A DNA stretch of 64,000 bases from Chitinophagaceae bacterium (GTDB lineage: Bacteria; Bacteroidota; Bacteroidia; Chitinophagales; Chitinophagaceae). Location of the stretch: positions 1 through 64,000 of the forward strand of contig CANCVE010000010.1 in the NCBI GenBank assembly GCA_947381435.1. The letters are read 5' to 3'. A model generated the notes under the pieces. It worked only from the letters and a program-made list of their open reading frames with translations. It made no database searches and was not told the DNA's origin. Of this stretch, positions 1 through 64,000 are shown in pieces. How positions within the stretch are numbered: the stretch's first letter is position 1; the number at the start of each line of letters is the position of its first letter. A program made the translations under genes and the position numbers.

Positions 1-1
1 T

Positions 2-400
2 GCCAGGTGCAGGTATGTATTGGTGAAGAAGGAAAATGAGTGGACTCAAAACCAGACACAGAGGGCTACTATTCTTTTTAAAAGATACCCGGAATTAAAG
101 GCAGCTTATTCACATACTTTGGCATTCAGGAACATTTATGAAGATAAAAACATTGAGTCTGCCAAGGTAAGATTTACAGCATGGTGTAATGATGTTATAG
201 AAAAATAAATCAAGGAATTTTACACAGTGGCAAATACGGTAAAATGCAATATTGACAACATCCTTAATTTTTTTACAAACAGGAGCACAAACGCAAATGC
301 TGAATCTTTCAATTCCAAGTTAAAACTATTCAGTGCTAATCTAAGAGGTGTAACGGATACTAAATTCTTTCTCTTTAGGCTTGCTAAACTTTTTGCTTAG
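2..400 (+). pseudogene. ISAon1/ISL3-type transposase remnant, C-terminal part
   Basis: The frame is open from the left window edge, breaks at a TAA (206-208), and continues in the same frame to a TAG at 398-400. The first part reads like the middle of Bacteroidota ISAon1-family (ISL3-like) transposases (W-x-x-x-Q-x-x-R-A-x-I-L-F motif). The second part carries the family's final segment with N-R-S-T-N-A-N-A-E-S-F-N, F-F-L-F-R-L and a terminal K-L-F-A. The single in-frame stop therefore looks like a nonsense mutation in one transposase gene whose 5' end lies outside the window. CCCC and GGGG separated by 8 nt (near 402-417) follow the stop and may be the right end of the element or a weak hairpin. 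The family assignment is from memory of the motif. Confidence 0.72.
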
Positions 401-959
401 TCCCCACAATATTGGGGTGAGCCAAAAAAGCCGTAATCTTTATGAAGCTTTAATTTTTTCATAACAAGGCTAATTCACACATAAATCCCAAGAAGAATTT
501 TAAAAATTAGTTTTTAGAGTTTCCCTATAGTTATTCTATGCGTTTATAACACCCCCCTTTTCCCCTCCTTATCCCCCATCAATACCTACCGTTTTGCCCC
601 TTTTATCATTTTATGATTAATAGGTTGGCAATAAGCCTTCCTCGAAGCATTAGTTTCAGTCCAAAAAATGAATAATGGGTTTCTGTTGTAGCGTTTAATA
701 TGGCTTAAAACTATGCTAAAATCCCTTATGAATAATTTTATGGGTACTTTATTGTTCACCTTATCCCATTATGGTCTTTCGCTATTTATTGGCGTACATT
801 TATGATCTTTATTATAGGTAATTTTTATTTGAAAAGGTAAAAGAGTTTCTCCATTTGTTTGGGCAATGTATAACATCGGAATAAAATGGTTCTAAAAAGG
901 GAAAAAGTCGTTTTTAGGCAATATAAAATTGTGTATTGAAGGGTCAGATTTTTTAATTC
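401..959. other. Non-coding gap with no recognisable gene
   Basis: About 560 nt of AT-rich sequence between the ISAon1-type remnant and the first 21-nt array. I see no open frame with protein-like composition, no tRNA-like fold and no clear inverted repeat beyond the CCCC/GGGG pair near 402-417. It is probably decayed insertion-sequence DNA. Confidence 0.5.
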
Positions 960-1106
960 TGCTCCTTCAACACACAAATATGCTCCTTCTAGATACAAAT
1001 AAACTCCATCTTAATACAATTATGATCCTTCAATATACAAATATGCTCCTTTGAAATACAAATAAGCTCCTTAGTACAATAAATATGCTCCTTTATTAGA
1101 TAAATC
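960..1106. repeat. 21-nt tandem array A (7 units)
   Basis: Seven head-to-tail units start at 960, 981, 1002, 1023, 1044, 1065 and 1086, all exactly 21 nt. Each begins with a form of TGCTCCTT and most end in ACAAATA; the middle six or so bases vary. Stops occur in all three forward frames, so it is not a peptide repeat. It lies between two transposase remnants and about 1.06 kb before the giant adhesin gene, the only array of its class not close to an intact start codon. Confidence 0.9.
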
Positions 1107-1189
1107 AGAAAAAAAAGGGGAGAAACGAGCCATTAAAACTACGAAAAAAATAGTACTATAAAACGAAATGATGACGATTGAAATCCTCA

Positions 1190-1891
1190 ATCATTATGAG
1201 TGGTTACAAATGTTTTGAATATTACTATACTCAAATAGTAGAAAATGGATGCCTACGAGAATGCTTTGCAGAAGCGCCTAGCTATTGCAGTTTTGTTCAT
1301 TTAAAGGATGCTTCCCATGATGGTTCTTTTTCTTCAATGTTGTAGATTGGGAATCTTTTCGGGTTGTATTATAAAGATTCAACTACCATTTAAGTTAGTA
1401 AAAACGACGTATACATAGCCATAAAGTTTTTAAAGATAAAGCAGAAAGAGGCAAGAGTTCAACGGGTAGGTTCTTCAGATTCAACCTGTTTTTAGTAGTG
1501 AATGCCTTTGGAAAAATTGTGAAAGTCATGATTGTAAAGAGTAATGTTGCTGATAACAATATGGACACAATGCTGAAACTATTTGAAAAGCTGAATGGAC
1601 TAGCCTTTGGTGACAAAGGATTTATCAATCAAAAGACAATTGAAGAACTGTTTAAAAATGGGCTTCAAGTAGTAACTGACATTAAAAATAACATAAAGAA
1701 CAAGGTTATGCCGCTTAATCACAAATTATTGCTCAAGAAAAGGGGGGATGATAGAATCTGTCAATGACATTTTAAAAACAGTCTGTGATATAGAGCACAC
1801 AAGGCACCCAGTTAATGCAGTCTTGAATGTGATTGCAGGACTATCTACTTACACTTTTCAAGATAAACTACCTTCTATTTTTACTAAATAA
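1190..1891 (+). pseudogene. IS982-family transposase, decayed
   Basis: Three pieces in different frames match the order of an IS982-type DDE transposase. The first (about 1196-1345) has S-G-Y-K-C-F-E-Y-Y-Y near its start. A short stretch near 1368-1390 holds Y-Y-K-D-S-T. The third (about 1412-1745) contains H-K-V-F-K-D-K-A-E-R-G-K-S-S-T-G and F-G-D-K-G-F-I. The frame breaks again in a run of six G at 1742-1747: removing one G joins it to I-E-S-V-N-D-I ... I-E-H-T-R-H-P and a stop at 1889-1891. About 100 residues between the first two pieces are missing. The gene carries a large internal deletion and several frameshifts, so it is surely inactive. No terminal inverted repeats were recognised. 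Confidence 0.82.
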
Positions 1892-2170
1892 CATCCAAAA
1901 CTCACGTTAATATAGTCTTAGTATATTTTTATCACCGTTTGATTGTCTATTTCCGAAACAATTGCTAGATTTCGAAAACACGTTTATGACTCATATCTCC
2001 AATTCAGAATCATTCCGTAACATTAAATACAGAATACAAGTTATAACATTGTTTATTGTATTGCCATTGTTGAAAATTTTAAATAAAATGTTACATAATT
2101 AAGGGTAACGGCACAATTGACTGTCATCGAAAAATACGCAACAACATTTAAAGAACTTAAAAATGCAAGT

Positions 2171-5100
2171 ATGAAAAAGAGTCTTACTCTAACGGTAAAG
2201 GGCATTATATGCCCTAAATTAAATTTTAGCTATCACAATTCAAGACTAGCTGAAAAAACTAAACTTAAGAACCCCCTAAGCAAATGCCTATTTGTGTTAT
2301 TAGTTTTTTCTTTATTCAATGCCAATCTAATGGCGCAAACAACTACGGTGTCTGCCACTTGGTTGGGAAGTTCACAAACTTCAACTTCACCAACTTTGGT
2401 TGGTAGTTCTACCTTGAACTCCACCACCACTGCTGCGCCAACTATTACTGGTATGTACAATCAGGCTTATGTTAGTGGGGCAGCATTAAAAATGCAAAGA
2501 CAAAATGCCACTAACTGGTGGATTGGTGATGGATCAACTGCTACCGTGAATTCAACTTTTACTGGTATTGCAGCTGCCCCAGCTTCTAACACAACTACTA
2601 CTGCCACTACAAGTATTGATTTTAAGATTGCCCCTGCAACTGGATTCAACCTTACAGTAACAGGCTTATCTATGAGTATCAAGTCTAATAATAGTTCGTC
2701 GGTATCAATGACGTATTGTTTAGGATATTCTACTGATGGAACCAATTTTACAAAAATTTCCACTGCCGCTTCCACAACTTCTACAGGTGCAACAGTATCT
2801 AACACAAACGATATTACTATTAGCACAGCTAATGCTACCCTTACAACATCTGTAGCTTCTCAAACTATTTCAGTACCTGCTGGTTCTACTTTAACCTTCA
2901 GAGCCATAATGTGGAGAAAAACATCAAGTGCTTCCACTTCTACAAGTATGGATATAAGTAACGTGGTTATCAATGGAACCACTAGTTATCTAACGCCTAC
3001 TGCACAACCAACCTCAGCTGCTTTCACCAATGTGGGTTCTGTAGGGTTAACAGCAAACTGGACAAATGGAACAGGTACAGGCACTAACTCTTTAGCAGTG
3101 GTTTATCCACATAATGCTACCCCTACCACCCCAAGTGGAACTTACACAGCTAATACTGTTTATGGAAGTGGATCTGCTATTGGCACTGGTTTAAATACTG
3201 GTTATGTGGTTTACAACGGCACAAGCAATACAGTATCTGTTACTGGGCTTACCGCAAATACTTCTTATGATGTATATGTTTATTCTTTTAATGGAACAAG
3301 TACTTATTACACGACAAGTCCATTAGTTATGAATCAGTCCACCACTGTTGCATCTATTAATGACCCTTCTGCTTTCACGGCAAGTGCGGCATCTACAAGT
3401 AGTATCTCTTTAAGTTCCACTGCCAACGCTACCCCAGATAATGTAATGATAGCGGTGAATACAACCAATGTTTTCGGCACTCCTACGGGTACATATTCTG
3501 TAAGCAACTCAATATCGGGGGGTGGCACAGTAGTATATAATGGCACAGCTGGTTCTGCAACTTTTTCTACTTCTACTACTCCTAATACCATTTATTACTT
3601 TAAAGCTTGGTCAGTTTCTGGTTCTACTTATTCTTCTGGTATTTTGGCAAATGCTACAACACTTCCCAATGCACCAACCATTACAGCAGTAAGCACTTTT
3701 GCTTCTACCTCTCTTTCTGCAAACTGGACAGCACCAACATCGCAAGGCTCAGAAGCATTTACTTACACAGTAGAAGCTTCAACAGATAACACGTTTGCCA
3801 CAGGTGTAGTATCAAATACATCAATAGCTTCTAGCAATTTAACTTCGTCTGTTACTTCGCTTACCCCACAAACGCTATATTATTTCAGGGTTAAAGCTGT
3901 TAATGCAGGTGGTTCCAGTGCTTACAGTAGCACTGTTAGTGCCTATACAACTTCTAGCGCACCAACAAGCAGAGGAGCTAATTTTTATGTAATTGAAAAG
4001 ACTACCACCTCTTTTGCATTGGAGTTTGGTAATGCATCAAACTTTCCTGCAACCAATGCAGTTAAGTCTGGCTACTTAGTTTTATATTCAACAGGTACTC
4101 CAGCAGTTATCGCCTCTCCAAATGGATTAGCCCCTGCATCTGTAATTTCTAATGGAACTCAAATTGCAGTTACTGAAGCTACTTTGCCAGCAGTTCCTAC
4201 TGCTACAGGTGTAACTGTTAATAGTTTAACAGCGGGTTCAACTTATAACGTAATTATTGTTCCTTACACTTGGGATGGAGTTAATACTGCAACTTATAAT
4301 TACTTAGCTACTTCACCTCTATCAGCTTCAGTAACACTTAAATCGGCTGTAGCAATATGGGATATGAATGCTACTAATCAAGGTACGCCACTAACCATTG
4401 GCAATGTAAATGCAACTGCACCAGCGTTTACCACTTATGGTTATCGCGCTTATTCTGATGCTAACTTCTTGCAAACTAGTTATGGTTCATCTGCAGGTAG
4501 CTGGAATGCAGATGGTTCAAGTACAACTACAAATGCAACATTTACTGGCGTATCTGGTACTGTAACAGATACTAGGTATATTGACTTTACAATTTCACCT
4601 CAAAGTGGTAGTACACTCAGTGTAACCAATATTGTGGTGCCAATTAAATCGAATAATTCTAGTTCGGCATCTCATGTTTATAGTTTAGCGTATTCAACTG
4701 ATGGCACAAACTTTACTAAGTTCTCCAACACAACTTTGAGTACCATTACTGCAACTGGTTCTACTATTTCGGGTTCAGATGTTAAAATCAGCACGGCTAA
4801 TTCTGTCATCACTACTTCCTATAATAGTACCCCCATTACTGTTTCTGCTGGAAAAACATTAACGCTACGTGCTATTCTTTGGAGAGGAACTACTAGTTCT
4901 TCTAGTAATACTACAATGGATTTTCAACCAATGTATATTTCAGGTAGTACTTCTGTTGTAGCACCAACTGCACAGGTTACAGGTTTAAGCTCCAATGGAA
5001 TTGCAGATCAATCATTTGGTTTGAGCTGGACAAAAGCCAGTGATGCAAGTAACACTTTGGTAGTAGTATATCCTACAGGTGCTTCGCCTGTTGCCCCAAG

Positions 5101-8100
5101 CAATATATCTTATACTGCTACAGGCACCTACAGTACAGGAAGTACATTAGGAACAGGTAAAGTATTATACAATGGTTCAGCATCTTCTTGTTCTGTTTCT
5201 GGTGTATCTGCTACAACAACCTACGATGTGTATGTTTACGAGTTTAACACAGACGGTTCAAGCTATCAATACTATACCACTTCGCCTGCAACTGTAAATG
5301 TAACTACTACAGCAGCAGCAAGCCCTCAGCCAACAAATTATCCGACAGCGTTTGCTGCTGGTACAAAAACAAGTACTAGTATAACATTAAATTGGACGGA
5401 TGCCATAGGAGCACAATTGCCTGAGAATTATCTAGTGGTTTTAAGTACCTCTGCAATCACAGATCCTACTGATGGAGTGGCTTTGTCTGACGGTACTGTT
5501 TCTGGTGTGATCTATAAAAATGTTGCTTATGGTGCACAAACAACCACCATTACTGGTTTGTCTGCACAAACAAATTATAACATAGCTATCTATCCATACA
5601 CAAATGCAGGAACAGCTATCGATTATAAAACGGATGGCACCAATCCTGCTTTCACAGCATACACTTACACTACAGCCCCAACGGCACAGCCTTATACTTT
5701 TGATGTGGTGCCTGCAAGTTCATCAAGCATTAACCTAAATTGGGTTGGCACTACTGGTGCAGGTGGTTATTTATTGGTGAGAAGTACTTCTTCAAATCCA
5801 ATAGTTTCTGGCTATACAAACGGTATTGCACCGAGTTCTCAGACATTGGGTAGTGGAGTTTCTCTTGTTACTGACATCACCAGTGGGTCTACTACTTCTT
5901 ACCCAAACACAGCGTTAACGCTTAGTACTAAATACTACTATACTTTAGTTCCATACACATGGGATGGTAGTCATGCGGCAACATACAATTATTTAGTAGC
6001 GAGTGCTCTAAGTGGAAGTGCCACCGTGGTAAATGCTATTTCTACTTATTCATTTACTTCTACTGGAACACCTACTAACACAACAGGCATAGTTGCTACC
6101 ACACCTACATTTACAGGCTACACTTCACCATCATATAGTAATGGTTTAATAGTTAGCCCTGATGGTGCTGGCAACTGGACTTCGGATGGGGCTAGTTCTA
6201 CTACGAGTACTGCTTATACTGGTGTTGCCAATACCCCAAGTAGTGCTGCAACAACCGTAACAACTAGACATATTGACTTTACTGTTGCACCTGCTGCTGG
6301 GTACAATCTTTCAATCAGTCAGATTACTATCCCAATCAAATCTTCTAGTGCATTTAACTCTATCAACTATTCTTTGGCTTATTCCACAGATAATACTACT
6401 TGGACAAGAGTGTCAAGCAGTGCTTTGAGTACTATTTCATCCGCAGGTAGTTTGATAACAAACACCTATGATATTCAGGTAAATACACCAGGTTCAACAG
6501 TTACTACCACATTTGTTCCATCATCACCAATATCTATTGCAAACGCAAACACACTTTATGTAAGAGTAATCATTTGGAGTAAGGCAACCGTAACAAGAGC
6601 AAGCACTACAGCAGTATTAGGAACAGTGGTATTTGCTGGTACTGCAACAGCATTACCAACTCCTGCTATCACTAGCTCACTTACGGATAATGCAAGCGTT
6701 GGCATTGCCGATTCTTATACTATTACTGCTAGCAATGGACCTATTGTATCTTATTCAGCTTCAGGATATCCGTCATTTATGACTTTTGATTCAAACACTG
6801 GTATTTTCACAGTTAGTGCTAGTAGTACTCAGGGAACTTATCCTATTAACATAGCGGCAAATAATGGTTCTTCTACAGGAACTGCAACATTAGTATATAC
6901 TGTTAATTCATCAACTACGCCAGCGATAACTAGTTTATTAACTTCTTCTGCTATAGTAGGACAGCCATATAGTTATCAAATTGCAGCTACTAATTCCCCT
7001 ACAAGTTATTCTGCTTCTGGTTTACCTTCTGGATTGTCAATAAATACATCAAATGGTATGATAAGCGGTACTCCATTAACCTCTGGGGCGACAAATGTTA
7101 CCATTACAGCCACAAATTCAACAGCAAGTGCCAGCAAAACATTGGTAATAACAACTACTGCTGCTACCTATTATTATTATGGTGGAACAGGGGCGTTGGA
7201 TAACTATTCTAATTGGTATGCTAGTAATGGCTCATCTTCAGCATCCGCTGTTGCAGCGTCTTCTTCAAGTGTATTTACACAAAGTAGCACTACGTTTGAG
7301 ATAAGAAGTAATGCTTCAACTTCTTCTAATTCTGGTACTTGGACAGTGAGCGGAAGTGGATCAAAGGTGATAGTAGGTAATAGTTCTATTACTGGTAAAA
7401 CACTAACTATTGCAAGCGGCAAATCAATTGTTGCTACAATTGATGTAGCAGCATCAGCTTCTGGAACAAACACTTTATTGTTACAAGATGCCACCTTACC
7501 AACCTTTGGAACAATCAATTCTGGTAGCACTATAGAGTATGGTGCAAGTGTGGCACAAACAATAACAAACATCACCTATGGCAACCTCACCATCAGTAAT
7601 ACGTCTGCAACTGGTGCCACAACAGCAAATGCAACAAGTTCTTCTATTCCTGTTGCAACTGTTTCTGGAACATTAACTGTAAGTAGTGGTGGAACATTAA
7701 CTTTTACTAGCAATGCAACTTACACTACTAAGATAACTGTAGCTTCCTCTATCATTATTAATGGTTCTGTTAACTTCCCTGGTGCAAATACCATATATTT
7801 TGATGGGGCAGCTAATTTGTTTGTAAATAGCGGTGCTACATTATACATTGGCTCATCAAATGGAATTGGAGCAACATCCAATGGATGTATTCGCACCACA
7901 GGAGCTACTAGATACTATGACCCTAACAATGTAAGTTATGTTTTCCAAAATACAAGTGCAACAAGTGTTTCTACTGGCGTAGGATTCCCATCTACTGCTG
8001 CCAATGTTACGGTAAATGTTACTGCTGCTAGTGCAGTTTTAACACTTTCACAAGCCTTAGATATAACAGGCAAACTAACTGTAAATGCAGGAACTTTAGC

Positions 8101-10105
8101 AACTGGCAATGTTCTTACACTTAAATCTACTTCAATTTCAAACACTGCAATAGTTGCTAATGTATGCCCTTCATGCGCCATAACTGGAAAAACAATTGTT
8201 GAACGCTATATTCCTGCTGGTTACCGTGCTTACCGTGACATTGCACCTGAGGTATATAATTCATCTTCTTCTTCAACTAGAAGTATGTACAAAAACTGGC
8301 AAGAAAATGGTTCATTTACCAATGGTACAGGTATATTCATAACCGGTCCAAGTGCAACAGATGCGGTAGCTTCTCATTATACCTCTGGTCAACTAGCTCC
8401 TGATGCAAATGGTTTGGATTATAGCATAAATGGAGTTACATCGGCTTACTCTTATACCAATGGGTCTGGGTATAATGCTGGTTTTAATTCCATTACAAAC
8501 ACTACAACTACAAATCTTGATGCCTTTAGTGGATACAGGGTATTGGTACGTGGGGATAGAAGCTTCAATTTAGCAACAACTCCAATAGTAAATTATTATG
8601 GTATCGGTTTACGTATGGTGAATGCAACAAGGCTTCGTACTACTGGAAACTTGGTTTATGGAACAATTACTTACAATGCAAGTGGAGTTACAGGAGCTGC
8701 TAATGGAGGTGCTGTCAGCTCTACAAATGGATTAACTTCCTCTACAACCAATGGTTTCAGCATGGTAGCAAATCCTTACGTATGTCCTGTTTATTGGGGT
8801 TCATCATCAAATGATCAGGCAACAAGTGTATTCGGATTATCAACCAATATAAATGGTAGTTATTGGTATTTTGACCCAACAGCAGGTTCTACAGGAAAGT
8901 ATGTAGCTTTCAATGCGCTTACTGGTGGTGCCGTTGTATTAGGGTCTACTTATCCTGGTTCATATAATGGTAGCACAACTGGTACAGGTTACATCCAACC
9001 GGGTCAAGCATTCTTTGTACAAAACAGTTCGAGTAGCCCTAGTGTGGTATTTACAGAAGCTTGTAAAGCAACATCACCAACTACACGCTTGACTTCAATC
9101 TTTGGAGCGAATAAACCATTAAGTAAAATTTATCTAGGTCTGAAGAAAGAGGATAGTACAAACGTTTATGTACGTAAGGATGGTGCTGCTATTGCCTTTG
9201 CTGCTGGCTTCACAAATACTACTTATGGACCTCAAGATGCCTTGAAATTTGGTGCTGGAAATGATAACTTATCTATTACTGATAAGGGTAAAAACCTAAG
9301 TATTGATGGTAGATTACCTGCAACCGCAACTGATGTATTGCCAATTGCCTTGAACAAGATGACCGGCAAGAACTATCAATTGGTGATTGATGCAACTACT
9401 TATGATGCAACTGGTTACATTCCTGTATTGAAAGATAACTACAGAGGAACTGTAAAAGAACTTGCTTTAGATGTAAATACTATTAGCTTTACAGTTGATA
9501 CTTCTATCGCAGCTTCTTATGCAAACAGGTTTAGTCTTGGCTTTAAAGTAACAACATTAGCTGTAAATAGCATCGTAGCAAGTGCGACCTTAAACAATAA
9601 GATTGCAACTATCAGTTGGAATACAGTAGGAGAAAAGGGTGTTTCAAGGTTTGAAGTAGAGAAATCTGCTGATGCTAAGAACTTCACTAAGATTGGTCAA
9701 GCAAGTGCTAAGAATACATCAACTGCTAAATACACAACAACAGATAATAGTGTAACAACAACTACTTACTATCGTATTAAAGCAATTAGTGAAGTGGGTA
9801 CAGTAAGCTATAGTAACGTTGCACAGTTAACAGTTAACAGTAAACAGTTTACAGTTTATCCTAATCCATTGGTTGGTAAAACGCTGAATGTAACATTTGG
9901 TACTATTGCTGCTGGTAAATACACAGTGACTATCAATAATGTACTTGGACAAAGAGTACAAGAAGTTGCAATCAGTCATGCTGGTGGAAATGGTAGCCAT
10001 GCGATAACTGTAAACAGTACGTTGGCAAAAGGTACTTATAGTGTAACTATCAGAGAATCTTCAAGTGGAACAATAGTTAATCAATCAAATTTATCTGTTA
10101 ACTAG
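2171..10105 (+). CDS. Giant T9SS-exported multidomain surface protein
   Basis: About 2644 aa. The only in-frame ATG before the hydrophobic core is at 2171. It gives an unusually long signal region (about 35 residues before the core L-F-V-L-L-V-F-S-L-F), with likely cleavage after the A-Q near residue 55. A TTG at 2117 is the alternative. The body is rich in Thr, Ser, Ala, Asn and Gly. A unit of about 160 residues occurs three times (near residues 110-273, 770-927 and 1326-1490) with the signature I-K-S-x-N/S-x-S ... Y-S-T-D-x-T. Fibronectin-III-like segments lie between the copies. Putative-Ig (He_PIG-like) repeats follow near 1500-1666, then a beta-rich region. The end carries a fibronectin-like K-F-E-V-E-K-S segment and a type A T9SS domain beginning V-Y-P-N-P. 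Likely role: adhesion or a cell-surface scaffold; no catalytic motif was seen. Confidence 0.9.
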   Translation: MKKSLTLTVKGIICPKLNFSYHNSRLAEKTKLKNPLSKCLFVLLVFSLFNANLMAQTTTVSATWLGSSQTSTSPTLVGSSTLNSTTTAAPTITGMYNQAYVSGAALKMQRQNATNWWIGDGSTATVNSTFTGIAAAPASNTTTTATTSIDFKIAPATGFNLTVTGLSMSIKSNNSSSVSMTYCLGYSTDGTNFTKISTAASTTSTGATVSNTNDITISTANATLTTSVASQTISVPAGSTLTFRAIMWRKTSSASTSTSMDISNVVINGTTSYLTPTAQPTSAAFTNVGSVGLTANWTNGTGTGTNSLAVVYPHNATPTTPSGTYTANTVYGSGSAIGTGLNTGYVVYNGTSNTVSVTGLTANTSYDVYVYSFNGTSTYYTTSPLVMNQSTTVASINDPSAFTASAASTSSISLSSTANATPDNVMIAVNTTNVFGTPTGTYSVSNSISGGGTVVYNGTAGSATFSTSTTPNTIYYFKAWSVSGSTYSSGILANATTLPNAPTITAVSTFASTSLSANWTAPTSQGSEAFTYTVEASTDNTFATGVVSNTSIASSNLTSSVTSLTPQTLYYFRVKAVNAGGSSAYSSTVSAYTTSSAPTSRGANFYVIEKTTTSFALEFGNASNFPATNAVKSGYLVLYSTGTPAVIASPNGLAPASVISNGTQIAVTEATLPAVPTATGVTVNSLTAGSTYNVIIVPYTWDGVNTATYNYLATSPLSASVTLKSAVAIWDMNATNQGTPLTIGNVNATAPAFTTYGYRAYSDANFLQTSYGSSAGSWNADGSSTTTNATFTGVSGTVTDTRYIDFTISPQSGSTLSVTNIVVPIKSNNSSSASHVYSLAYSTDGTNFTKFSNTTLSTITATGSTISGSDVKISTANSVITTSYNSTPITVSAGKTLTLRAILWRGTTSSSSNTTMDFQPMYISGSTSVVAPTAQVTGLSSNGIADQSFGLSWTKASDASNTLVVVYPTGASPVAPSNISYTATGTYSTGSTLGTGKVLYNGSASSCSVSGVSATTTYDVYVYEFNTDGSSYQYYTTSPATVNVTTTAAASPQPTNYPTAFAAGTKTSTSITLNWTDAIGAQLPENYLVVLSTSAITDPTDGVALSDGTVSGVIYKNVAYGAQTTTITGLSAQTNYNIAIYPYTNAGTAIDYKTDGTNPAFTAYTYTTAPTAQPYTFDVVPASSSSINLNWVGTTGAGGYLLVRSTSSNPIVSGYTNGIAPSSQTLGSGVSLVTDITSGSTTSYPNTALTLSTKYYYTLVPYTWDGSHAATYNYLVASALSGSATVVNAISTYSFTSTGTPTNTTGIVATTPTFTGYTSPSYSNGLIVSPDGAGNWTSDGASSTTSTAYTGVANTPSSAATTVTTRHIDFTVAPAAGYNLSISQITIPIKSSSAFNSINYSLAYSTDNTTWTRVSSSALSTISSAGSLITNTYDIQVNTPGSTVTTTFVPSSPISIANANTLYVRVIIWSKATVTRASTTAVLGTVVFAGTATALPTPAITSSLTDNASVGIADSYTITASNGPIVSYSASGYPSFMTFDSNTGIFTVSASSTQGTYPINIAANNGSSTGTATLVYTVNSSTTPAITSLLTSSAIVGQPYSYQIAATNSPTSYSASGLPSGLSINTSNGMISGTPLTSGATNVTITATNSTASASKTLVITTTAATYYYYGGTGALDNYSNWYASNGSSSASAVAASSSSVFTQSSTTFEIRSNASTSSNSGTWTVSGSGSKVIVGNSSITGKTLTIASGKSIVATIDVAASASGTNTLLLQDATLPTFGTINSGSTIEYGASVAQTITNITYGNLTISNTSATGATTANATSSSIPVATVSGTLTVSSGGTLTFTSNATYTTKITVASSIIINGSVNFPGANTIYFDGAANLFVNSGATLYIGSSNGIGATSNGCIRTTGATRYYDPNNVSYVFQNTSATSVSTGVGFPSTAANVTVNVTAASAVLTLSQALDITGKLTVNAGTLATGNVLTLKSTSISNTAIVANVCPSCAITGKTIVERYIPAGYRAYRDIAPEVYNSSSSSTRSMYKNWQENGSFTNGTGIFITGPSATDAVASHYTSGQLAPDANGLDYSINGVTSAYSYTNGSGYNAGFNSITNTTTTNLDAFSGYRVLVRGDRSFNLATTPIVNYYGIGLRMVNATRLRTTGNLVYGTITYNASGVTGAANGGAVSSTNGLTSSTTNGFSMVANPYVCPVYWGSSSNDQATSVFGLSTNINGSYWYFDPTAGSTGKYVAFNALTGGAVVLGSTYPGSYNGSTTGTGYIQPGQAFFVQNSSSSPSVVFTEACKATSPTTRLTSIFGANKPLSKIYLGLKKEDSTNVYVRKDGAAIAFAAGFTNTTYGPQDALKFGAGNDNLSITDKGKNLSIDGRLPATATDVLPIALNKMTGKNYQLVIDATTYDATGYIPVLKDNYRGTVKELALDVNTISFTVDTSIAASYANRFSLGFKVTTLAVNSIVASATLNNKIATISWNTVGEKGVSRFEVEKSADAKNFTKIGQASAKNTSTAKYTTTDNSVTTTTYYRIKAISEVGTVSYSNVAQLTVNSKQFTVYPNPLVGKTLNVTFGTIAAGKYTVTINNVLGQRVQEVAISHAGGNGSHAITVNSTLAKGTYSVTIRESSSGTIVNQSNLSVN

Positions 10106-10110
10106 TTTTA

Positions 10111-10166
10111 AGTTATTAGTGGTTAGTTGTTAGTACTAACCACTAATAACTAATCACTTACAACTA
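10111..10166. repeat. Heptamer-word palindrome H1 (TTAGTGG vocabulary)
   Basis: Five nt after the adhesin stop. A perfect 17-bp inverted repeat, arm AGTTATTAGTGGTTAGT at 10111-10127 and its complement at 10135-10151, with a 7-nt loop. Both arms are strings of 7-nt words (GTTATTA, GTGGTTA, GTTGTTA) and inverted words continue to 10166. It may act as an mRNA 3' end or terminator, though no clean T-run follows. Confidence 0.85.
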
Positions 10167-10173
10167 AAAGAAT

Positions 10174-10428
10174 ATGCAAACGATTATAAAAAGTGTGAAA
10201 TTGATAGGGTTAGCCCTTGTTATTGGATTATGCTTTACGAGTACTAATGTAAATGCCCAAAGTCCTGCGGATGATCCAGGTATTGGTGGTCCGGGTTCTC
10301 CCGGAAATGGTCCTTCCGGTGATGGAAGTCCTGTAGTTCCTTTTGATGGTGGTATGAGTTTGATGTTGGCTGCAAGTGGAATATTATTCACTTGTAAAAA
10401 GATAAAAGGTATTAGTACCGCAATTTAA
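10174..10428 (+). CDS. Small exported protein with a C-terminal PxDGG sorting-like signal
   Basis: 84 aa. A signal peptide covers residues 1-29 (hydrophobic L-I-G-L-A-L-V-I-G-L, A-Q cleavage site). A short Gly/Pro/Asp-rich linker follows. The C terminus has P-F-D-G-G-M-S-L-M-L-A-A-S-G-I then basic residues K-K-I-K. This matches the short Bacteroidota pattern P-x-D-G-G-L-S-L-L-L-A-A-G followed by K-K, which I recall being called PID-CTERM and treated as a putative sorting signal. It lies 68 nt after the adhesin, separated by a palindrome and followed by a terminator, so the two may share a transcript. Function unknown. I am confident in the tripartite layout, less in the sorting-domain name. 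Confidence 0.75.
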   Translation: MQTIIKSVKLIGLALVIGLCFTSTNVNAQSPADDPGIGGPGSPGNGPSGDGSPVVPFDGGMSLMLAASGILFTCKKIKGISTAI

Positions 10429-10452
10429 TAGAGAATAAAGTTTGGTAAACAA

Positions 10453-10497
10453 AAAGACGATGGTTAGCTTATCAATAGCCGACCATCGTCTTTCTAT
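10453..10497 (+). terminator. Rho-independent-type terminator after the small exported protein
   Basis: Stem AAAGACGATGGT at 10453-10464 pairs perfectly with 10482-10493 across a 17-nt loop, followed by a T-rich tail (TTTCTATTT). It starts 24 nt after the stop at 10428. Confidence 0.8.
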
Positions 10498-10567
10498 TTG
10501 TGTAACCAGTTTGTCCATATTTAAGAGTCATGTAGGTAATACAATTCCCGTTATTTACAAAAGTGCT

Positions 10568-10831
10568 TTAGTTGTTGCAAGTTATATTACAACCTGCACT
10601 CTTCGAATCTCCAATGCTTTCTTCTGTGTATCCACTATCAACTGTTATCCAAAATACATTTACAGTAAAGTAATGATGCGATATCAAATGGTTTGCCTTG
10701 CAGCATACAAAATCTTTTTGTGTTGAATAATGTTTGCCAAACATACTTGTAAACGGGGCAGTTATTGTTGCAATTGTAACTAAAGCTGAAAAGATTACAG
10801 CTGTTGAAAAAGCTTTATATTGTAATAACAT
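10568..10831 (-). CDS. Small Cys-rich exported protein, unknown function
   Basis: 87 aa from the ATG at 10831; longer in-frame starts would put 16 residues before the hydrophobic segment. Residues about 7-27 form one hydrophobic segment (signal peptide or anchor). The mature part has F-V-C-C-K-A near its start and G-C-N-I-T-C-N-N at its end: four Cys in a C-C ... C-x(3)-C pattern, with His-rich I-S-H-H-Y-F between. I recall similar uncharacterised small Bacteroidota proteins with an I-C-C-K ... H-H-Y ... W/F ... G-Y-T layout, which is why I accept this frame over the overlapping plus-strand one. It stands alone between two convergent or unrelated genes. It may be disulfide-bonded or bind metal; that is inference only. 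Confidence 0.6.
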   Translation of the reverse strand: MLLQYKAFSTAVIFSALVTIATITAPFTSMFGKHYSTQKDFVCCKANHLISHHYFTVNVFWITVDSGYTEESIGDSKSAGCNITCNN

Positions 10832-11009
10832 GATGGGTTGAGTTGAGAGATTAACGTATGTGTATCTATTACAAGGCAAATGTATAAATCTCTAATAGTT
10901 GGTCTGTAGTATTTCATTGGATTATTATGTAAAAATATAACCTGCTAAAACGAAAATTAATAGTGTTTTATTGTGTTTGAGTCTATGTTTTTTTTCGGAG
11001 TTCCTATTC

Positions 11010-12269
11010 TTATTTTACTTCTCGCTTAATTTTACCAATAGATCCAGATTGAGTTGGCGTTAATTCAAATAGATGTTTGGGTAATAAACCTTCTTCAATT
11101 CTATGAGACACATATAGGATAGCAGTTTTGCTTTCGGCAGCAATCTTATTAATCAGATTGGTTACTAATGCGGAATTATGATCATCTAGTCCAGACATGG
11201 CCTCGTCCAGAATAAGAAGCGGAGGATGCTTTACCATTGCTCTTGCCACCAAGGCAAGCCGCTGTTGCCCTAAAGATAACTGGCAGAATATCTTTTTCTT
11301 CAAATGAAACATCTCTATCAGTTCTAGCCATTCATCCGCAAGCCTAATTTGCATATCTGATGGTTGTTTGTATAAGCCAATAGAATCCATAAAGCCAGAA
11401 ATAATCATCTGTTCAAGCGTATGGCGGGTATTAAATAAGTCAGTCATAGATGGGGTGAGGTATCCAATCTTTCGTTTTATCTCCCATACTGTTTCGCCTG
11501 TACCCTTTCGCCTGCCAAATAGTGTAAGGTCTTGGTTGTAAGCCTTCGGATTGTCACCATTTATCATGGTAAGTAGTGTTGTTTTTCCGCTTCCATTTGG
11601 CCCTAACAATTGCCAGAACTCTCCTTTATTAATCGTCCAGTTTATATCTTTTACAATAACTCTTTCCTCATATTTCACCGTCACGTTTTTAAAAGAAACT
11701 AACTCATCATTATCCAATATAATTTCTGTTATTGGCGGAGGTACTTTCGTATTTATTGCTTCTTTCTGATGAACTTCATTTTCTTTTAAGTAGCTTTTAA
11801 TGTCTGAAATTGATATTAATCCCTCATCATTATACTCAAAAGCTCTTGTGATAAATGAAAGATAATCTCGGTGTCTATTAATTAATTGAATGATGGAAGT
11901 ATGCGCTGCCATTTCATTTATACTTATTAATAGTGCTTCCTGCGAGGCAGCATCAAGGTTGTCCATTGGGTTATCAAGAATAATATAGTCTGGCTTTTGC
12001 GACAATAGATAAGACAATAGTGCCTTCTTTTGTTCGCCGCTCGATAAGTTTCTGATACTTCTACTGAATTGTTTAGATACTACCCATTCCTCATGCAAAG
12101 CTTCCTCCTCAATAAACTCTGCTAATGATATTGAAGAAAATAACACTCCTTTCTTTACGTCAATTTCTGGAAGAGTTGCATTAAGCTTACCCCCTATAAG
12201 TAGGTGGCTAAGGTGCAGTTTATTTGCATTGTTTGATAGAAATATTGCCAGATGATTTGTATGTGCCAT
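11010..12269 (-). CDS. ModF/PhrA-like tandem ABC ATPase with degenerate first domain
   Basis: 419 aa, soluble, no membrane segment. The second nucleotide-binding domain (about residues 190-419) is complete: Walker A G-P-N-G-S-G-K-T-T-L, signature L-S-L-G-Q-Q-R, Walker B L-L-I-L-D-E-A, D-loop and a late His. The first domain has a signature (L-S-S-G-E-Q-K-K) and a Walker-B-like I-I-L-D-N but no Walker A; the chain begins where that P-loop should be and Asn replaces the catalytic Glu. This fits the ModF (PhrA) family, which in E. coli sits beside the molybdate transporter and whose role is poorly known. No mod genes are nearby. It lies downstream of array B and is divergent from the barrel-protein gene. 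Confidence 0.78.
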   Translation of the reverse strand: MAHTNHLAIFLSNNANKLHLSHLLIGGKLNATLPEIDVKKGVLFSSISLAEFIEEEALHEEWVVSKQFSRSIRNLSSGEQKKALLSYLLSQKPDYIILDNPMDNLDAASQEALLISINEMAAHTSIIQLINRHRDYLSFITRAFEYNDEGLISISDIKSYLKENEVHQKEAINTKVPPPITEIILDNDELVSFKNVTVKYEERVIVKDINWTINKGEFWQLLGPNGSGKTTLLTMINGDNPKAYNQDLTLFGRRKGTGETVWEIKRKIGYLTPSMTDLFNTRHTLEQMIISGFMDSIGLYKQPSDMQIRLADEWLELIEMFHLKKKIFCQLSLGQQRLALVARAMVKHPPLLILDEAMSGLDDHNSALVTNLINKIAAESKTAILYVSHRIEEGLLPKHLFELTPTQSGSIGKIKREVK

Positions 12270-12336
12270 AGCTATTAAAAGGGATAAATGTACTAAGTAA
12301 CAGCAAACCTTTTAGCAGAATTGAGCAATTTCCGGA

Positions 12337-12451
12337 GGCTCCACTTCATGGTGGAGTTGTTCCACCTCATGGTTGTGTCGTTCCACCAAATGCTCAGGCT
12401 CTTCTCCCACGCGTTCAGGTTATTCCAAAATGAGTAGATCAGATTGTTCCA
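12337..12451. repeat. 21-nt tandem array B (5-6 units)
   Basis: The TCCA (or TCTC) anchor recurs at 12340, 12361, 12382, 12403 and 12424, always 21 nt apart, then at 12448 (24 nt). The best unit core is GTTGTTCCACCTCATGG. The first unit contains a CCAC/GTGG inverted pair. The array fills the divergent region, about 70 nt from the ATPase start (12269) and about 145 nt from the barrel-protein start (12597). Confidence 0.85.
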
Positions 12452-12596
12452 GTCTAAAGAAAATTAGCCAAACACCCCCTTAAAACCACCTTTCCCCGAT
12501 ACAGTATCCTTCTTATTAAACCATAATAACCACTGAAGGTCTTTGGAGGACTAGAATAATAAACAAACTGACTTTTAATAACGACTTACTTTACTT

Positions 12597-15395
12597 ATGA
12601 ATAAATTACTTCTACTCTGTTTTGTATTTTTTATTACCACCACAATTTCAGCGCAAAATACGGGCATTATTTCTGGCAAACTGCTAGATACTGTTGGTAA
12701 GCAACAACTACGGTCTGCATCTATTTCTATAATGGATGCTGGGGATTCTACTGTGTTGGTTTTTGGCTTGAGTAAAGAAAAAGGAGTTTTCGAAATTAAG
12801 AGTATCCCATTGGGGTTTTATATTTTGCAAATAAGCTTTCAAGGATTTAAAACATTCTCTAAGAAAATAAATCTTACAGAAGAACAACCCAACCTCGATT
12901 TAGGGAATGTCTACATGAAAATAGAAGCTAAGGAACTAGAAGAGGTTGTGGTAACCCAAAGCCCGATTACAGTTAAAAATGACACACTAGAATACTTGGC
13001 AAGCAGTTTTAAAACAAAGCCTAATGCTGTTGTAGAAGACCTATTAAAAAAACTACCCGGCGTTACAGTAGATAATGATGGCAATGTAACGGCACAAGGA
13101 GAACAGGTACAAAGGATTTTTGTGGATGGCAAACGCTTTTTTGGAAACGACCCAAAGATGGCAACCAAGAACTTGCCTCCAGATATTGTAGATAAGATTC
13201 AGGTGTATGATGCGATGAGCGATCAGAGTGCATTTAGTGGTTTTGACGATGGAAACCGAATTAAAACCATCAACATTACCACCAAAAAAGGAAGAAAGAG
13301 AGGATATTTTGGCAGAGCAATGGGAGGCATTGGTAATGATGGGCGCTATGTGGGCAATGTAAATTATAGCAAGTTTAAAGGCGACCAAAAAGTTACTGCC
13401 TTAGCGCAGACTAATAATATAAATGTGCAGGGTTTTACGCCACAAGATGGAGGTGGTAGCGGACAAAACCGAGGTGGTATCACTAAAACTGGGGCCGCGG
13501 GATTAAACTATACTGATATATGGTTTAAGAACGCAGACATCTCGGGTAGTTATTTTTATAATAATCTGCAAACAAATAAGGACAACAAGAACTTTACGGA
13601 GAGATTTACCCCAGGAAGCGATACATCTAGCTTTGTTAATTCTACTTCTACATCTTTAAGAAGGAGTATAAACCATCGAATTAATTTGAATCTGGAACAA
13701 AAGTTTGATACGGCTAATATGCTTGTTATTCGTCCTGATATATCTTTTAATAATGGAAATACAGACAACCTGAGTGCATCCAATACTACAAAAAGTATTT
13801 TGTATAACAAGAGTCCCATCAATCAAAACAACTTTAATCATAATAGCAATAGCGAAAATGGTAATGTGAGTGGAAGTATTTCGGCCACTTTCCGACACCG
13901 GTTTAAAAAGATAGGCAATACATTTTCTATTGGCATCAATGGTTCATTGAATAATAGTAATAGTAATGGCAATGATTCTTCGATCCTAAATTATTTTATC
14001 CCTACAGACTCTACAAGGCGCATCAAACAAGTAAGAGAATCTGTTGGTAATAGTAATAATATTGGTAGTAATTTCTCTTACACTTTTCCTTTGGCAAAGA
14101 ATAATATCATTGAATTGAGCTATGGAAACAATTTTAGTAGAAACACTTCCGATGCTAAAGTTCATTCTTTCGATACCATTTTGCATGGCTATACAGACTT
14201 GGTGGATAGTCTTTCTAATAATTTTATTAATACAAATAGTTCAAACCGGGTATCAATTGGTTACCGGGCATTGATTGGAAAGTGCAATTTCAGTATTTCG
14301 AATGGCATGCAGTTTACCAATCTTAGTAGTCAGAACATTACTAAAGACACCAGTATTTCTAGAAACTTTACGAATCTTTATCCCACTGCAAGTTTTATGT
14401 ACCAGTTTACCAAGCAGAGGCATTTACGGATAAATTATAACGGCCGTACTAATCAACCGAGCATTTCGCAGATGCAACCAGTGCCAAATAATAGTAATCC
14501 TGCCAATATTGTTACGGGCAATCCGAACCTTACGCAAGAGTTTAACCACAATGTTCACTTGCTGTACACGTCAGTAAATCCTAGTACTTTCAATAATATT
14601 TCTATAATGTTCAATGCAGGGCTTACTTCCAATAAGGTTGTTACCAGCATAACACAATTGGCCAATGGTTACCAGACTACTACTTACCAAAACCAAAATG
14701 GAGCTTTTAATGCTAGGGTTCATGTTAGTTATGGCCTACAATTAAAAAACCCTAAGAGTAACCTGAATTTTATTACCAACGCGGCGTATAATAGAGATAT
14801 TAGCCTTATTAATAACGCTAATAATTACACTTACGCATCCAATATTGGGGAAAGTGTAAACTGGACGATGAACCTAAAAGATAAGTTCGACCTCAATTTT
14901 AATGCTGGCTATAACTATAACTTGATAGAATATTCTATTAGAAAACAGAATAACCGTAATTACTACACCACTAGCTTTATGATAGAGCCTAGCTATATTT
15001 TTAATGGTGGTTGGATATTGGGTAGTGTTTTTAATTACTCTTATAATAGCGGATTGGCTGCGGGCTATAATTCTAATCTTCCATTGTGGAATGCAAGTTT
15101 TGCCAAACAATTGTTTAGTAAACAACAAGGCGAGATAAAAATAGGTGTGTACGATTTGCTCAATCAGAATGTAAGTGTAAGCCGTAATGCCAATACAAAC
15201 TATATTCAGGATGTACAAAACAATGTGTTGAAGCGTTATTTTCTAGTAACCTTTACCTACAACCTACGCAAGTTTCCAGGCGAAAAACGTCAGCTAGACA
15301 AGATTATAAATAAAATAACCGAAGGCTCGGATAATAGTGGCGATAGACAAAGAGAGAGAAGTAGCGGCGGTGGCGGCGGCAAAAGAAGAGGGTAA
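12597..15395 (+). CDS. Outer-membrane beta-barrel protein with carboxypeptidase-regulatory and plug domains
   Basis: 932 aa. Signal peptide at residues 1-20 (ends S-A-Q). A CarboxypepD_reg-like domain follows (about 24-105; G-K-L-L-D ... G-F-K-T-F). Next is a TonB-plug-like domain (about 120-225) with E-V-V-V-T, L-L-K-K-L-P-G-V and I-F-V-D-G-K-R-F-F-G-N-D-P. The remainder is an Asn/Ser/Tyr-rich repetitive barrel of the OMP_b-brl_3 type. It ends in a basic, Gly-rich tail (R-Q-R-E-R-S-S-G-G). Proteins of this layout are common in Bacteroidota without a SusD partner and most have no known ligand. No SusD-like gene or lipoprotein is adjacent, so a glycan role cannot be claimed. Confidence 0.85.
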   Translation: MNKLLLLCFVFFITTTISAQNTGIISGKLLDTVGKQQLRSASISIMDAGDSTVLVFGLSKEKGVFEIKSIPLGFYILQISFQGFKTFSKKINLTEEQPNLDLGNVYMKIEAKELEEVVVTQSPITVKNDTLEYLASSFKTKPNAVVEDLLKKLPGVTVDNDGNVTAQGEQVQRIFVDGKRFFGNDPKMATKNLPPDIVDKIQVYDAMSDQSAFSGFDDGNRIKTINITTKKGRKRGYFGRAMGGIGNDGRYVGNVNYSKFKGDQKVTALAQTNNINVQGFTPQDGGGSGQNRGGITKTGAAGLNYTDIWFKNADISGSYFYNNLQTNKDNKNFTERFTPGSDTSSFVNSTSTSLRRSINHRINLNLEQKFDTANMLVIRPDISFNNGNTDNLSASNTTKSILYNKSPINQNNFNHNSNSENGNVSGSISATFRHRFKKIGNTFSIGINGSLNNSNSNGNDSSILNYFIPTDSTRRIKQVRESVGNSNNIGSNFSYTFPLAKNNIIELSYGNNFSRNTSDAKVHSFDTILHGYTDLVDSLSNNFINTNSSNRVSIGYRALIGKCNFSISNGMQFTNLSSQNITKDTSISRNFTNLYPTASFMYQFTKQRHLRINYNGRTNQPSISQMQPVPNNSNPANIVTGNPNLTQEFNHNVHLLYTSVNPSTFNNISIMFNAGLTSNKVVTSITQLANGYQTTTYQNQNGAFNARVHVSYGLQLKNPKSNLNFITNAAYNRDISLINNANNYTYASNIGESVNWTMNLKDKFDLNFNAGYNYNLIEYSIRKQNNRNYYTTSFMIEPSYIFNGGWILGSVFNYSYNSGLAAGYNSNLPLWNASFAKQLFSKQQGEIKIGVYDLLNQNVSVSRNANTNYIQDVQNNVLKRYFLVTFTYNLRKFPGEKRQLDKIINKITEGSDNSGDRQRERSSGGGGGKRRG

Positions 15396-15405
15396 ATAAT
15401 TCCTT

Positions 15406-15446
15406 AACTGATATTACATAACTCATATCTCATAATTCATATCTAG
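15406..15446. repeat. Heptamer-word array H2 (CATAACT vocabulary)
   Basis: Between convergent stops at 15395 (+) and 15443 (-), overlapping the latter. Read on the minus strand, the 7-nt words include GTTATGT, ATTATGA and GATATGA. It is a single-orientation array without a strong palindrome. Confidence 0.65.
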
Positions 15447-16108
15447 CTCACCACAACTTTTAGTATCCGGCTTTGCGGGCCGCGTTTTCCGGGGGTATTT
15501 TCATAATAGCTGCGGTAGTAACAGGTTTTGCCTACGTCGCCTTCCGTATGCGCAACTGCATATAGCTGATGCGTTACTTTCATGCCATTAGCAAACGGAA
15601 TATCCGCATCTTTTAGGTTGGCTTCTCCTACAAAACTCTCCAGATAAATGTCGTGTCCTTTGGGCATATCGCTACTTTCTGGTCTTGTAGCGTCATGAAA
15701 ACGAAGGGTATGATTAAGGTGGGCATTTGTTTCCAAAGCCATTGCTGGCGCATAATCCACCACTTTTATCTTACTTCCCTTGCCCGTAGCCTGTCCTTTC
15801 AGGTTAAAAGTTGTTCTATCATCAGCCCAAAAAGCCGATGCAGGGATGTCTCCATAAATAACCCTGAACGCCGCTTCTATCAGCTTGCGAAGCCTACCCT
15901 TTTCCTGATTTACAAATTTGGTTTGTTTGGTAATATCCAAGTACAAAGTCCAGTTATCCTTCCATTTGTCCACCACGTCAATTAATGCAAGAAGGTTATC
16001 ATCTGATACTTTTAGCCTTGTTTGAAATTGAATCAACCAAGCCAAACTGTTAATGATGTAATCGTTGAATGCTTCTTCTTCTCTAGGGAAAACGTGTCTA
16101 TTAGCCAT
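15443..16108 (-). CDS. Hypothetical protein with FN3-like C-terminal segment
   Basis: 221 aa, no signal peptide or membrane segment. The N-terminal two thirds is helical. The C-terminal part (from N-H-T-L-R-F-H-D through Y-Y-R-S-Y-Y-E-N-T-P-G-K-R-G-P-Q-S) looks like a fibronectin-III-like strand pattern. I recall an uncharacterised group of similar length in planctomycetes and Bacteroidota ending in R-W-x-N-T-R-G-E-x-G-P-W-S; this protein fits that layout. The likely start ATG at 16108 lies 80 nt from array C. No function known; the match to the group is from memory. Confidence 0.6.
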   Translation of the reverse strand: MANRHVFPREEEAFNDYIINSLAWLIQFQTRLKVSDDNLLALIDVVDKWKDNWTLYLDITKQTKFVNQEKGRLRKLIEAAFRVIYGDIPASAFWADDRTTFNLKGQATGKGSKIKVVDYAPAMALETNAHLNHTLRFHDATRPESSDMPKGHDIYLESFVGEANLKDADIPFANGMKVTHQLYAVAHTEGDVGKTCYYRSYYENTPGKRGPQSRILKVVVS

Positions 16109-16187
16109 AATTAAATTTTGTGATTGATGAAACTAGATACGGTAATTTGATGCGATTTCTTATTAATTTGGAATCTCTTCTTACTCC

Positions 16188-16350
16188 TGTCACGTGTTCC
16201 CAATTTTCGGGAACACGTGACAGAACTTTGGGAACATGTTCCAGAAACGCGGGAACACGTTCCTGAAAGTTGGGAACACGTTCCGTAACTATGGGAACCT
16301 GTTCCCAAAACATTGGAACATGTGACAGAAAGTTGGGAACACGTGACAGA
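16188..16350. repeat. 21-nt tandem array C, palindromic units (about 8)
   Basis: Seven clear units start with GGGAAC at 16209 and recur every 21 nt (16230, 16251, 16272, 16293, 16314 with TGGAAC, 16335); an earlier partly inverted unit lies at 16188. Many units hold a near-palindrome such as GGAACACGTTCC, others GGAACACGTGAC. The array is open in two minus-strand frames, giving heptad-repeat spurious peptides (x-V-P-x-x-x-x), a simple result of the 21-nt period. It sits 80 nt 5' of the 221-aa gene. Confidence 0.9.
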
Positions 16351-16492
16351 TTCAAGAAATTAATCCAAAAAGAGAAGATTCTACTGGCCGTAAGCAAACG
16401 TGCCTTCTAGATTTTACAACTAGAAGGCACGCTGAATATTTACGTAGATTGATTGTAGTTATCCTAATCTTTCTTCAATCAAAAAACAAAAA

Positions 16493-17254
16493 CTACCACA
16501 AAAACAAAGGAACCAACCAAAAAGGAGAAACATAGAATGGGTCATAGTAGGGCTCATAATGTGTATATTCTTCTACCACGGTTTCTTCCACCACGTCTGT
16601 ACTGTTGTAGTTTATGGTCTGCTTTTCTTCCTGGGTCCTCTTTGCCTCTTCTTTTAAGATATTGACAAGCAATTCTGCCCCTTGCGCAATCATGTCTTCC
16701 ATGGCATCATTACCTAAGTCTTCAGGTTTAATAGCTGTTTCACAAACCTTTTCAATCTCATTCCAAATCGCATCATCCACCAAATCTATCTGCCAACCAG
16801 TAGCATCTGTATTAAAAGCATTTTCGTTGATGAAAGACATGAAAACAATCTCAGCTGGATTCAGCTTCTTAAACATGGCAACGGATATGCGCAAATCCTC
16901 AAAGCGTTCATTGTTCTTAAAGTTATCCCATTCCTGATCTGTATCAAAATCGAAGTATTTGCTGAATGCAAATTCACCTTTTTCTAAATCCACGAAAGAA
17001 TACACATCATACATCTTCAAAAATTCTGTATATCGTTTCATGAATACGTCAAAGGCAGCATTGCCACTTTGGGTTACCTGATATTTATTGCCATTAACAG
17101 ACAAATATCCTTTAGACAATAAGGCAACTAAATAAGGCTCTAAAACTTTATCCTCCGAACTTAGGATAGTGGTAAATACACGGTCTTTATTTATTAGTTC
17201 ATCTAACAAGATGATACTAGCAAAATTATTTTTATCAATTGCAGTTAATGACAT
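16493..17254 (-). CDS. Hypothetical protein co-transcribed with PspA
   Basis: 253 aa. Not a family I recognise. The N-terminal 80 residues look like a compact helical domain (L-L-D-E-L-I-N-K, L-V-A-L-L-S-K-G-Y-L), possibly winged-helix-like. The middle is acidic. The C terminus is rich in Glu, Tyr, Pro and Phe and ends in the aromatic S-P-F-W-L-V-P-L-F-L-W. No signal peptide. It starts 3 nt after the PspA stop, so the two are almost certainly translated from one message; a role in envelope stress with PspA is inferred from that alone. Confidence 0.7.
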   Translation of the reverse strand: MSLTAIDKNNFASIILLDELINKDRVFTTILSSEDKVLEPYLVALLSKGYLSVNGNKYQVTQSGNAAFDVFMKRYTEFLKMYDVYSFVDLEKGEFAFSKYFDFDTDQEWDNFKNNERFEDLRISVAMFKKLNPAEIVFMSFINENAFNTDATGWQIDLVDDAIWNEIEKVCETAIKPEDLGNDAMEDMIAQGAELLVNILKEEAKRTQEEKQTINYNSTDVVEETVVEEYTHYEPYYDPFYVSPFWLVPLFLW

Positions 17255-17257
17255 AGT

Positions 17258-17962
17258 CTATGCAGTTTTATTTTCATTACGCTTTGCCTTCAAAGCATCC
17301 AAAGCCGAAGAAGCAGATGATGAACCCAATATTTTATCTATTTCTTGCTCAGACGAAAGCGTTGTATCCCTTACTTCGGCATAAGCTTGCGCCCTGAACT
17401 CAGTAGAAGAAACTTTAGAATCCATCCTATCAAGTGTACTCATCAATCCATCTGTATCAACAGAGGAGAGAGTTTTGTTTATTTTTTCGCTTACCTCTGC
17501 AGTCTTCGCACGAGATTTCAATAGGGTAATCCTGTTTTCAGTTTCGCTAATCTTGTCTTTCAGTTGTTGAACTGCAACATCCATTACTTCCAAAGCTTTT
17601 TCTTCTTTTTGTGCCATTGCTGCAAACTCATTTGCATGCAATAAAGATTGTTGAGCACTTTCGGCAGCAGTATTAGCCAATGCATTTCCTTTGTCAGCTT
17701 CTAGTTTGCCAGCTTCTACCATATCTAGCAAGTCATTTGCTTTCTTTTCCCATTCTTCTGCTTTAGTTCGTGCTTTTAATTCTTCTGCACGATGTTGCAA
17801 AGCAGCCGCTTTCACTTCCGATTCGCCAGTGATCGCAGTTTGATAGTTGTCCTTTAGCTCGCGCAATATTTGATCCGCCATTTTAATTGGATCTTCCAAT
17901 TTGTCTACTACGGAATTAACTTCCGATTTACTGATTCTGAATAGTCTATCTAATAGTCCCAT
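17258..17962 (-). CDS. PspA/IM30 family protein
   Basis: 234 aa, almost wholly alpha-helical coiled coil. It begins with the family's amphipathic segment (M-G-L-L-D-R-L-F-R-I) and E-D-P-I-K-M-A-D-Q, which matches the PspA/Vipp1 pattern E-D-P-x-K-x-x-x-x. Ala, Glu, Lys and Gln dominate the rest. PspA/IM30 proteins are ESCRT-III-like and assemble on stressed membranes. It lies 3 nt before the 253-aa gene and 109 nt after the lipoprotein gene; the gap holds a large palindrome. No PspB/C or sigma-54 regulator is present. Confidence 0.88.
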   Translation of the reverse strand: MGLLDRLFRISKSEVNSVVDKLEDPIKMADQILRELKDNYQTAITGESEVKAAALQHRAEELKARTKAEEWEKKANDLLDMVEAGKLEADKGNALANTAAESAQQSLLHANEFAAMAQKEEKALEVMDVAVQQLKDKISETENRITLLKSRAKTAEVSEKINKTLSSVDTDGLMSTLDRMDSKVSSTEFRAQAYAEVRDTTLSSEQEIDKILGSSSASSALDALKAKRNENKTA

Positions 17963-17992
17963 TTTTGTATATTTTAATGCTGATTAAAAAAT

Positions 17993-18072
17993 TGTTGTTA
18001 GTGGTTAGTTATTAGTGGTTAGCGATTAAATTGTATTTCAAACAACTAATAACTAAACACTAACAACTAACT
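17993..18072. repeat. Heptamer-word palindrome H3 (TTAGTGG vocabulary)
   Basis: Left arm of about 25 nt (GTTGTTAGTGGTTAGTTATT core, 17994-18018) pairs with the right arm near 18042-18070 at about 23 of 25 positions; both are built of 7-nt words (GTTGTTA, GTGGTTA, GTTATTA). It shares vocabulary with H1 and overlaps the lipoprotein stop at 18072. Confidence 0.85.
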
Positions 18073-18875
18073 TATCGTCTTCTTCCAAATCCACTTCTGC
18101 TGCCACCAAATGAAGAACGGCCAGAGCTATAGGAACTTCTGCTAGAGCCTGAGCCAAAGCTGCTTCTGCTAGAAGAACTATTATTACTTCCAAAGCTGCC
18201 AGAACGAACTGGTGTGGAAGGATTTCTGGCTGAAAAAGAACGCTGAGAGCGCACGGGATTGCTTATACTACTTCGTGAATTTCCAGATGAATGGAATCCA
18301 TTTCCGGAAGGAGTAGTATGTGTTACGGTGCGATAAGTAGTAGTGCGGTAGCTACGATAATAAGATGGATAATACCCATAATGATACATTGGGTAATAGT
18401 AATGGTGCGGTCTTAACATATAAGAAAGCAACAATAACTCCCCAATACCAAAAGAGGAATGATAATTATACTCGGGACCACAATAAGTAGGGTTTCCTTG
18501 AATATGCATATCTGCCCTATCGTTAGTTTGATTGGGTGTAATATTCATGGTAGCTACGGTAACAGAATCTGTATTGTTTATATCATCAATTACTTGTATC
18601 TTGTTAGGAGATTCAATTACTTTTAAAAAATCCACTTTACCATCCTTATCCAAATCAAGGTTATTGATGTCATTATCTGGTGCATTGATAGCCGATTCGA
18701 TGTCTGATGGGTTGCTTGTCTTCTTAACAAGATTTGCAAAATTGTTTACATTAAACCCCGGTAAAGCATTGGCCTGTATGGAAACATTATTTCCTTGATC
18801 GGCTATTTGGTTATTATTACCACCACAGCTAACAAGAATAATGGGTATGCTTAAAAGAAAAAATATTCGTTTCAT
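18072..18875 (-). CDS. Ser/Arg/Gly-tailed lipoprotein, unknown function
   Basis: 267 aa. A lipoprotein signal with lipobox L-V-S-C puts the modified Cys at residue 17. Residues 30-125 include an acidic stretch (D-L-D-K-D-G-K-V-D-F-L) resembling a calcium-binding D-x-D-x-D-G loop. The middle is very Tyr/His-rich (R-P-H-H-Y-Y-Y-P-M-Y-H-Y-G-Y). The last 90 residues are low-complexity Ser, Arg, Gly and Phe ending F-G-R-R-R. It is the first gene of a likely lipoprotein, PspA, 253-aa unit. Related proteins in this phylum are unnamed; function not known. Confidence 0.75.
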   Translation of the reverse strand: MKRIFFLLSIPIILVSCGGNNNQIADQGNNVSIQANALPGFNVNNFANLVKKTSNPSDIESAINAPDNDINNLDLDKDGKVDFLKVIESPNKIQVIDDINNTDSVTVATMNITPNQTNDRADMHIQGNPTYCGPEYNYHSSFGIGELLLLSYMLRPHHYYYPMYHYGYYPSYYRSYRTTTYRTVTHTTPSGNGFHSSGNSRSSISNPVRSQRSFSARNPSTPVRSGSFGSNNSSSSRSSFGSGSSRSSYSSGRSSFGGSRSGFGRRR

Positions 18876-18987
18876 ATAAAAAATAAAAATCGAAAGTAGT
18901 CAATAGTTAACTATGCAGACAAAAGAAAATAGTACAATTAGCAATTCTTTAAAGTCGAACGGTAAAAAGGATATTTGAACGATAAAA

Positions 18988-19026
18988 ACAAAAAGGCGAC
19001 TACCTACAAAAGATAGTCGCCTTTAG
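18988..19026 (-). terminator. Terminator downstream of tsf
   Basis: AAAGGCGACTA at 18992-19002 pairs with TAGTCGCCTTT at 19014-19024, with an A-rich side that reads as a T-run on the minus strand. It lies 19 nt past the tsf stop. Confidence 0.85.
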
Positions 19027-19044
19027 CAATTATTATAAAAAGGA

Positions 19045-19887
19045 TTAACCTAAAGCTACCCTTTTAAATTCTATAACTTTCAAATCACCGCTTACACTCT
19101 TCAAGTATTCAGCAACAGATTTGCTATTATCTTTTACAAAAGCTTGAGCAGCCAAAGTTTGTTCTTTAAAGAAAGCATTCAACTTACCTTCTGCAATTTT
19201 AGCCACCATTTCGTCTGGTTTACCAGCCATTTTAGGGTCAGCCTTCATTGTTTCAATAACAATTGCTCTTTCTCTTTCTACTACTTCAGCAGGAACGCTA
19301 TCAGCATCAACCGCCAAAGGATTCATCGCTGCAATTTGCATAGCAACGTCCTTACCAGCATCAGCTGCTTCTTTGTTCAAAGCTACTAAAACACCCATAC
19401 GGTTAGCACCGTGAATGTATGAAGCTACATAAGGAGCATCTACTCTTTCAAAACGAGCAATACCTATCTTTTCACCAATAGCAGCTAGTTTATCATTAAT
19501 TAAATCAGAAACTTTAGCACCACCTACAGTTACTTCATTCAATTCTTCTGCACTCTTTACATTATTTGCAACTGCTGCATCAGCAATGCTTTGAGCGAAA
19601 GCGATGAAATCAGCGTTTTTAGAAACGAAGTCAGTTTCAGAACTAATGGTAACAATAAAACCAGTTTTGTTATCAGCAGAGGTTTGTGCTATTATAACAC
19701 CTTCTTTTGCTTCACGGTCGCTACGTTTTGCAGCTACTTTTTGTCCTTGCTTACGCAACCAATCTATTGCTCCTTCAAAGTCACCACCAGCTTCGGTTAA
19801 TGCTTTTCTACAATCCATCATACCAGCGCCAGTTGCTTGGCGTAATTTATTGATGTCTGCTGCTGTAATTGCTACTGCTGTACTCAT
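19045..19887 (-). CDS. tsf: Translation elongation factor Ts
   Basis: 280 aa. Nucleotide-exchange factor for EF-Tu. The N-terminal UBA-like domain has L-R-Q-A-T-G-A-G-M-M-D-C-R-K-A-L, followed by the T-D-F-V-x-K/N motif (E-T-D-F-V-S-K-N) that contacts EF-Tu and the Ile-Ala-rich core. Length matches the usual range. It is the last gene of rpsB-tsf on the minus strand; a 180-nt gap from rpsB contains palindrome H4. Confidence 0.97.
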   Translation of the reverse strand: MSTAVAITAADINKLRQATGAGMMDCRKALTEAGGDFEGAIDWLRKQGQKVAAKRSDREAKEGVIIAQTSADNKTGFIVTISSETDFVSKNADFIAFAQSIADAAVANNVKSAEELNEVTVGGAKVSDLINDKLAAIGEKIGIARFERVDAPYVASYIHGANRMGVLVALNKEAADAGKDVAMQIAAMNPLAVDADSVPAEVVERERAIVIETMKADPKMAGKPDEMVAKIAEGKLNAFFKEQTLAAQAFVKDNSKSVAEYLKSVSGDLKVIEFKRVALG

Positions 19888-20000
19888 GTTATTTCAATTT
19901 TGCCTCACCATTATATGAAGCTGTTATTAAATTTAGAAATGGCTGCAAAGTTTATCAATGCAGCCATTTATCCAATGTTATTTTAATATTACCAATATCT

Positions 20001-20065
20001 GTTACAAGTTACTGGTTTCTAGTTACTGGTAAAACCTGCATCTTGTACCCTGTAACCAGTATCTG
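20001..20065. repeat. Heptamer-word palindrome H4 (GTTACTG vocabulary)
   Basis: Forward words GTTACAA, GTTACTG, GTTTCTA, GTTACTG at 20001-20028, then inverted words (CCTGTAACCAGTA region, 20048-20065). It begins 4 nt past the rpsB stop and separates rpsB from tsf. Confidence 0.75.
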
Positions 20066-20068
20066 AAA

Positions 20069-20980
20069 TTATCTTCCACCTGGACCGCCCGGACGACGAT
20101 TGTTAGTGTTGATTGGTGCACGACGCTTAACGCCGCCACCTGCAGGTGCATTTGCATCTGCTGGTGTGCGACCAGCACCTCTACGACCACGACCACCTTC
20201 TGCTTGCGCTTCTTGTTCTAGACGGCGAGCTTGTGCTTCGTTATCATTTCCTGCATCATCAGCAACATCTTCTTCATCCTTATTAGCTTGACGTTCAGCC
20301 AAACCTTCTGCAATTGCAGCAGTGATGTAGTTAGTAATTATAGCAATAGATTTGGTAGCATCATCATTTGCAGGGATAGGGAAATCTACCTTATTAGGGT
20401 CAGAATTTGTATCAACCATCCCAAAAACAGTAATACCTAAACGTTTTGCTTCTGCCAATGCAATATGCTCAACGCTAATATCTACCAAGTACAAAGCATG
20501 AGGCAAACGGCTCATTTGAGCAATACCACCCAATACCTTTTCCATTTTTTCTTTATCGCGAGATAAAGTCAATTTTTCTTTCTTAGTAAGGCTTTCAGCG
20601 CTAGTATCATTCAATAATTTGTCAATACCTTGCATTTTCTTTACGCTCTTACGAACTGTATTGAAATTGGTAAGCATACCACCCAACCACCTTTCAGTAG
20701 CATAAGGCATGTTTACACGTTTAGCACATTCAGAAACTATTTCCTTAGCTTGCTTCTTAGTAGCCACGAACATTATTTTCTTACCGCTTTTTGCAATTTG
20801 TTTCATTGCGGCAGCAGCATCTTGTAAATGGTCTACAGTCTTATTTAGATCTATGATGTGAATACCTTTCTTTTCAGCGAAAATGTAAGGTAACATCTTA
20901 GGGTTCCACTTCTTCTTCAAGTGACCAAAGTGTACGCCGGCCTCAAGCAGTTGTTGTTGTAATGAAGTGTTTGCTTCCAT
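20069..20980 (-). CDS. rpsB: 30S ribosomal protein S2 with long C-terminal tail
   Basis: 303 aa from the ATG at 20980 (M-E-A-N-T-S-L). The frame is open for 28 more codons upstream but those residues do not resemble S2. The core has the S2 motifs L-L-E-A-G-V-H-F-G-H, W-N-P-K-M and G-M-V-D-T-N-S-D-P. About 65 extra residues follow the core: an acidic segment, then Gly/Arg/Pro-rich repeats ending G-G-P-G-G-R. Such tails are frequent in Bacteroidota S2. Transcribed with rplM and rpsI upstream. Confidence 0.97.
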   Translation of the reverse strand: MEANTSLQQQLLEAGVHFGHLKKKWNPKMLPYIFAEKKGIHIIDLNKTVDHLQDAAAAMKQIAKSGKKIMFVATKKQAKEIVSECAKRVNMPYATERWLGGMLTNFNTVRKSVKKMQGIDKLLNDTSAESLTKKEKLTLSRDKEKMEKVLGGIAQMSRLPHALYLVDISVEHIALAEAKRLGITVFGMVDTNSDPNKVDFPIPANDDATKSIAIITNYITAAIAEGLAERQANKDEEDVADDAGNDNEAQARRLEQEAQAEGGRGRRGAGRTPADANAPAGGGVKRRAPINTNNRRPGGPGGR

Positions 20981-21088
20981 TTTTTTGAGATTTAATGCTT
21001 TCAATCCTCGTATACAGAAGATAATAAAAGCAGATTTGTTTGAAAAAATATAATAGTATACCATTCCTCCACTGAGGAATGGGGTAGA

Positions 21089-21478
21089 TTAACGTTTGCT
21101 GAACTGGTAGCTTCTTCTTGCTTTTTTATGACCAAATTTCTTACGTTCTACACCACGTGGGTCACGAGTAAGTTGACCAGCAGCTTTCAATACAGGTCTG
21201 AATTCTGGATTCACTTCAAGCAACGCACGGGCAATACCCAATTTTGCTGCTTCAGCTTGTCCTTTAAGTCCACCTCCTTGTGCATTAATCACAATATCAA
21301 ATTTACCTGCTACATCAGCAGTTTTGATAGGTGCTTCTACTTGGTTTTGTAAATAAACCAACGGGAAATAATGTTTGTAATCCTTATCGTTTATTGTAAT
21401 CTTTCCTTCGCCCCTGCTAATGAAAACACGAGTAACGGCTTCCTTACGACGACCAAGTGCATTTTTTTGCTTTTCCAT
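21089..21478 (-). CDS. rpsI: 30S ribosomal protein S9
   Basis: 129 aa. Complete S9 with the N-terminal G-R-R-K-E-A-V-T-R-V, the G-G-G-x-x-G-Q-A-E-A core and the basic end R-R-S-Y-Q-F-S-K-R, whose final K-R reaches the P-site tRNA. It lies 47 nt after rplM, the usual L13-S9 pair. Confidence 0.98.
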   Translation of the reverse strand: MEKQKNALGRRKEAVTRVFISRGEGKITINDKDYKHYFPLVYLQNQVEAPIKTADVAGKFDIVINAQGGGLKGQAEAAKLGIARALLEVNPEFRPVLKAAGQLTRDPRGVERKKFGHKKARRSYQFSKR

Positions 21479-21525
21479 TTATTATTGCTTTTAGCTTCCA
21501 ACGTTAGTTAGTTGCTGTTTGTAAT

Positions 21526-21969
21526 TTAGAATTTAAACTCTTTTGGTTGTTGTGCAGTGTGCGGGTGTTTGTCACCAGCATATACAAATAATTTACCAAT
21601 CATCTTTCTGCCTAATTTGTTTTTAGGAAGCATCCCTTTAATGGTTCTTTCTACAAGAGCCTCTGGTCTGCGCTTCAACAAATCGCCAGCAGCTTCTTCC
21701 TTCTTACCACCTGGGTAGCCAGAGAAGTTGATGTACATTTTGTCTTCTAACTTGTTGCCTGTAAAAACAACCTTTTCTGCATTAATGATGATAACATAAT
21801 CGCCACAGTCAACGTGAGGGCTGAAATATGTTTTGTTTTTTCCTCGAAGGACGGCCGCAATTCTTGCGCTAATACGTCCTACGGTTTGATTAGTACCGTC
21901 AACAATCCACCAGTTGTGGGTAACGGTAGCCGCGTTGGCATGCTTTGTTGTGAAATGTAAATGACTCAT
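21526..21969 (-). CDS. rplM: 50S ribosomal protein L13
   Basis: 147 aa. Full-length L13 with W-W-I-V-D, V-G-R-I-S-A-R-I-A, Y-V-I-I-I-N-A-E-K and M-L-P-K-N-K-L-G-R. First gene of rplM-rpsI-rpsB-tsf on the minus strand. A hairpin 18 nt upstream of the start may be an autoregulatory leader. Confidence 0.98.
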   Translation of the reverse strand: MSHLHFTTKHANAATVTHNWWIVDGTNQTVGRISARIAAVLRGKNKTYFSPHVDCGDYVIIINAEKVVFTGNKLEDKMYINFSGYPGGKKEEAAGDLLKRRPEALVERTIKGMLPKNKLGRKMIGKLFVYAGDKHPHTAQQPKEFKF

Positions 21970-21986
21970 TGTAAATTTTTTATTTG

Positions 21987-22004
21987 CTGGTGCTATCCCA
22001 CCAG
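21987..22004 (-). promoter_or_regulatory. Candidate L13 leader hairpin
   Basis: On the minus strand CTGGTG, loop GGATAG, CACCAG: a perfect 6-bp stem with a 6-nt loop, 17 nt before the rplM start. Ribosomal-protein leaders for L13 are known in several phyla, and I recall a Bacteroidia L13 leader among published candidates, but cannot confirm that this matches its consensus. Confidence 0.45.
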
Positions 22005-22009
22005 ACTTT

Positions 22010-22320
22010 TTTTAATTGGGCTGCAAATGTAGGGTTATGATTTCGAATAAATGTGCATTCCATAAAAGTTTTTTTGTCACACCTTCATAAATCATTGATT
22101 TACAATTCTAAAAATGATGAAATATTTTATCCTTCTATGATTTAGCATCACAGTTCTTCCTCGAAAGCCATTTTTTCACTGGAATCAAGCATTTAAATTC
22201 ATACCTGTAATGTTATTCAACCCCATAAACAATCCTTTTTAATATGCCTAACACAATAATTTCAATTGATTAAACCTAATGAAGCCCTCTATTTTCCTAA
22301 TTTATAGTGGCCTATAAAAG
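22010..22320. other. Intergenic gap between rplM and korA terminator
   Basis: About 310 nt. It must contain the rplM promoter on the minus strand. I see no open frame, repeat array or strong hairpin in it. Confidence 0.5.
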
Positions 22321-22356
22321 AAAAGCGGCAAACCCAATTAAGTGTTTACCGCTTTT
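22321..22356 (-). terminator. Terminator downstream of korA
   Basis: AAAAGCGG at 22321-22328 pairs with CCGCTTTT at 22349-22356, extended inward by AAAC/GTTT. It lies 20 nt past the korA stop, so korA ends its transcript without a korB. Confidence 0.8.
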
Positions 22357-22375
22357 GCTTTATTACTATTCTGTA

Positions 22376-24223
22376 TTATAACATCTTCTCTATGGAATCT
22401 ATCAATTCTTGCTTGGTGATAGGAATACCCATTATTTTGTTATAAGGTTGTGCATCCACAAAATAAACATCTCTAATAATCTTTACCAATTGACCGTTAT
22501 TAATTTCTGGGATTAATACCTTATCGAAGTTTTTGATGATGTCTCCTAAGTTTCTAGGGAAAGGACGTATATAACGGATATGTGCATGGCTAACTGCATG
22601 GCCTTGTGCTTGTAAATCGAGTACCGCACTCTTTATAGCTCCATAAGTACTACCCCAACCTAGCACCAAAACCTTACCCTTTTCTGGGCCACTATCTATT
22701 GTTTGCAAAGGAATATAGTTTGCAATCAAATCAACCTTGGCTTGCCTTGTTTTCACCATGTGTTGGTGATTGTCGGAATCGTAACTGATATTACCCGTAA
22801 TATCTTGTTTTTCTAAACCACCCAATCTGTGTTCCAATCCTTTAGTTCCCGGAATGGCCCAAGGCCTTACTAGCTTTTCATCTCTACGGTAAGGCATAAA
22901 TTTCTCTTCGCCTTCCACAGGAGTTCCCTTAAATTTAACCTCTATGGTTGGCAAGTCTGCACTTGTAGGAAATCTCCATGGTTCTGCACCATTTGCTATA
23001 TAGCCATCACTTAAAAGAATAATGGGTGTCATGTGTTGCACTGCAATACGGCAAGCTTCGAAGGCCACATCAAAACAATCGCTTGGTGTAGCAGAAGCAA
23101 TTACCGGCATTGGACACTCTCCATTTCTACCGTAGTAAGCTTGCAGCAAATCGCTTTGTTCAGTTTTAGTAGGTAACCCTGTAGAAGGGCCGCCACGTTG
23201 AATATTTACGATAACCAAAGGGATTTCTAGCATTACTGCTAAGCCCATAGCCTCTGCTTTCAATGCCATACCTGGCCCACTAGTGGTTGTAATACCCAAC
23301 TGACCACCATAACTAGCGCCGATGGCAGAAGTGATTGCAGCAATTTCATCTTCGGCTTGAAATGTTCGAATACCGAATGTTTTGTATTTACTAAGCTCGT
23401 GCAAAATGTCGGAAGCAGGTGTAATAGGGTAGGTGCCTAAAAAAAGAGGCAATCCACTCTTTTCGCCAGCAGCTATTAAACCATAAGCCAAAGACTGGTT
23501 ACCCATTATGCTCCTGTAAAGACCTGGAGCCATCTTGGCTTTTTCTACGGTATAGCGGGTGGTAAAGGTTTCGGTGGTATCGCCATAGTTATAACCAGCC
23601 TGTAAAACCCTGATATTACTTTGAAGAATACTTTCTTTCTTGCCAAATTTCTCTTCTAAGAAATCTATGGTACTGGTCAAATCGCGGTTGTACATCCAAT
23701 AGATAAAGCCAAGCACAAACATGTTTTTTGCTCTGTCTCTTTCCTTATTACCTAGTTCTGTAAATTCTTTTACAGCCTCGCGGGTAAGTTTTGTAACATC
23801 TACTTTTATTAATTCGTAACCTTCGAGGCTACCATCTTCTAATGGATTTACACCATCTGGATAGTTTGCCAACCGAAGATTTTTACTATCAAAACCCTCA
23901 ATATTTGCTATTATTTTTCCCGCTTTCTTTAACCCTTTAAGGTTAACCTTTAGTGCAGCAGCATTCATAGCTACTAGCACATCACAAGAATCTCCTGGGG
24001 TATAAACTTTGTTTGAAGAGAAGTGCACCTGAAAACCACTCACACCCGGCACGGTACCTATTGGGGCACGTATCTCGGCTGGAAAATCAGGAAAAGTGGC
24101 TAAATCTATACCCAGCAAAGCAGTATTATTGGTAAACTGTTGCCCGGTAAGCTGCATACCATCACCACTATCACCTGCAAATTTTATAACTACGTCTTGT
24201 AAAACCTGTTCTTGCTTATTCAT
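22376..24223 (-). CDS. korA: 2-oxoglutarate (2-oxoacid):ferredoxin oxidoreductase, fused gamma-alpha subunit
   Basis: 615 aa. The N-terminal POR-gamma-like domain (about 10-190) has G-D-S-G-D-G-M-Q-L-T-G. The alpha part (about 220-610) has the pyrimidine-binding domain with Y-P-I-T-P-A-S-D-I and E-D-E-I-A-A-I, then T-S-G-P-G-M-A-L-K and a transketolase-C-like end. The fusion type and length match KorA of Bacteroidota, which with KorB converts 2-oxoglutarate to succinyl-CoA and reduces ferredoxin. The beta subunit that holds thiamine diphosphate and the Fe-S cluster is normally the next gene; here a terminator follows instead. The exact 2-oxoacid cannot be told from sequence alone. Confidence 0.9.
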   Translation of the reverse strand: MNKQEQVLQDVVIKFAGDSGDGMQLTGQQFTNNTALLGIDLATFPDFPAEIRAPIGTVPGVSGFQVHFSSNKVYTPGDSCDVLVAMNAAALKVNLKGLKKAGKIIANIEGFDSKNLRLANYPDGVNPLEDGSLEGYELIKVDVTKLTREAVKEFTELGNKERDRAKNMFVLGFIYWMYNRDLTSTIDFLEEKFGKKESILQSNIRVLQAGYNYGDTTETFTTRYTVEKAKMAPGLYRSIMGNQSLAYGLIAAGEKSGLPLFLGTYPITPASDILHELSKYKTFGIRTFQAEDEIAAITSAIGASYGGQLGITTTSGPGMALKAEAMGLAVMLEIPLVIVNIQRGGPSTGLPTKTEQSDLLQAYYGRNGECPMPVIASATPSDCFDVAFEACRIAVQHMTPIILLSDGYIANGAEPWRFPTSADLPTIEVKFKGTPVEGEEKFMPYRRDEKLVRPWAIPGTKGLEHRLGGLEKQDITGNISYDSDNHQHMVKTRQAKVDLIANYIPLQTIDSGPEKGKVLVLGWGSTYGAIKSAVLDLQAQGHAVSHAHIRYIRPFPRNLGDIIKNFDKVLIPEINNGQLVKIIRDVYFVDAQPYNKIMGIPITKQELIDSIEKML

Positions 24224-24536
24224 TATAGAGGAACAAAAAGGATGAAACTATTGTTGTGGATTACTTAAACCTTAAGCAATCTTCTGCCTAAAAAAGGAGC
24301 GCAAAGTTAGTATTTTATAATGGATAATTAACAAGTGATAATTGGCAATTACCACACTAGTAAATATTTAGGGGTATAAAAGAACCCCAATCAAGCCATA
24401 ATTTTCGATAATTCCACATAAATTATCACTCCAGAACCATTAATTATTGACTTGTTTTTTAACTTTTATTCAGCCTTTAAGTTATGTATTAAGAAATAGA
24501 TTTTGGAGAAGGGAAATTAGTTTTTGATAGAAAAGT

Positions 24537-24647
24537 AAGAGGCTGTCTAAAAGTCAAGCAATTTCACATTTGATTTGGACACCTGATGGAGACTTTGGGT
24601 CGTACAGGTGATTGTGAACGCGCTTTTTTACTTTTTAGACAACCTCT
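24537..24647. mobile_element. MITE-like element with IS1182-type ends
   Basis: A 111-nt segment bounded by near-perfect inverted repeats. The left end reads AAGAGGCTGTCTAAAAGT; the right end is its inverse with one change (GAGGTTG) and one extra base, about 18 of 19 positions. GAGGCTGTCTmAAA ends are familiar from IS1182/IS5-like elements. It has no coding capacity and no clear target duplication. It lies in the gap between lacI and korA; the rest of that gap (24224-24536) shows nothing. Confidence 0.65.
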
Positions 24648-24703
24648 TTTCCTTTTTCATCTAGGTATAATTCATTTTGTTTGGATGCGCTGAAAAAAGG
24701 AGC

Positions 24704-24786
24704 GTTTCCAGTTCCAAGTTAATGGTTTCAGGTTTCATTTAATAGTGTGTTGCAACCAGAGTATCCTGAAACCAGCGTCCAGTTAC
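24704..24786. repeat. Heptamer-word palindrome H5 (GTTTCCA/GTTTCAG vocabulary)
   Basis: Forward words GTTTCCA, GTTCCAA, GTTAATG, GTTTCAG, GTTTCAT run 24704-24738 in exact 7-nt steps. Inverted words (CTGAAAC, CAGCGTC, CAGTTAC) run 24766-24786. It overlaps the regulator stop at 24783. Confidence 0.8.
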
Positions 24787-25811
24787 TTTGAAGTATTAAT
24801 CATTTTGGTAGAAGACTCTCTTATTATCAGTTTGGGGCGAAGAACTATTTCTTCATTCGTCATATCCTTATCGCTGTTCATCATTTCGATAAACATTTTA
24901 GCTGCAGTTTTGCCTAATTCAAAAGCTGGCATCTCTACGGTAGAAAGCGATGGGGTAACAAGCCTTGTAGATGGGTCATTATTCATACCCACTAAGCCAA
25001 TATCGTTTGGCATATTTAGTTTTTTTTCCTTAATTGCAAGCATGGCACCAATTGCCATTTTGTCGGCAATGGCAAAAATGGCATCTGGACGGCTGCGCAT
25101 CACTAAAAGTTCTTTTGTAGCAAAATAGGCATAGTCCTGATTAAAGTCGCAATAAATAATCATATTCTTATCAATCTTCATTCCGTGCTCTTTCAATGCT
25201 TTCAAGTAGCCATCTTTTCTATTATTACTTAGTTCTAGACTTTCGGGGCCACATAGAATGGCAATTTTTTTATACCCTTGTTCTATTAAATGTTTGGTGG
25301 CCAAATAACCTGCTTCTTCGTTATCAATTCGCACTTTTGGGGCTTTCATTCCCGAAGCAATCCGATCAAAAAGAACCATTGGCTTCTTCTTTTCTTGCAA
25401 TTTTTTAAAATGATCAATGATATTAGTTTCACCAGATTGAGAAATGATAAAACCATCAACCAAGCTATCCATCAATCTTTTAGTATTTACAATTTCTCTT
25501 CCATAACTCTCATTGCTTTGGCAAACCATTACGGTATACCCGGCCTCCAATGCCATTTCGTCGATACCTTTCACCATTGTGGACACTACATAATCGAGAT
25601 TTGGGATGATAACTCCGATGGTATGCGTTTGTTTTTTTAGTAAATGTAGGGCAAGCTGATTAGGTTGATAATTTAGTTGCTCAGCAAGTTCCATTACGGC
25701 TTTTCTGGTTTCTATTTTTACATCATGCGTATTTCTTAGCGCCCGAGAAACAGTAGAAGTAGATATATTAAGTGTACGTGCTATATCCTTTATCGTAGCT
25801 TGTCTTTCCAT
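24783..25811 (-). CDS. LacI-family transcriptional regulator
   Basis: 342 aa. The N-terminal LacI helix-turn-helix has the canonical T-I-K-D-I-A-R-T-L-N-I-S-T-S-T-V-S-R-A-L. A hinge and a periplasmic-binding-protein-like sugar domain follow (I-G-V-I-I-P-N-L, L-F-D-R, I-L-C-G-P, G-L-V-G-M-N-N-D-P). It is divergent from the kdgF-lyase genes with a 537-nt spacer that contains a LacI-type operator, so it most likely controls this carbohydrate locus in response to a uronate-derived sugar; the effector is not known. Confidence 0.93.
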   Translation of the reverse strand: MERQATIKDIARTLNISTSTVSRALRNTHDVKIETRKAVMELAEQLNYQPNQLALHLLKKQTHTIGVIIPNLDYVVSTMVKGIDEMALEAGYTVMVCQSNESYGREIVNTKRLMDSLVDGFIISQSGETNIIDHFKKLQEKKKPMVLFDRIASGMKAPKVRIDNEEAGYLATKHLIEQGYKKIAILCGPESLELSNNRKDGYLKALKEHGMKIDKNMIIYCDFNQDYAYFATKELLVMRSRPDAIFAIADKMAIGAMLAIKEKKLNMPNDIGLVGMNNDPSTRLVTPSLSTVEMPAFELGKTAAKMFIEMMNSDKDMTNEEIVLRPKLIIRESSTKMINTSK

Positions 25812-26348
25812 AATTGCAAACGTATTTTATGTTTTAACCGGATAAAAGTAACTGCTTATTTTATATTTCAAAACAAAAATGCCGGTAACGATTCCGGCAA
25901 CGGTATCACGTGTTAGTATTAGATAATATCTAATATTTTAATTATTATATTAGATTTTTATTAAAGAATGGGCTAAATAATTAGAAAACATACTTATATA
26001 TAAGAACAATGGGGGTAATTATTACCTGCTATTTTTACAATGTTTATTATTTTAAATAGTTCTTTTGCAAAAAAAAGACGGTTATTTGTTAAACAAACAG
26101 GTTTTACTTGAGAAATCAATCTAAAAACTTGTATTCGAACTAGTAAAAAAGCAGTTTGACTAGATAATCGAAAAGGGAAAAGGTCAGTTGTATACTTGAA
26201 AACAAATTGATTAGCCTTCCACTGGTAAAAATAAGCTACTTGAAATGCTTCAACGCTTTTAAAATAGCAAAAAAAATAGTGGCATATTAAACTCAATTTG
26301 TAGAATAGTTTAATAAACAAAAAAATATATTATCTCTAAAACAAGGAT
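25812..26348. promoter_or_regulatory. Divergent control region with LacI-type operator at 25881-25898
   Basis: The spacer between the regulator and kdgF holds GCCGGTAACGATTCCGGC: two 9-nt half sites about a central C-G, matching at 7 of 9 positions, which is the symmetry LacI-family proteins bind. It sits 70 nt upstream of the regulator start and may serve autoregulation. The rest of the 537 nt is AT-rich and shows no gene. Confidence 0.55.
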
Positions 26349-26723
26349 ATGCAAAATAACGTAGGAGAAATAAATGAAAACATACTCTCTTTTGTGGAAG
26401 ACGAAAGCATGGAGTGGGAAACGGTAGCACCGGGTATGAAACGAAAAATAATGGGCTTCGATGATAGGATAATGCTGGTAAAAGTAGCATTTGAAACAGG
26501 CGGAATAGGCACACTTCATCAACATCACCACAGCCAAATTACTTATGTAGTAGGCGGTGTGTTTGAAGTGGAAATAGATGGGGTAAAAAAGATTTTGAAG
26601 GGTGGGGATGTGTTTTATGTAGCACCAAACCTTGTTCATGGGGCAGTTTGCAAAGAAGAGGGTATGCTAATAGATGTTTTTAGCCCAATGAGAGAGGATT
26701 TTATTGCAACAACTACAGAGTAG
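26349..26723 (+). CDS. kdgF: KdgF-like cupin, unsaturated uronate processing
   Basis: 124 aa, a single cupin barrel. Metal-binding His are seen in H-Q-H-H-H-S-Q-I-T-Y and a later H (L-V-H-G-A). The C-terminal D-V-F-S-P-M-R-E-D-F matches the KdgF signature that I recall as D-V-F-S-P-x-R-E-D-F. KdgF converts the 4,5-unsaturated monouronates released by pectin and alginate lyases into their linear ketonised forms. No signal peptide, so it acts in the cytoplasm. Its place beside a PL7 lyase and a LacI regulator supports the call. Confidence 0.82.
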   Translation: MQNNVGEINENILSFVEDESMEWETVAPGMKRKIMGFDDRIMLVKVAFETGGIGTLHQHHHSQITYVVGGVFEVEIDGVKKILKGGDVFYVAPNLVHGAVCKEEGMLIDVFSPMREDFIATTTE

Positions 26724-26929
26724 GCATAGCTAGTTTACAACTAAGTTATGTGGAAGATGCAAAAACTATTTCTTATTAGTTTGGTGGCAATTTTGAAAAC
26801 TTACTTTCTGAACCTGATAAAAACAAAAGCAGAATTTTATTGGCTAGAAAAAAATTTTTCAAACACATAGATATTATAAACACTGTGCAAACTAGGCAAA
26901 AAAAGGCAGTACCTACAAGGAGTAAAAGT

Positions 26930-28225
26930 ATGCAGCATCTTGCTTTTGTATGTGTCTTGTTTGTCTTTTCAAGTCTTAATGTAAAAGCGGATACCATACC
27001 ACCTACAAAACTGCTAAACCTTGCCCCTTGGAAATTGACTTTGCCTATTAATAGTAGTGGTGTGGAACAAATGGGTACTACCGCCATAAGCAAGGATAGT
27101 AGTAAGCTGCTAAAAGGTTATTTTTCGAAATATTTTTATGGAACACCAGATAGTGGCGTTGCTTTTTGGTGTCCTATAAATGGAGCTACAACTACTCCAA
27201 CTGCAGGATCTAATCATCCAAGAACTGAGCTGACAGAAAATTATCAATGGACAATGGATAAGCCAGGAACACTTTCGGCATCTCTAATTGTAAATAAATA
27301 TCCTAAAGACACCAGCGATATTATTATCGGACAGATTCATGGAGGGGGCGTTAGTAACACTGCTGCATTTGTTATGCTGCACATTTATTCGGGAAGTGTT
27401 ATAGCCTATGTGAAAGGAACACTTACCAATAATGTAGGTACTCAAAAATCTACTTTATTAAAGAATGTTTCCCTTGGCGCAAAGCTAGATTATACCATCA
27501 GCACGGATGGCATCAACATAATTATCACTGCCTCAAGCCCTGGTGCAACTGGAACTGGTAATTGGAAAGTAGGTATTCCAACACCTTGGAATGGTATAAC
27601 AGTTCGTTTTCAGGCAGGTTCTTATGTACAATCCACTGGTAAAGATTCAACTGATGGTGGCCTGTTGACCTTTTATAAATTGAATATCACGCATGGCAAT
27701 CCGCTACCAATAAGCATTGAAAACTTTGAAGCAAATGTTCTAAATAATAAGCTGATTAAGCTAAACTGGAAAATGGCTTCAGAAAAAGAAAATGCTTCCA
27801 TAGCAATAGAAAGAAGTAAAGATGGAATTTCTTTTGTGCCTATTGGAAAAGCTGAAGTACCCAAAGTAATTGGAAGTACAGGTCAGAATTTTTATAATGA
27901 TATAAACCCTTTTTGGGGGATGAACTATTATAGGTTGGCATGGCAGAATATTGATGGCGAAAATCAATATAGTAAGGTGGTTAGTGCAAGTTTTAAGGAA
28001 GAAAAGGGCATCATATTTTCACAGAACCCGCTAACCAATACGGCAACGTTGCATTACAATGGCACGTTGGGTGCGGCTTTCTTGTACAATTCTGTTGGAA
28101 AGGTTTGTGCTAAATACACTATCTCAAAGGGGCAGAATATTATTTATCTAAATAAAATTACTGGTAGTTCTGGCATCTATTATTTAAAGGTTGAGGATAA
28201 GTCATTCAAACTTTTGAAACCTTAG
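26930..28225 (+). CDS. PL7-family (alginate-lyase-type) polysaccharide lyase with T9SS domain
   Basis: 431 aa from the ATG at 26930, which directly precedes a signal peptide (H-L-A-F-V-C-V-L-F-V-F). An upstream in-frame start would add 30 basic residues. The PL7 jelly-roll has its three conserved strands: P-R-T-E-L-T-E near residue 97 (family R-x-E-L-x-E), Q-I-H-G-G near 137 (catalytic Q-I-H) and V-R-F-Q-A-G-S-Y near 225 (family Y-F-K-A-G-x-Y, here with R-F-Q). A fibronectin-like segment (L-N-W-K-M-A-S-E-K-E-N) and a short type A T9SS sorting domain follow. PL7 enzymes mostly cleave alginate; Q-I-H rather than Q-V-H often goes with guluronate preference. Confidence 0.87.
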   Translation: MQHLAFVCVLFVFSSLNVKADTIPPTKLLNLAPWKLTLPINSSGVEQMGTTAISKDSSKLLKGYFSKYFYGTPDSGVAFWCPINGATTTPTAGSNHPRTELTENYQWTMDKPGTLSASLIVNKYPKDTSDIIIGQIHGGGVSNTAAFVMLHIYSGSVIAYVKGTLTNNVGTQKSTLLKNVSLGAKLDYTISTDGINIIITASSPGATGTGNWKVGIPTPWNGITVRFQAGSYVQSTGKDSTDGGLLTFYKLNITHGNPLPISIENFEANVLNNKLIKLNWKMASEKENASIAIERSKDGISFVPIGKAEVPKVIGSTGQNFYNDINPFWGMNYYRLAWQNIDGENQYSKVVSASFKEEKGIIFSQNPLTNTATLHYNGTLGAAFLYNSVGKVCAKYTISKGQNIIYLNKITGSSGIYYLKVEDKSFKLLKP

Positions 28226-28249
28226 TTCGTCAGTTAAACATTCAAAAAG

Positions 28250-29122
28250 TTGTCAATGAAATTTTTTTTCTTTTCTTTCATATTAATCAGCATAAATCTT
28301 TTTGCCCAAGATGAAATTGCGGCAAAAAAAGTAGCTTTTCCTGCTGGTTATATTGCCAAAATAGATGAGGTCTATACCACAGTAAATGATTGGAAAGGAA
28401 GAGAGGATATTTATTATAACCCAACAGCCACCAAACCTACGCCCGTGGTTTTTAATATTCATGGCGGCGGTTGGAATCATGGTACAAAGGAAAGCCAAAC
28501 GGGTTATGGTAGCTTTTTTAGTAACGGATATGCAGTTGCCAACATAGAATATAGGTTAACGGGTGTGGCTTCGGCACCTGCCGCAATAGAAGATGTGCGT
28601 TCGGCAATATTGTATGTAGTAAAAAATGCCAAAGCCTTGAATATTGATCCCAATAAGATAGTAATCATGGGTGCAAGTGCTGGCGGACATTTGGCTTTGC
28701 TTGCAGGATTATTGCAAAACGATCATCGTTTTGATGCAAACTATAAGGATATAAACGGCTTTACCATTGCTGCCATTATTGATAAATATGGCCCTACAGA
28801 TTTAACGGTTCCTGGTGTAGAGAAAAACAAATCGGCAGCAGCTTTTCTGGGTAGTTATTTAGGAAACAAGGATTTAATGGCTTCCGTTTCGCCCATTTAT
28901 TATGTAAAGAAAACGAGTCCGCCCATTTTCATCGTTCATGGAGATGCAGACCCACTAGTTCCTTATCAACAGTCGGTTGATTTACACAAAAAGTTAGAAG
29001 AAGTGGGTGTAAAGACTGTCTTTATTACCGTTTCGGGAGGGAGTCATGGAGGTTTTAATAAAGATAAAAGCAAGGAGATTAGTGCATCAATAGAAGCCTT
29101 TTTGAAAGAGGCAGTGCATTAA
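28250..29122 (+). CDS. Exported alpha/beta hydrolase (carbohydrate-esterase-like)
   Basis: 290 aa. Signal peptide at residues 1-20 (I-L-I-S-I-N-L-F-A-Q). Esterase/lipase fold of the HSL/BD-FAE type: oxyanion motif H-G-G-G-W, nucleophile G-A-S-A-G-G, catalytic Asp in H-G-D-A-D-P and His in G-S-H-G-G. It lies 24 nt after the lyase and before an array and a sulfatase, so removal of acyl groups from the same polysaccharide is likely. Paralogous to the hydrolase at 31119-31949. Confidence 0.83.
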   Translation: MSMKFFFFSFILISINLFAQDEIAAKKVAFPAGYIAKIDEVYTTVNDWKGREDIYYNPTATKPTPVVFNIHGGGWNHGTKESQTGYGSFFSNGYAVANIEYRLTGVASAPAAIEDVRSAILYVVKNAKALNIDPNKIVIMGASAGGHLALLAGLLQNDHRFDANYKDINGFTIAAIIDKYGPTDLTVPGVEKNKSAAAFLGSYLGNKDLMASVSPIYYVKKTSPPIFIVHGDADPLVPYQQSVDLHKKLEEVGVKTVFITVSGGSHGGFNKDKSKEISASIEAFLKEAVH

Positions 29123-29201
29123 ATATCTATTGTAAAAATGGTTTTAAGTAAGTTTTTTTAGTAGGTTACGTTTAATAAATACCTCTCAATTTTAGGAACT
29201 A

Positions 29202-29327
29202 GACTGGAAGGTTTTGCGACGAAACTGGAAAGTTTTGCGATGAGACTGAAAGGTTTTACGATGAAACTAAAAGGTTTTACGATGAAACCGGAAGGTTTTG
29301 CGATGGGACTGAAAGGTTTCACGGGAA
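29202..29327. repeat. 21-nt tandem array D (6 units)
   Basis: Six exact 21-nt units start at 29202, 29223, 29244, 29265, 29286 and 29307; the core is GGTTTTGCGATGA, preceded by AACTGGAA or GACTGAAA. No indels. It lies 79 nt after the hydrolase stop and 105 nt before the first sulfatase start. The minus strand is open through it and would give a heptad peptide with A/V-K-P-F/S-S; that is a by-product of the period. Confidence 0.92.
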
Positions 29328-29431
29328 GAATAGCACAATCCTTCGCGTAAGACAACATTTTTTTGAATAAATTTTTGAATAATAAACAAACGGCTCTCAC
29401 ATTAAAAAACAGTTTTAATTAAACTAGAAGT

Positions 29432-31048
29432 ATGAAAAAGTGGATTTGCTTACCGGCATTAGTATTTTTAATTCCTAATGCAAAATCTTTTGCACAGCAA
29501 GAGAAAAAACCGAACATTCTATTTATTGCAGTAGATGATTTGAAACCAATATTGGGTTGCTTTGGCGACAAATTGGTGAAAACGCCAAACATTGACCGAT
29601 TGGCTAAAATGGGTACTGCTTTTCAGAGCAATTATGTTCAGCAGGCAGTATGTGGACCAACAAGGGCTAGTTTGATGACGGGTAAAAGACCTGATTACAC
29701 CAAAGTTTGGGATTTAAAAACCCAAATGAGAGACATGAACCCCGACATCGTTACGCTTCCTCAGTATCTTATTACCCAAGGATACCAAACAATTGGTATT
29801 GGTAAGATATTTCACCCAAGTGATGCTTTAAAAAAGATTGATCCTGTGTCTTGGAGTCTGCCTTATATGTTTACAAAGGACGAAGATTTTGCTAATGGAT
29901 TAGGCAAGCCTGCTAATGAACAATATCAGTTGGCTTCTACCAAAGAATATTTTGCAACGCATGAAAAAGTAAAGAAAGGTGATGAACCTAAAAAGAAAAA
30001 AGGGCAGGATGATAATGATGAAGGTTCTGGCAGTAGAAAAGGCCCATCAACTGAGTGTATTGATGTACCTGATGGTGCTTATGAAGATGGTGCAAATGCA
30101 TTGCTTGCTAAAGCTAAGTTGGATGAATTGGTTGCTTCTAAAAAACCATTCTTCTTTGCAGTAGGCTATCATAAACCACACCTTCCGTTTGTGGCGCCAA
30201 AAAAATATTGGGATATGTACGACAGAGACAAAATGCCTTTGGCTGAGTTTCAAGAACACTCTAAGGATGGTCCTTTAGTAGCTTATACTTCTGCTGGTGA
30301 GTTAAGAAACTACACTGATATTCCTCCTTTTGTAACGATGGAAGCAGAATTGAACCGAATTGGTTTGAAACCAGAAAAACAAAAAGAATTGATTCAGGGC
30401 TATTATGCTGCCGTATCTTACTTAGACCATAATGTGGGTGTATTGTTGGATGAATTAGAAAAACTAGGTCAATTAAACAATACCATCATTGTTTTCTGGG
30501 GCGATCATGGTTGGCATTTGGGCGATCATGACCTTTGGTGCAAACACACCAACTTCGAAAACGCTACAAGAGCACCATTGATTATTGCGGCTCCTGGTTT
30601 GAAAGGTGGTGCTACTAAATCATTAACAGAACACATTGATATTTTCCCTACAGTTTGCGATTTAGCCGGCGTTCCTGTTCCTACTTATTTGGATGGAAAA
30701 AGTTTGGTGCCAATTATGAAGGATAAGAAAGCAAAAGTTCAGGAATATTCTATCAGCCAATACCCTCGTGGTGTGAAGAAAGAAGAAATGGAGCGTTTGG
30801 GTTATGAATCTAAAAAATTGATGGGCTATAGTTTACGAACTGATAAATATAGATTCACTATTTGGATGAATGATTTTACTAGCAAAGCTCCTTTTGATGC
30901 TAAAAAAGTTTATGCCAAAGAAATGTACGACTACGTAAAAGATCCTTTGGAAAAAGTAAACGTGGCTGATGCAAAAGAATATGCTAGTGTTTATAAAGAC
31001 ATGTATGGCAAGATGCTTGATTTCTTTGCTTCTCAAGTAAATAAATAA
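29432..31048 (+). CDS. Exported S1-family sulfatase, iduronate-2-sulfatase-like
   Basis: 538 aa. Signal peptide at residues 1-21 (ends F-A-Q). The N-terminal metal site F-I-A-V-D-D-L-K-P and the formylglycine motif C-G-P-T-R (Cys near residue 73, family C-x-P-x-R) are intact. F-A-V-G-Y-H-K-P-H-L-P-F and W-G-D-H-G-W-H-L-G-D-H are the usual iduronate-2-sulfatase-type signatures. A Lys-rich acidic insertion (K-K-K-G-Q-D-D-N-D-E-G-S) lies near residue 185. It would need the FGly-generating enzyme, not in this window. About half its residues look shared with the sulfatase at 34391. A terminator follows. Confidence 0.92.
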   Translation: MKKWICLPALVFLIPNAKSFAQQEKKPNILFIAVDDLKPILGCFGDKLVKTPNIDRLAKMGTAFQSNYVQQAVCGPTRASLMTGKRPDYTKVWDLKTQMRDMNPDIVTLPQYLITQGYQTIGIGKIFHPSDALKKIDPVSWSLPYMFTKDEDFANGLGKPANEQYQLASTKEYFATHEKVKKGDEPKKKKGQDDNDEGSGSRKGPSTECIDVPDGAYEDGANALLAKAKLDELVASKKPFFFAVGYHKPHLPFVAPKKYWDMYDRDKMPLAEFQEHSKDGPLVAYTSAGELRNYTDIPPFVTMEAELNRIGLKPEKQKELIQGYYAAVSYLDHNVGVLLDELEKLGQLNNTIIVFWGDHGWHLGDHDLWCKHTNFENATRAPLIIAAPGLKGGATKSLTEHIDIFPTVCDLAGVPVPTYLDGKSLVPIMKDKKAKVQEYSISQYPRGVKKEEMERLGYESKKLMGYSLRTDKYRFTIWMNDFTSKAPFDAKKVYAKEMYDYVKDPLEKVNVADAKEYASVYKDMYGKMLDFFASQVNK

Positions 31049-31057
31049 TTTGTTTAG

Positions 31058-31096
31058 AATGACTAACCCGCTTCACTTGGGTTAGTCATTTTTTTT
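31058..31096 (+). terminator. Terminator after the first sulfatase
   Basis: AATGACTAACCC at 31058-31069 pairs perfectly with 31079-31090 across a 9-nt loop, followed by a run of T. It starts 10 nt past the stop and splits the locus into two transcripts or gives partial read-through. Confidence 0.92.
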
Positions 31097-31118
31097 ATTT
31101 TTAATTATAATATTACCA

Positions 31119-31949
31119 ATGAAAAAATATACTCCAGTTTTAGTTGCCCTTATTTTTCTTTGTTTTAACGCAAAAGCACAGGAGTATATTACTGAAAAAA
31201 ACATTAACTATTATCCAGATTCTATCAATAACAAAGACGAATACACTAAAAGTCAGTGTACGCTAGACTTTTATTATCCTAAAGACTTAAAGAATTTTCC
31301 AACAATTGTCTGGATTCATGGCGGCGGAATGACGCATGGCGAAAAGCAATTGCCCAAATCATTAATGAATAAAGGATATGCTATAGTTGGTGTAGAATAT
31401 CGTTTATCGCCAAAGGTTAATGCCCCTGCTTACATAGAAGATGCGGCTGCGGCTGTGGCTTGGACATTTAAAAACATTGAAAAATATGGTGGAAGCACCA
31501 AACTTATTTTCCTTTCTGGTCATTCGGCAGGAGGATATTTAGATTTAATGGTAACGCTTGATAAGAGTTATCTGGCAAAATATAACATTGATGCCAACAC
31601 TATTGCGGCGTGCATTCCATTTAGTGGAGAAGCCATCACGCATTATACCATTCGGAAAGAAAGAGGCATAAAAAATACCCAACCCATTATAGATAAATAT
31701 GCACCACTCTATTTTGTACGAGCAGATGCACCTCCATTAATGTTGATATCGGGCGATAGAGAAAAAGAATTATTGGGCAGATACGAAGAAACTGCCTACT
31801 TGTGGCGGATGATGAAATTGGTAGGACATACCCGCACCACCATAACAGAATTAACAGGGTTTGATCATGGGGGCATGGCAAAACCTGCATACCCTTTGCT
31901 GTTAAAAGCAGTAGCAGACATTACTAAAGAAATAATGGAAAAGAAATGA
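31119..31949 (+). CDS. Exported alpha/beta hydrolase, second esterase-like enzyme
   Basis: 276 aa. Signal peptide at residues 1-20 (ends A-K-A-Q). It has the oxyanion motif H-G-G-G-M, nucleophile G-H-S-A-G-G, Asp in I-S-G-D-R-E and His in F-D-H-G-G. It shares its layout with the hydrolase at 28250 but the motifs differ in detail (G-H-S rather than G-A-S), so substrate may differ. The stop overlaps the next start (ATGA, 31946-31949), a sign of translational coupling. Confidence 0.82.
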   Translation: MKKYTPVLVALIFLCFNAKAQEYITEKNINYYPDSINNKDEYTKSQCTLDFYYPKDLKNFPTIVWIHGGGMTHGEKQLPKSLMNKGYAIVGVEYRLSPKVNAPAYIEDAAAAVAWTFKNIEKYGGSTKLIFLSGHSAGGYLDLMVTLDKSYLAKYNIDANTIAACIPFSGEAITHYTIRKERGIKNTQPIIDKYAPLYFVRADAPPLMLISGDREKELLGRYEETAYLWRMMKLVGHTRTTITELTGFDHGGMAKPAYPLLLKAVADITKEIMEKK

Positions 31950-34210
31950 TAAAAAAAACGATCTCCTTTACATTTGGGCTAATTCTATTGCTAACAAGTA
32001 ATTGCTCTTTTGCCCAAACTTCTACATTAGTCTCGTTAGATTCCACTGGAAAGTTGGCCTATAAAGCTGATGCAAAAGGAAACGTTGTTCCTGACTTTAG
32101 TGGGGTAGGTTATAAAAATGGAGAGGTCGCCATCCCCACTGTTGCAGTGGTAAAAACTGTTTATCCTGTTGCTGGAGATAATTTAGCCACTATCCTAAAT
32201 GCTATCAACGAAGTAGCTAAACTACCTATTGGTGCGGATGGTTTTAGAGGAGCAATTCTTTTTAAAAAAGGATTTTATCCTGTTTCTGATACCATAAAAA
32301 TCAGTGCAAGTGGTATCGTTTTGCGAGGAGAGGGTACAGACACTACCAATGGAACTCGTTTTCATGCTACTTCGCTTAAACAATATGCGCTTTTTAGTTT
32401 TGTAGGAACAGGCGGTGTTAGCACTACCGGTTCAAAAAAATATACTACAGACGCTTACATTCCTTATGGAAGTAATCAGTTGACGGTTTCTAGTAACAAC
32501 AATAATTTTAAAATAGGCGATTCAATTTTAATCCAAAGAATCCCAGATTCTAACTGGATAAATATGCTTACGATGGCGCAATGGGGTTGGACTGCCTCCT
32601 CTTACAACGTTTCTTTCCAACGTAAAGTAACTGCGGTAAATGGCAATACCCTCACTTTCGATGCGCCAATGGTAGACATTGTTGATACTTCCTATGCCAA
32701 ATGTTTGGTTACAAAATATAAGTCTACCCGCATGCAACAGTGTGGTTTGGAGAATATGTGCCTTTCCTCGGCATACACTTCCGACACTGCCGAAAACCAT
32801 GCTTGGGATGCGGTAGATATAGACAATGCCCAAAACTGTTGGGTGCGTAATGTGGATGCCTACTATTTTGGTTATTCGAACGTGATGATGTATGCCGGAG
32901 CTAGCTGGATTACGGTAGATAGTTGCAAAATGATTGACCCAAAATCACAAATTACTGGTGAGAGACGGTACTCATTCAACATTAGTGGACAGCGTTGTTT
33001 GGTTAAAAATTGCTTTACCAGAAATGGCCGTCATGATTTTGTAACAGGCAGTAGAAACCCTGGCCCCAATGTTTTTTATAATAGTAAGGCCACCAAACAG
33101 CAAGCCGATATTGGCCCGCATCAACGGTGGGCTACTGGTACTTTGTACGATAATATTGTGAGTAATGGAAGTCAGAATGTTCAAAACAGAGAAAGCTATG
33201 GTTCTGGTCATGGTTGGGCTGGCGCACAAATTATGTTCTGGAATTGTACAGCTCGCGATATGATAATTCAAAACCCTGAGGGCGATGCTACCAATTGGGC
33301 TATTGGTTGCACGGCAAACATTACCAATGAGGGCGGCTTGGCAACAGAACCTTATGGCATTGTAGAATCTAAAAACAAACCCATCGTTTCTATTCCAAGT
33401 TTGTACTTGACGCAGTTAAATCAGCGGCTGAATATTGGCAATAAAAAAGCACAGAATATCTCTTTCGACACATTGGCAAACAAGGCATTGGGTGACACCG
33501 ATTTTACCCCTACTTGTGCAGCATCGTCTGCTTTGCCCATCACTTTTACCAGCATGAATCCGTCGGTGGCTACGATTGTTAATGGTCAAATTCATATTGT
33601 GGGCATTGGCACGGCCATCATTAATGCTTCACAAAAAGGAGATACTACTTTTACTGCTGCGCCCGTTTATGGGCAATTGCTTACGGTAGTAAAATCATTG
33701 CCTATTCAATTAAAAAATATTAGTGCTACCCTCAAATCGAATACTGTTTTAGTAGAATGGACAGCTTTAAATGCGTCAAGCATTAAGCAATTTATCATTG
33801 AGCGTAGCAATAATGGCAATAGCTTTTCTGCTTTTGGCAGTGTTCCTTCAATCAATAAAAATTCTTTTTCTTTCACTGATTTATCGCCTATTAATACTGC
33901 TTACTATCGGATAAAAATGGTTGGCATTGATGGAAGCATTACTTTTAGCAATAGTTTATTGGTAGAAAAAGAAACAAATAAGGGCATCAGTATTTATCCA
34001 AATCCTATTACAAGTCATTTGAGTATTGCAGGATTGAGTGGTAAATCAAATCTTAAAATTATAAATGCAGAAGGAAAGAAAGTGTTTGAGCAAAGCACTG
34101 CTGCCAACAATTTAACCATCAGTTTGAGTGGTTTAAAGGCGGGCGTTTATTTTCTTTCTGCTACAGATGAATTGGGAAGCGTTAAGACTAAAAGATTTAT
34201 TAAAGAATAA
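31946..34210 (+). CDS. Exported right-handed beta-helix protein with T9SS domain (putative lyase or hydrolase)
   Basis: 754 aa. Signal peptide at residues 1-24. A pectate_lyase_3-like N-terminal segment (G-A-I-L-F-K-K-G-F-Y-P-V-S-D-T-I) and a beta-helix region (about 70-480) with C-W-V-R-N-V-D-A-Y and C-L-V-K-N-C-F rungs follow. An Ig-like domain comes next (about 490-580; A-T-I-V-N-G-Q-I-H-I-V-G-I-G-T), then a fibronectin-like part and a T9SS type A end (I-S-I-Y-P-N-P). The helix fold is typical of polysaccharide lyases and some hydrolases. No residue set identifies the chemistry, but the neighbourhood argues for cleavage of the same polymer as PL7. Confidence 0.78.
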   Translation: MIKKTISFTFGLILLLTSNCSFAQTSTLVSLDSTGKLAYKADAKGNVVPDFSGVGYKNGEVAIPTVAVVKTVYPVAGDNLATILNAINEVAKLPIGADGFRGAILFKKGFYPVSDTIKISASGIVLRGEGTDTTNGTRFHATSLKQYALFSFVGTGGVSTTGSKKYTTDAYIPYGSNQLTVSSNNNNFKIGDSILIQRIPDSNWINMLTMAQWGWTASSYNVSFQRKVTAVNGNTLTFDAPMVDIVDTSYAKCLVTKYKSTRMQQCGLENMCLSSAYTSDTAENHAWDAVDIDNAQNCWVRNVDAYYFGYSNVMMYAGASWITVDSCKMIDPKSQITGERRYSFNISGQRCLVKNCFTRNGRHDFVTGSRNPGPNVFYNSKATKQQADIGPHQRWATGTLYDNIVSNGSQNVQNRESYGSGHGWAGAQIMFWNCTARDMIIQNPEGDATNWAIGCTANITNEGGLATEPYGIVESKNKPIVSIPSLYLTQLNQRLNIGNKKAQNISFDTLANKALGDTDFTPTCAASSALPITFTSMNPSVATIVNGQIHIVGIGTAIINASQKGDTTFTAAPVYGQLLTVVKSLPIQLKNISATLKSNTVLVEWTALNASSIKQFIIERSNNGNSFSAFGSVPSINKNSFSFTDLSPINTAYYRIKMVGIDGSITFSNSLLVEKETNKGISIYPNPITSHLSIAGLSGKSNLKIINAEGKKVFEQSTAANNLTISLSGLKAGVYFLSATDELGSVKTKRFIKE

Positions 34211-34247
34211 ACGGCTGGATTTGGCAGATAAATATCTATAACCGAGG

Positions 34248-34363
34248 CCTCGGATGCGACATCCGGTACCTCGGATGCGACAAAAGATACTTCGGATGGG
34301 ACAAAAGATACCTCGGATGCGACAGAAGATACCTCGGATGCGACAAAGGATACCTTGGATGCA
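34248..34363. repeat. 21-nt tandem array E (5 full units and a partial)
   Basis: Units start at 34248, 34269, 34290, 34311 and 34332 with a sixth partial at 34353; the core is CCTCGGATGCGACA, followed by a variable 7-8 nt. The flank CCGAGGCCTCGG at 34243-34254 is a perfect 12-nt palindrome. It begins 37 nt after the beta-helix stop and ends 28 nt before the second sulfatase start. Confidence 0.92.
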
Positions 34364-34390
34364 AGATTTTAAAAGTAAAATATAGATAAA

Positions 34391-36004
34391 ATGAAGATGA
34401 AACGGTTGTTGGTTATTGCAATGGGTATGGTTGTTTCGGCAAATACTATTGCGCAGGAACAGAAAAAGCCCAATGTGCTGTTCATTGCCATCGATGATTT
34501 GAAACCTATTTTGGGTTGCTATGGCGATAAAATAATTAAGACCCCAAACATTGACCGATTGGCAAAAATGGGGACTGTTTTTATGAGTAATTATTGTCAG
34601 CAAGCCGTTTGTGGACCTACTCGTGCAAGTTTGATGACGGGCAAAAGGCCAGATTATACTAAGGTTTGGGATTTGCAAACACCTATGCGCAACGTTAATC
34701 CAGATATTTTGAGCTTGCCTCAATACCTCATTACGCAAGGATATTCTACGCAGGGAATAGGAAAGATTTATGATTCGAGAGACGTGGATAAGGATTTGGA
34801 TAAGCCATCTTGGAGCGTACCCTACTATAAAAATGCAGATGATTATTACGACAAACAAACAGGATTGCCTGTAAATGTGGAATATCAAGCAGCAGAATCT
34901 AAAAAACAAGCGGCTAAGTTTACAGCCGAAGCAGAAGCAAAAGGGCTGAAAGGAAAGGAGTTGAAGCAATATATTAACGAACGAGTACGCCCCACTACCG
35001 AATGTTTGGATTTGCCAGATAATGCCTACGAAGACGGCGCAAACGCTTTGAAGGCAAAAGAAGTGCTGATTAATTTGAGCAAAACACCTACGCAGCCTTT
35101 CTTTTTTGCAGTAGGTTTTCATAAGCCACATCTTCCTTTTGTATCGCCTAAAAAATATTGGGATTTGTACAATCGGGAAGAAATGCCAGTGGCAAAGTTT
35201 CAGGAGAAATCGAAGAACGGAGTAGATATTGCCTATCATAGTGCTTCGGAAATGAGGCTATACACCGATATTCCTGAACTACTTTCTTTCACCGATCAAA
35301 AGCCTTTTGGTATTTCTTTGCCTTTGGCGAAACAAAAAGAATTGATTCATGGCTATTATGCAGCCGTTTCTTACACTGATGCGCAAGTTGGAATCTTATT
35401 GAATACATTAGATTCTTTAGGGCTAACTAAAAACACCGTAATAGTTCTTTGGGGCGATCATGGATGGCATTTGGGCGACCATAATTTGTGGTGCAAACAC
35501 ACCAACTTTGAGCAAGCAACGCATTCGCCTTTGATAGTTGCTGCACCGGGTTATAAAGAAGGAAGTTCTATTTCGATGTCAGAACATGTTGATATTTTCC
35601 CTACCGTTTGCGAATTGGCAGGGGTAAAAATACCAGAAGTGGTGGATGGCAAAAGCTTGGTACCAATTATGAAAAATAAGAAAGCGAAGGTTATTGAATA
35701 TTCGGTAAGCCAATATCCTAGAAGTAACCCAAAAATGGAAACTGGCAGATTGGGTTATGATAAAGCAGAATATATGGGTTATTCGATCAGAGATAATAGG
35801 TATCGGTTTACCATTTGGATGGATAAAGGGTTTAGAAGTACACAGCCTTTTAAAAAGGAATTGGTGATTGGAACAGAATTGTATGACTATAAAGTAGATC
35901 CTCTAGAAACGACAAATGTTTACAAGGATGCAAAATATGCGGCCATCTCGAAAGAATTGGAAGGCAAAATGATTAATTATTTTAAAACTCACGAAACAAA
36001 ATAG
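34391..36004 (+). CDS. Exported S1-family sulfatase, paralogue of the first
   Basis: 537 aa. Signal peptide at residues 1-21 (ends I-A-Q). It has F-I-A-I-D-D-L-K-P, C-G-P-T-R (Cys near residue 72), F-A-V-G-F-H-K-P-H-L-P-F and W-G-D-H-G-W-H-L-G-D-H. It follows the first sulfatase closely over most of its length and is likely a local duplication that diverged, perhaps for a different sulfate position. Residues 160-200 are Ala/Lys/Glu-rich instead of the acidic insert in the first copy. It ends 3 nt before DUF1961. Confidence 0.92.
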   Translation: MKMKRLLVIAMGMVVSANTIAQEQKKPNVLFIAIDDLKPILGCYGDKIIKTPNIDRLAKMGTVFMSNYCQQAVCGPTRASLMTGKRPDYTKVWDLQTPMRNVNPDILSLPQYLITQGYSTQGIGKIYDSRDVDKDLDKPSWSVPYYKNADDYYDKQTGLPVNVEYQAAESKKQAAKFTAEAEAKGLKGKELKQYINERVRPTTECLDLPDNAYEDGANALKAKEVLINLSKTPTQPFFFAVGFHKPHLPFVSPKKYWDLYNREEMPVAKFQEKSKNGVDIAYHSASEMRLYTDIPELLSFTDQKPFGISLPLAKQKELIHGYYAAVSYTDAQVGILLNTLDSLGLTKNTVIVLWGDHGWHLGDHNLWCKHTNFEQATHSPLIVAAPGYKEGSSISMSEHVDIFPTVCELAGVKIPEVVDGKSLVPIMKNKKAKVIEYSVSQYPRSNPKMETGRLGYDKAEYMGYSIRDNRYRFTIWMDKGFRSTQPFKKELVIGTELYDYKVDPLETTNVYKDAKYAAISKELEGKMINYFKTHETK

Positions 36005-36007
36005 AAG

Positions 36008-36721
36008 ATGAAAAGAATACTTATTTGGACGGCGTTATTATTTACCACCTCGGCATTTGCACAGGAAGTAACCAAAGGAAAATTGGTGTACTCTAACAAA
36101 ATGTCGAGCGAAAAAGACCTGAAAGGTTGGGCACTAGAGGGAAAAGCCAATGTGGAATTTAAGGATGGATGGATGCACATGTACTCTCCAAACGAGGAAA
36201 GTCACCATGTATATTGGTGCCCGAAAGATTTTCCTGCCAATTTTATTGCTGAATGGGATGCACAGAATTATAAAATAGATGCGGGCTTATGCATCATTTT
36301 CTTTTGTGCAAAGGGATTGCATGGAGAAGACATTTTCGATTCATCGATGCCAAAAAGAACCACAGGCGATTTTGAAGATTACATACGTGGTGCCATGAAT
36401 TGTTACCATGTTTCCTATTATGCAAATGGTAGAGATCATCCGGGAAGATTGATTGCCAACTTGCGGAAGAATGCAGGTTTTCATTTGATAGAATCAAGCG
36501 AACCGGGTATTCCAATTAGCTACACGGGTGTGAATCATTTAAAAATAATTAAGAATGGCGCATCAGTTAAGATGTTTGTGGATGGAAGAAAAATAATTGA
36601 TTGGGTGGATGATGGCAAAAAATACGGACCAATACTAGGCGAAGGAAAAATTGGTTTTAGGCAGATGCAATGGACACACTTTGCCTACAGAAACTTTAAG
36701 GTTTGGGAAATAGCTAAGTAA
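36008..36721 (+). CDS. Exported DUF1961-family protein
   Basis: 237 aa. Signal peptide at residues 1-18 (ends A-F-A-Q). The body is a concanavalin-like beta sandwich as judged by family: Y-S-N-K-M-S-S-E-K-D-L, then H-V-S-Y-Y-A-N-G-R-D-H-P-G-R and N-L-R-K-N-A-G-F, which are the family's strong signatures as I recall them. DUF1961 proteins often lie in polysaccharide loci with sulfatases and lyases. Its activity is not established to my knowledge. It is coupled to the sulfatase (3-nt gap). Confidence 0.8.
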   Translation: MKRILIWTALLFTTSAFAQEVTKGKLVYSNKMSSEKDLKGWALEGKANVEFKDGWMHMYSPNEESHHVYWCPKDFPANFIAEWDAQNYKIDAGLCIIFFCAKGLHGEDIFDSSMPKRTTGDFEDYIRGAMNCYHVSYYANGRDHPGRLIANLRKNAGFHLIESSEPGIPISYTGVNHLKIIKNGASVKMFVDGRKIIDWVDDGKKYGPILGEGKIGFRQMQWTHFAYRNFKVWEIAK

Positions 36722-36848
36722 GTTGAAAGTCGTAAGTGAAAAGTTGAAAGTCGAAAGTCGTAAGTCGTAAGTTGTAAGTCAGAAGTTAGAAAGGCATTAT
36801 ATTTTTGACCCTTAACTTTCGAATTATTACTTTCAACTTACTAAGAGA
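36722..36848. repeat. Heptamer-word palindrome H6 (GTCGAAA/GTCGTAA vocabulary)
   Basis: Starts at the base after the DUF1961 stop. Ten consecutive 7-nt words (GTTGAAA, GTCGTAA, GTGAAAA and variants, ending GTTAGAA) run 36723-36792 without an indel. After a 28-nt spacer, inverted words follow near 36819-36843. The same vocabulary occurs inside hemC. Confidence 0.9.
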
Positions 36849-36859
36849 AGAACATATAT

Positions 36860-37309
36860 ATGAAAGGAAAAAATTGTTTACTGGGAGTCATGGTTTTGCT
36901 TTTATCTGCTTGCTGTAGCCCTAAAATGAAAGGTGGCTTCACGAAGGAGTTCATTCATCCTGGCAAAGGATACACCAAGGCAATTGTGGTTTTAGTTAAT
37001 CATACTAAAACAATTTATTTATCAGGATTGACGGGAGAGGGGACAGATTTGGCTTCTCAAACAAGATCTACTTATAACCATATAAAAGAAGAACTAGACT
37101 CGGCAGGTGCTTCAATGAAGGATATTGTGAAAATGAATACCTATATCGTAAACATGAATGCCGACAAAGTGGCAATATTTAGAGGAATAAGAAAAGAGGT
37201 ATTGGGAGAACAAACTATGCCCGCAAGCACACTACTAGGTGTTCAATCATTGGCTGATAGTGATAAACTGATAGAGATAGAAGCGGTTGCAGTGGTTAGA
37301 AAAAAGTAA
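36860..37309 (+). CDS. RidA/YjgF-family protein with lipoprotein signal
   Basis: 149 aa. The first 21 residues form a lipoprotein signal, L-L-L-S-A-C, with the modified Cys near residue 18. A complete RidA domain follows: S-G-L-T-G, I-K-E-E-L-D-S-A-G, V-K-M-N-T-Y-I and M-P-A-S-T-L-L-G-V. The position of the catalytic Arg of classical RidA (which acts on imines from PLP enzymes) lacks the standard R-x-x-V context (A-S-T-L-L-G), so deaminase activity is doubtful. Membrane-attached RidA proteins are unusual. It is the last gene of the carbohydrate region. Confidence 0.85.
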   Translation: MKGKNCLLGVMVLLLSACCSPKMKGGFTKEFIHPGKGYTKAIVVLVNHTKTIYLSGLTGEGTDLASQTRSTYNHIKEELDSAGASMKDIVKMNTYIVNMNADKVAIFRGIRKEVLGEQTMPASTLLGVQSLADSDKLIEIEAVAVVRKK

Positions 37310-37521
37310 TATTAACCGATTTTAATTGTTACGTAAGCAGCAATATGTAATCATTCTAGGTCTAACATTGCAAGAAGATTAAAATATATAAAACGATTTT
37401 ATTTCTAATGTAATTTTAAATATAACCGCTATTTTTACCTGTAGGTTATATTTAATTTGCTATTGTTTAGCAACTTTAAGTTGTTAAAAACAAAATTATT
37501 TTATGGGTATAATTCAATGCT

Positions 37522-37911
37522 ATGAGTTTTTTAAATACACTATTTAGTAAAAGCAAAGATGTTGAAGCTATCTTTCAGAAGGCATTTGAAGCAGAAACAA
37601 AGTATAATAATTTCGAAAGGGCTCTATCACTTTATGAAAAAGCAGCCAATTTAGGTTATGCAAAAGCACAATATTATTGTGGCTTTATGTATTTAAAAGG
37701 TAGAGGAACTAAAAGAAATCATCAAAAAGCACTATCGTTAGTAGAGCAGGCTGCCCAACAAAATCATCCTCATGGTCAATATCTTTTAGCTCAGATGTAC
37801 CTAAGCGGCGAGGGCGTAAAAAAGGACGAGCAAATAGGTAATGAATGGATGGAAAAATTTAGATCACACAATCTTTTGAATGAAATAACGCTTTGTTTTC
37901 ACAATTATTAG
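37522..37911 (+). CDS. Sel1-repeat protein
   Basis: 129 aa, no signal peptide. Three Sel1-like (TPR-type) units are seen: A-L-S-L-Y-E-K-A-A-N-L-G-Y-A-K-A-Q-Y, then A-L-S-L-V-E-Q-A-A-Q-Q-N-H-P-H-G-Q-Y, and G-V-K-K-D-E with a terminal helix. Such proteins are protein-interaction scaffolds. The 212-nt gap before it is AT-rich and probably carries its promoter. No operon partner. Confidence 0.8.
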   Translation: MSFLNTLFSKSKDVEAIFQKAFEAETKYNNFERALSLYEKAANLGYAKAQYYCGFMYLKGRGTKRNHQKALSLVEQAAQQNHPHGQYLLAQMYLSGEGVKKDEQIGNEWMEKFRSHNLLNEITLCFHNY

Positions 37912-38033
37912 CAGCATTTAGTTTCTTGATAAATGTAGTAACCCTTCAGTCTTTTAATAAATAATCAAATTATACTTATCACTTCATTACACATAGATTA
38001 AATTAATATTTACTAACCCTACTTTATTAAACA

Positions 38034-38801
38034 TTGAAAAAACAACATTGGAATACGTATTATTCCCTATTAGTTATTCTTTTGTGTTTTCTTTGGATAA
38101 GCCCGTTAGTGGCACAAGAAAAATCAAAACAGACCACTAACTATTCTCAAAGTTGGGCTGGAATAAATACAACCGTCCGTTTAAACAATAATTGGGGCTT
38201 TTCTGCCGATGCAAGCTATAGAACTAATGATTTCTTTTCGAGTCAATTTTATACCATTGCAAGGGTGGGAGTAAATTATTGGATGAACAACAATCTAACT
38301 TTTACTTTCGGATATGCACATCAATGGAATGCGCCGAAAATAAGAGGGTGGCAGACTACGGTGCATGAAAATAGGTTGTACCAACAAGTGTTACTCACTA
38401 CTAAACTTGGAAAAATAACATTTACAAATCGATTACGCAATGAAGAACGATGGCAAGCAAGAATAATCAATGATACAGATACACACAGCCCAACTTTTAC
38501 AAATAGAATTAGATATCAGTTTGCCGTAAACATACCAATAACGTCCAAACCTTATCTACCTTCCGTTTTAATATCCGATGAATTGTGTGTGCAGATGGGG
38601 CATACAGTAGTCTTTAATACATTCGACCAAAATAGAGCATTTATTGGGCTTAGAGAGTCTTTTACAAAAAATCTCTATTGCGACATTGGTTATTCATTAA
38701 TAAATCAACAAAAATCTACTGGTTACCAATATGACCAAGACCATCTGTTTAGGATATTCTTCTTTTACAACCTTAATCTTAGTAAAGGAGAAGACAGATA
38801 A
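38034..38801 (+). CDS. DUF2490-family outer-membrane beta-barrel protein
   Basis: 255 aa using a TTG start at 38034: it is the only start that keeps the signal peptide (L-L-V-I-L-L-C-F-L-W, cleavage at V-A-Q), as an in-frame stop lies six nt upstream. The body is a short beta barrel with W-A-G-I-N-T-T-V, A-R-V-G-V-N-Y-W and N-R-L-R-N-E-E-R-W, features of DUF2490. Length fits the family. Function unknown. Confidence 0.8.
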   Translation: MKKQHWNTYYSLLVILLCFLWISPLVAQEKSKQTTNYSQSWAGINTTVRLNNNWGFSADASYRTNDFFSSQFYTIARVGVNYWMNNNLTFTFGYAHQWNAPKIRGWQTTVHENRLYQQVLLTTKLGKITFTNRLRNEERWQARIINDTDTHSPTFTNRIRYQFAVNIPITSKPYLPSVLISDELCVQMGHTVVFNTFDQNRAFIGLRESFTKNLYCDIGYSLINQQKSTGYQYDQDHLFRIFFFYNLNLSKGEDR

Positions 38802-38836
38802 CTGATTTTATATTTAATAAAGTTCATTAGAACTGT

Positions 38837-39847
38837 TTATACTAATGAATTTTCAATCTGCTTAAAACCCTCTTCGGCTGGCAAATGCTCCCATAATATT
38901 TGATAAATAGACGTCGCAATTGGCAAATCTGCTTGCACCAATTCATTGGTTTTATAGATGCACTTACTAGCATTATAGCCTTCGGCAATCATTTTAAGTT
39001 CTAGCTGGGCTGCCGTAACGCTATACCCTTTTCCAATCATGTTTCCAAAAGTTCGGTTGCGGCTGTAAAGCGAGTAACAGGTAACCAATAAATCTCCCAA
39101 ATAAACAGAGGCTGAGTAATTGATGCTCTTTTGTTCTTCCTCACTTTCCTTATCCCAAACCATCTTTTTACAAAAGCCTACCATTTCGTGGGCACAGTTG
39201 GCAATGTAAACACTCAGAAAATTGTCGCCATAATCCAATCCGTGGGCAATACCAGCACCTAAGGCGTAAATATTTTTTAGTACTGCGGCATATTGCACAC
39301 CCAAAATGTCGTGGTTTACTTTCGTATTAATATATTCGGTAGTAAAACAATCAGCAATCTTAGCGGCAAAAGCTTCATCAATACCAGAAAACGTGAGGTA
39401 AGAAAGCTTTTCGGCAGCAACTTCTTCGGCATGGCAAGGACCAAGAACCGTGAAATAATCCGTTAAGGAAACATTGAAGCTTTCGGACAGATACTGATTT
39501 AGTAATTGATTATTGCTTGGCAAGATGCCTTTAATTGCCGAGATTATTTTTTTTCCTGCCAATATATCTCTAGGCAAAGCAGACAATGCTTCTATAATGT
39601 AAGCCGAAGGAACGGCAATAACCAATAAATCTGAGTTGTTTATTACTTCTTCGATGTTGCTGCTAAGCACTAATTGAGTAGTATCAAAATAGGCAGCACC
39701 CAAATAGTGGGGATTGTGTCTTCTCTTTTTAAGTGTAGCAATGGTGCCCGTATTTCTTATCCACCATTGTATTGTGTTTCCGTTGTCGGTTAAAATCTTA
39801 GCCAATGCAGTAGCCCAACTTCCGCTTCCAATCATTCCAAATCTCAT
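38837..39847 (-). CDS. gpsA: NAD(P)-dependent glycerol-3-phosphate dehydrogenase
   Basis: 336 aa. Makes sn-glycerol 3-phosphate from dihydroxyacetone phosphate for phospholipid synthesis. The Rossmann motif G-S-G-S-W-A-T-A-L-A opens the chain. The substrate domain has K-G-I-L (family K-G-x), L-G-P-C-H-A-E-E and the catalytic Lys in A-V-L-K-N-I-Y-A-L-G-A-G. It lies downstream of the HlyD gene with a 36-nt gap that contains H7; co-transcription is possible but there is no functional link. Confidence 0.95.
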   Translation of the reverse strand: MRFGMIGSGSWATALAKILTDNGNTIQWWIRNTGTIATLKKRRHNPHYLGAAYFDTTQLVLSSNIEEVINNSDLLVIAVPSAYIIEALSALPRDILAGKKIISAIKGILPSNNQLLNQYLSESFNVSLTDYFTVLGPCHAEEVAAEKLSYLTFSGIDEAFAAKIADCFTTEYINTKVNHDILGVQYAAVLKNIYALGAGIAHGLDYGDNFLSVYIANCAHEMVGFCKKMVWDKESEEEQKSINYSASVYLGDLLVTCYSLYSRNRTFGNMIGKGYSVTAAQLELKMIAEGYNASKCIYKTNELVQADLPIATSIYQILWEHLPAEEGFKQIENSLV

Positions 39848-39859
39848 AGCAACCCTTTT

Positions 39860-39887
39860 TTAGTGGTTAGTTATCAGTGATAACTAC
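39860..39887. repeat. Heptamer-word element H7
   Basis: AGTGGTT, AGTTATC, AGTGATA, ACTA in 7-nt steps; TAGTTATC pairs with GATAACTA across a 3-nt loop. It overlaps the HlyD stop at 39884. Confidence 0.65.
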
Positions 39888-41218
39888 TTCTTCTCTTCTT
39901 CAAATAATTTATCCTTTGCCACAACCTTTACCTTGTCGCCAGTTTTTATGGTTTTACTTATAAGAGTATAAGGTGCGGTTACAATCTCATCACCACTTTT
40001 CAGCCCTTCCGTAACTTCAATATTATTTATGTCCTGAATGCCAGTTTTCACCTTAGCCATTTTAACTGTTCCTTCCTTTTGCAAAACAAAAACTACTTCA
40101 TCAAACACTTCCGCAGTAGTATCAACTGGAGCTTTTTCATCTTTTTTATCATTCTTTGGCTTATCGACTTTATTACTACGGGTGGTAACTGCATTCAGCG
40201 GAACAGACAAAACATTTTTCTTTGTTTTAGTCTGAATATCTGCACTTGCACTCATGTTTGGACGGAAAGGAAAGCTTTTATGGGGAACAATCAGATCCTT
40301 GTAACTATCCAACAACAACCGAATGTGTACTTTATATTCTGTTACATCTGTGGTTGAAGAAGTTAAAGACGTAGTTGGGTTGGCAATTTTATAAACTATC
40401 CCTTTAAACTTTCTTCCTGTGTAAGCATCCACTTCCACCAATGCAGTATCGCCAATTTTCACTTTTGTAATATCATTTTCGCCCACATCAACCCTAACTT
40501 CAATGCTACCCAAATCGGCAATGCGCATCATTTCAGTACCTACATTAAAACTATTCCCCGCCACTCTTTCGCCTTTTTCTACTGCCAATAAACTTACCAC
40601 ACCATCCATTGGGGCAGTAATTATCGTACGGCTTAAATCTTTATCTGCTTTTGATAATTGCGCTTTATTGCCCATTATATTCGCATCGCTACTTTTCAAA
40701 CCTTCTATTGCCGCCTTGTAATTAGACTGTGCCGCAAGATAAGATTGTTGAGCAGATTCAAATTCGGAAGCGGCAATTACCTTGTCCTTTAATAGCTTCT
40801 GTTGTCTGTCATAATTAAGCTTGGCTTGATCCAAAGTAGCTTTCAATCCTGTAATACTTGCTTCCGAATTACTCTTTTGCGCTTGTGCTTGAACCAATCC
40901 TGCAGAAACCTGATCTCTTTGGGTGGCATATATATCAGCATAAATCTTTGCCAATACTTGTCCTTTTTTCACGGTGTCACCTTCATTTACATACAATCCT
41001 ACTATCTCCCCGCTAATATCTGGACTAATCTTTACCTCTATTTCTGGATAAATCTTTCCACTTGCATTCACTGTTTCGGTAATGGTTCGAGCGGTTGCTT
41101 TTTCGGTAGCGACCAAAGTGCCTTCTTCCTTGCCAATTATTCCAGCTTTCTTCAAACCAAATAACCCGCCAAGCAATACCACTGTACCAATGATTATCCA
41201 GAGTAATGTCTTATTCAT
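39884..41218 (-). CDS. HlyD/MacA-type periplasmic adaptor (efflux)
   Basis: 444 aa from the ATG at 41218, directly before the membrane anchor (L-L-W-I-I-I-G-T-V-V-L-L). Upstream in-frame codons (17 residues) add a polar, unlikely start. The order is: beta-barrel/lipoyl half (I-S-P-D-I-S-G-E-I-V), a long alpha hairpin (Ala/Gln/Lys-rich, about 110-210), the second lipoyl half (T-I-I-T-A-P-M-D-G-V-V) and a membrane-proximal domain with A-P-Y-T-L-I. It partners the TolC-like gene just upstream; the MacB-type or RND pump is missing. Confidence 0.9.
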   Translation of the reverse strand: MNKTLLWIIIGTVVLLGGLFGLKKAGIIGKEEGTLVATEKATARTITETVNASGKIYPEIEVKISPDISGEIVGLYVNEGDTVKKGQVLAKIYADIYATQRDQVSAGLVQAQAQKSNSEASITGLKATLDQAKLNYDRQQKLLKDKVIAASEFESAQQSYLAAQSNYKAAIEGLKSSDANIMGNKAQLSKADKDLSRTIITAPMDGVVSLLAVEKGERVAGNSFNVGTEMMRIADLGSIEVRVDVGENDITKVKIGDTALVEVDAYTGRKFKGIVYKIANPTTSLTSSTTDVTEYKVHIRLLLDSYKDLIVPHKSFPFRPNMSASADIQTKTKKNVLSVPLNAVTTRSNKVDKPKNDKKDEKAPVDTTAEVFDEVVFVLQKEGTVKMAKVKTGIQDINNIEVTEGLKSGDEIVTAPYTLISKTIKTGDKVKVVAKDKLFEEEKK

Positions 41219-41240
41219 ATTTTTTGTTTTAAACGTTATT

Positions 41241-41311
41241 CGGGAATCGGTAGTAATCGTAAATCGCAAGTGGACGCCAACAAACTCGCGATTCCCGCCT
41301 CTTACGATCTC
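41241..41311. repeat. Palindromic word array H8 (GGGAATCG/TAATCG vocabulary)
   Basis: CGGGAATCG at 41241-41249 pairs with a CGATTCCCG near 41289-41297; between them ATCG words recur with 10- and 7-nt spacing (GTAATCG, TAAATCG). Less regular than the others. It abuts the TolC-like stop (41311) and leads into the adaptor gene. Confidence 0.55.
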
Positions 41312-42759
41312 TAAAGCCTCAATCCTTGACCTTTATAAAATTCCAACAGTTTCATCTTGAAAATGTAATCATATTCGTTGCTGACTTGCTGCAACTTAGA
41401 TCGTAATAAATTATTTTCATTAGTCAATAAATCTATTGTACTAAGTAGTCCTAAAGCATAACGTTTGGTAGCAAAATCAAATACTTTTTGGTTACTCTCC
41501 ACACTTTTAAGTCCTGCATTCTTTTTTTGCAAAGCAGAAACTGCATTAGAATATGCCGTATAGATGTTCTGCTTCAACGTCATATCAGCCCCTTCTTTAT
41601 TCAGCAATTGTGTCTTGTAAGTAAGTTTAGATTGCTCGTAAGCTATCCTATATTGACCATTATTAAAGATGGGAACACTTACATTAAACCCTATTGTTTG
41701 ACCAAAATTATTGTCTAATTGATTGCCATAGCCATTCCAAATCTGCCCAAAACTATTCTTAGATTGCCTGATAGAAACATTGGGAGAATTAATTAAGAAA
41801 TCAGTGCCGCCAATATTTACCTTATCTCCATTAGGACTGTATCCATTTAAAGTATAGCCATCTATTTTATGGAATGAATTGTAAAAATTGGTAGAAAGAT
41901 TTATTCCTAGCGATAAGGAAGGATACATATATGCCTTATTGATGGCAATTCCTTTTTCGGCAGCCTTTATTCTGAAACTATTCGCCCTTTGTTGTGGCTG
42001 AGTATTCAATGCCAACTGATAAACGGTTTCTGGCTGCAAATCTCCAAACGATAATACAGGAATGGAAGTAGCTTCAGGTATCACCACTTCAAAAGGGATA
42101 GCGGCATCAAGATTTAAAACACCTTTAAGAGACTGCACTGATTGTTGGTAATTAGTCTGGGCAGATATATAAGTGCTACTATCATTTGCCAATTGCGCTT
42201 CTATTTCTAAAGAGTTTAGCTCGGGCAAAGCACCTGCTTCTACTTTCTTTTTAGTAAGGTTTAATTGAATTTGTGTTTGTCCTATTTGCAATTGACTAAT
42301 AATTACCTGTTCCTTAGCTGCCAATACCTGCAAATAATAAGTACAAACACTCAATGATGCATCGTTTGCCGCTTTTTCTACATCGGCTAGGGCTGCCTGT
42401 GCATTGAATTTGGCATAGGCAATATTATTGTTCAATCGGTTGTAATTGTAAACTTCTATACCCGTTTGTAATTGATAGTTTTGATAAAGTGATTGGGTAT
42501 TACTGTAAATGTTTGTTGTTCTGTCTATAGATCGTCCGAACTGAACCCCTAAACCAGAACTTAAATTAGCGTTTGGATACTTTGCCAGTTCCGCTTGTTT
42601 TAGTTGCAAAGCACTTATACGTGCCTGAATATCCGCCTGTTTTACCGAGATATTGTTTTTCATGGCATAATCTACGCATTTGCGCAAATCCCACTTTTCT
42701 TGGGCAGTTGCTTGCAATACAAGCGTTAGTGAGAGTAAAAAGTATAATAAGGATTTCAT
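41311..42759 (-). CDS. TolC-family outer-membrane efflux protein
   Basis: 482 aa. Signal peptide at residues 1-19 (ends A-T-A-Q). Two copies of the TolC repeat are seen: W-D-L-R-K-C-V-D-Y-A-M-K-N-N near the N terminus, with long coiled-coil stretches rich in Ala, Gln and Leu, and a second N-V-S-V-P-I-F-N-N-G strand near residue 370. It forms the outer-membrane exit duct and is 93 nt upstream of the HlyD adaptor. Confidence 0.92.
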   Translation of the reverse strand: MKSLLYFLLSLTLVLQATAQEKWDLRKCVDYAMKNNISVKQADIQARISALQLKQAELAKYPNANLSSGLGVQFGRSIDRTTNIYSNTQSLYQNYQLQTGIEVYNYNRLNNNIAYAKFNAQAALADVEKAANDASLSVCTYYLQVLAAKEQVIISQLQIGQTQIQLNLTKKKVEAGALPELNSLEIEAQLANDSSTYISAQTNYQQSVQSLKGVLNLDAAIPFEVVIPEATSIPVLSFGDLQPETVYQLALNTQPQQRANSFRIKAAEKGIAINKAYMYPSLSLGINLSTNFYNSFHKIDGYTLNGYSPNGDKVNIGGTDFLINSPNVSIRQSKNSFGQIWNGYGNQLDNNFGQTIGFNVSVPIFNNGQYRIAYEQSKLTYKTQLLNKEGADMTLKQNIYTAYSNAVSALQKKNAGLKSVESNQKVFDFATKRYALGLLSTIDLLTNENNLLRSKLQQVSNEYDYIFKMKLLEFYKGQGLRL

Positions 42760-42831
42760 AATCTTCTAATAAATGAACGGATTAGATGTAGTCAAATGTA
42801 GTTGCTTTTTCTTTTGATTGATAAATAAATT

Positions 42832-44163
42832 CTATATCCCTTTATCCTTTCCATGATAAAAACCATAATATACGCCAAAGAAAAGTGCCATCAGCGCAAT
42901 GCCTGTTATGGCGGCACTCGGATTATATATCACTACCGCAGTGGCTACCACAAAATAGGCAAGCACAAATACTATACACAAATAAGGAGTAATGTGCTGA
43001 ACAAAACCAGTAACCTTTTCATTGCCCTGCTTTCTTTTTTTCAGAATTAATAAGGCAGCAGCCGAAAAACTAAAGCCAATACAGTCTAGAAAAATGCTAA
43101 AGTCCAGCACATTATCCACCCCTTTTCCAAAGAAGGCAACAACTATGGCAATGATGGCAAAAGCCGTTAGTCCTGGCACTAAAGCTTCTGTACTTGGATG
43201 TTTGTAAGCGAATATTTCAGGAAAAACACCGTCCTTACTCATGGCGTACATTACCCTTGGGTTACTCAAAAGCGAAACATTTACATAACCCAATACACTC
43301 AAAAACATGCAGGCATCAAATACTTTTCCGCCTGCCTTGCCAAACCAAGTTTCGCATAATAGGGCGCCAATGGCTGTGGCATTTTTCATCTTATCAAATC
43401 CAATTACTTGTACATAAGCATAACTGATGGATAAATAAAGGAACAAAACAATGGCAATACCTGCAATAATTCCTGTTTGCAAAGTGGCAGGCGTTTTAGT
43501 TTCGCCTCCAAAGTTGATGGTTTGTTGGTAGCCGCCATACGTAAAGAAAACCGCTACTAGGCTAACCATGAGTAGTAATCCTGCGTTATGACCATTATAA
43601 CTATACACTTTAGCATTTGTATTATAACCGTGTGGGGCAATATTTAGCCCTTTAAAACAGGCCGATATCAACAGAATTATCAATCCTATTTTCAGTAGCA
43701 TCAAGATGTTTTGGGTACGGCTGCTGGTTTTTAATCCTAATAAATTAACGCCATAAAATAGCGCGATTGGCAACGTGGCAACTAATATATTAAACAACTC
43801 TCCCGATGGTTTTCCGAACAATAAATCGCTCACATAATCGGCTCCAATAAGTGCTACAACCGATATGGATGCTGCATTGCTGATAAGAATAAGCACATTT
43901 ACGGTGAACCCCACCGAGGGATGGTAACATTCTGCAAACACACTATAATAACCACCCACAGAGGGCAAACGCAAACCAATCTCGGCATAAATGAGTGCAC
44001 CAAACAAAGCTATGATTCCCCCAATGGCCCATGCGGCAAAAAAGATAGTGGGTGTTCCTGCTTTTGCGGCAATAGTGGCGGGCGTTTTAAATATTCCCAT
44101 CCCAATTACCAAGCTTATCACTATCATGGTGAGGCTAAAAAGATTGAGTTGTTGTTTGTACAT
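42832..44163 (-). CDS. APC-superfamily amino-acid permease
   Basis: 443 aa, about 12 hydrophobic segments. TM1 holds the substrate-binding G-M-G-I-F of the APC/LAT group; then A-L-I-Y-A-E-I-G-L-R-L-P-S-V-G-G-Y-Y and Y-G-G-Y-Q-Q-T-I-N-F-G-G-E (the glutamate of TM6). Length and motifs fit a cytoplasmic-membrane amino-acid transporter; the substrate is unknown. It is 72 nt upstream of the TolC gene on the same strand. Confidence 0.9.
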   Translation of the reverse strand: MYKQQLNLFSLTMIVISLVIGMGIFKTPATIAAKAGTPTIFFAAWAIGGIIALFGALIYAEIGLRLPSVGGYYSVFAECYHPSVGFTVNVLILISNAASISVVALIGADYVSDLLFGKPSGELFNILVATLPIALFYGVNLLGLKTSSRTQNILMLLKIGLIILLISACFKGLNIAPHGYNTNAKVYSYNGHNAGLLLMVSLVAVFFTYGGYQQTINFGGETKTPATLQTGIIAGIAIVLFLYLSISYAYVQVIGFDKMKNATAIGALLCETWFGKAGGKVFDACMFLSVLGYVNVSLLSNPRVMYAMSKDGVFPEIFAYKHPSTEALVPGLTAFAIIAIVVAFFGKGVDNVLDFSIFLDCIGFSFSAAALLILKKRKQGNEKVTGFVQHITPYLCIVFVLAYFVVATAVVIYNPSAAITGIALMALFFGVYYGFYHGKDKGI

Positions 44164-44259
44164 ATAGTTAGTGTTCGTCGTAAAAATAGTGGGTAAATTC
44201 TATTGAACAATTAACCAAACTGACAAATTAGTATTTATAATTTTTCAGAAATCAGAGGG

Positions 44260-44492
44260 CTATTTTTCTTGGATGAGCGCATTATAATCTTCTACAGTAA
44301 TATTTATTTCCCTGAGAATGTGCCTAAGTGGGATCTTCCAATCTGAATACCTTTATGATGGGGCAATGTAGTATATCTGCCATCTGGGTGGCGATAAAAT
44401 ATATGACTACCTTTTTGTCTTACAACACAAAAACCAAGTTTCAACAATAGTTTTTCAAATGCTGCTGCATCTATCATTTGCAGCTTGCTCAT
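44260..44492 (-). pseudogene. hicA: Frameshifted HicA toxin
   Basis: The first 52 or so residues are a normal HicA mRNA-interferase: K-L-G-F, the catalytic His in K-G-S-H-I-F-Y-R-H-P and T-L-P-H-H-K-G. After Q-I-G-R the frame goes to a premature stop at 44304. In the next frame the expected end I-P-L-R-H-I-L-R-E-I-N-I-T-V-E-D-Y-N runs to a TAG at 44260-44262. One base is missing near 44333-44337. Either the toxin is disabled or the base was lost in sequencing. It overlaps hicB by 4 nt. Confidence 0.82.
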
Positions 44493-44716
44493 ACTGCAAC
44501 AGTTAATTGTTGAAAACCTACAAAAGAAGGCAAATCGTTTATTTCTTCTTCATTCATACATTCCAAACATAGAGTAATTACTTCCTCTAGGTTATTTCTC
44601 AATTCATCCAAAGAAGCCGCTTGCGTATGTGCACCAGGCAAATTTGTAACGATGCCCGTATACAATCCAGTTTCTTTATCCTTTTCTATATGAGCCGTAA
44701 AATTGAAGTTTTTCAT
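44489..44716 (-). CDS. hicB: HicB-family antitoxin
   Basis: 75 aa from the ATG at 44716 (M-K-N-F-N-F); a 44734 start adds six unlikely residues. It has the partial RNase-H-like HicB fold: F-T-A-H-I-E-K-D-K-E-T-G-L-Y, then the family's P-G-A-H-T-Q-A-A-S-L-D-E-L-R-N-N-L-E-E. No C-terminal DNA-binding domain, so it belongs to the short type. hicB precedes hicA here and its stop overlaps the toxin start. Array F lies upstream. Confidence 0.88.
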   Translation of the reverse strand: MKNFNFTAHIEKDKETGLYTGIVTNLPGAHTQAASLDELRNNLEEVITLCLECMNEEEINDLPSFVGFQQLTVAV

Positions 44717-44793
44717 CGTATTTATTTCTCTCAAAATTATAGGTAATTCCAGAAAAATGGAACATTATGTTTCTTGTTTTCCTCAACCTGTCG

Positions 44794-44999
44794 CTTTCTG
44801 ACCTCCCGTGAACAGAATTATACTCAGAAAGCTACCGTCTAGCTTGCCACGAACAAAATTGTTCTCAGACGGTCGCCGTCTGAGCTGCTGTGGACACAAT
44901 TATACTCAGACGGCCGCCGTCTGGGCTGCCGGGAACAGAATTATGCTTAGACGGCCGCCGTCTGGGCTGCCGCGGACACAATTGTACCCAGACGGCGGA
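44794..44999. repeat. Array F: inverted 42-nt units (21-nt half units), GC-rich
   Basis: The GAACA/GACACA anchor recurs at 44810, 44851, 44893, 44933 and 44975, spacings 41, 42, 40 and 42 nt. Each unit has a palindromic centre such as AGACGGCCGCCGTCT, so halves of about 21 nt alternate in orientation. It is much more GC-rich than its flanks. The array separates divergent genes, about 78 nt from hicB and 60 nt from the GHL10 gene. Confidence 0.9.
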
Positions 45000-45059
45000 C
45001 TTTTTAGCACAACATGACCTAAATTCCTTATTTTAACTGCCCTTGCTTACCTTCGCCAC

Positions 45060-46541
45060 GTGAGAAAATCTGTTTTATTACCCATTATTATTCTTTCTTT
45101 TCTACATTCCTTAGTGTGTGGGCAAGTAAATTTCGAGTTCAGGGGCGTTTGGATTGCCACGATTAGCAATATTGATTGGCCAAGAGAAAAAGGATTATCT
45201 GTAGAAGAACAAAAGTCTTCATTTATTAAACTACTAGATACGCATCAACGTAGTGGCATCAATGCCGTGTTTGTACAGATACGTCCTGCGGCAGATGCTT
45301 TTTATCCTTCGCAATACGAACCTTGGAGCGAATATTTGATGGGGATACAAGGAAAAGCACCTAACCCCTACTATGATCCTTTGCAATTTATGATTGATGA
45401 AACACGTAAGCGAGGCATGGAATTTCATGCTTGGATAAATCCTTATCGGGCTGTTTTCAATTTAAAAAGGTCTAATATTTCATCAAGTCATATTACCCAT
45501 ACACATCCTGAATGGTTTTTGGTGTATGGCAATACAAAATATTTTAACCCCGGCATTCCCGAAGTGAGGAAGTATGTAAGTGCCGTAGTGAGAGACATTG
45601 TGAGTAGGTATGACATTGATGGAATGCACATGGACGATTATTTTTATCCTTATCCCATTGAAGGAAAAGAATTTCCTGACGAAAAAACTTATCGAATTTA
45701 TGGAAATGGAATGAAAAAAGATGCTTGGCGACGCAGTAATTGTGATAGTATTATTAAGAATATCTACGAAGTTATTTCTGAAACTAATGCTAGGGTAAAA
45801 TTTGGTATCAGTCCTTTTGGCGTTTGGAGAAATAAGGGTCAGGACATTGAAGGAAGCAAAACAACTGCGGGCACTACTAGTTACGACAACCTATATGCCG
45901 ACATCGTTTTGTGGCTAAAGATGGGTTGGATAGATTATGTGGCCCCGCAAATTTATTGGGAGTGTAGTAATAGGGTTTGTCCGTATAATGAATTACTCGA
46001 TTGGTGGAGCAGACATACTTATGGCAAACATTTATACATTGGGCATAGCCTATATAAGGCAAGCCAAACACCCATTTTACCCGCTTGGAGAGATAAATCT
46101 GAATTGCCAACGCAGATTATTGCTTTGCGAGGACTAAAAGCTACACAAGGAAGTGCATTTTTTAGTAGTCAGGATTTGGTGCGAAATACGAATGGCTGGG
46201 CAGACAGTTTACATGATAATTATTATGCCCTGCCAGCCATTGTGCCGCCGATGGATTGGATAGATAGCACGCCACCAGCAAAACCGGTTGTTACTAAAGC
46301 CGCTAACACAAACTTTACTTTTAACTATTCTGGTGAGGATAAAATTAGAGGCTTTGCGGTATTTTCCTTTCCGGCAAAAGGGGAGGTTAAAACAAATAAT
46401 GGCACATTGATAAAAATAATTAATGCACCACTTACGGCTAATTTCAATAGTAGTAATTTGATTGCGTATGCAGGCAACAGGTTGTTTGTTGCTACCTTAA
46501 GTATCAATAATAACCTCAGCGAATTTGTACCTGTAAAGTAA
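45060..46541 (+). CDS. GHL10/DUF187-type glycoside hydrolase-like protein
   Basis: 493 aa from a GTG at 45060, placed directly before a signal peptide (V-L-L-P-I-I-I-L-S-F-L-H). It is a TIM-barrel of the glycosyl-hydrolase-like 10 family: F-R-G-V-W-I-A-T, D-W-P, N-A-V-F-V-Q-I-R-P-A-A-D-A-F-Y, H-A-W-I-N-P-Y-R, D-G-M-H-M-D-D-Y-F and Y-V-A-P-Q-I-Y-W. The family includes E. coli DigH (YddW), which cleaves denuded peptidoglycan strands. A short beta domain ends the chain. Role in cell-wall turnover is inferred from the family. Confidence 0.88.
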   Translation: MRKSVLLPIIILSFLHSLVCGQVNFEFRGVWIATISNIDWPREKGLSVEEQKSSFIKLLDTHQRSGINAVFVQIRPAADAFYPSQYEPWSEYLMGIQGKAPNPYYDPLQFMIDETRKRGMEFHAWINPYRAVFNLKRSNISSSHITHTHPEWFLVYGNTKYFNPGIPEVRKYVSAVVRDIVSRYDIDGMHMDDYFYPYPIEGKEFPDEKTYRIYGNGMKKDAWRRSNCDSIIKNIYEVISETNARVKFGISPFGVWRNKGQDIEGSKTTAGTTSYDNLYADIVLWLKMGWIDYVAPQIYWECSNRVCPYNELLDWWSRHTYGKHLYIGHSLYKASQTPILPAWRDKSELPTQIIALRGLKATQGSAFFSSQDLVRNTNGWADSLHDNYYALPAIVPPMDWIDSTPPAKPVVTKAANTNFTFNYSGEDKIRGFAVFSFPAKGEVKTNNGTLIKIINAPLTANFNSSNLIAYAGNRLFVATLSINNNLSEFVPVK

Positions 46542-46623
46542 TTTATTATGGAATAGGTAAATTATATGCTAACTATTTTAATCATTTCCACAACTTACAA
46601 CAACTTCTTATAAATTGCGATTC

Positions 46624-47718
46624 ATGAATAATTTTCTACATACTGAGTTTTATAATAACACAGTCGCCCTCTATTTGTGTGTGTTTTTTTCCATTGTGTT
46701 AGCCGCTATTTTAAAGCGATTAATCTCCAAATACTTTGCATCTATTCTATTTAAATTAGTAGCGCGTACAGGCAAAAAGCTAAACAAACTATCTTTTGTA
46801 AGTCTGATTATCGCCCCACTAGAGAACTTTCTATTTCTATTTATTTCGTTTGTAGCACTCGATAGACTCAATTATCCTAGCGAGCTCAACTTTAAAATAT
46901 ATAAAACCACTTTCTTCGGGGTAGTAGATTCTGCCTCCAGCATTGCGTTGGTGGTAACTTTTACCTGGCTTTGTTTGAGGGCCATCGACTTTGTAGCAAC
47001 CGTATTAGAAGAGTCTGCAACTAAAACAAACGACCATACCGAAAGCCAATTAATCATCTTTTTTAAAGACTTCTTTAAGATGATATTGGGCATCATTGGA
47101 CTATTAATGATCTTACAATTTGGATTTCATAAGGATATCGGCAATATTGTTACAGGCCTTAGTATTGTGGGTGCAGCCATTGCATTAGCCACCAAAGAAA
47201 GCTTAGAGAATTTGATTGCCTCTTTTATTATCTTTTTCGATAGACCATTTACAGTTGGTGATACCCTAAAAGTAAATAGCCTTACAGGTGTGGTTGAAAA
47301 GATTGGTTTGCGGAGTACGAGAATTAGAACTGAAGAAAAAACCTATATCTCGGTGCCCAATAAACAGATGGTTGATAGTATTATAGACAACCTGAGTATG
47401 CGCACACAACGAAGGGCAGTGACTAATTTGGAGATTAGTTTATCTGCTACTGCCGAACAATTGAAAGGATTAACTCCTGCTCTGAATAAGATTCTCCAAC
47501 GAGAAGATGTAACTAGCTTTTCTGTTTTTTTGAAGGATACTGGTCAATATGCGCACAAATTTGAAATAACCTACTTTGCAGATGCAAGCCAAAACCCCAA
47601 CGACTTTAATAGTATGCGCGAAGCTATAAATCTGGAGATAATTGCCTTAGCAGAAAAGATGAATTTACCATTAGCCAACAACAGTAATAGAATTTTCACC
47701 ATGGAAAAAGGATCATAG
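46624..47718 (+). CDS. MscS-family mechanosensitive channel
   Basis: 364 aa from the ATG at 46624 (M-N-N-F); a TTG at 46615 is possible. Four hydrophobic segments precede the pore helix region with G-L-S-I-V-G-A-A-I-A-L-A and F-D-R-P-F-T-V-G-D, the strongest MscS signatures. The C-terminal beta and alpha/beta domains follow (T-R-I-R-T, V-P-N-K-Q-M). It protects cells from osmotic downshock. Stands alone. Confidence 0.93.
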   Translation: MNNFLHTEFYNNTVALYLCVFFSIVLAAILKRLISKYFASILFKLVARTGKKLNKLSFVSLIIAPLENFLFLFISFVALDRLNYPSELNFKIYKTTFFGVVDSASSIALVVTFTWLCLRAIDFVATVLEESATKTNDHTESQLIIFFKDFFKMILGIIGLLMILQFGFHKDIGNIVTGLSIVGAAIALATKESLENLIASFIIFFDRPFTVGDTLKVNSLTGVVEKIGLRSTRIRTEEKTYISVPNKQMVDSIIDNLSMRTQRRAVTNLEISLSATAEQLKGLTPALNKILQREDVTSFSVFLKDTGQYAHKFEITYFADASQNPNDFNSMREAINLEIIALAEKMNLPLANNSNRIFTMEKGS

Positions 47719-47890
47719 GGACAACTTAGTCTATAAAACAACGGTTGGCTATCACCATTTTTGTTGCAAAAACGAAAACGTTTTCTCTAATTACCTTCAA
47801 AACAAGCTCATATAATACTTTTTATGCATAAATAAATGGATAAATTAAAATTTAATGGTAACAAACTGTCAATTATATGTTTGTATCCCC

Positions 47891-47898
47891 TAAATTTG
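47891..47898 (+). promoter_or_regulatory. Candidate Bacteroidota -7 box for icd
   Basis: TAAATTTG matches the TAnnTTTG consensus exactly, 41 nt before the icd start. I found no convincing TTG -33 box at the usual spacing, so this is only a candidate. Confidence 0.35.
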
Positions 47899-47938
47899 AA
47901 ACATCTATTTAAAGAAATAATTTATTAAAATTTTCGTT

Positions 47939-49393
47939 ATGCACAAAATCGCGGTAGCAAAAGGTGACGGTATCGGTCCAGAGATTATGGATGCAGTATT
48001 AACAATTTTCAAGGCTGCGAATGTGCCACTTGAGTATGATGTGGTAGACATGGGCAAATGGGTATTTGATAAAGGCTTTAGTAATGGGATGACACCCGAA
48101 GCGCAAGAAACCATCGAAACGTTGGGCATCTTATTTAAAGGACCAATGGAAACCCCTAAAGGAAAGGGCGTTAAAAGTGTAAACGTAACAGCCAGAAAAA
48201 CATGGAACACCTACGCTAATAAAAGAACTTTTCAAACACTGCATGGCGTTGATACCGTGTTTAGTAAAGCAGGAATTCCGATAGACATAACGATAGTAAG
48301 AGAAAATATAGAAGATACTTACGGCGGAATAGAACACATGCTTACGCACGATGTGGCACTTTGCCGTAGGTTTATTACCCGACCAGGTAGCTATCAAGTG
48401 ATAAAGTACGCATTCGAGATGGCTAAGAAAAAGGGTGCAAGACGCATAACCTGTGGCCACAAAAGCAATATCATGAAAATTACTGATGGATTATTCCTAG
48501 AGGTATTTTATGAAGTGGCAAAAGATTATCCTGAACTTAATGCTGACGATGTAATTGTTGACGACTTATGTATGAAGTTGGTAACTAAACCAGATTTGTT
48601 TGATGTTGTTGTGCTTACGAACCTTCAGGGCGACATCGTGAGTGATTTGTGTGCTGGCCTTGTTGGTGGATTGGGCTTTGCTCCTAGTGCTAATATTGGC
48701 GACCATATTTCTATTTTCGAAGCAGTTCATGGCACGGCTCCAGACATTACAGGAAAAAATATTGCCAATCCTACCGCACTCTTGTTAAGTGGCATTGGCA
48801 TGCTTCGCCATTTGGGATTGATGCAAACAAGTGCCATGATAGAAAATGCTTTATTATATACTTTGGAAAGTGGTATACATACAGGCGACTTCGGTGATAA
48901 GGCAATACCATCTGTGAATACTACATCATTTGCAGATGTGATTATAAGCAACTTTGGTAAAGAACCCGCAGTAAACCCTAAACCAATTCTTCCTGATTTA
49001 TACGTTACACCAACCATCTTTAAACTAGAAAAGAATCCAATGTTGGAGAGTGTTTCTGAAGGTGAAGAGATAATAGTTGGTGTAGATTTCTTTATTGAAA
49101 GCAATGAACAACCTACTGAAGTGGCAAATAAAAGTTTGGAACACACAATGGGCATTGCTAAACTGGTTACAATAAGTAATCGCGGTACACAAGTTTGGCC
49201 TAAGGGAAGTGTGTTTACAAATTTGGTGGATCAGTATCGTTGTCGTTTTGAAAGCATTGATGATGCTGCATTAACTCAAACAGATGTTTTAGAACTAACA
49301 AAAAGAATGATGACAGACTTTAAAGTTTGCTCGTATGAGATGCTCAATAAGTTTGGAGAGAAGAAAGGATATAGTTTAGCTCAAGGACAATAA
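47939..49393 (+). CDS. icd: NADP-type isocitrate dehydrogenase with C-terminal extension
   Basis: 484 aa. Oxidises isocitrate to 2-oxoglutarate, which korA could consume. G-D-G-I-G-P-E-I opens the chain; the substrate motifs S-V-N-V-T-A-R-K, T-I-V-R-E-N-I-E-D-T-Y and the metal site D-D-L-C-M-K and G-D-I-V-S-D follow, then H-G-T-A-P-D-I-T-G-K-N-I-A-N-P. A C-terminal domain of about 140 residues (from K-P-I-L-P-D) is typical of the Thermus/Rickettsia-like type. Cofactor type was not confirmed from residues. A terminator follows. Confidence 0.92.
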   Translation: MHKIAVAKGDGIGPEIMDAVLTIFKAANVPLEYDVVDMGKWVFDKGFSNGMTPEAQETIETLGILFKGPMETPKGKGVKSVNVTARKTWNTYANKRTFQTLHGVDTVFSKAGIPIDITIVRENIEDTYGGIEHMLTHDVALCRRFITRPGSYQVIKYAFEMAKKKGARRITCGHKSNIMKITDGLFLEVFYEVAKDYPELNADDVIVDDLCMKLVTKPDLFDVVVLTNLQGDIVSDLCAGLVGGLGFAPSANIGDHISIFEAVHGTAPDITGKNIANPTALLLSGIGMLRHLGLMQTSAMIENALLYTLESGIHTGDFGDKAIPSVNTTSFADVIISNFGKEPAVNPKPILPDLYVTPTIFKLEKNPMLESVSEGEEIIVGVDFFIESNEQPTEVANKSLEHTMGIAKLVTISNRGTQVWPKGSVFTNLVDQYRCRFESIDDAALTQTDVLELTKRMMTDFKVCSYEMLNKFGEKKGYSLAQGQ

Positions 49394-49411
49394 GTGCAAA
49401 CTAAAGGTATT

Positions 49412-49447
49412 AAAAAAGGACAGCTTTCACAAAGGCTGTCCTTTTTT
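49412..49447. terminator. Bidirectional terminator between icd and hemL
   Basis: AAAAAAGGACAGC at 49412-49424 pairs with GCTGTCCTTTTTT at 49435-49447 across a 10-nt loop. A and T runs on both sides let it serve icd (+, 18 nt past its stop) and the hem operon (-, 8 nt past hemL). Confidence 0.92.
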
Positions 49448-49455
49448 ATTTATGG

Positions 49456-50751
49456 TTAGTTGAGTATTTCTTTCAAACTTTCTTCAACAGCTGTTATAGT
49501 TTTATCTAAATCCTCATAGCTTAGGGCATTGTTCAAAAACCAACTTTCAAAAGCACTTGGCGGAAGATAAACCCCTCGATTAAGCATGGCATGGAAGAAC
49601 TTTTTAAAGAGTTCATTATTGGCTGCTGCTGCCGAAGCAAAGTCAGTAACAGGATGCTCACTAAAATGAATACTAATCATCGAGCCAAGGTGATTGATAA
49701 CATAAGGTGTACCGGAGGCCTTCAATACTTTATCTAATCCTTCTTTCAGATACAAAGTTTTTGCATCGAGTTCTTTCAATATTTCAGGATTATCTTTTAG
49801 GATAGATAGCAATGTATAACCTGCAATCATCGCAATAGGATTACCACTTAATGTTCCTGCTTGATATACATTACCCAACGGAGAAACCACTTCCATAATG
49901 TGACGCTTGCCACCAAAAGCACCCACAGGCATACCCGCACCAATCACTTTTCCATAGGTTACAAGGTCGGCATCAATACCCAACTTTTCTTGTACACCAC
50001 CCAAAGCCAAACGGAAACCAGTCATTACTTCATCGAATATCAAAACAATATTATGATCATCACAAATCTTTCTTAATCCTTTCAAGAAGCCTTCTTTCGG
50101 TAAGATACAACCCATATTGCCAGCCACCGCCTCTATAATAATAGCTGCAACTTGATCTTTGTTTTCATTCACCAATTGTTCCACTGCTTCCAAATCGTTG
50201 TAGGCACAATTGAGGGTATCGTTGGCGACACCAGCAGTAACGCCTGGCACCGTCTGAATATTAAAGGTGGCTACACCACTACCAGCTTTTACCAAAAAAC
50301 TATCGGCATGACCATGATAACAACCCTCGAACTTAATAATTTTATTGCGCCCAGTATAACCTCTCGCCACACGAACCGCACTCATACAAGCCTCGGTTCC
50401 GCTACTCACCATCCGTATCAAATCTACATTTGGCGACATACTCTTTATCAGTTCAGCCATCTTTATTTCCAACTCTGTAGGCGCACCATAAGAAGTAGAA
50501 TACACGGCTTGATCTTGTATGGCTTTGATAACAGGCTCGTAGGCATGCCCCAAAATCATAGGACCCCAAGAAGCGATATAGTCTATGTACTGATTATCAT
50601 CGGCATCATATAGATAAGCACCCTTTGCTTTTTTAATGAAAAGTGGTGTTCCACCCACACTTTTAAAAGCACGAACTGGAGAATTGACACCTCCCGGAAT
50701 GGATCCCTGTGCGCGAGCAAATAAGGTTTGACTAGTTGTAATATTTTTCAT
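49456..50751 (-). CDS. hemL: Glutamate-1-semialdehyde 2,1-aminomutase
   Basis: 431 aa. PLP enzyme that makes 5-aminolevulinate in the C5 pathway. [11 protein letters not shown] opens the family; [10 protein letters not shown] and [10 protein letters not shown] follow, with the PLP Lys in [12 protein letters not shown]. Full length. Last gene of the hem operon, 29 nt after hemB. Confidence 0.97.
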
Positions 50752-50780
50752 TGTGAAAGAAGTTGAAAGTATTTGTGAAG

Positions 50781-51755
50781 TTAATTAATCAATCGGATAA
50801 CGTCTTTTGCAAAATAGGTAGCAATCAAATCGGCACCTGCTCGTTTGATGGATGTAATGGTTTCCAAAATGGCTTTGTCCTCATCAATCCAGCCCATCTT
50901 AGCAGCCGCTTTAATCATGGCATATTCGCCACTGATATTATAGGCACTCACAGGAATATCGACTGCATTTTTCACTTCACGTATGATGTCTAAATAAGAT
51001 AAAGCGGGTTTTACCATTACAATATCTGCACCTTCTTCCACATCCATCAAAGTTTCTTTTACAGCTTCCAAACGATTGTGATAATCCATTTGATAAGTCT
51101 TTTTATCACCAAAGCCTGGCGCAGAATCAAGCGCATCCCTAAACGGGCCATAAAAGCACGAAGCATATTTGGCACTGTAAGCCATGATGCCCGTTTTGGT
51201 AAAATTATTTTCTTCCAATGCCTGCCGGATAGCCGCTATCCTTCCATCCATCATATCACTAGGTGCCACAAAATCAGCTCCAGCAGCAGCATGACTAACA
51301 CTCATATTTGCCAAAACATCTACGGTAATATCGTTTACAATCTCTCCATTTATTACTACCCCATCATGTCCATCCGAAGAAAATGGGTCAAGCGCAACAT
51401 CGGTCATAACTACCATTCCTGGCACTGCATCTTTTATGGCTTTAATGCTTCGTTGCATTAATCCGTCAGGATTAATAGCTTCAGTTCCATACTGGTTTTT
51501 CAGTTCATCCTTACATTTTACAAATAGCAAGACGCACTTCAATCCCATTGCCCAAAGCTCTTTTACTTCCTTGATTGTATTGTCTAAACTATACCTAAAA
51601 TAACCTTGCATAGACGCAATCTCTTCCTTTACGCCCTCCCCTTCTACAATAAATAGGGGCACAATAAAATCATTTGGGGATAGAATTGTCTCTGCAACTA
51701 TACTTCTGATAGATGGTGACTGGCGAAGGATTCTGTTTCTGCGATTAAGTATCAT
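50781..51755 (-). CDS. hemB: Delta-aminolevulinic acid dehydratase (porphobilinogen synthase)
   Basis: 324 aa. Joins two 5-aminolevulinates. Schiff-base lysines are in [14 protein letters not shown] and [22 protein letters not shown] is the active-site lid region; it lacks the C-x-C-x-Y of zinc-type enzymes, suggesting a magnesium-type enzyme. The gene is preceded by array G, which may hold an internal promoter. Confidence 0.97.
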
Positions 51756-51813
51756 TGTATCTATTTAGATTAAAAATGTCTATTAAAATTGTCATAGTTT
51801 CTTAGTAAGTGCT

Positions 51814-52002
51814 CTATTTCATTGTGGAACTAATTTATTCCCTTAGGGAACTAATCTATTTCCTTGTGTAACCAATCTATTTCCATATAGAACCAATTTA
51901 TTTCCTTATTGAACTAATCTATTTACTTATTGAACTAATCTATTTCCTTATTGAACTAATCTATTTCCTTATTGAACCAATCCATTTCCTTATTGATTTA
52001 TT
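51814..52002. repeat. 21-nt tandem array G (9 units) inside the hem operon
   Basis: Nine indel-free units from 51814 in steps of 21; the core is CTATTTCCTTATTGAAC followed by TAAT or CAAT. The later units (6-8) are nearly identical, the first three more diverged, which suggests growth at one end. It occupies the hemF-hemB gap, 6 nt past the hemF stop and 59 nt before the hemB start. Confidence 0.95.
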
Positions 52003-52008
52003 GGTCTT

Positions 52009-52941
52009 TTAACCTAAAAAATCCCTAGGATTCAAACAGGCCTGCAACAATTTATCTTCTTCGCTACCAGTAATCGGTTGATAATTGTATTCAAAACGAA
52101 CTGTTGGCGGTAAGCTCATCAAGATACTTTCAATCCTTCCATTAGTACGTAATCCAAATAAAGTACCTCTGTCATGCACTAAATTAAACTCAGTATATCT
52201 GCCACGGCGTATTTCCTGCCAATGTTTCTGCGCTGCAGTGTAAGGAATATTCTTTCTTTTAGATACGATAGGAATGTATGCTTCTGTAAATTCATTGCCA
52301 CAAGCTTGACCAAAACTCATCCAGAAATTAACATCGTTAGTCTCTGATGGACGCTGATAATCGTAGAAAATGCCACCAATTCCCCTGCGCTCATTATTAC
52401 GATGAAAGTTTACAAAGTAATCATCACAATGCTTTTTAAAGGAAGGATAAAAGGTTTCATCAAACTCGTCGCACACATTTTTATAAGTTTGGTGAAAATG
52501 AATTGCATCCTCATCAAACAAATAATAAGGCGTTAAATCGGTACCACCACCAAACCAACGGTCAATAACCTCCCCGTTCTCGTTGTATAGCTCAAACATC
52601 CGATAATTGCAATGGACCGTAGGCACAAAAGGATTGATGGGATGTAAAACAAGGCTCAACCCGCAAGCAAACCAAGACAATTCCTTATCAATAACCTGAG
52701 CCGGAAGTTTCAATTGATTGCGCATGGCATCGGTAACTACTCCCTCAACAGCCGAAGTATTAACACCACCTTTTTCAAACACATTGCCATTGGCAATAAC
52801 CCTAGTCTTGCCACCACCACCTTCTGGACGAACCCATACATCTTCTACAAAAGTGGCTTTGCCATCCTCTGCTTCAAGTGCAGCACAGATATTATCCTGC
52901 AAAGAGTGTATATAGTTTATCCATTGTTGTTTGATGCTCAT
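52009..52941 (-). CDS. hemF: Oxygen-dependent coproporphyrinogen III oxidase
   Basis: 310 aa from the ATG at 52941 (M-S-I-K-Q-Q-W), the start that clears the upstream nuclease stop; ATGs at 52956 and 52968 would overlap it. The family motifs are complete: W-V-R-P-E-G-G-G-G-K-T-R, W-F-G-G-G-T-D-L-T-P-Y-Y and R-R-G-I-G-G-I-F-Y-D-Y. It uses O2, so heme synthesis here is suited to aerobic life; a hemN is not in this window. Confidence 0.96.
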   Translation of the reverse strand: MSIKQQWINYIHSLQDNICAALEAEDGKATFVEDVWVRPEGGGGKTRVIANGNVFEKGGVNTSAVEGVVTDAMRNQLKLPAQVIDKELSWFACGLSLVLHPINPFVPTVHCNYRMFELYNENGEVIDRWFGGGTDLTPYYLFDEDAIHFHQTYKNVCDEFDETFYPSFKKHCDDYFVNFHRNNERRGIGGIFYDYQRPSETNDVNFWMSFGQACGNEFTEAYIPIVSKRKNIPYTAAQKHWQEIRRGRYTEFNLVHDRGTLFGLRTNGRIESILMSLPPTVRFEYNYQPITGSEEDKLLQACLNPRDFLG

Positions 52942-52945
52942 ATCT

Positions 52946-53959
52946 CTAAAACTCATCTTCGTTTTCAATTAGTTTTGCTAGTTGTTTTGCCAATAATTCT
53001 TTGTCAGGCAAGTATAATTGGTATTTACTAAGCAATACTTTATTAGTAATGCTATCAGTCGCGTACTCCACTAGAATATGATTTTTATAAGCTCCCAATA
53101 TTATTCCAACTGGCTCATTATCGCCTTCTGTAGCTTCTTCTTTTTTGAAATAATTTAGGTAAAGATTCATTTGACCAATATCCTGATGATCTATTTCTCC
53201 TCTTTTAAGGTCTATTAAAACAAAACATTTAAGAATTCGATGATAAAAAAGTAGGTCAAGATAAAAATGTTTTCCTCCAAGACTCATCCTATATTGTCTG
53301 CCAATAAAAGCGAATCCCTTTCCCATCTCCATAATAAACTGCTGTAGATTGCTTATTATTTTATCTTCTAATTCTCCCTCTAAATATTTGAATTGTTGTG
53401 GAATATTTAAAAATTCCAATACGAATGGATCTTTTATTAAATCTTCGGGTGTCTCTACGGAATGACCTTCTCTAGCAAGTTTCAAAACGCCTTCTTTGTC
53501 TTTACTCAATGCTATTCTATGAAAAAGCATGCTGTTCATTTCTCTCCTTAGCTCTCGAACACTCCATTTTTCTTTTTCACATTGCTTACTATAAAAGCTA
53601 ATTTCTAGGTCGGTATCAGCCTTTAATATTTCATAATAATGACTCCATGTCAATATGCGGGACACTGTCCCGCATATTGGGAATGCTAAATATAGCTTTC
53701 GGATATATTGTAAATTAGTGCGACCAAACCCCTTTCCATAAGCCAAACTTAAGTCCTTAGAAAGCCGTTCAAAAAGTTGAGACCCATATTCAGCCTTATC
53801 ATTTCCTTTCTGCTCAAACTCAACAATATATCTTCCAATCTCCCAATAGGTATTTACAAGAATTGTATTTACAGATTGAACAGCTTTTAGCCGGCCGTCA
53901 TGTAATAGAACTCCAATGTGTTCTACTAAAGACTGATATTTATTTTCTTGTATTTGCAT
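52946..53959 (-). CDS. YhcG-like PDDEXK nuclease-domain protein (DUF1016)
   Basis: 337 aa. The N-terminal DUF1016 helical domain has W-E-I-G-R-Y-I-V-E-F-E-Q and Y-G-S-Q-L-F-E-R-L-S-K-D-L. The middle has L-T-W-S-H-Y-Y-E-I-L-K, W-S-V-R-E-L-R-R and M-L-F-H-R-I-A-L-S. The PDDEXK-like nuclease domain (about 200-310) has the catalytic set in G-G-K-H-F-Y-L-D-L-L-F-Y and V-L-I-D-L-K-R-G-E. Such proteins are suspected in defence or recombination. It is embedded in the hem operon, 44 nt after hemE and 4 nt before the hemF start, with no link to heme. A perfect palindrome lies within it. Confidence 0.88.
   Translation of the reverse strand: MQIQENKYQSLVEHIGVLLHDGRLKAVQSVNTILVNTYWEIGRYIVEFEQKGNDKAEYGSQLFERLSKDLSLAYGKGFGRTNLQYIRKLYLAFPICGTVSRILTWSHYYEILKADTDLEISFYSKQCEKEKWSVRELRREMNSMLFHRIALSKDKEGVLKLAREGHSVETPEDLIKDPFVLEFLNIPQQFKYLEGELEDKIISNLQQFIMEMGKGFAFIGRQYRMSLGGKHFYLDLLFYHRILKCFVLIDLKRGEIDHQDIGQMNLYLNYFKKEEATEGDNEPVGIILGAYKNHILVEYATDSITNKVLLSKYQLYLPDKELLAKQLAKLIENEDEF
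53651..53679. repeat. Perfect intragenic palindrome in the YhcG-like gene
   Basis: CAATATGCGGGACA at 53651-53664 and its exact complement at 53666-53679 with a single C at the centre (14-bp arms). It encodes P-I-C-G-T-V-S-R-I-L just before the conserved L-T-W-S-H-Y. Against E. coli YhcG (from memory) there is no insertion, so the reading is part of the normal protein. Confidence 0.85.
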
Positions 53960-53974
53960 AACTGCGAATTAGTA

Positions 53975-54020
53975 AAGAGTATAAGTTACAAAAGACTCAT
54001 AACTCAAAACTCATAACTTT
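53975..54020. repeat. Heptamer-word array H9 (GTTATGA vocabulary)
   Basis: Read on the minus strand the words are GTTAAAA, GTTATGA, GTTTTGA, GTTATGA, GTCTTTT in 7-nt steps. It overlaps the hemE stop (54004) and so supplies the last residues K-S-Y-E-F of HemE. Confidence 0.75.
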
Positions 54021-55029
54021 TAACTGTATCCACAAAAGCCTTTGCGTGATCCACAGGAACGTGTGGCAAAATGCCATGACCTAAGTTTGCAACATACCTT
54101 CCCTTGCCAAAAGCCTGCAACATTTCTGTTACTTCTTTCTTTATTACTGGGATTGGGGCAAGCAGTTTAGCCGGATCAAAGTTGCCCTGAAGGGTAATGT
54201 TGTCACCTACAAATTGTCTGGCAGTGGCAGGTTTTATGCACCAATCAATGCCCAAGCCTGCTGCACCTGTTGCTGCCATTACATCAAGACTTTGCCATGC
54301 CCCCTTAGCAAATACTATTGTTAACACTACATCTTTTAATGCTGCAACAATCTGCCTGATATAATGCAAAGAATAAGTTTCAAAGTCGTGCGGACTTAAC
54401 AACCCACCCCAACTATCAAATATCTGTACCACATCTGCCCCCGCTTTGGCTTGCGCCTTTAGGTATGCAATGGTGGTATCGGTAATCATTTGCAGTAATG
54501 TGTGTGCTAGTTCAGGTTGGGTATAGCAGAACTCTTTAACCTTATCAAAAGTTTTTGATCCTTTGCCTTCCACCATATAACAAAGCAATGTCCAAGGTGC
54601 ACCAGCAAAACCTATCAATGGCACACGGTCATTTAATTCTTGTTTTATTAGCTTTATTGCTTTAAAAACATATCCCAAAGTTTCTTCCACATCAGGCACA
54701 CGCACTCTTTGCAAATCAGCAACGGTTGCAATGGGATTAGGCAATATCGGGCCTTTGCTTTCAATCAATTGTACTTCTAAACCCATTGCTTGTGGAACAA
54801 CCAATATATCTGAGAACAATATTGCGGCATCTACACCCACAATATTAACTGGCTGAATAGTTATCTCTGCAGCCAATTCGGGTGTTTGACACCTTTCGAA
54901 GAAGCCATACTTATTTTTAATAACCATGTATTCTGGCAAGTACCTTCCCGCTTGACGCATCATCCATACTGGTACTCTTTCCGTAGGTTCTCCACGTAGT
55001 GTTCTTAATAATAAATCGTTTTGTAGCAC
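54004..55029 (-). CDS. hemE: Uroporphyrinogen decarboxylase
   Basis: 341 aa using a GTG start at 55029. Removes four carboxyl groups from uroporphyrinogen III. The signature [11 protein letters not shown] and [11 protein letters not shown], with F-D-S-W-G-G and N-L-G-H-G-I-L-P, are intact. Its last residues are encoded by word array H9. It is 23 nt after hemD. Confidence 0.96.
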
Positions 55030-55033
55030 TATC

Positions 55034-55066
55034 TTTAATTATGAATTGTGAGTTATGAATTATAAT
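55034..55066. repeat. Heptamer-word array H10 (ATTATGA vocabulary)
   Basis: ATTATGA, ATTGTGA, GTTATGA, ATTATAA in 7-nt steps, with a weak AATTAT/ATAATT pairing. It overlaps the hemD stop (55053) and supplies its last residues (Y-N-S). Confidence 0.7.
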
Positions 55067-55772
55067 TTGCAAGGTCTTTAGTAAAATATTCAATTGCTTT
55101 CTTCACCAGATTATCTTTTTCGGGTGAATCTGCTTTAACAACAGTATTGGATGAATAGTTGGCAATTGCATTAGCCGTGGTATTACCAATGGCAAATAGA
55201 ATGGTGATGTCTGCCGCCTTATTAACTGAAAAGAAACTATCCACTGCACTCGGACTAAAGAATAAGATGGCATCATAAGCAATTATAATTTCCTGAGGCG
55301 TAACAATTGTTTCATAAACAACCACTTCTTTCAGGGCAATTTGATGCTCCTTTAGTAGTTGAGGCAATTCATCTCTACGTATGTTTCCACAAAAGAAGAC
55401 TGCCTCTTGTGTGCCATTAGCAATCATCCCCTCTGCGAGAGATAGGGCATCTTTTCCTGTTCCTTTAATGCTATCAGCCCCAAAATAATCCTTTATGATT
55501 GTTTTAGTAGTTCCGCCCATGCAGTAAATGTCCCAAATAGGTTTTATACCTTCCAGACTTTCAATGATGGCCTCTGCGGCATTCATGCTGGTAAAAACAA
55601 TGGTATTCTTCGTTTCTGCTAAAGCCTGAATGCTTTCTTTTTTAGATTGATTGATAGAAACTGTTGTATCAATAAATGAAATACAATCTATCGAAATATC
55701 CTTTGATGCTGCTTCCTCAATTAGCAGTGTATCAATGGGGCGAGTACTTAATATATTGATAGAATGATTCAA
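55053..55772 (-). CDS. hemD: Uroporphyrinogen-III synthase
   Basis: 239 aa from a TTG at 55772; no in-frame ATG exists between the hemC stop and the conserved N terminus I-N-I-L-S-T-R-P-I-D. HemD is poorly conserved, but the I-V-F-T-S-M-N-A-A-E-A motif, the G-T-G-K-D-A-L-S-L-A turn and I-L-F-F-S-P-S-A-V-D-S-F-F fit. It closes and inverts ring D of hydroxymethylbilane. Position between hemC and hemE supports the call. Confidence 0.9.
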   Translation of the reverse strand: MNHSINILSTRPIDTLLIEEAASKDISIDCISFIDTTVSINQSKKESIQALAETKNTIVFTSMNAAEAIIESLEGIKPIWDIYCMGGTTKTIIKDYFGADSIKGTGKDALSLAEGMIANGTQEAVFFCGNIRRDELPQLLKEHQIALKEVVVYETIVTPQEIIIAYDAILFFSPSAVDSFFSVNKAADITILFAIGNTTANAIANYSSNTVVKADSPEKDNLVKKAIEYFTKDLANYNS

Positions 55773-55787
55773 TGTAAAGTTTATAAA

Positions 55788-56729
55788 TTATGATTTCTGT
55801 ATGGTATCAATGATGGCTTGTCCGCCTTGTTCTAATAGAGACTTGGCAGCTAATACACCACCATTATCCGCATCCTCAAAAGAGATCATCTGCTCTACCT
55901 CCGCCTTTGCCGAACCATCTATTGCCACCACATTACCTCTAAAATGTATAGCACCATCTTTCACTTCGGCCAATGCACTAATTGGCGTAGAGCATCCACC
56001 CAATAATACCCTAAGAAAATCTCTTTCTATTTTAGTACAGATAGCTGTATCATTATCATTAAAATGCTGGCAAGCATCAAAACTAAAAGTATCTCCATCA
56101 CGGCTTACTACCATTATTGCCCCTTGTGCAGGTGCAGGCAGCATCCAATCTAAATCAACACTGTTTTCAGGACGAAGATTAATTCGTTCCAATCCGGCAG
56201 CCGCAAATATTGCCCCATGCCAGTTACTTTCTGCTACTTTACGAAGACGTGTATTTACATTACCCCTCAAATTCTCTATTGTATGATTCGGGTAGCGATG
56301 CAACCATTGTGCCTTACGACGTATGCTGCTAGTACCAATAACTAGTTGAGAGTCGAAAGTCGAAAGTTGTAAGTCATCCATCTCTCGACTTTCAACTTTC
56401 GACTTACGACTAACTAATATGTCCTTATAGCTTGCTCTTTTCAACACAGCACTTTGTATTATTCCTTTGGGTAGTTGTGTTGGTACATCTTTCATCGAAT
56501 GAACTGCTATATCTATTCTATCATTCAGTAAAGCCAAATCTAGGCTTCGGGTAAACACACCCTGAACACCCATTTCGTAGAGTGGTGTAACCAAATCTAT
56601 ATCGCCCTCGCTCTTTATGTAAACTAATTCAGCAGCATAACCATTCTCTTTCAAAAGGTTTTGTACAAGCGTTGCTTGCCAAACAGCCAACTGACTTTCG
56701 CGTGTGCCAATACGTATAACTCTTTCCAT
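55788..56729 (-). CDS. hemC: Hydroxymethylbilane synthase with a palindrome-encoded insert
   Basis: 313 aa. R-I-G-T-R-E-S-Q-L-A-V-W-Q-A, H-S-M-K-D-V-P and the dipyrromethane Cys in L-G-G-C-S-T-P-I-S-A are normal. Residues 105-128 (from V-S-R-K-S-K-V-E to F-D-S-Q-L) are encoded by a heptamer-word hairpin at 56346-56416. The same stretch between the conserved A/F-V strand and V-I-G-T-S-S-I-R-R is about 15 residues in E. coli HemC, here about 23. The insertion is in frame and at a surface loop region, so the enzyme is probably active. 15 nt before hemD. Confidence 0.95.
   Translation of the reverse strand: MERVIRIGTRESQLAVWQATLVQNLLKENGYAAELVYIKSEGDIDLVTPLYEMGVQGVFTRSLDLALLNDRIDIAVHSMKDVPTQLPKGIIQSAVLKRASYKDILVSRKSKVESREMDDLQLSTFDSQLVIGTSSIRRKAQWLHRYPNHTIENLRGNVNTRLRKVAESNWHGAIFAAAGLERINLRPENSVDLDWMLPAPAQGAIMVVSRDGDTFSFDACQHFNDNDTAICTKIERDFLRVLLGGCSTPISALAEVKDGAIHFRGNVVAIDGSAKAEVEQMISFEDADNGGVLAAKSLLEQGGQAIIDTIQKS
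56346..56416. repeat. Heptamer-word palindrome H11 inside hemC
   Basis: Forward words GTCGAAA, GTCGAAA, GTTGTAA, GTC at 56352-56375, a 10-nt loop-side segment, then inverted words (CGACTTT, CAACTTT, CGACTTA, CGACTAA) to 56416. The arms pair at about 22 of 24 positions. The vocabulary is that of H6. The reading frame of hemC stays open through both arms. Confidence 0.9.
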
Positions 56730-56768
56730 AATTATTGCTGTTAGTCTCCCTTTAGGGACGGAAGGGTG

Positions 56769-57998
56769 CTAGTTAGCACTGATTGCTATAAACTCATTAA
56801 TAGCTTCTATATAGTTGCATCCACCCTTATTTTCCTTGCGCATGTTTTGCGCCATGTTGTTAATCACTTTCTGTATGCGGGTATTACAATCACAATTGTT
56901 TGTTGTGTGATGGCTATTAGAGTAGCTGATGAACATATCACATTCTTGCATAGCAATCAACTTGCTTTTCACAGCTTTAATTACAGGCACATTCTTGCGC
57001 ATGGCATGCCACTCACTAAATTCGGCAATATGTTCTGCAATAATTGCTTTTGCTTTAGGCACTTCATCAATCCTCATTTGGAGGGTGGCATCATTTATTT
57101 TAGATAAATCATCCACATTTACCAAGGTAATATGTGCCAATTCTTTACAAGTGGGGTTGATATTGTTAGGTATAGATAGATCAATCAAAACCTTACTGTT
57201 GCTATTTGCAAATTGCTCTTTATTAAGGATTGGAGAAGACGCATTAGTAGCTACAATTATTACATCGGCTGCTTTTATTTCATGTTCAATCAATTCATAA
57301 GAACCTACCCTAAGGTTTAGTTCATCAGCCAATTCCTTTGCCTTATCTTCTGTACGATTAATAAGTGTAATGTTGGTATTATTTAAATAATCAACCACAT
57401 TCTTGCAGGTGTTCCTTCCTATCTTGCCAGTACCGAGTAACAATATTTTCTTATCGCTGATGTTTTCTACGTTGTCTTTTAGAAATTGAATAGCTGCAAA
57501 GGAAACCGAAACGGTACCACCACTAAGCTGTGTATTATTCTTGATACTTTTTGATGCTTGGATAACAGAATTTACTAAGCGTTCCATATATCCACCAATG
57601 GAGCCATGTTCTTTTGCAAACTTGAAAGACTGTTTTATCTGACCAATAATCTCATAGTCGCCCAATATTTGAGAATCTAATCCTGCACCAACAGAAAATA
57701 GGTGTTCAATTGCTTCTTTCCCTTTTTTAATGTAGGCTAATTGTTTAAAGGTTTCTTTGCTGCCCGTTGTTTTAGCACATAAAAGGTTTATCAATGCTTT
57801 CGAACTGGTGGCCAAACCATAAATTTCGGTTCTGTTGCAAGTACTAATTACCATTACTTCAGCAATACCTGCTTGCTTGGCATCTGCTATCAATGCACTG
57901 TATTGTTCTGTGCCAATAGCGAATTGTCCCCTGATTGATGCTTCAGTTTTCTTGTAATTTATGCCTGCCGCGTAAAATTGTAGTTCCTGCATATTCAA
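56769..57998 (-). CDS. hemA: Glutamyl-tRNA reductase
   Basis: 409 aa. First committed enzyme of C5 heme synthesis. The catalytic Cys is C54 in S-T-C-N-R-T-E-I-Y; F-S-V-G-A-G-L-D-S-Q-I-L-G-D-Y-E-I-I-G-Q and the NADPH-site G-T-G-K-I-G-R-N follow; I-D-L-S-I-P-N-N-I-N is present. First gene of the hem operon. 39 nt separate it from hemC. Confidence 0.97.
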   Translation of the reverse strand: MNMQELQFYAAGINYKKTEASIRGQFAIGTEQYSALIADAKQAGIAEVMVISTCNRTEIYGLATSSKALINLLCAKTTGSKETFKQLAYIKKGKEAIEHLFSVGAGLDSQILGDYEIIGQIKQSFKFAKEHGSIGGYMERLVNSVIQASKSIKNNTQLSGGTVSVSFAAIQFLKDNVENISDKKILLLGTGKIGRNTCKNVVDYLNNTNITLINRTEDKAKELADELNLRVGSYELIEHEIKAADVIIVATNASSPILNKEQFANSNSKVLIDLSIPNNINPTCKELAHITLVNVDDLSKINDATLQMRIDEVPKAKAIIAEHIAEFSEWHAMRKNVPVIKAVKSKLIAMQECDMFISYSNSHHTTNNCDCNTRIQKVINNMAQNMRKENKGGCNYIEAINEFIAISAN

Positions 57999-58077
57999 TA
58001 CCGTTTAGGTGGTATGCCTTAAGTTACGCAAAAATAGCCTTTGTGGTTTCAGCAGAAATCCAACATTCGTCTATTTA

Positions 58078-58169
58078 ATGTCATTTTTGTGTCATGTTTA
58101 ATGACATAGAATTATTCTCACCAACTATATCGTTTTCTGTTTCGTAATTGAACCCGAACATTACATTTG
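58078..58169. promoter_or_regulatory. hemA-hemH divergent control region
   Basis: ATGTCAT (58078-58084), TGTCAT (58090-58095) and the inverted ATGACAT (58101-58107) form an operator-like cluster 80-110 nt from hemA and 110-140 nt from hemH. TACATTTG at 58162-58169 matches the TAnnTTTG -7 box for hemH, 50 nt before its start. No TTG partner at the usual distance was found. A shared regulator is inferred. Confidence 0.4.
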
Positions 58170-58218
58170 CCAAATAGTTATTATAACAACAGGGTAATAA
58201 AACGCTAAAGGACTAAGT

Positions 58219-59259
58219 ATGATTGATAAAAGCACGATTAAAACAAAGAGAGGTGTCATTTTAATGAACCTGGGCTCGCCAGATAGTACCGCTACAAAGG
58301 ATGTACGGAAATATTTAGCCGAATTTTTAATGGATGGTAAGGTGATAGATATTCCGTATATGGTTAGACTGTTATTGGTTCGTGGCATCATCGTTCCATT
58401 CCGTGCGCCTAAGAGTGCCGAGGCTTATAGAACTATCTGGTGGAAAGAAGGCTCTCCACTTATTCAGCTCACCAAACAACTACAAACCGCTGTTCAGGCT
58501 ACTATGGATGAACCCGTAGAAATAGCGATGCGCTACGGAAACCCAACGCCTAAGTATGCTTACGATAAATTGATTAAAGAAAATCCATCAATTGAGGAGG
58601 TTGTTTTGATGCCTTTATATCCACACTTTGCCATGAGTAGCTACGAAACGGCTGTAGACTACATGAAGGAAGTGCACGAAAAGCAAGGTTATCAGTTTAA
58701 GCTTACTACCGTGAAACCTTACTACAATAACCCGGATTATATCCATGCCTTTGCAGAACATATTCGTCCTTATTTGGAGAAAGATTATGACCATATCTTG
58801 TTTAGTTATCACGGAATACCCGAAAGGCATTTGCTAAAAACGGATCCTACTAAGCAGCATTGCTTGAAGGTGAATGATTGTTGTAGCGTAGATTCTGTGG
58901 CGCATGAAACCTGCTATCGTCATCAGTGTTTAACCACCACCCGACTAACGGCCGAGGCATTGCAGTTGCCACAAGATAAATTTAGTTACTCTTTTCAGTC
59001 GAGGCTTGGAAGAGATCCTTGGTTAAAACCATACACCGACTTCCGATTGAAGGACATGCCGAAGGAAGGCATTAAGAAGCTTTTAGTGATTTGCCCTGCT
59101 TTTGTGAGTGACTGCTTAGAAACTTTGGAAGAAATAGCCATTAGAGGAAAAGAAGACTTTATGGAAGCTGGAGGCGAGGCTTACGAAATGATACCATGCC
59201 TAAACACCGACCCACTATGGGTAGCCGCAGTAAGTAAATGGGTGAAGGAAATAGTGTAG
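58219..59259 (+). CDS. hemH: Ferrochelatase with Cys-rich insertion
   Basis: 346 aa. Inserts Fe2+ into protoporphyrin (or coproporphyrin). V-I-L-M-N-L-G-S-P opens the chain; the metal-site His is in F-S-Y-H-G-I-P-E-R-H, and F-Q-S-R-L-G-R-D-P-W-L and C-L-E-T-L-E-E-I match the E. coli-type enzyme. Relative to E. coli an extra 20 residues after G-I-P-E-R-H carry H-C, N-D-C-C, T-C-Y and H-Q-C: five Cys, enough for a [2Fe-2S] centre as known in some internal-insert ferrochelatases. I recall similar inserts in other Bacteroidota HemH. Confidence 0.96.
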   Translation: MIDKSTIKTKRGVILMNLGSPDSTATKDVRKYLAEFLMDGKVIDIPYMVRLLLVRGIIVPFRAPKSAEAYRTIWWKEGSPLIQLTKQLQTAVQATMDEPVEIAMRYGNPTPKYAYDKLIKENPSIEEVVLMPLYPHFAMSSYETAVDYMKEVHEKQGYQFKLTTVKPYYNNPDYIHAFAEHIRPYLEKDYDHILFSYHGIPERHLLKTDPTKQHCLKVNDCCSVDSVAHETCYRHQCLTTTRLTAEALQLPQDKFSYSFQSRLGRDPWLKPYTDFRLKDMPKEGIKKLLVICPAFVSDCLETLEEIAIRGKEDFMEAGGEAYEMIPCLNTDPLWVAAVSKWVKEIV

Positions 59260-59267
59260 ACTTTTTA

Positions 59268-59305
59268 TTTTACGTAAAACGTACAACTTAAAACGTAAAA
59301 CTCAT
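59268..59305. repeat. Heptamer-word array H12 (GTTTTAC vocabulary)
   Basis: On the minus strand GTTTTAC, GTTTTAA, GTTGTAC, GTTTTAC, GTAAAAT in exact 7-nt steps. It fills the gap between convergent stops (59259 and 59302). Confidence 0.8.
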
Positions 59306-60771
59306 CTAACTACTTTTTTCCGATGGGTATGCTTGTTCAGTATTTTCACATTGGCAGATTTTACGGTATCTCCTTTTTTAGTTTTCCATAAATGAATACG
59401 GGCGTGTTCTGCTGCCTGCTCAATGTTTACTATGGGAAATGGATAATCTCTTCCAATAGAAATATTGGCAAACTGTTGTTCTAAGGCCGACATTTCCCAA
59501 GGAGCATGAATAAATGCTTCGGGCACATTGCCCAATTCTGGCACCCAATTTTTAATAAACAATCCCTTTGGGTCATGCTCCACAGATTGTTTTACAGGAT
59601 TATAAATTCTGATGGTATTAACCCCCATTGTGCCAGCCTGCATCTGAAATTGAGGGTAATGAATGCCCGGCTCATAGTCTAGAAACTGTTGTGCCAAATG
59701 ATGCACACCCGTTTGCCAAGGCTGCCAAAGATGATGCGTGAGAAAAGAAACAAGCATGCTTCGCATCCTAAAGTTTAGGTAGCCCGTTTCGTTTACACAG
59801 CGCATACAAGCATCAATAAGGGGCACGCCTGTTTGTCCCATTTTCCAGGCAGTTACATATTGTTCATTTATTTCTGTACGGATAGCATCGAAACCGGGAT
59901 TCAGGTTCTCAAACTCCATCCTACATTCACTCTCAAACTTCTGAATAAAGTGACAGTGCCACAATAATCTCGAAACAAAAAAGGCAGTATTCCGCTTCTC
60001 ATTCGTATTTTTCTTTTCTTCCTGAACAGCCTGATAAATCTGCTTTATACTAAGGTTTCCCCAAGCCAGATAAGGCGATAGTCGGCTACAGGAGCGTCGG
60101 CTTTCGGCTGGTTTAGGTATAAAGCGAGCATAATTTCTAATTCTATCGGTAATAAAACTAGTTAAATACCGTTGCGCAAAAGCTTCTCCACCAGGCTGAA
60201 TAACAGAGAGATTGGATGGAGCATTATGAAATGTATAAAGCTCATTTTCAGAAAACACATTTGATAGCGATACGGATTTTATTACATTCAACTTGGGATA
60301 CACAATGGGTTGTTCCATTGTTTTAAACCAATCCTTATTCCAAGTTGCCCTTTGTTTCAATCCACGCTGAATGCCGTTAGTAGGATATTCTTTCCAGCTA
60401 ATGCCTTTGGTTTTACAATAGTTAGACACTTGCTTATCAATTTTAAAAGTAACTGCATTGCCAATTTCTTGGTAGGAATAGATGGTTGCTATTTCAAAAT
60501 GTTCACTCAACTGCTGTAACACTTGAATAAAAGAGATGCAAAAAACGTGAATGGAGGAACTATAATTAGATAGGTTTCGATTTAAATCTTGAATAGACTG
60601 CTGCACAAACAGACGGTGACGGGTGCTAGCATCTGGGTATTGCCATATTGCTTCATCAAAACAATACACCAACAATAAAGGCAAACCATCATCAATGGCA
60701 GCTTGCAAAGGCAGATGATCTTTTAAGCGGAGATCACGTTTAAACCAAACGATGTTTATTTTTTCTGTCAC
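59302..60771 (-). CDS. Cryptochrome/photolyase-family flavoprotein
   Basis: 489 aa from a GTG at 60771; an in-frame stop lies 7-9 nt upstream and [11 protein letters not shown] starts at residue 6, so no ATG is possible. The photolyase N-terminal Rossmann-like domain (to about 135) and the FAD domain follow: [38 protein letters not shown] and [13 protein letters not shown]. The D-x-x-x-G-I-H-Y-P-Q in place of the CPD-photolyase W-x-W motif hints at a cryptochrome or atypical photolyase. It ends tail to tail with hemH, separated by H12. Confidence 0.88.
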
Positions 60772-60842
60772 AGAAAGTTAACAGCGCGAATGGTTGAATG
60801 GTTTATTTTAACTAGGATAAAATGGGTTGGGATAGGTACAAA

Positions 60843-60874
60843 AAAAAGAACCTCTACAGCAGTAGAAGTTCTTT
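60843..60874 (-). terminator. Terminator downstream of the sensor kinase
   Basis: AAAAGAAC and GTTCTTTT with an inner TCTAC/GTAGA pairing across a 4-nt loop, A-rich on one side and T-rich on the other. It could stop transcription from the sensor kinase side on the minus strand. Confidence 0.7.
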
Positions 60875-60884
60875 TATGATGGTG

Positions 60885-61067
60885 GTGTGAGCCGTCCCGA
60901 TGGACTTCCACACAAAAAGACTTATTTCCATGAAACTATTGATTTTATTGAATTCTTACACTTGTTTATACTTGTATACATTGGTATATATCGGTTCTTT
61001 TTTGTTGAGACCGCGCACGAAACTGTGCCGGACTACTTTACAACTTCCTGTTAGATGAATGGAAGTT
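60885..61067. other. Structured intergenic segment with three hairpins
   Basis: Between the sensor kinase and the photolyase gene. Hairpin 1 (60885-60913): GTGTG/CACAC with inner GTCC/GGAC. Hairpin 2 (61011-61031): CCG-GCAC/GTGC-CGG with loop GAAACT. Hairpin 3 (61042-61067): AACTTCC/GGAAGTT. The middle (60920-61000) is AT-rich with ACTTGTxTATAC-like repeats. No open frame. Could be a non-coding RNA or a scar of an integrated element; unresolved. Confidence 0.45.
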
Positions 61068-61116
61068 ATCAATTAGGTACTTAAAACCAGTTTTATGTTA
61101 CTTACATTTTAAGCAA

Positions 61117-63993
61117 TCAAGTTTTAATATTAAAAGGAAAATACAACTCACAACGATAACCATGTTGAGCATATTTCGGAATTTGGTCTACAGACATTTT
61201 TACAGCTTCCTTGTACGACTTATTGAATATTTCGACTCTTTCTGCTACCATCTTCAAGCCCAACCCACTACCGGAACTATTTCCTATTGAATTTTCAGGC
61301 AAGGTATTTTCGATTCCAATAATCAGATTATTTGAGTTATCTGATACATATACATCAATCCAAATGGTTCTATTCTCATTTGAATTTGAGTAGCTGTATT
61401 TTAAAGCATTTTCTACCAAAGGTTGTAAAATCATCGGTGGAACTAGTAGATTATATATTTTATCACTCAAATTCTCAGGTAAAAAATAAGTTAGTGCATC
61501 ATCAATTTCAACCCTTGCTGATTCTAGTTGCAGATAGCTTCTTATAAAACTTAACTCTTCTTTTAGATTAACTTTCGGTCTATTAATATTATCGAGGTAA
61601 TATCTATGTAAGTCTGAAAACTGATTAATAGTTCTTATTGCTGAATCATTTTTTTGCTGCAAAACAAGACTGTAAATAAGGTTAAGCGAATTGAAAATAA
61701 AATGTGGGTTTAAATTTTGTTTTAGCAACTGCAACCTATTCTCAAGTATATGTTTTTGATATAGCCTTTTATCTAGTACCATTTTGAATAAAAGAAATCC
61801 AATCATTAGTACAATCAACGTAAGACTTACATAAAAATATGGATTCGACTTTAGAGGTAAATTGATATTCAAATTCAATTCCTTAACTAGTACATCGTTT
61901 ACAAAAACTTTTACCGAATACCCCCCATGTTCCAATCCACTTGCGAACTTGAACTCATCACTAAGGCTATAAAACTGGTTAACAAGTTTACCATCTAGAT
62001 ACAAGTCTAATCTTTTGAGTGTGTGTGATTGAAGCAAATAGTTTGATGACAATACATCAATTACAAATGGATTTTTCTCGTCAAGATCTGTTGTTGGCAA
62101 CTGTGTTACCTTAAAATCTAGCTTATTGATAAAGGTATTTTCTTCTATAGGATTTATTCGGGTTAGATAGTTGCCGTGGTTGAAGTAAATGTATTTTCCG
62201 AATGACTTTGGTTCTTTCTCGTCGCTATAATTCCCTAAGTAAATATAATTTATTGGCAATCCTGTTTTTGGATTTATCTCTAAAAGACTCTTACCATTAC
62301 CGCAGTACAACCTACCACAATTTGCAATTACCCACGTAGGCATAAACTGAGGAACTAATTCTTTAAGGTTTATGTTGAAAATAGGAATGGTAGAAAAATT
62401 ATTAATATTTATCTTGTATCCACTTATTACACCACCTTGATTAAAAAATAGGGTGTCGTGCAAAAGTGTAAATGATTCTGCATTAAGTATTGGTAAATTT
62501 AATGAGTGAGCAATAGTGTCAAAATAGAAGAATCCACTGTAGTTCGAAAAATAGACTAGCCCATTATTAAGATTTTTGTTTAATGTAAGGTTGGTCGGTG
62601 CCTTGATTGTTCTAGAAACTTTAGTTTTAATGTCTACAGATAATATTTGGTCTGCATACTGTGCCAGTAAAATGATTCTACCATTCAAGTATTGGAACTT
62701 ATTATATAAATTATTATCATACTTAGTAATAGGCATTTCCCAAACAGCTGCGTTTTGCTTATAAATAACCACCTTGGTATTATAAAGAATACATACACTA
62801 TCATTGGAAATACAAATAATATCTTTTATCCTCATATTGGGTTCACTAATTCTTATCAGATTACGCCCAATCTTAATTTCCGTTTTATTTAAATAACCTA
62901 ATGAGGCTTGCTTCTGATTGTACAAAACTAGGTTATCCTCATTGGCAGGTATAAAATCATAGTCCGCTGAAATTTCACAAGGTACTTTATACGATTCGTC
63001 AATATGTGGCCAGTAGAACAACCCTCTATTAAGTGTTCCACACCATAATCCATTTACTTTTTTATCGTAACAAAGGCTTTGACCATAAAAGTTTGGAAAA
63101 ACATCTTTTTCTGTCGAAATATTATCTTGATAAATTACACCTTCTTGTAAGCTACCAACATCCCCAGAAGTTAAGAAAACATTTTTTTTAGTAATTGCTG
63201 CTTCCCAAACAGGACGAACTTTATTCCATTTATAGTAATGAAATTGCTGAATATCATTATTTCCTTTTGTTTTGAAGATAGAATAACTAATAGAACCACC
63301 TAGCACCAACATGCTATCTGAATTAGTCAGTGTAAAATAATGATCTAACTCCTTTGCATTATTCATCTCTCCAACTGTGCTGAGCAGGTGTAACGTATCG
63401 TTTTTTAAATAGGATAATTTAGATTTTAAAGGGGCATAGGCACAAGCGTAAATCTTATTATTAAACTTCGCAAAGTCTGTTACAAACCCAGATGGTAAAT
63501 TAGTTACTATTTCATGTATTATCCAATGCCCATTTACATTAGTAAGGTATAATGTTTTTTTAGCTGTCCCTATATAAATTGTATCATCTATTAATTTTAT
63601 TCTCCTGCACAAACCTATTTGGCTAGAGTCTAGATGTTGAGTGATAGAATGAGTTTTAAAATCAAAGAAATAGATACCATTAAATCTAGTGGCTATTACA
63701 GCACTATTTTTATAAAACAATAATGACCATACAGGTTTATTTTTAATGGCAACTGTTAGCTTTTTGTAGGAAGAATCAACGTCATTCAAAATAGTTAATC
63801 CGTCTTCAGTACCTAGCCAAACACTATTATCACGTGGGCATTTCTGAATTGCCCGGATAGTATTCGACTTTAATCCGTTGGAAATATCAAGTTCAGATTG
63901 CAAAAGTTTTGGTTGAGCATAAGCGTTACTAATACCAATAAAAATTAGTAGGTAGATAATTCTTTGAAGCCTTTTCTTGAAACTGGCAGACAT
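61117..63993 (-). CDS. LytS-type sensor histidine kinase with beta-propeller ectodomain
   Basis: 958 aa. Signal or N-terminal anchor at residues 10-27. A periplasmic part of about 680 residues has propeller-type repeats (I-W-L-G-T-E-D-G-L, G-L-W-C-G-T-L-N-R-G-L) and a Y_Y_Y-like beta domain before the membrane segment near 715-735 (Y-F-Y-V-S-L-T-L-I-V-L-M-I-G). The cytoplasmic His_kinase motif L-N-P-H-F-I-F-N-S (His near 761) and the ATPase G box G-S-G-L-G-L-K-M-V-A-E-R-V follow. Typically paired with a LytTR response regulator, which is not in the window and may lie just beyond the right edge. Confidence 0.92.
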   Translation of the reverse strand: MSASFKKRLQRIIYLLIFIGISNAYAQPKLLQSELDISNGLKSNTIRAIQKCPRDNSVWLGTEDGLTILNDVDSSYKKLTVAIKNKPVWSLLFYKNSAVIATRFNGIYFFDFKTHSITQHLDSSQIGLCRRIKLIDDTIYIGTAKKTLYLTNVNGHWIIHEIVTNLPSGFVTDFAKFNNKIYACAYAPLKSKLSYLKNDTLHLLSTVGEMNNAKELDHYFTLTNSDSMLVLGGSISYSIFKTKGNNDIQQFHYYKWNKVRPVWEAAITKKNVFLTSGDVGSLQEGVIYQDNISTEKDVFPNFYGQSLCYDKKVNGLWCGTLNRGLFYWPHIDESYKVPCEISADYDFIPANEDNLVLYNQKQASLGYLNKTEIKIGRNLIRISEPNMRIKDIICISNDSVCILYNTKVVIYKQNAAVWEMPITKYDNNLYNKFQYLNGRIILLAQYADQILSVDIKTKVSRTIKAPTNLTLNKNLNNGLVYFSNYSGFFYFDTIAHSLNLPILNAESFTLLHDTLFFNQGGVISGYKININNFSTIPIFNINLKELVPQFMPTWVIANCGRLYCGNGKSLLEINPKTGLPINYIYLGNYSDEKEPKSFGKYIYFNHGNYLTRINPIEENTFINKLDFKVTQLPTTDLDEKNPFVIDVLSSNYLLQSHTLKRLDLYLDGKLVNQFYSLSDEFKFASGLEHGGYSVKVFVNDVLVKELNLNINLPLKSNPYFYVSLTLIVLMIGFLLFKMVLDKRLYQKHILENRLQLLKQNLNPHFIFNSLNLIYSLVLQQKNDSAIRTINQFSDLHRYYLDNINRPKVNLKEELSFIRSYLQLESARVEIDDALTYFLPENLSDKIYNLLVPPMILQPLVENALKYSYSNSNENRTIWIDVYVSDNSNNLIIGIENTLPENSIGNSSGSGLGLKMVAERVEIFNKSYKEAVKMSVDQIPKYAQHGYRCELYFPFNIKT

Positions 63994-64000
63994 CTATCGT

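Follow-up and report, generated by a model that had tools for sequence, protein, structure and literature searches.

A loop of hydroxymethylbilane synthase that appears to have been refilled by unrelated palindromic repeats within a genus of Chitinophagaceae

Introduction

Small palindromes that enter protein genes are known from Rickettsia and from some REP-rich genomes. The DNA analysed here, a stretch of 64,000 nt (the window) from a genome of the Chitinophagaceae (G000; G001-G012 include its congeners), carries such a palindrome in frame within hemC, and raises the question of how a repeat comes to reside in the gene of a conserved enzyme and what becomes of it there. In this case a single loop of the enzyme holds four unrelated palindromes within one genus, with further arrays in other genera, two named strains among them. 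We argue, with a probability of about two in three, for a tolerant loop that was repeatedly filled by lineage-specific palindromic repeats, later rewritten in place by template switching.

Results and discussion

A palindrome of 7-nt units in the hemC frame

The hemC gene (55788-56729, minus strand), identified by ORF call and by its profile match (TIGR00212, 282.8 bits against a cut-off of 164), is open over 313 aa and encodes hydroxymethylbilane synthase. Upstream of it lies a called ORF (56769-57998, minus strand) that we take, from its sequence and position, to be hemA. Residues 107-130 of HemC (SRKSKVESREMDDLQLSTFDSQLV; 56340-56411, minus strand), preceded by KDILV and followed by IGTSSIRR, constitute what we call the slot. 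It is occupied by a palindromic element (56344-56416) composed of imperfect 7-mers of the AGTCGAA type (AGTCGAA, AGTCGTA, AGTTGAA), and this 7-nt period is the one that characterizes heptameric repeats. The arms of its inverted repeat, at 56351-56375 (left in plus-strand order) and 56387-56411 (right), are 25 nt long, 92% complementary and 11 nt apart, and outer pairs extend the span to the limits of the element. RNA of the coding strand folds into a hairpin at -35 kcal/mol, a value never reached by 200 shuffles, which give -16.4 +/- 2.7 (z -6.85), and the ORF is open, which bears out the in-frame hairpin that the initial annotation had seen within hemC.

Both periodicity and pairing are peculiar to this place in the gene. 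The lag-7 identity of the window's slot is 0.66, whereas the highest value among 868 segments of 75 nt taken elsewhere in 30 hemC genes is 0.38, a value exceeded by nine of the 30 slots. Similarly, a hairpin score of at least 12 is reached in 6/30 slots versus 1/868 of the segments elsewhere.

The loop before GTSSIRR counts 24 residues in the window's HemC and 16 in short-loop genera; the distance between anchors is 84 nt versus 60 nt in short-loop relatives, that is eight additional residues, and alignment to E. coli HemC gives nine extra residues. The lengthening by about eight residues with conservation of the frame, as first described, is therefore correct. The event was not a simple lengthening, as the native loop residues are unrecognisable in the slot of the window's genus and the slot seems to have received new contents repeatedly.

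Residues D81, R137, R138 and C246, which correspond to catalytic and cofactor residues, are invariant across the 30-sequence HemC alignment, and for that reason the enzyme looks functional. An AlphaFold2 model built from 30 sequences has a mean pLDDT of 88, with values below 50 at residues 43-46, 48-55 and, within the slot, 111-121. Low pLDDT is what a disordered loop would give. The slot loop, which the initial annotation had proposed to place by modelling, is thus probably disordered, and the insert has the look of a passenger tolerated at the protein surface.

Unrelated hairpins at the same position in congeners

Of 99 genomes, 65 (counting G000) have a HemC match; the congeners G002 and G003 have none, and 30 loci were used for comparison. 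By its residue pattern the slot could be recognised in 63 of 110 HemC loci, the 47 others being mostly from Flavobacteriaceae but including L097, of the Chitinophagaceae. Outside the slot, hemC of G005 is 95.6% identical to that of the window; five congeners show 80-84% DNA identity, two about 70%, G011 66% and G008 63%.

In seven genomes of the genus the slot contains a hairpin, with z from -3.5 (G006) to -9.6, and these hairpins belong to four unrelated types. The AGTCGAA type is found in G000 and G005, GTGAGTA in G006 and G010, AGTGGTT in G009, and a palindrome with CCCCATCCCCTAAAGGGG, hereafter the CCCC type, in G001 and G007; this last type lacks the 7-nt unit structure. The G006 hairpin is the weakest (detector score 9). 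No stop codon interrupts the slot in any of the seven. If the segment had been native sequence, close relatives could have shared it without the palindromic DNA; instead the palindrome of G005 differs from that of the window by a single change, and five other congeners carry unrelated hairpins, so that alignment of relatives reveals, as had been anticipated, another sequence or another length at the slot.

These types do not follow the phylogeny. In a hemC tree calculated without the slot, G009/G007 (100/99) and G001/G010 (99/99) are sister pairs, and the slot type differs within each of them. Counted by hand, this tree requires four or more changes of type. One spot inside a protein gene thus appears to have been refilled several times. 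According to the model that we favour, whichever family was spreading in a lineage would have contributed a copy that entered the loop in frame, with loss of the native residues, and later copies of other families would have replaced earlier ones, leaving unrelated hairpins in sister species.

All seven members of one clade have a hairpin, and its sequence is of four unrelated kinds; this calls to mind another explanation, in which the hairpin itself would be selected: as mRNA (or DNA) it would aid expression of haem genes, its sequence would be irrelevant, and mobile palindromes would resupply it. This we regard as unlikely. In G004 and G012 the slot has a 7-nt array but no strong hairpin, and in G008, G011 and most of the other genera represented in the 30 loci it has neither hairpin nor array. 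A kindred proposal, that selection keeps a hairpin midway along the hemC message and that mobile palindromes were repeatedly recruited for this purpose, seems to us slightly less likely again; if true, such a slot would be a control of haem synthesis without conserved sequence.

Arrays extend beyond the genus. A period of 7 significant against codon shuffles (p<=0.003) was detected in the slots of L011 and L012, from other genera of the family, and at the same threshold in the named records L031, L033, L035, L037 (Flavisolibacter longurius) and L039 (Cnuella takakiae), the last two species being both Chitinophagaceae. The C. takakiae slot reaches 55 residues, with a fold of -48 kcal/mol. By eye, L037 and L039 keep the start of the native loop, the array coming after it, which looks like insertion. 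A stop was seen in one hemC of another genus (G047). Hairpins also occupy the gap between hemC and the upstream ORF (56730-56768 in the window; L158, L160, L163 and L166), one type being common to G010 and G001 and another to G009 and G007; no hairpin was found in the window's own gap.

Repeat families and the content of the slot

The initial annotation had noted the same vocabulary in an intergenic element, H6. We confirm this kinship: related AGTCGAA-type sequence covers 36714-36845, with the same words at 36721-36795, and identity to the hemC element is 88% over 33 nt near 36720. Two further palindromes of 7-nt units, of the TTAGTGG type, lie outside called ORFs at 10103-10166 and 17985-18070. 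That the repeat is dispersed holds at the scale of the genome, with at least 63 matching pieces in G000 at E<=0.001. This count includes both strands of a palindrome as well as the query, and 40 of 121 candidate stretches were scored. We found at least 60 pieces in G005, two in G010, one in G006 and none in G001, G007, G009, G011 and G012. Among these nine genomes of the genus (G002, G003, G004 and G008 were outside the search), the family is amplified only in G000 and G005, precisely the two that carry it in hemC.

By contrast, the description of the hemC copy as recently mobile is not supported in that form. The copy is not fresh, since it is shared with G005 and its best matches elsewhere in G000 are 78% identical over about 72 nt. 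From the sequences, the recent event looks rather to be the amplification of the AGTCGAA family in the G000/G005 lineage.

The other families show diverse distributions. AGTGGTT counts at least 73 pieces in G009, at least 34-57 in G000, G001, G005, G007 and G010, and one in G006 (40 of 67-121 candidates were scored for this family and for AGTCGAA in G000 and G005); being about as numerous in five other congeners, it fails to single out G009. GTGAGTA is most numerous in G010 (15 pieces), followed by G007 (6), G005 (2), G006 and G009 (1 each), with none in G000 and G001; at E<=0.001, G006 has no copy beyond that in hemC. The CCCC palindrome is weakly repeated (0-7 pieces per genome). The CAGTTATC family comprises at least 114 pieces in G000, 30 in G010, 20 in G003, 4 in G005, 1 in G001 and none in G006, G007 and G009. 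The 7-nt slot types therefore belong to families numerous in the same genome, most clearly for AGTCGAA. G006 departs from this rule, and AGTGGTT is plentiful in most of the genus.

AGTCGAA-type palindromes of equal score were also noticed less than 420 nt from a contig end in three contigs of G000, C202 (L112), C184 (L113) and C35 (L114); some copies of the family may thus break the assembly.

These counts bear on the possibility that ready-made slots travelled between species by homologous recombination of hemC alleles, new insertions being few. G006 and G010 share a slot type and a nearly identical right flank (92% there versus about 80% around), and in G001 and G007 the CCCC slots have a common stretch outside the palindrome. 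For the G006/G010 pair we accept that the slot may stem from interspecies recombination, in view of this local similarity and of the lack of any other GTGAGTA copy in G006. Yet G006 and G001, whose types differ, are also 88% alike in that flank; the similarity of G001 and G007 (79-85%) does not rise next to the slot; and no likely AGTCGAA donor exists among the seven other congeners searched, in which the family is absent or rare. Moreover, the types must first arise somewhere. As a general explanation, allele exchange is thus quite improbable.

Intergenic elements: position and change

In 653 kb of G000 we detected 121 hairpins, 46 of them with a lag-7 identity of at least 0.6. Called ORFs make up 0.83 of this DNA, and only 6/121 hairpins, and 2/46 of the 7-nt ones, are well inside ORFs. 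The detector, which finds the hemC element, gave no hit in 206 kb shuffled in 60-nt blocks. Two of the six intra-ORF cases were accepted, hemC and the FAD enzyme described below, and the four others rejected: the ORFs at L111, L114:7926-8357 and L140 are short or periodic and look spurious, and the L145 hairpin is near the called start of its ORF. As the G000 stretches had been picked for AGTCGAA copies, plus five contig starts, we turn to the less biased G005 loci L191-L250, where 21 7-nt hairpins occur in 1.17 Mb, one of them in an ORF. There, a gene 3' end is at most 13 nt away in 20 of 23 distances (median 3 nt), and gene starts are at a median of 14.5 nt (16 distances), the elements being near starts as well because the gaps are short. 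ORFs were called mechanically, and their ends are not independent of the elements, in which called ORFs tend to terminate owing to stop codons in the repeat words. Divergent gaps, which represent 27-28% of intergenic DNA and 18-20% of gaps, hold 3/45 elements in G000 and 2/40 in G005. Proximity to gene 3' ends is also what transcribed structures would display, and to this extent it speaks for a selected hairpin. Short palindromes made up of imperfect 7-nt units are present by the dozen in genomes of the genus, in several sequence families whose size depends strongly on the species; most lie just 3' of genes, seldom within them. In the model of a repeatedly filled loop, the HemC loop between KDILV and IGTSSIRR would tolerate them.

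To follow individual elements, 25 hairpins of G000 (of 112 with usable flanks, 121 in total) could be placed in the part of G005 that the comparison covered. Fourteen of these, hemC and the FAD slot included, have a lag-7 identity of at least 0.55 and were sorted by eye: six are near-identical, four belong to the same family but are rearranged, two face other repeat-like sequence without a strong hairpin (L149:6103, L117:2685), and two face no such element (L122:15676, L137:14682). Since intergenic slots differ between the two genomes too, in-place replacement is not special to hemC. In one pair (L128:9923 and L181) an arm differs by exactly 14 nt, or two units. No clean empty site with target duplication was encountered among these 25, nor among 17 G005 hairpins placed in G000 (of 192 usable, 199 in total). 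As regards MITEs, the inverted repeats are present, and the 25 placed slots offer no clean occupied/empty pair in which a duplication could be read.

RAYT proteins were considered as movers of these palindromes. G000 has seven Y1_Tnp matches, and no 7-nt palindrome reaches the cut-off in the seven loci (2-3.2 kb); one hairpin near a Y1 gene (L283) has a lag-7 identity of 0.53, just below it. Three of the seven loci end within 360 nt of the gene at a contig end, their flanks being incomplete. In the stretches covered, Y1 flanks contain no excess of 7-nt elements and the idea is not supported. A one-armed CAGTT-type 7-nt array was noticed about 340 nt from a Y1 transposase gene (L284:821-964, contig C142 of G000); one array in 17.6 kb corresponds to background level, 0.09 per kb being expected from the G000 stretches.

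A second slot and rewriting in place

A second in-frame 7-nt slot resides in the gene of a FAD-binding enzyme (P0001; L114:6345-7991, G000 contig C35), a protein that passes no NCBIfam cut-off among the matches listed. Seven genomes of the genus, G000 included, have there an ACCGTT-type 7-nt array. In five of them the array folds into a significant hairpin; G002 shows weak pairing and G010 none. The sequence at this place is unrelated in G009 and G007, and the loop is shorter in the other genera compared. No stop occurs in the hemC or FAD genes of element-carrying congeners; one FAD gene of another genus (G034) has a stop.

The weak pairing in G002 and its absence in G010 again argue against a selected hairpin, and so does covariation, which for seven sequences and 29 pairs is not above shuffles (28/500 for pairs formed, and 137-382/500 for the other four measures). 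The notion of a selected RNA proven by covariation was consequently dropped.

What the FAD slot does display is inversion of its loop. The hairpin loops of G003 and G000 match in inverted orientation at 15/18 positions, with scores of 15 inverted and 2 direct, and direct alignment of the two never rises above half identity. G005 has the orientation of G000, G006 and G010 that of G003, and G001 and G002 no clear orientation. Because G000, G003 and G005 branch as a trichotomy, the change is unpolarised.

At L136:4429-4564, G000 has an almost perfect palindrome of 136 nt, and its counterpart in G005 is a different palindrome, of 79 nt. Between these two the loop is also inverted (score 12 inverted versus 1 direct). 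In all, 3/19 pairs of G000/G005 slots scored as inverted, among which window position 49411 and L141:8958 were set aside as short terminator-like hairpins. In the hemC slot itself, the inner GTGAGTA loop of G006 against G010 scores 8.0 inverted versus 3.5 direct (whole slot, 53/70 and 56/75), which is suggestive only.

According to two reports (PMC8604942, PMC8794818), loop inversion together with arm copying are marks of template switching, in coding DNA as well. In 88 7-nt elements the arms mirror each other in unit order (0.91, versus 0.81 with units shuffled), a supporting evidence only, as the elements were chosen as hairpins. We propose that resident hairpins change largely by template switching during replication, through copying of arms, inversion of loops and the addition or removal of entire units. 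The peptide that they encode would be a passenger, presumably without function, in a disordered surface loop.

The same features could be read as the signature of an origin in situ, by slippage and fold-back copying of native sequence without any mobility, family likeness being convergence. The heterogeneous 7-nt units, the mirrored arms, the exact two-unit difference between L128 and L181 and the inverted loops would all agree with it. Convergence would not, however, put an AGTCGAA slot just where the AGTCGAA family has been amplified, and family size can differ between sisters, as CAGTTATC does in G000 and G005. Origin in situ is accordingly very unlikely, and we retain template switching as a process acting on palindromes that would have arrived by insertion, as the family data suggest.

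Comparison with known systems

Rickettsia palindromic elements (RPE), with which the initial annotation had compared the hemC element, are 105-146 bp long, have 12-bp terminal repeats and lie in frame inside conserved protein genes, where they are apparently tolerated (PMC2229807). The likeness holds for behaviour: here too, dispersed palindromes occur within and between genes, in frame in hemC and the FAD enzyme, and are apparently tolerated. It does not extend to length, as the hemC element, of about 73 bp, is a single hairpin with 25-nt arms. In addition, unrelated palindromes succeed each other in one hemC slot, and the phylum is another one. The hemC element would thus work like an RPE by analogy of behaviour.

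REPs bear a GTAG or CGTC tag at the base of their palindrome. They are placed near gene 3' ends, are rare in divergent gaps and are sometimes intragenic, and the nearest precedent encountered for re-use of a slot is recB, where Xanthomonas campestris and X. oryzae have different REPs at about the same site (PMC3733652). The elements described here have the same placement, close 3' of genes, rare in divergent gaps and in some cases intragenic. They differ from the REP/RAYT pair in their 7-nt unit and in that the Y1 genes of G000 are not flanked by them in the stretches covered.

The heptameric repeats of Xanthomonas and Nostoc consist of imperfect 7-nt units spread genome-wide, enriched in non-coding DNA and arranged as G-rich direct arrays (PMC4692102). 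Imperfect 7-nt units, genome-wide presence and enrichment in non-coding DNA are common to both systems; here, in contrast, the arms are mirrored into palindromes and there are many families.

Template switching at inverted repeats has been described in yeast and in RNA genes (PMC8604942, PMC8794818). Arm homogenisation and loop inversion are the shared traits, whereas the present substrates are dispersed palindromes inside bacterial enzyme genes. Among the matches listed from the open-licence literature, no title concerns a hemC palindrome or 7-nt palindromes in Chitinophagaceae.

With four unrelated palindromes in one genus and further arrays in other genera, the hemC slot is a natural experiment on the movement of repeats, on whether they aim at existing palindromes, on rewriting of coding DNA by template switching and on the tolerance of a protein loop. 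One short PCR product, obtained from a large number of strains, would suffice to read all of this.

Other repeats in the window

Besides the 7-nt elements, the window contains five 21-nt tandem arrays, each with its own sequence (951-1101, 16196-16363, 29182-29344, 34227-34382 and 51794-52024). At one place in G001 and G005 (L161:12061, L153), arrays of the 21-nt type have different but similar units. Two blocks (29480-30672 and 34439-35625), 73-78% alike and spaced by about 4955 nt, possibly represent a duplicated gene. Finally, at 44777-45012, four copies spaced by 41 nt share a GACGGCCGCCGTC core able to pair.
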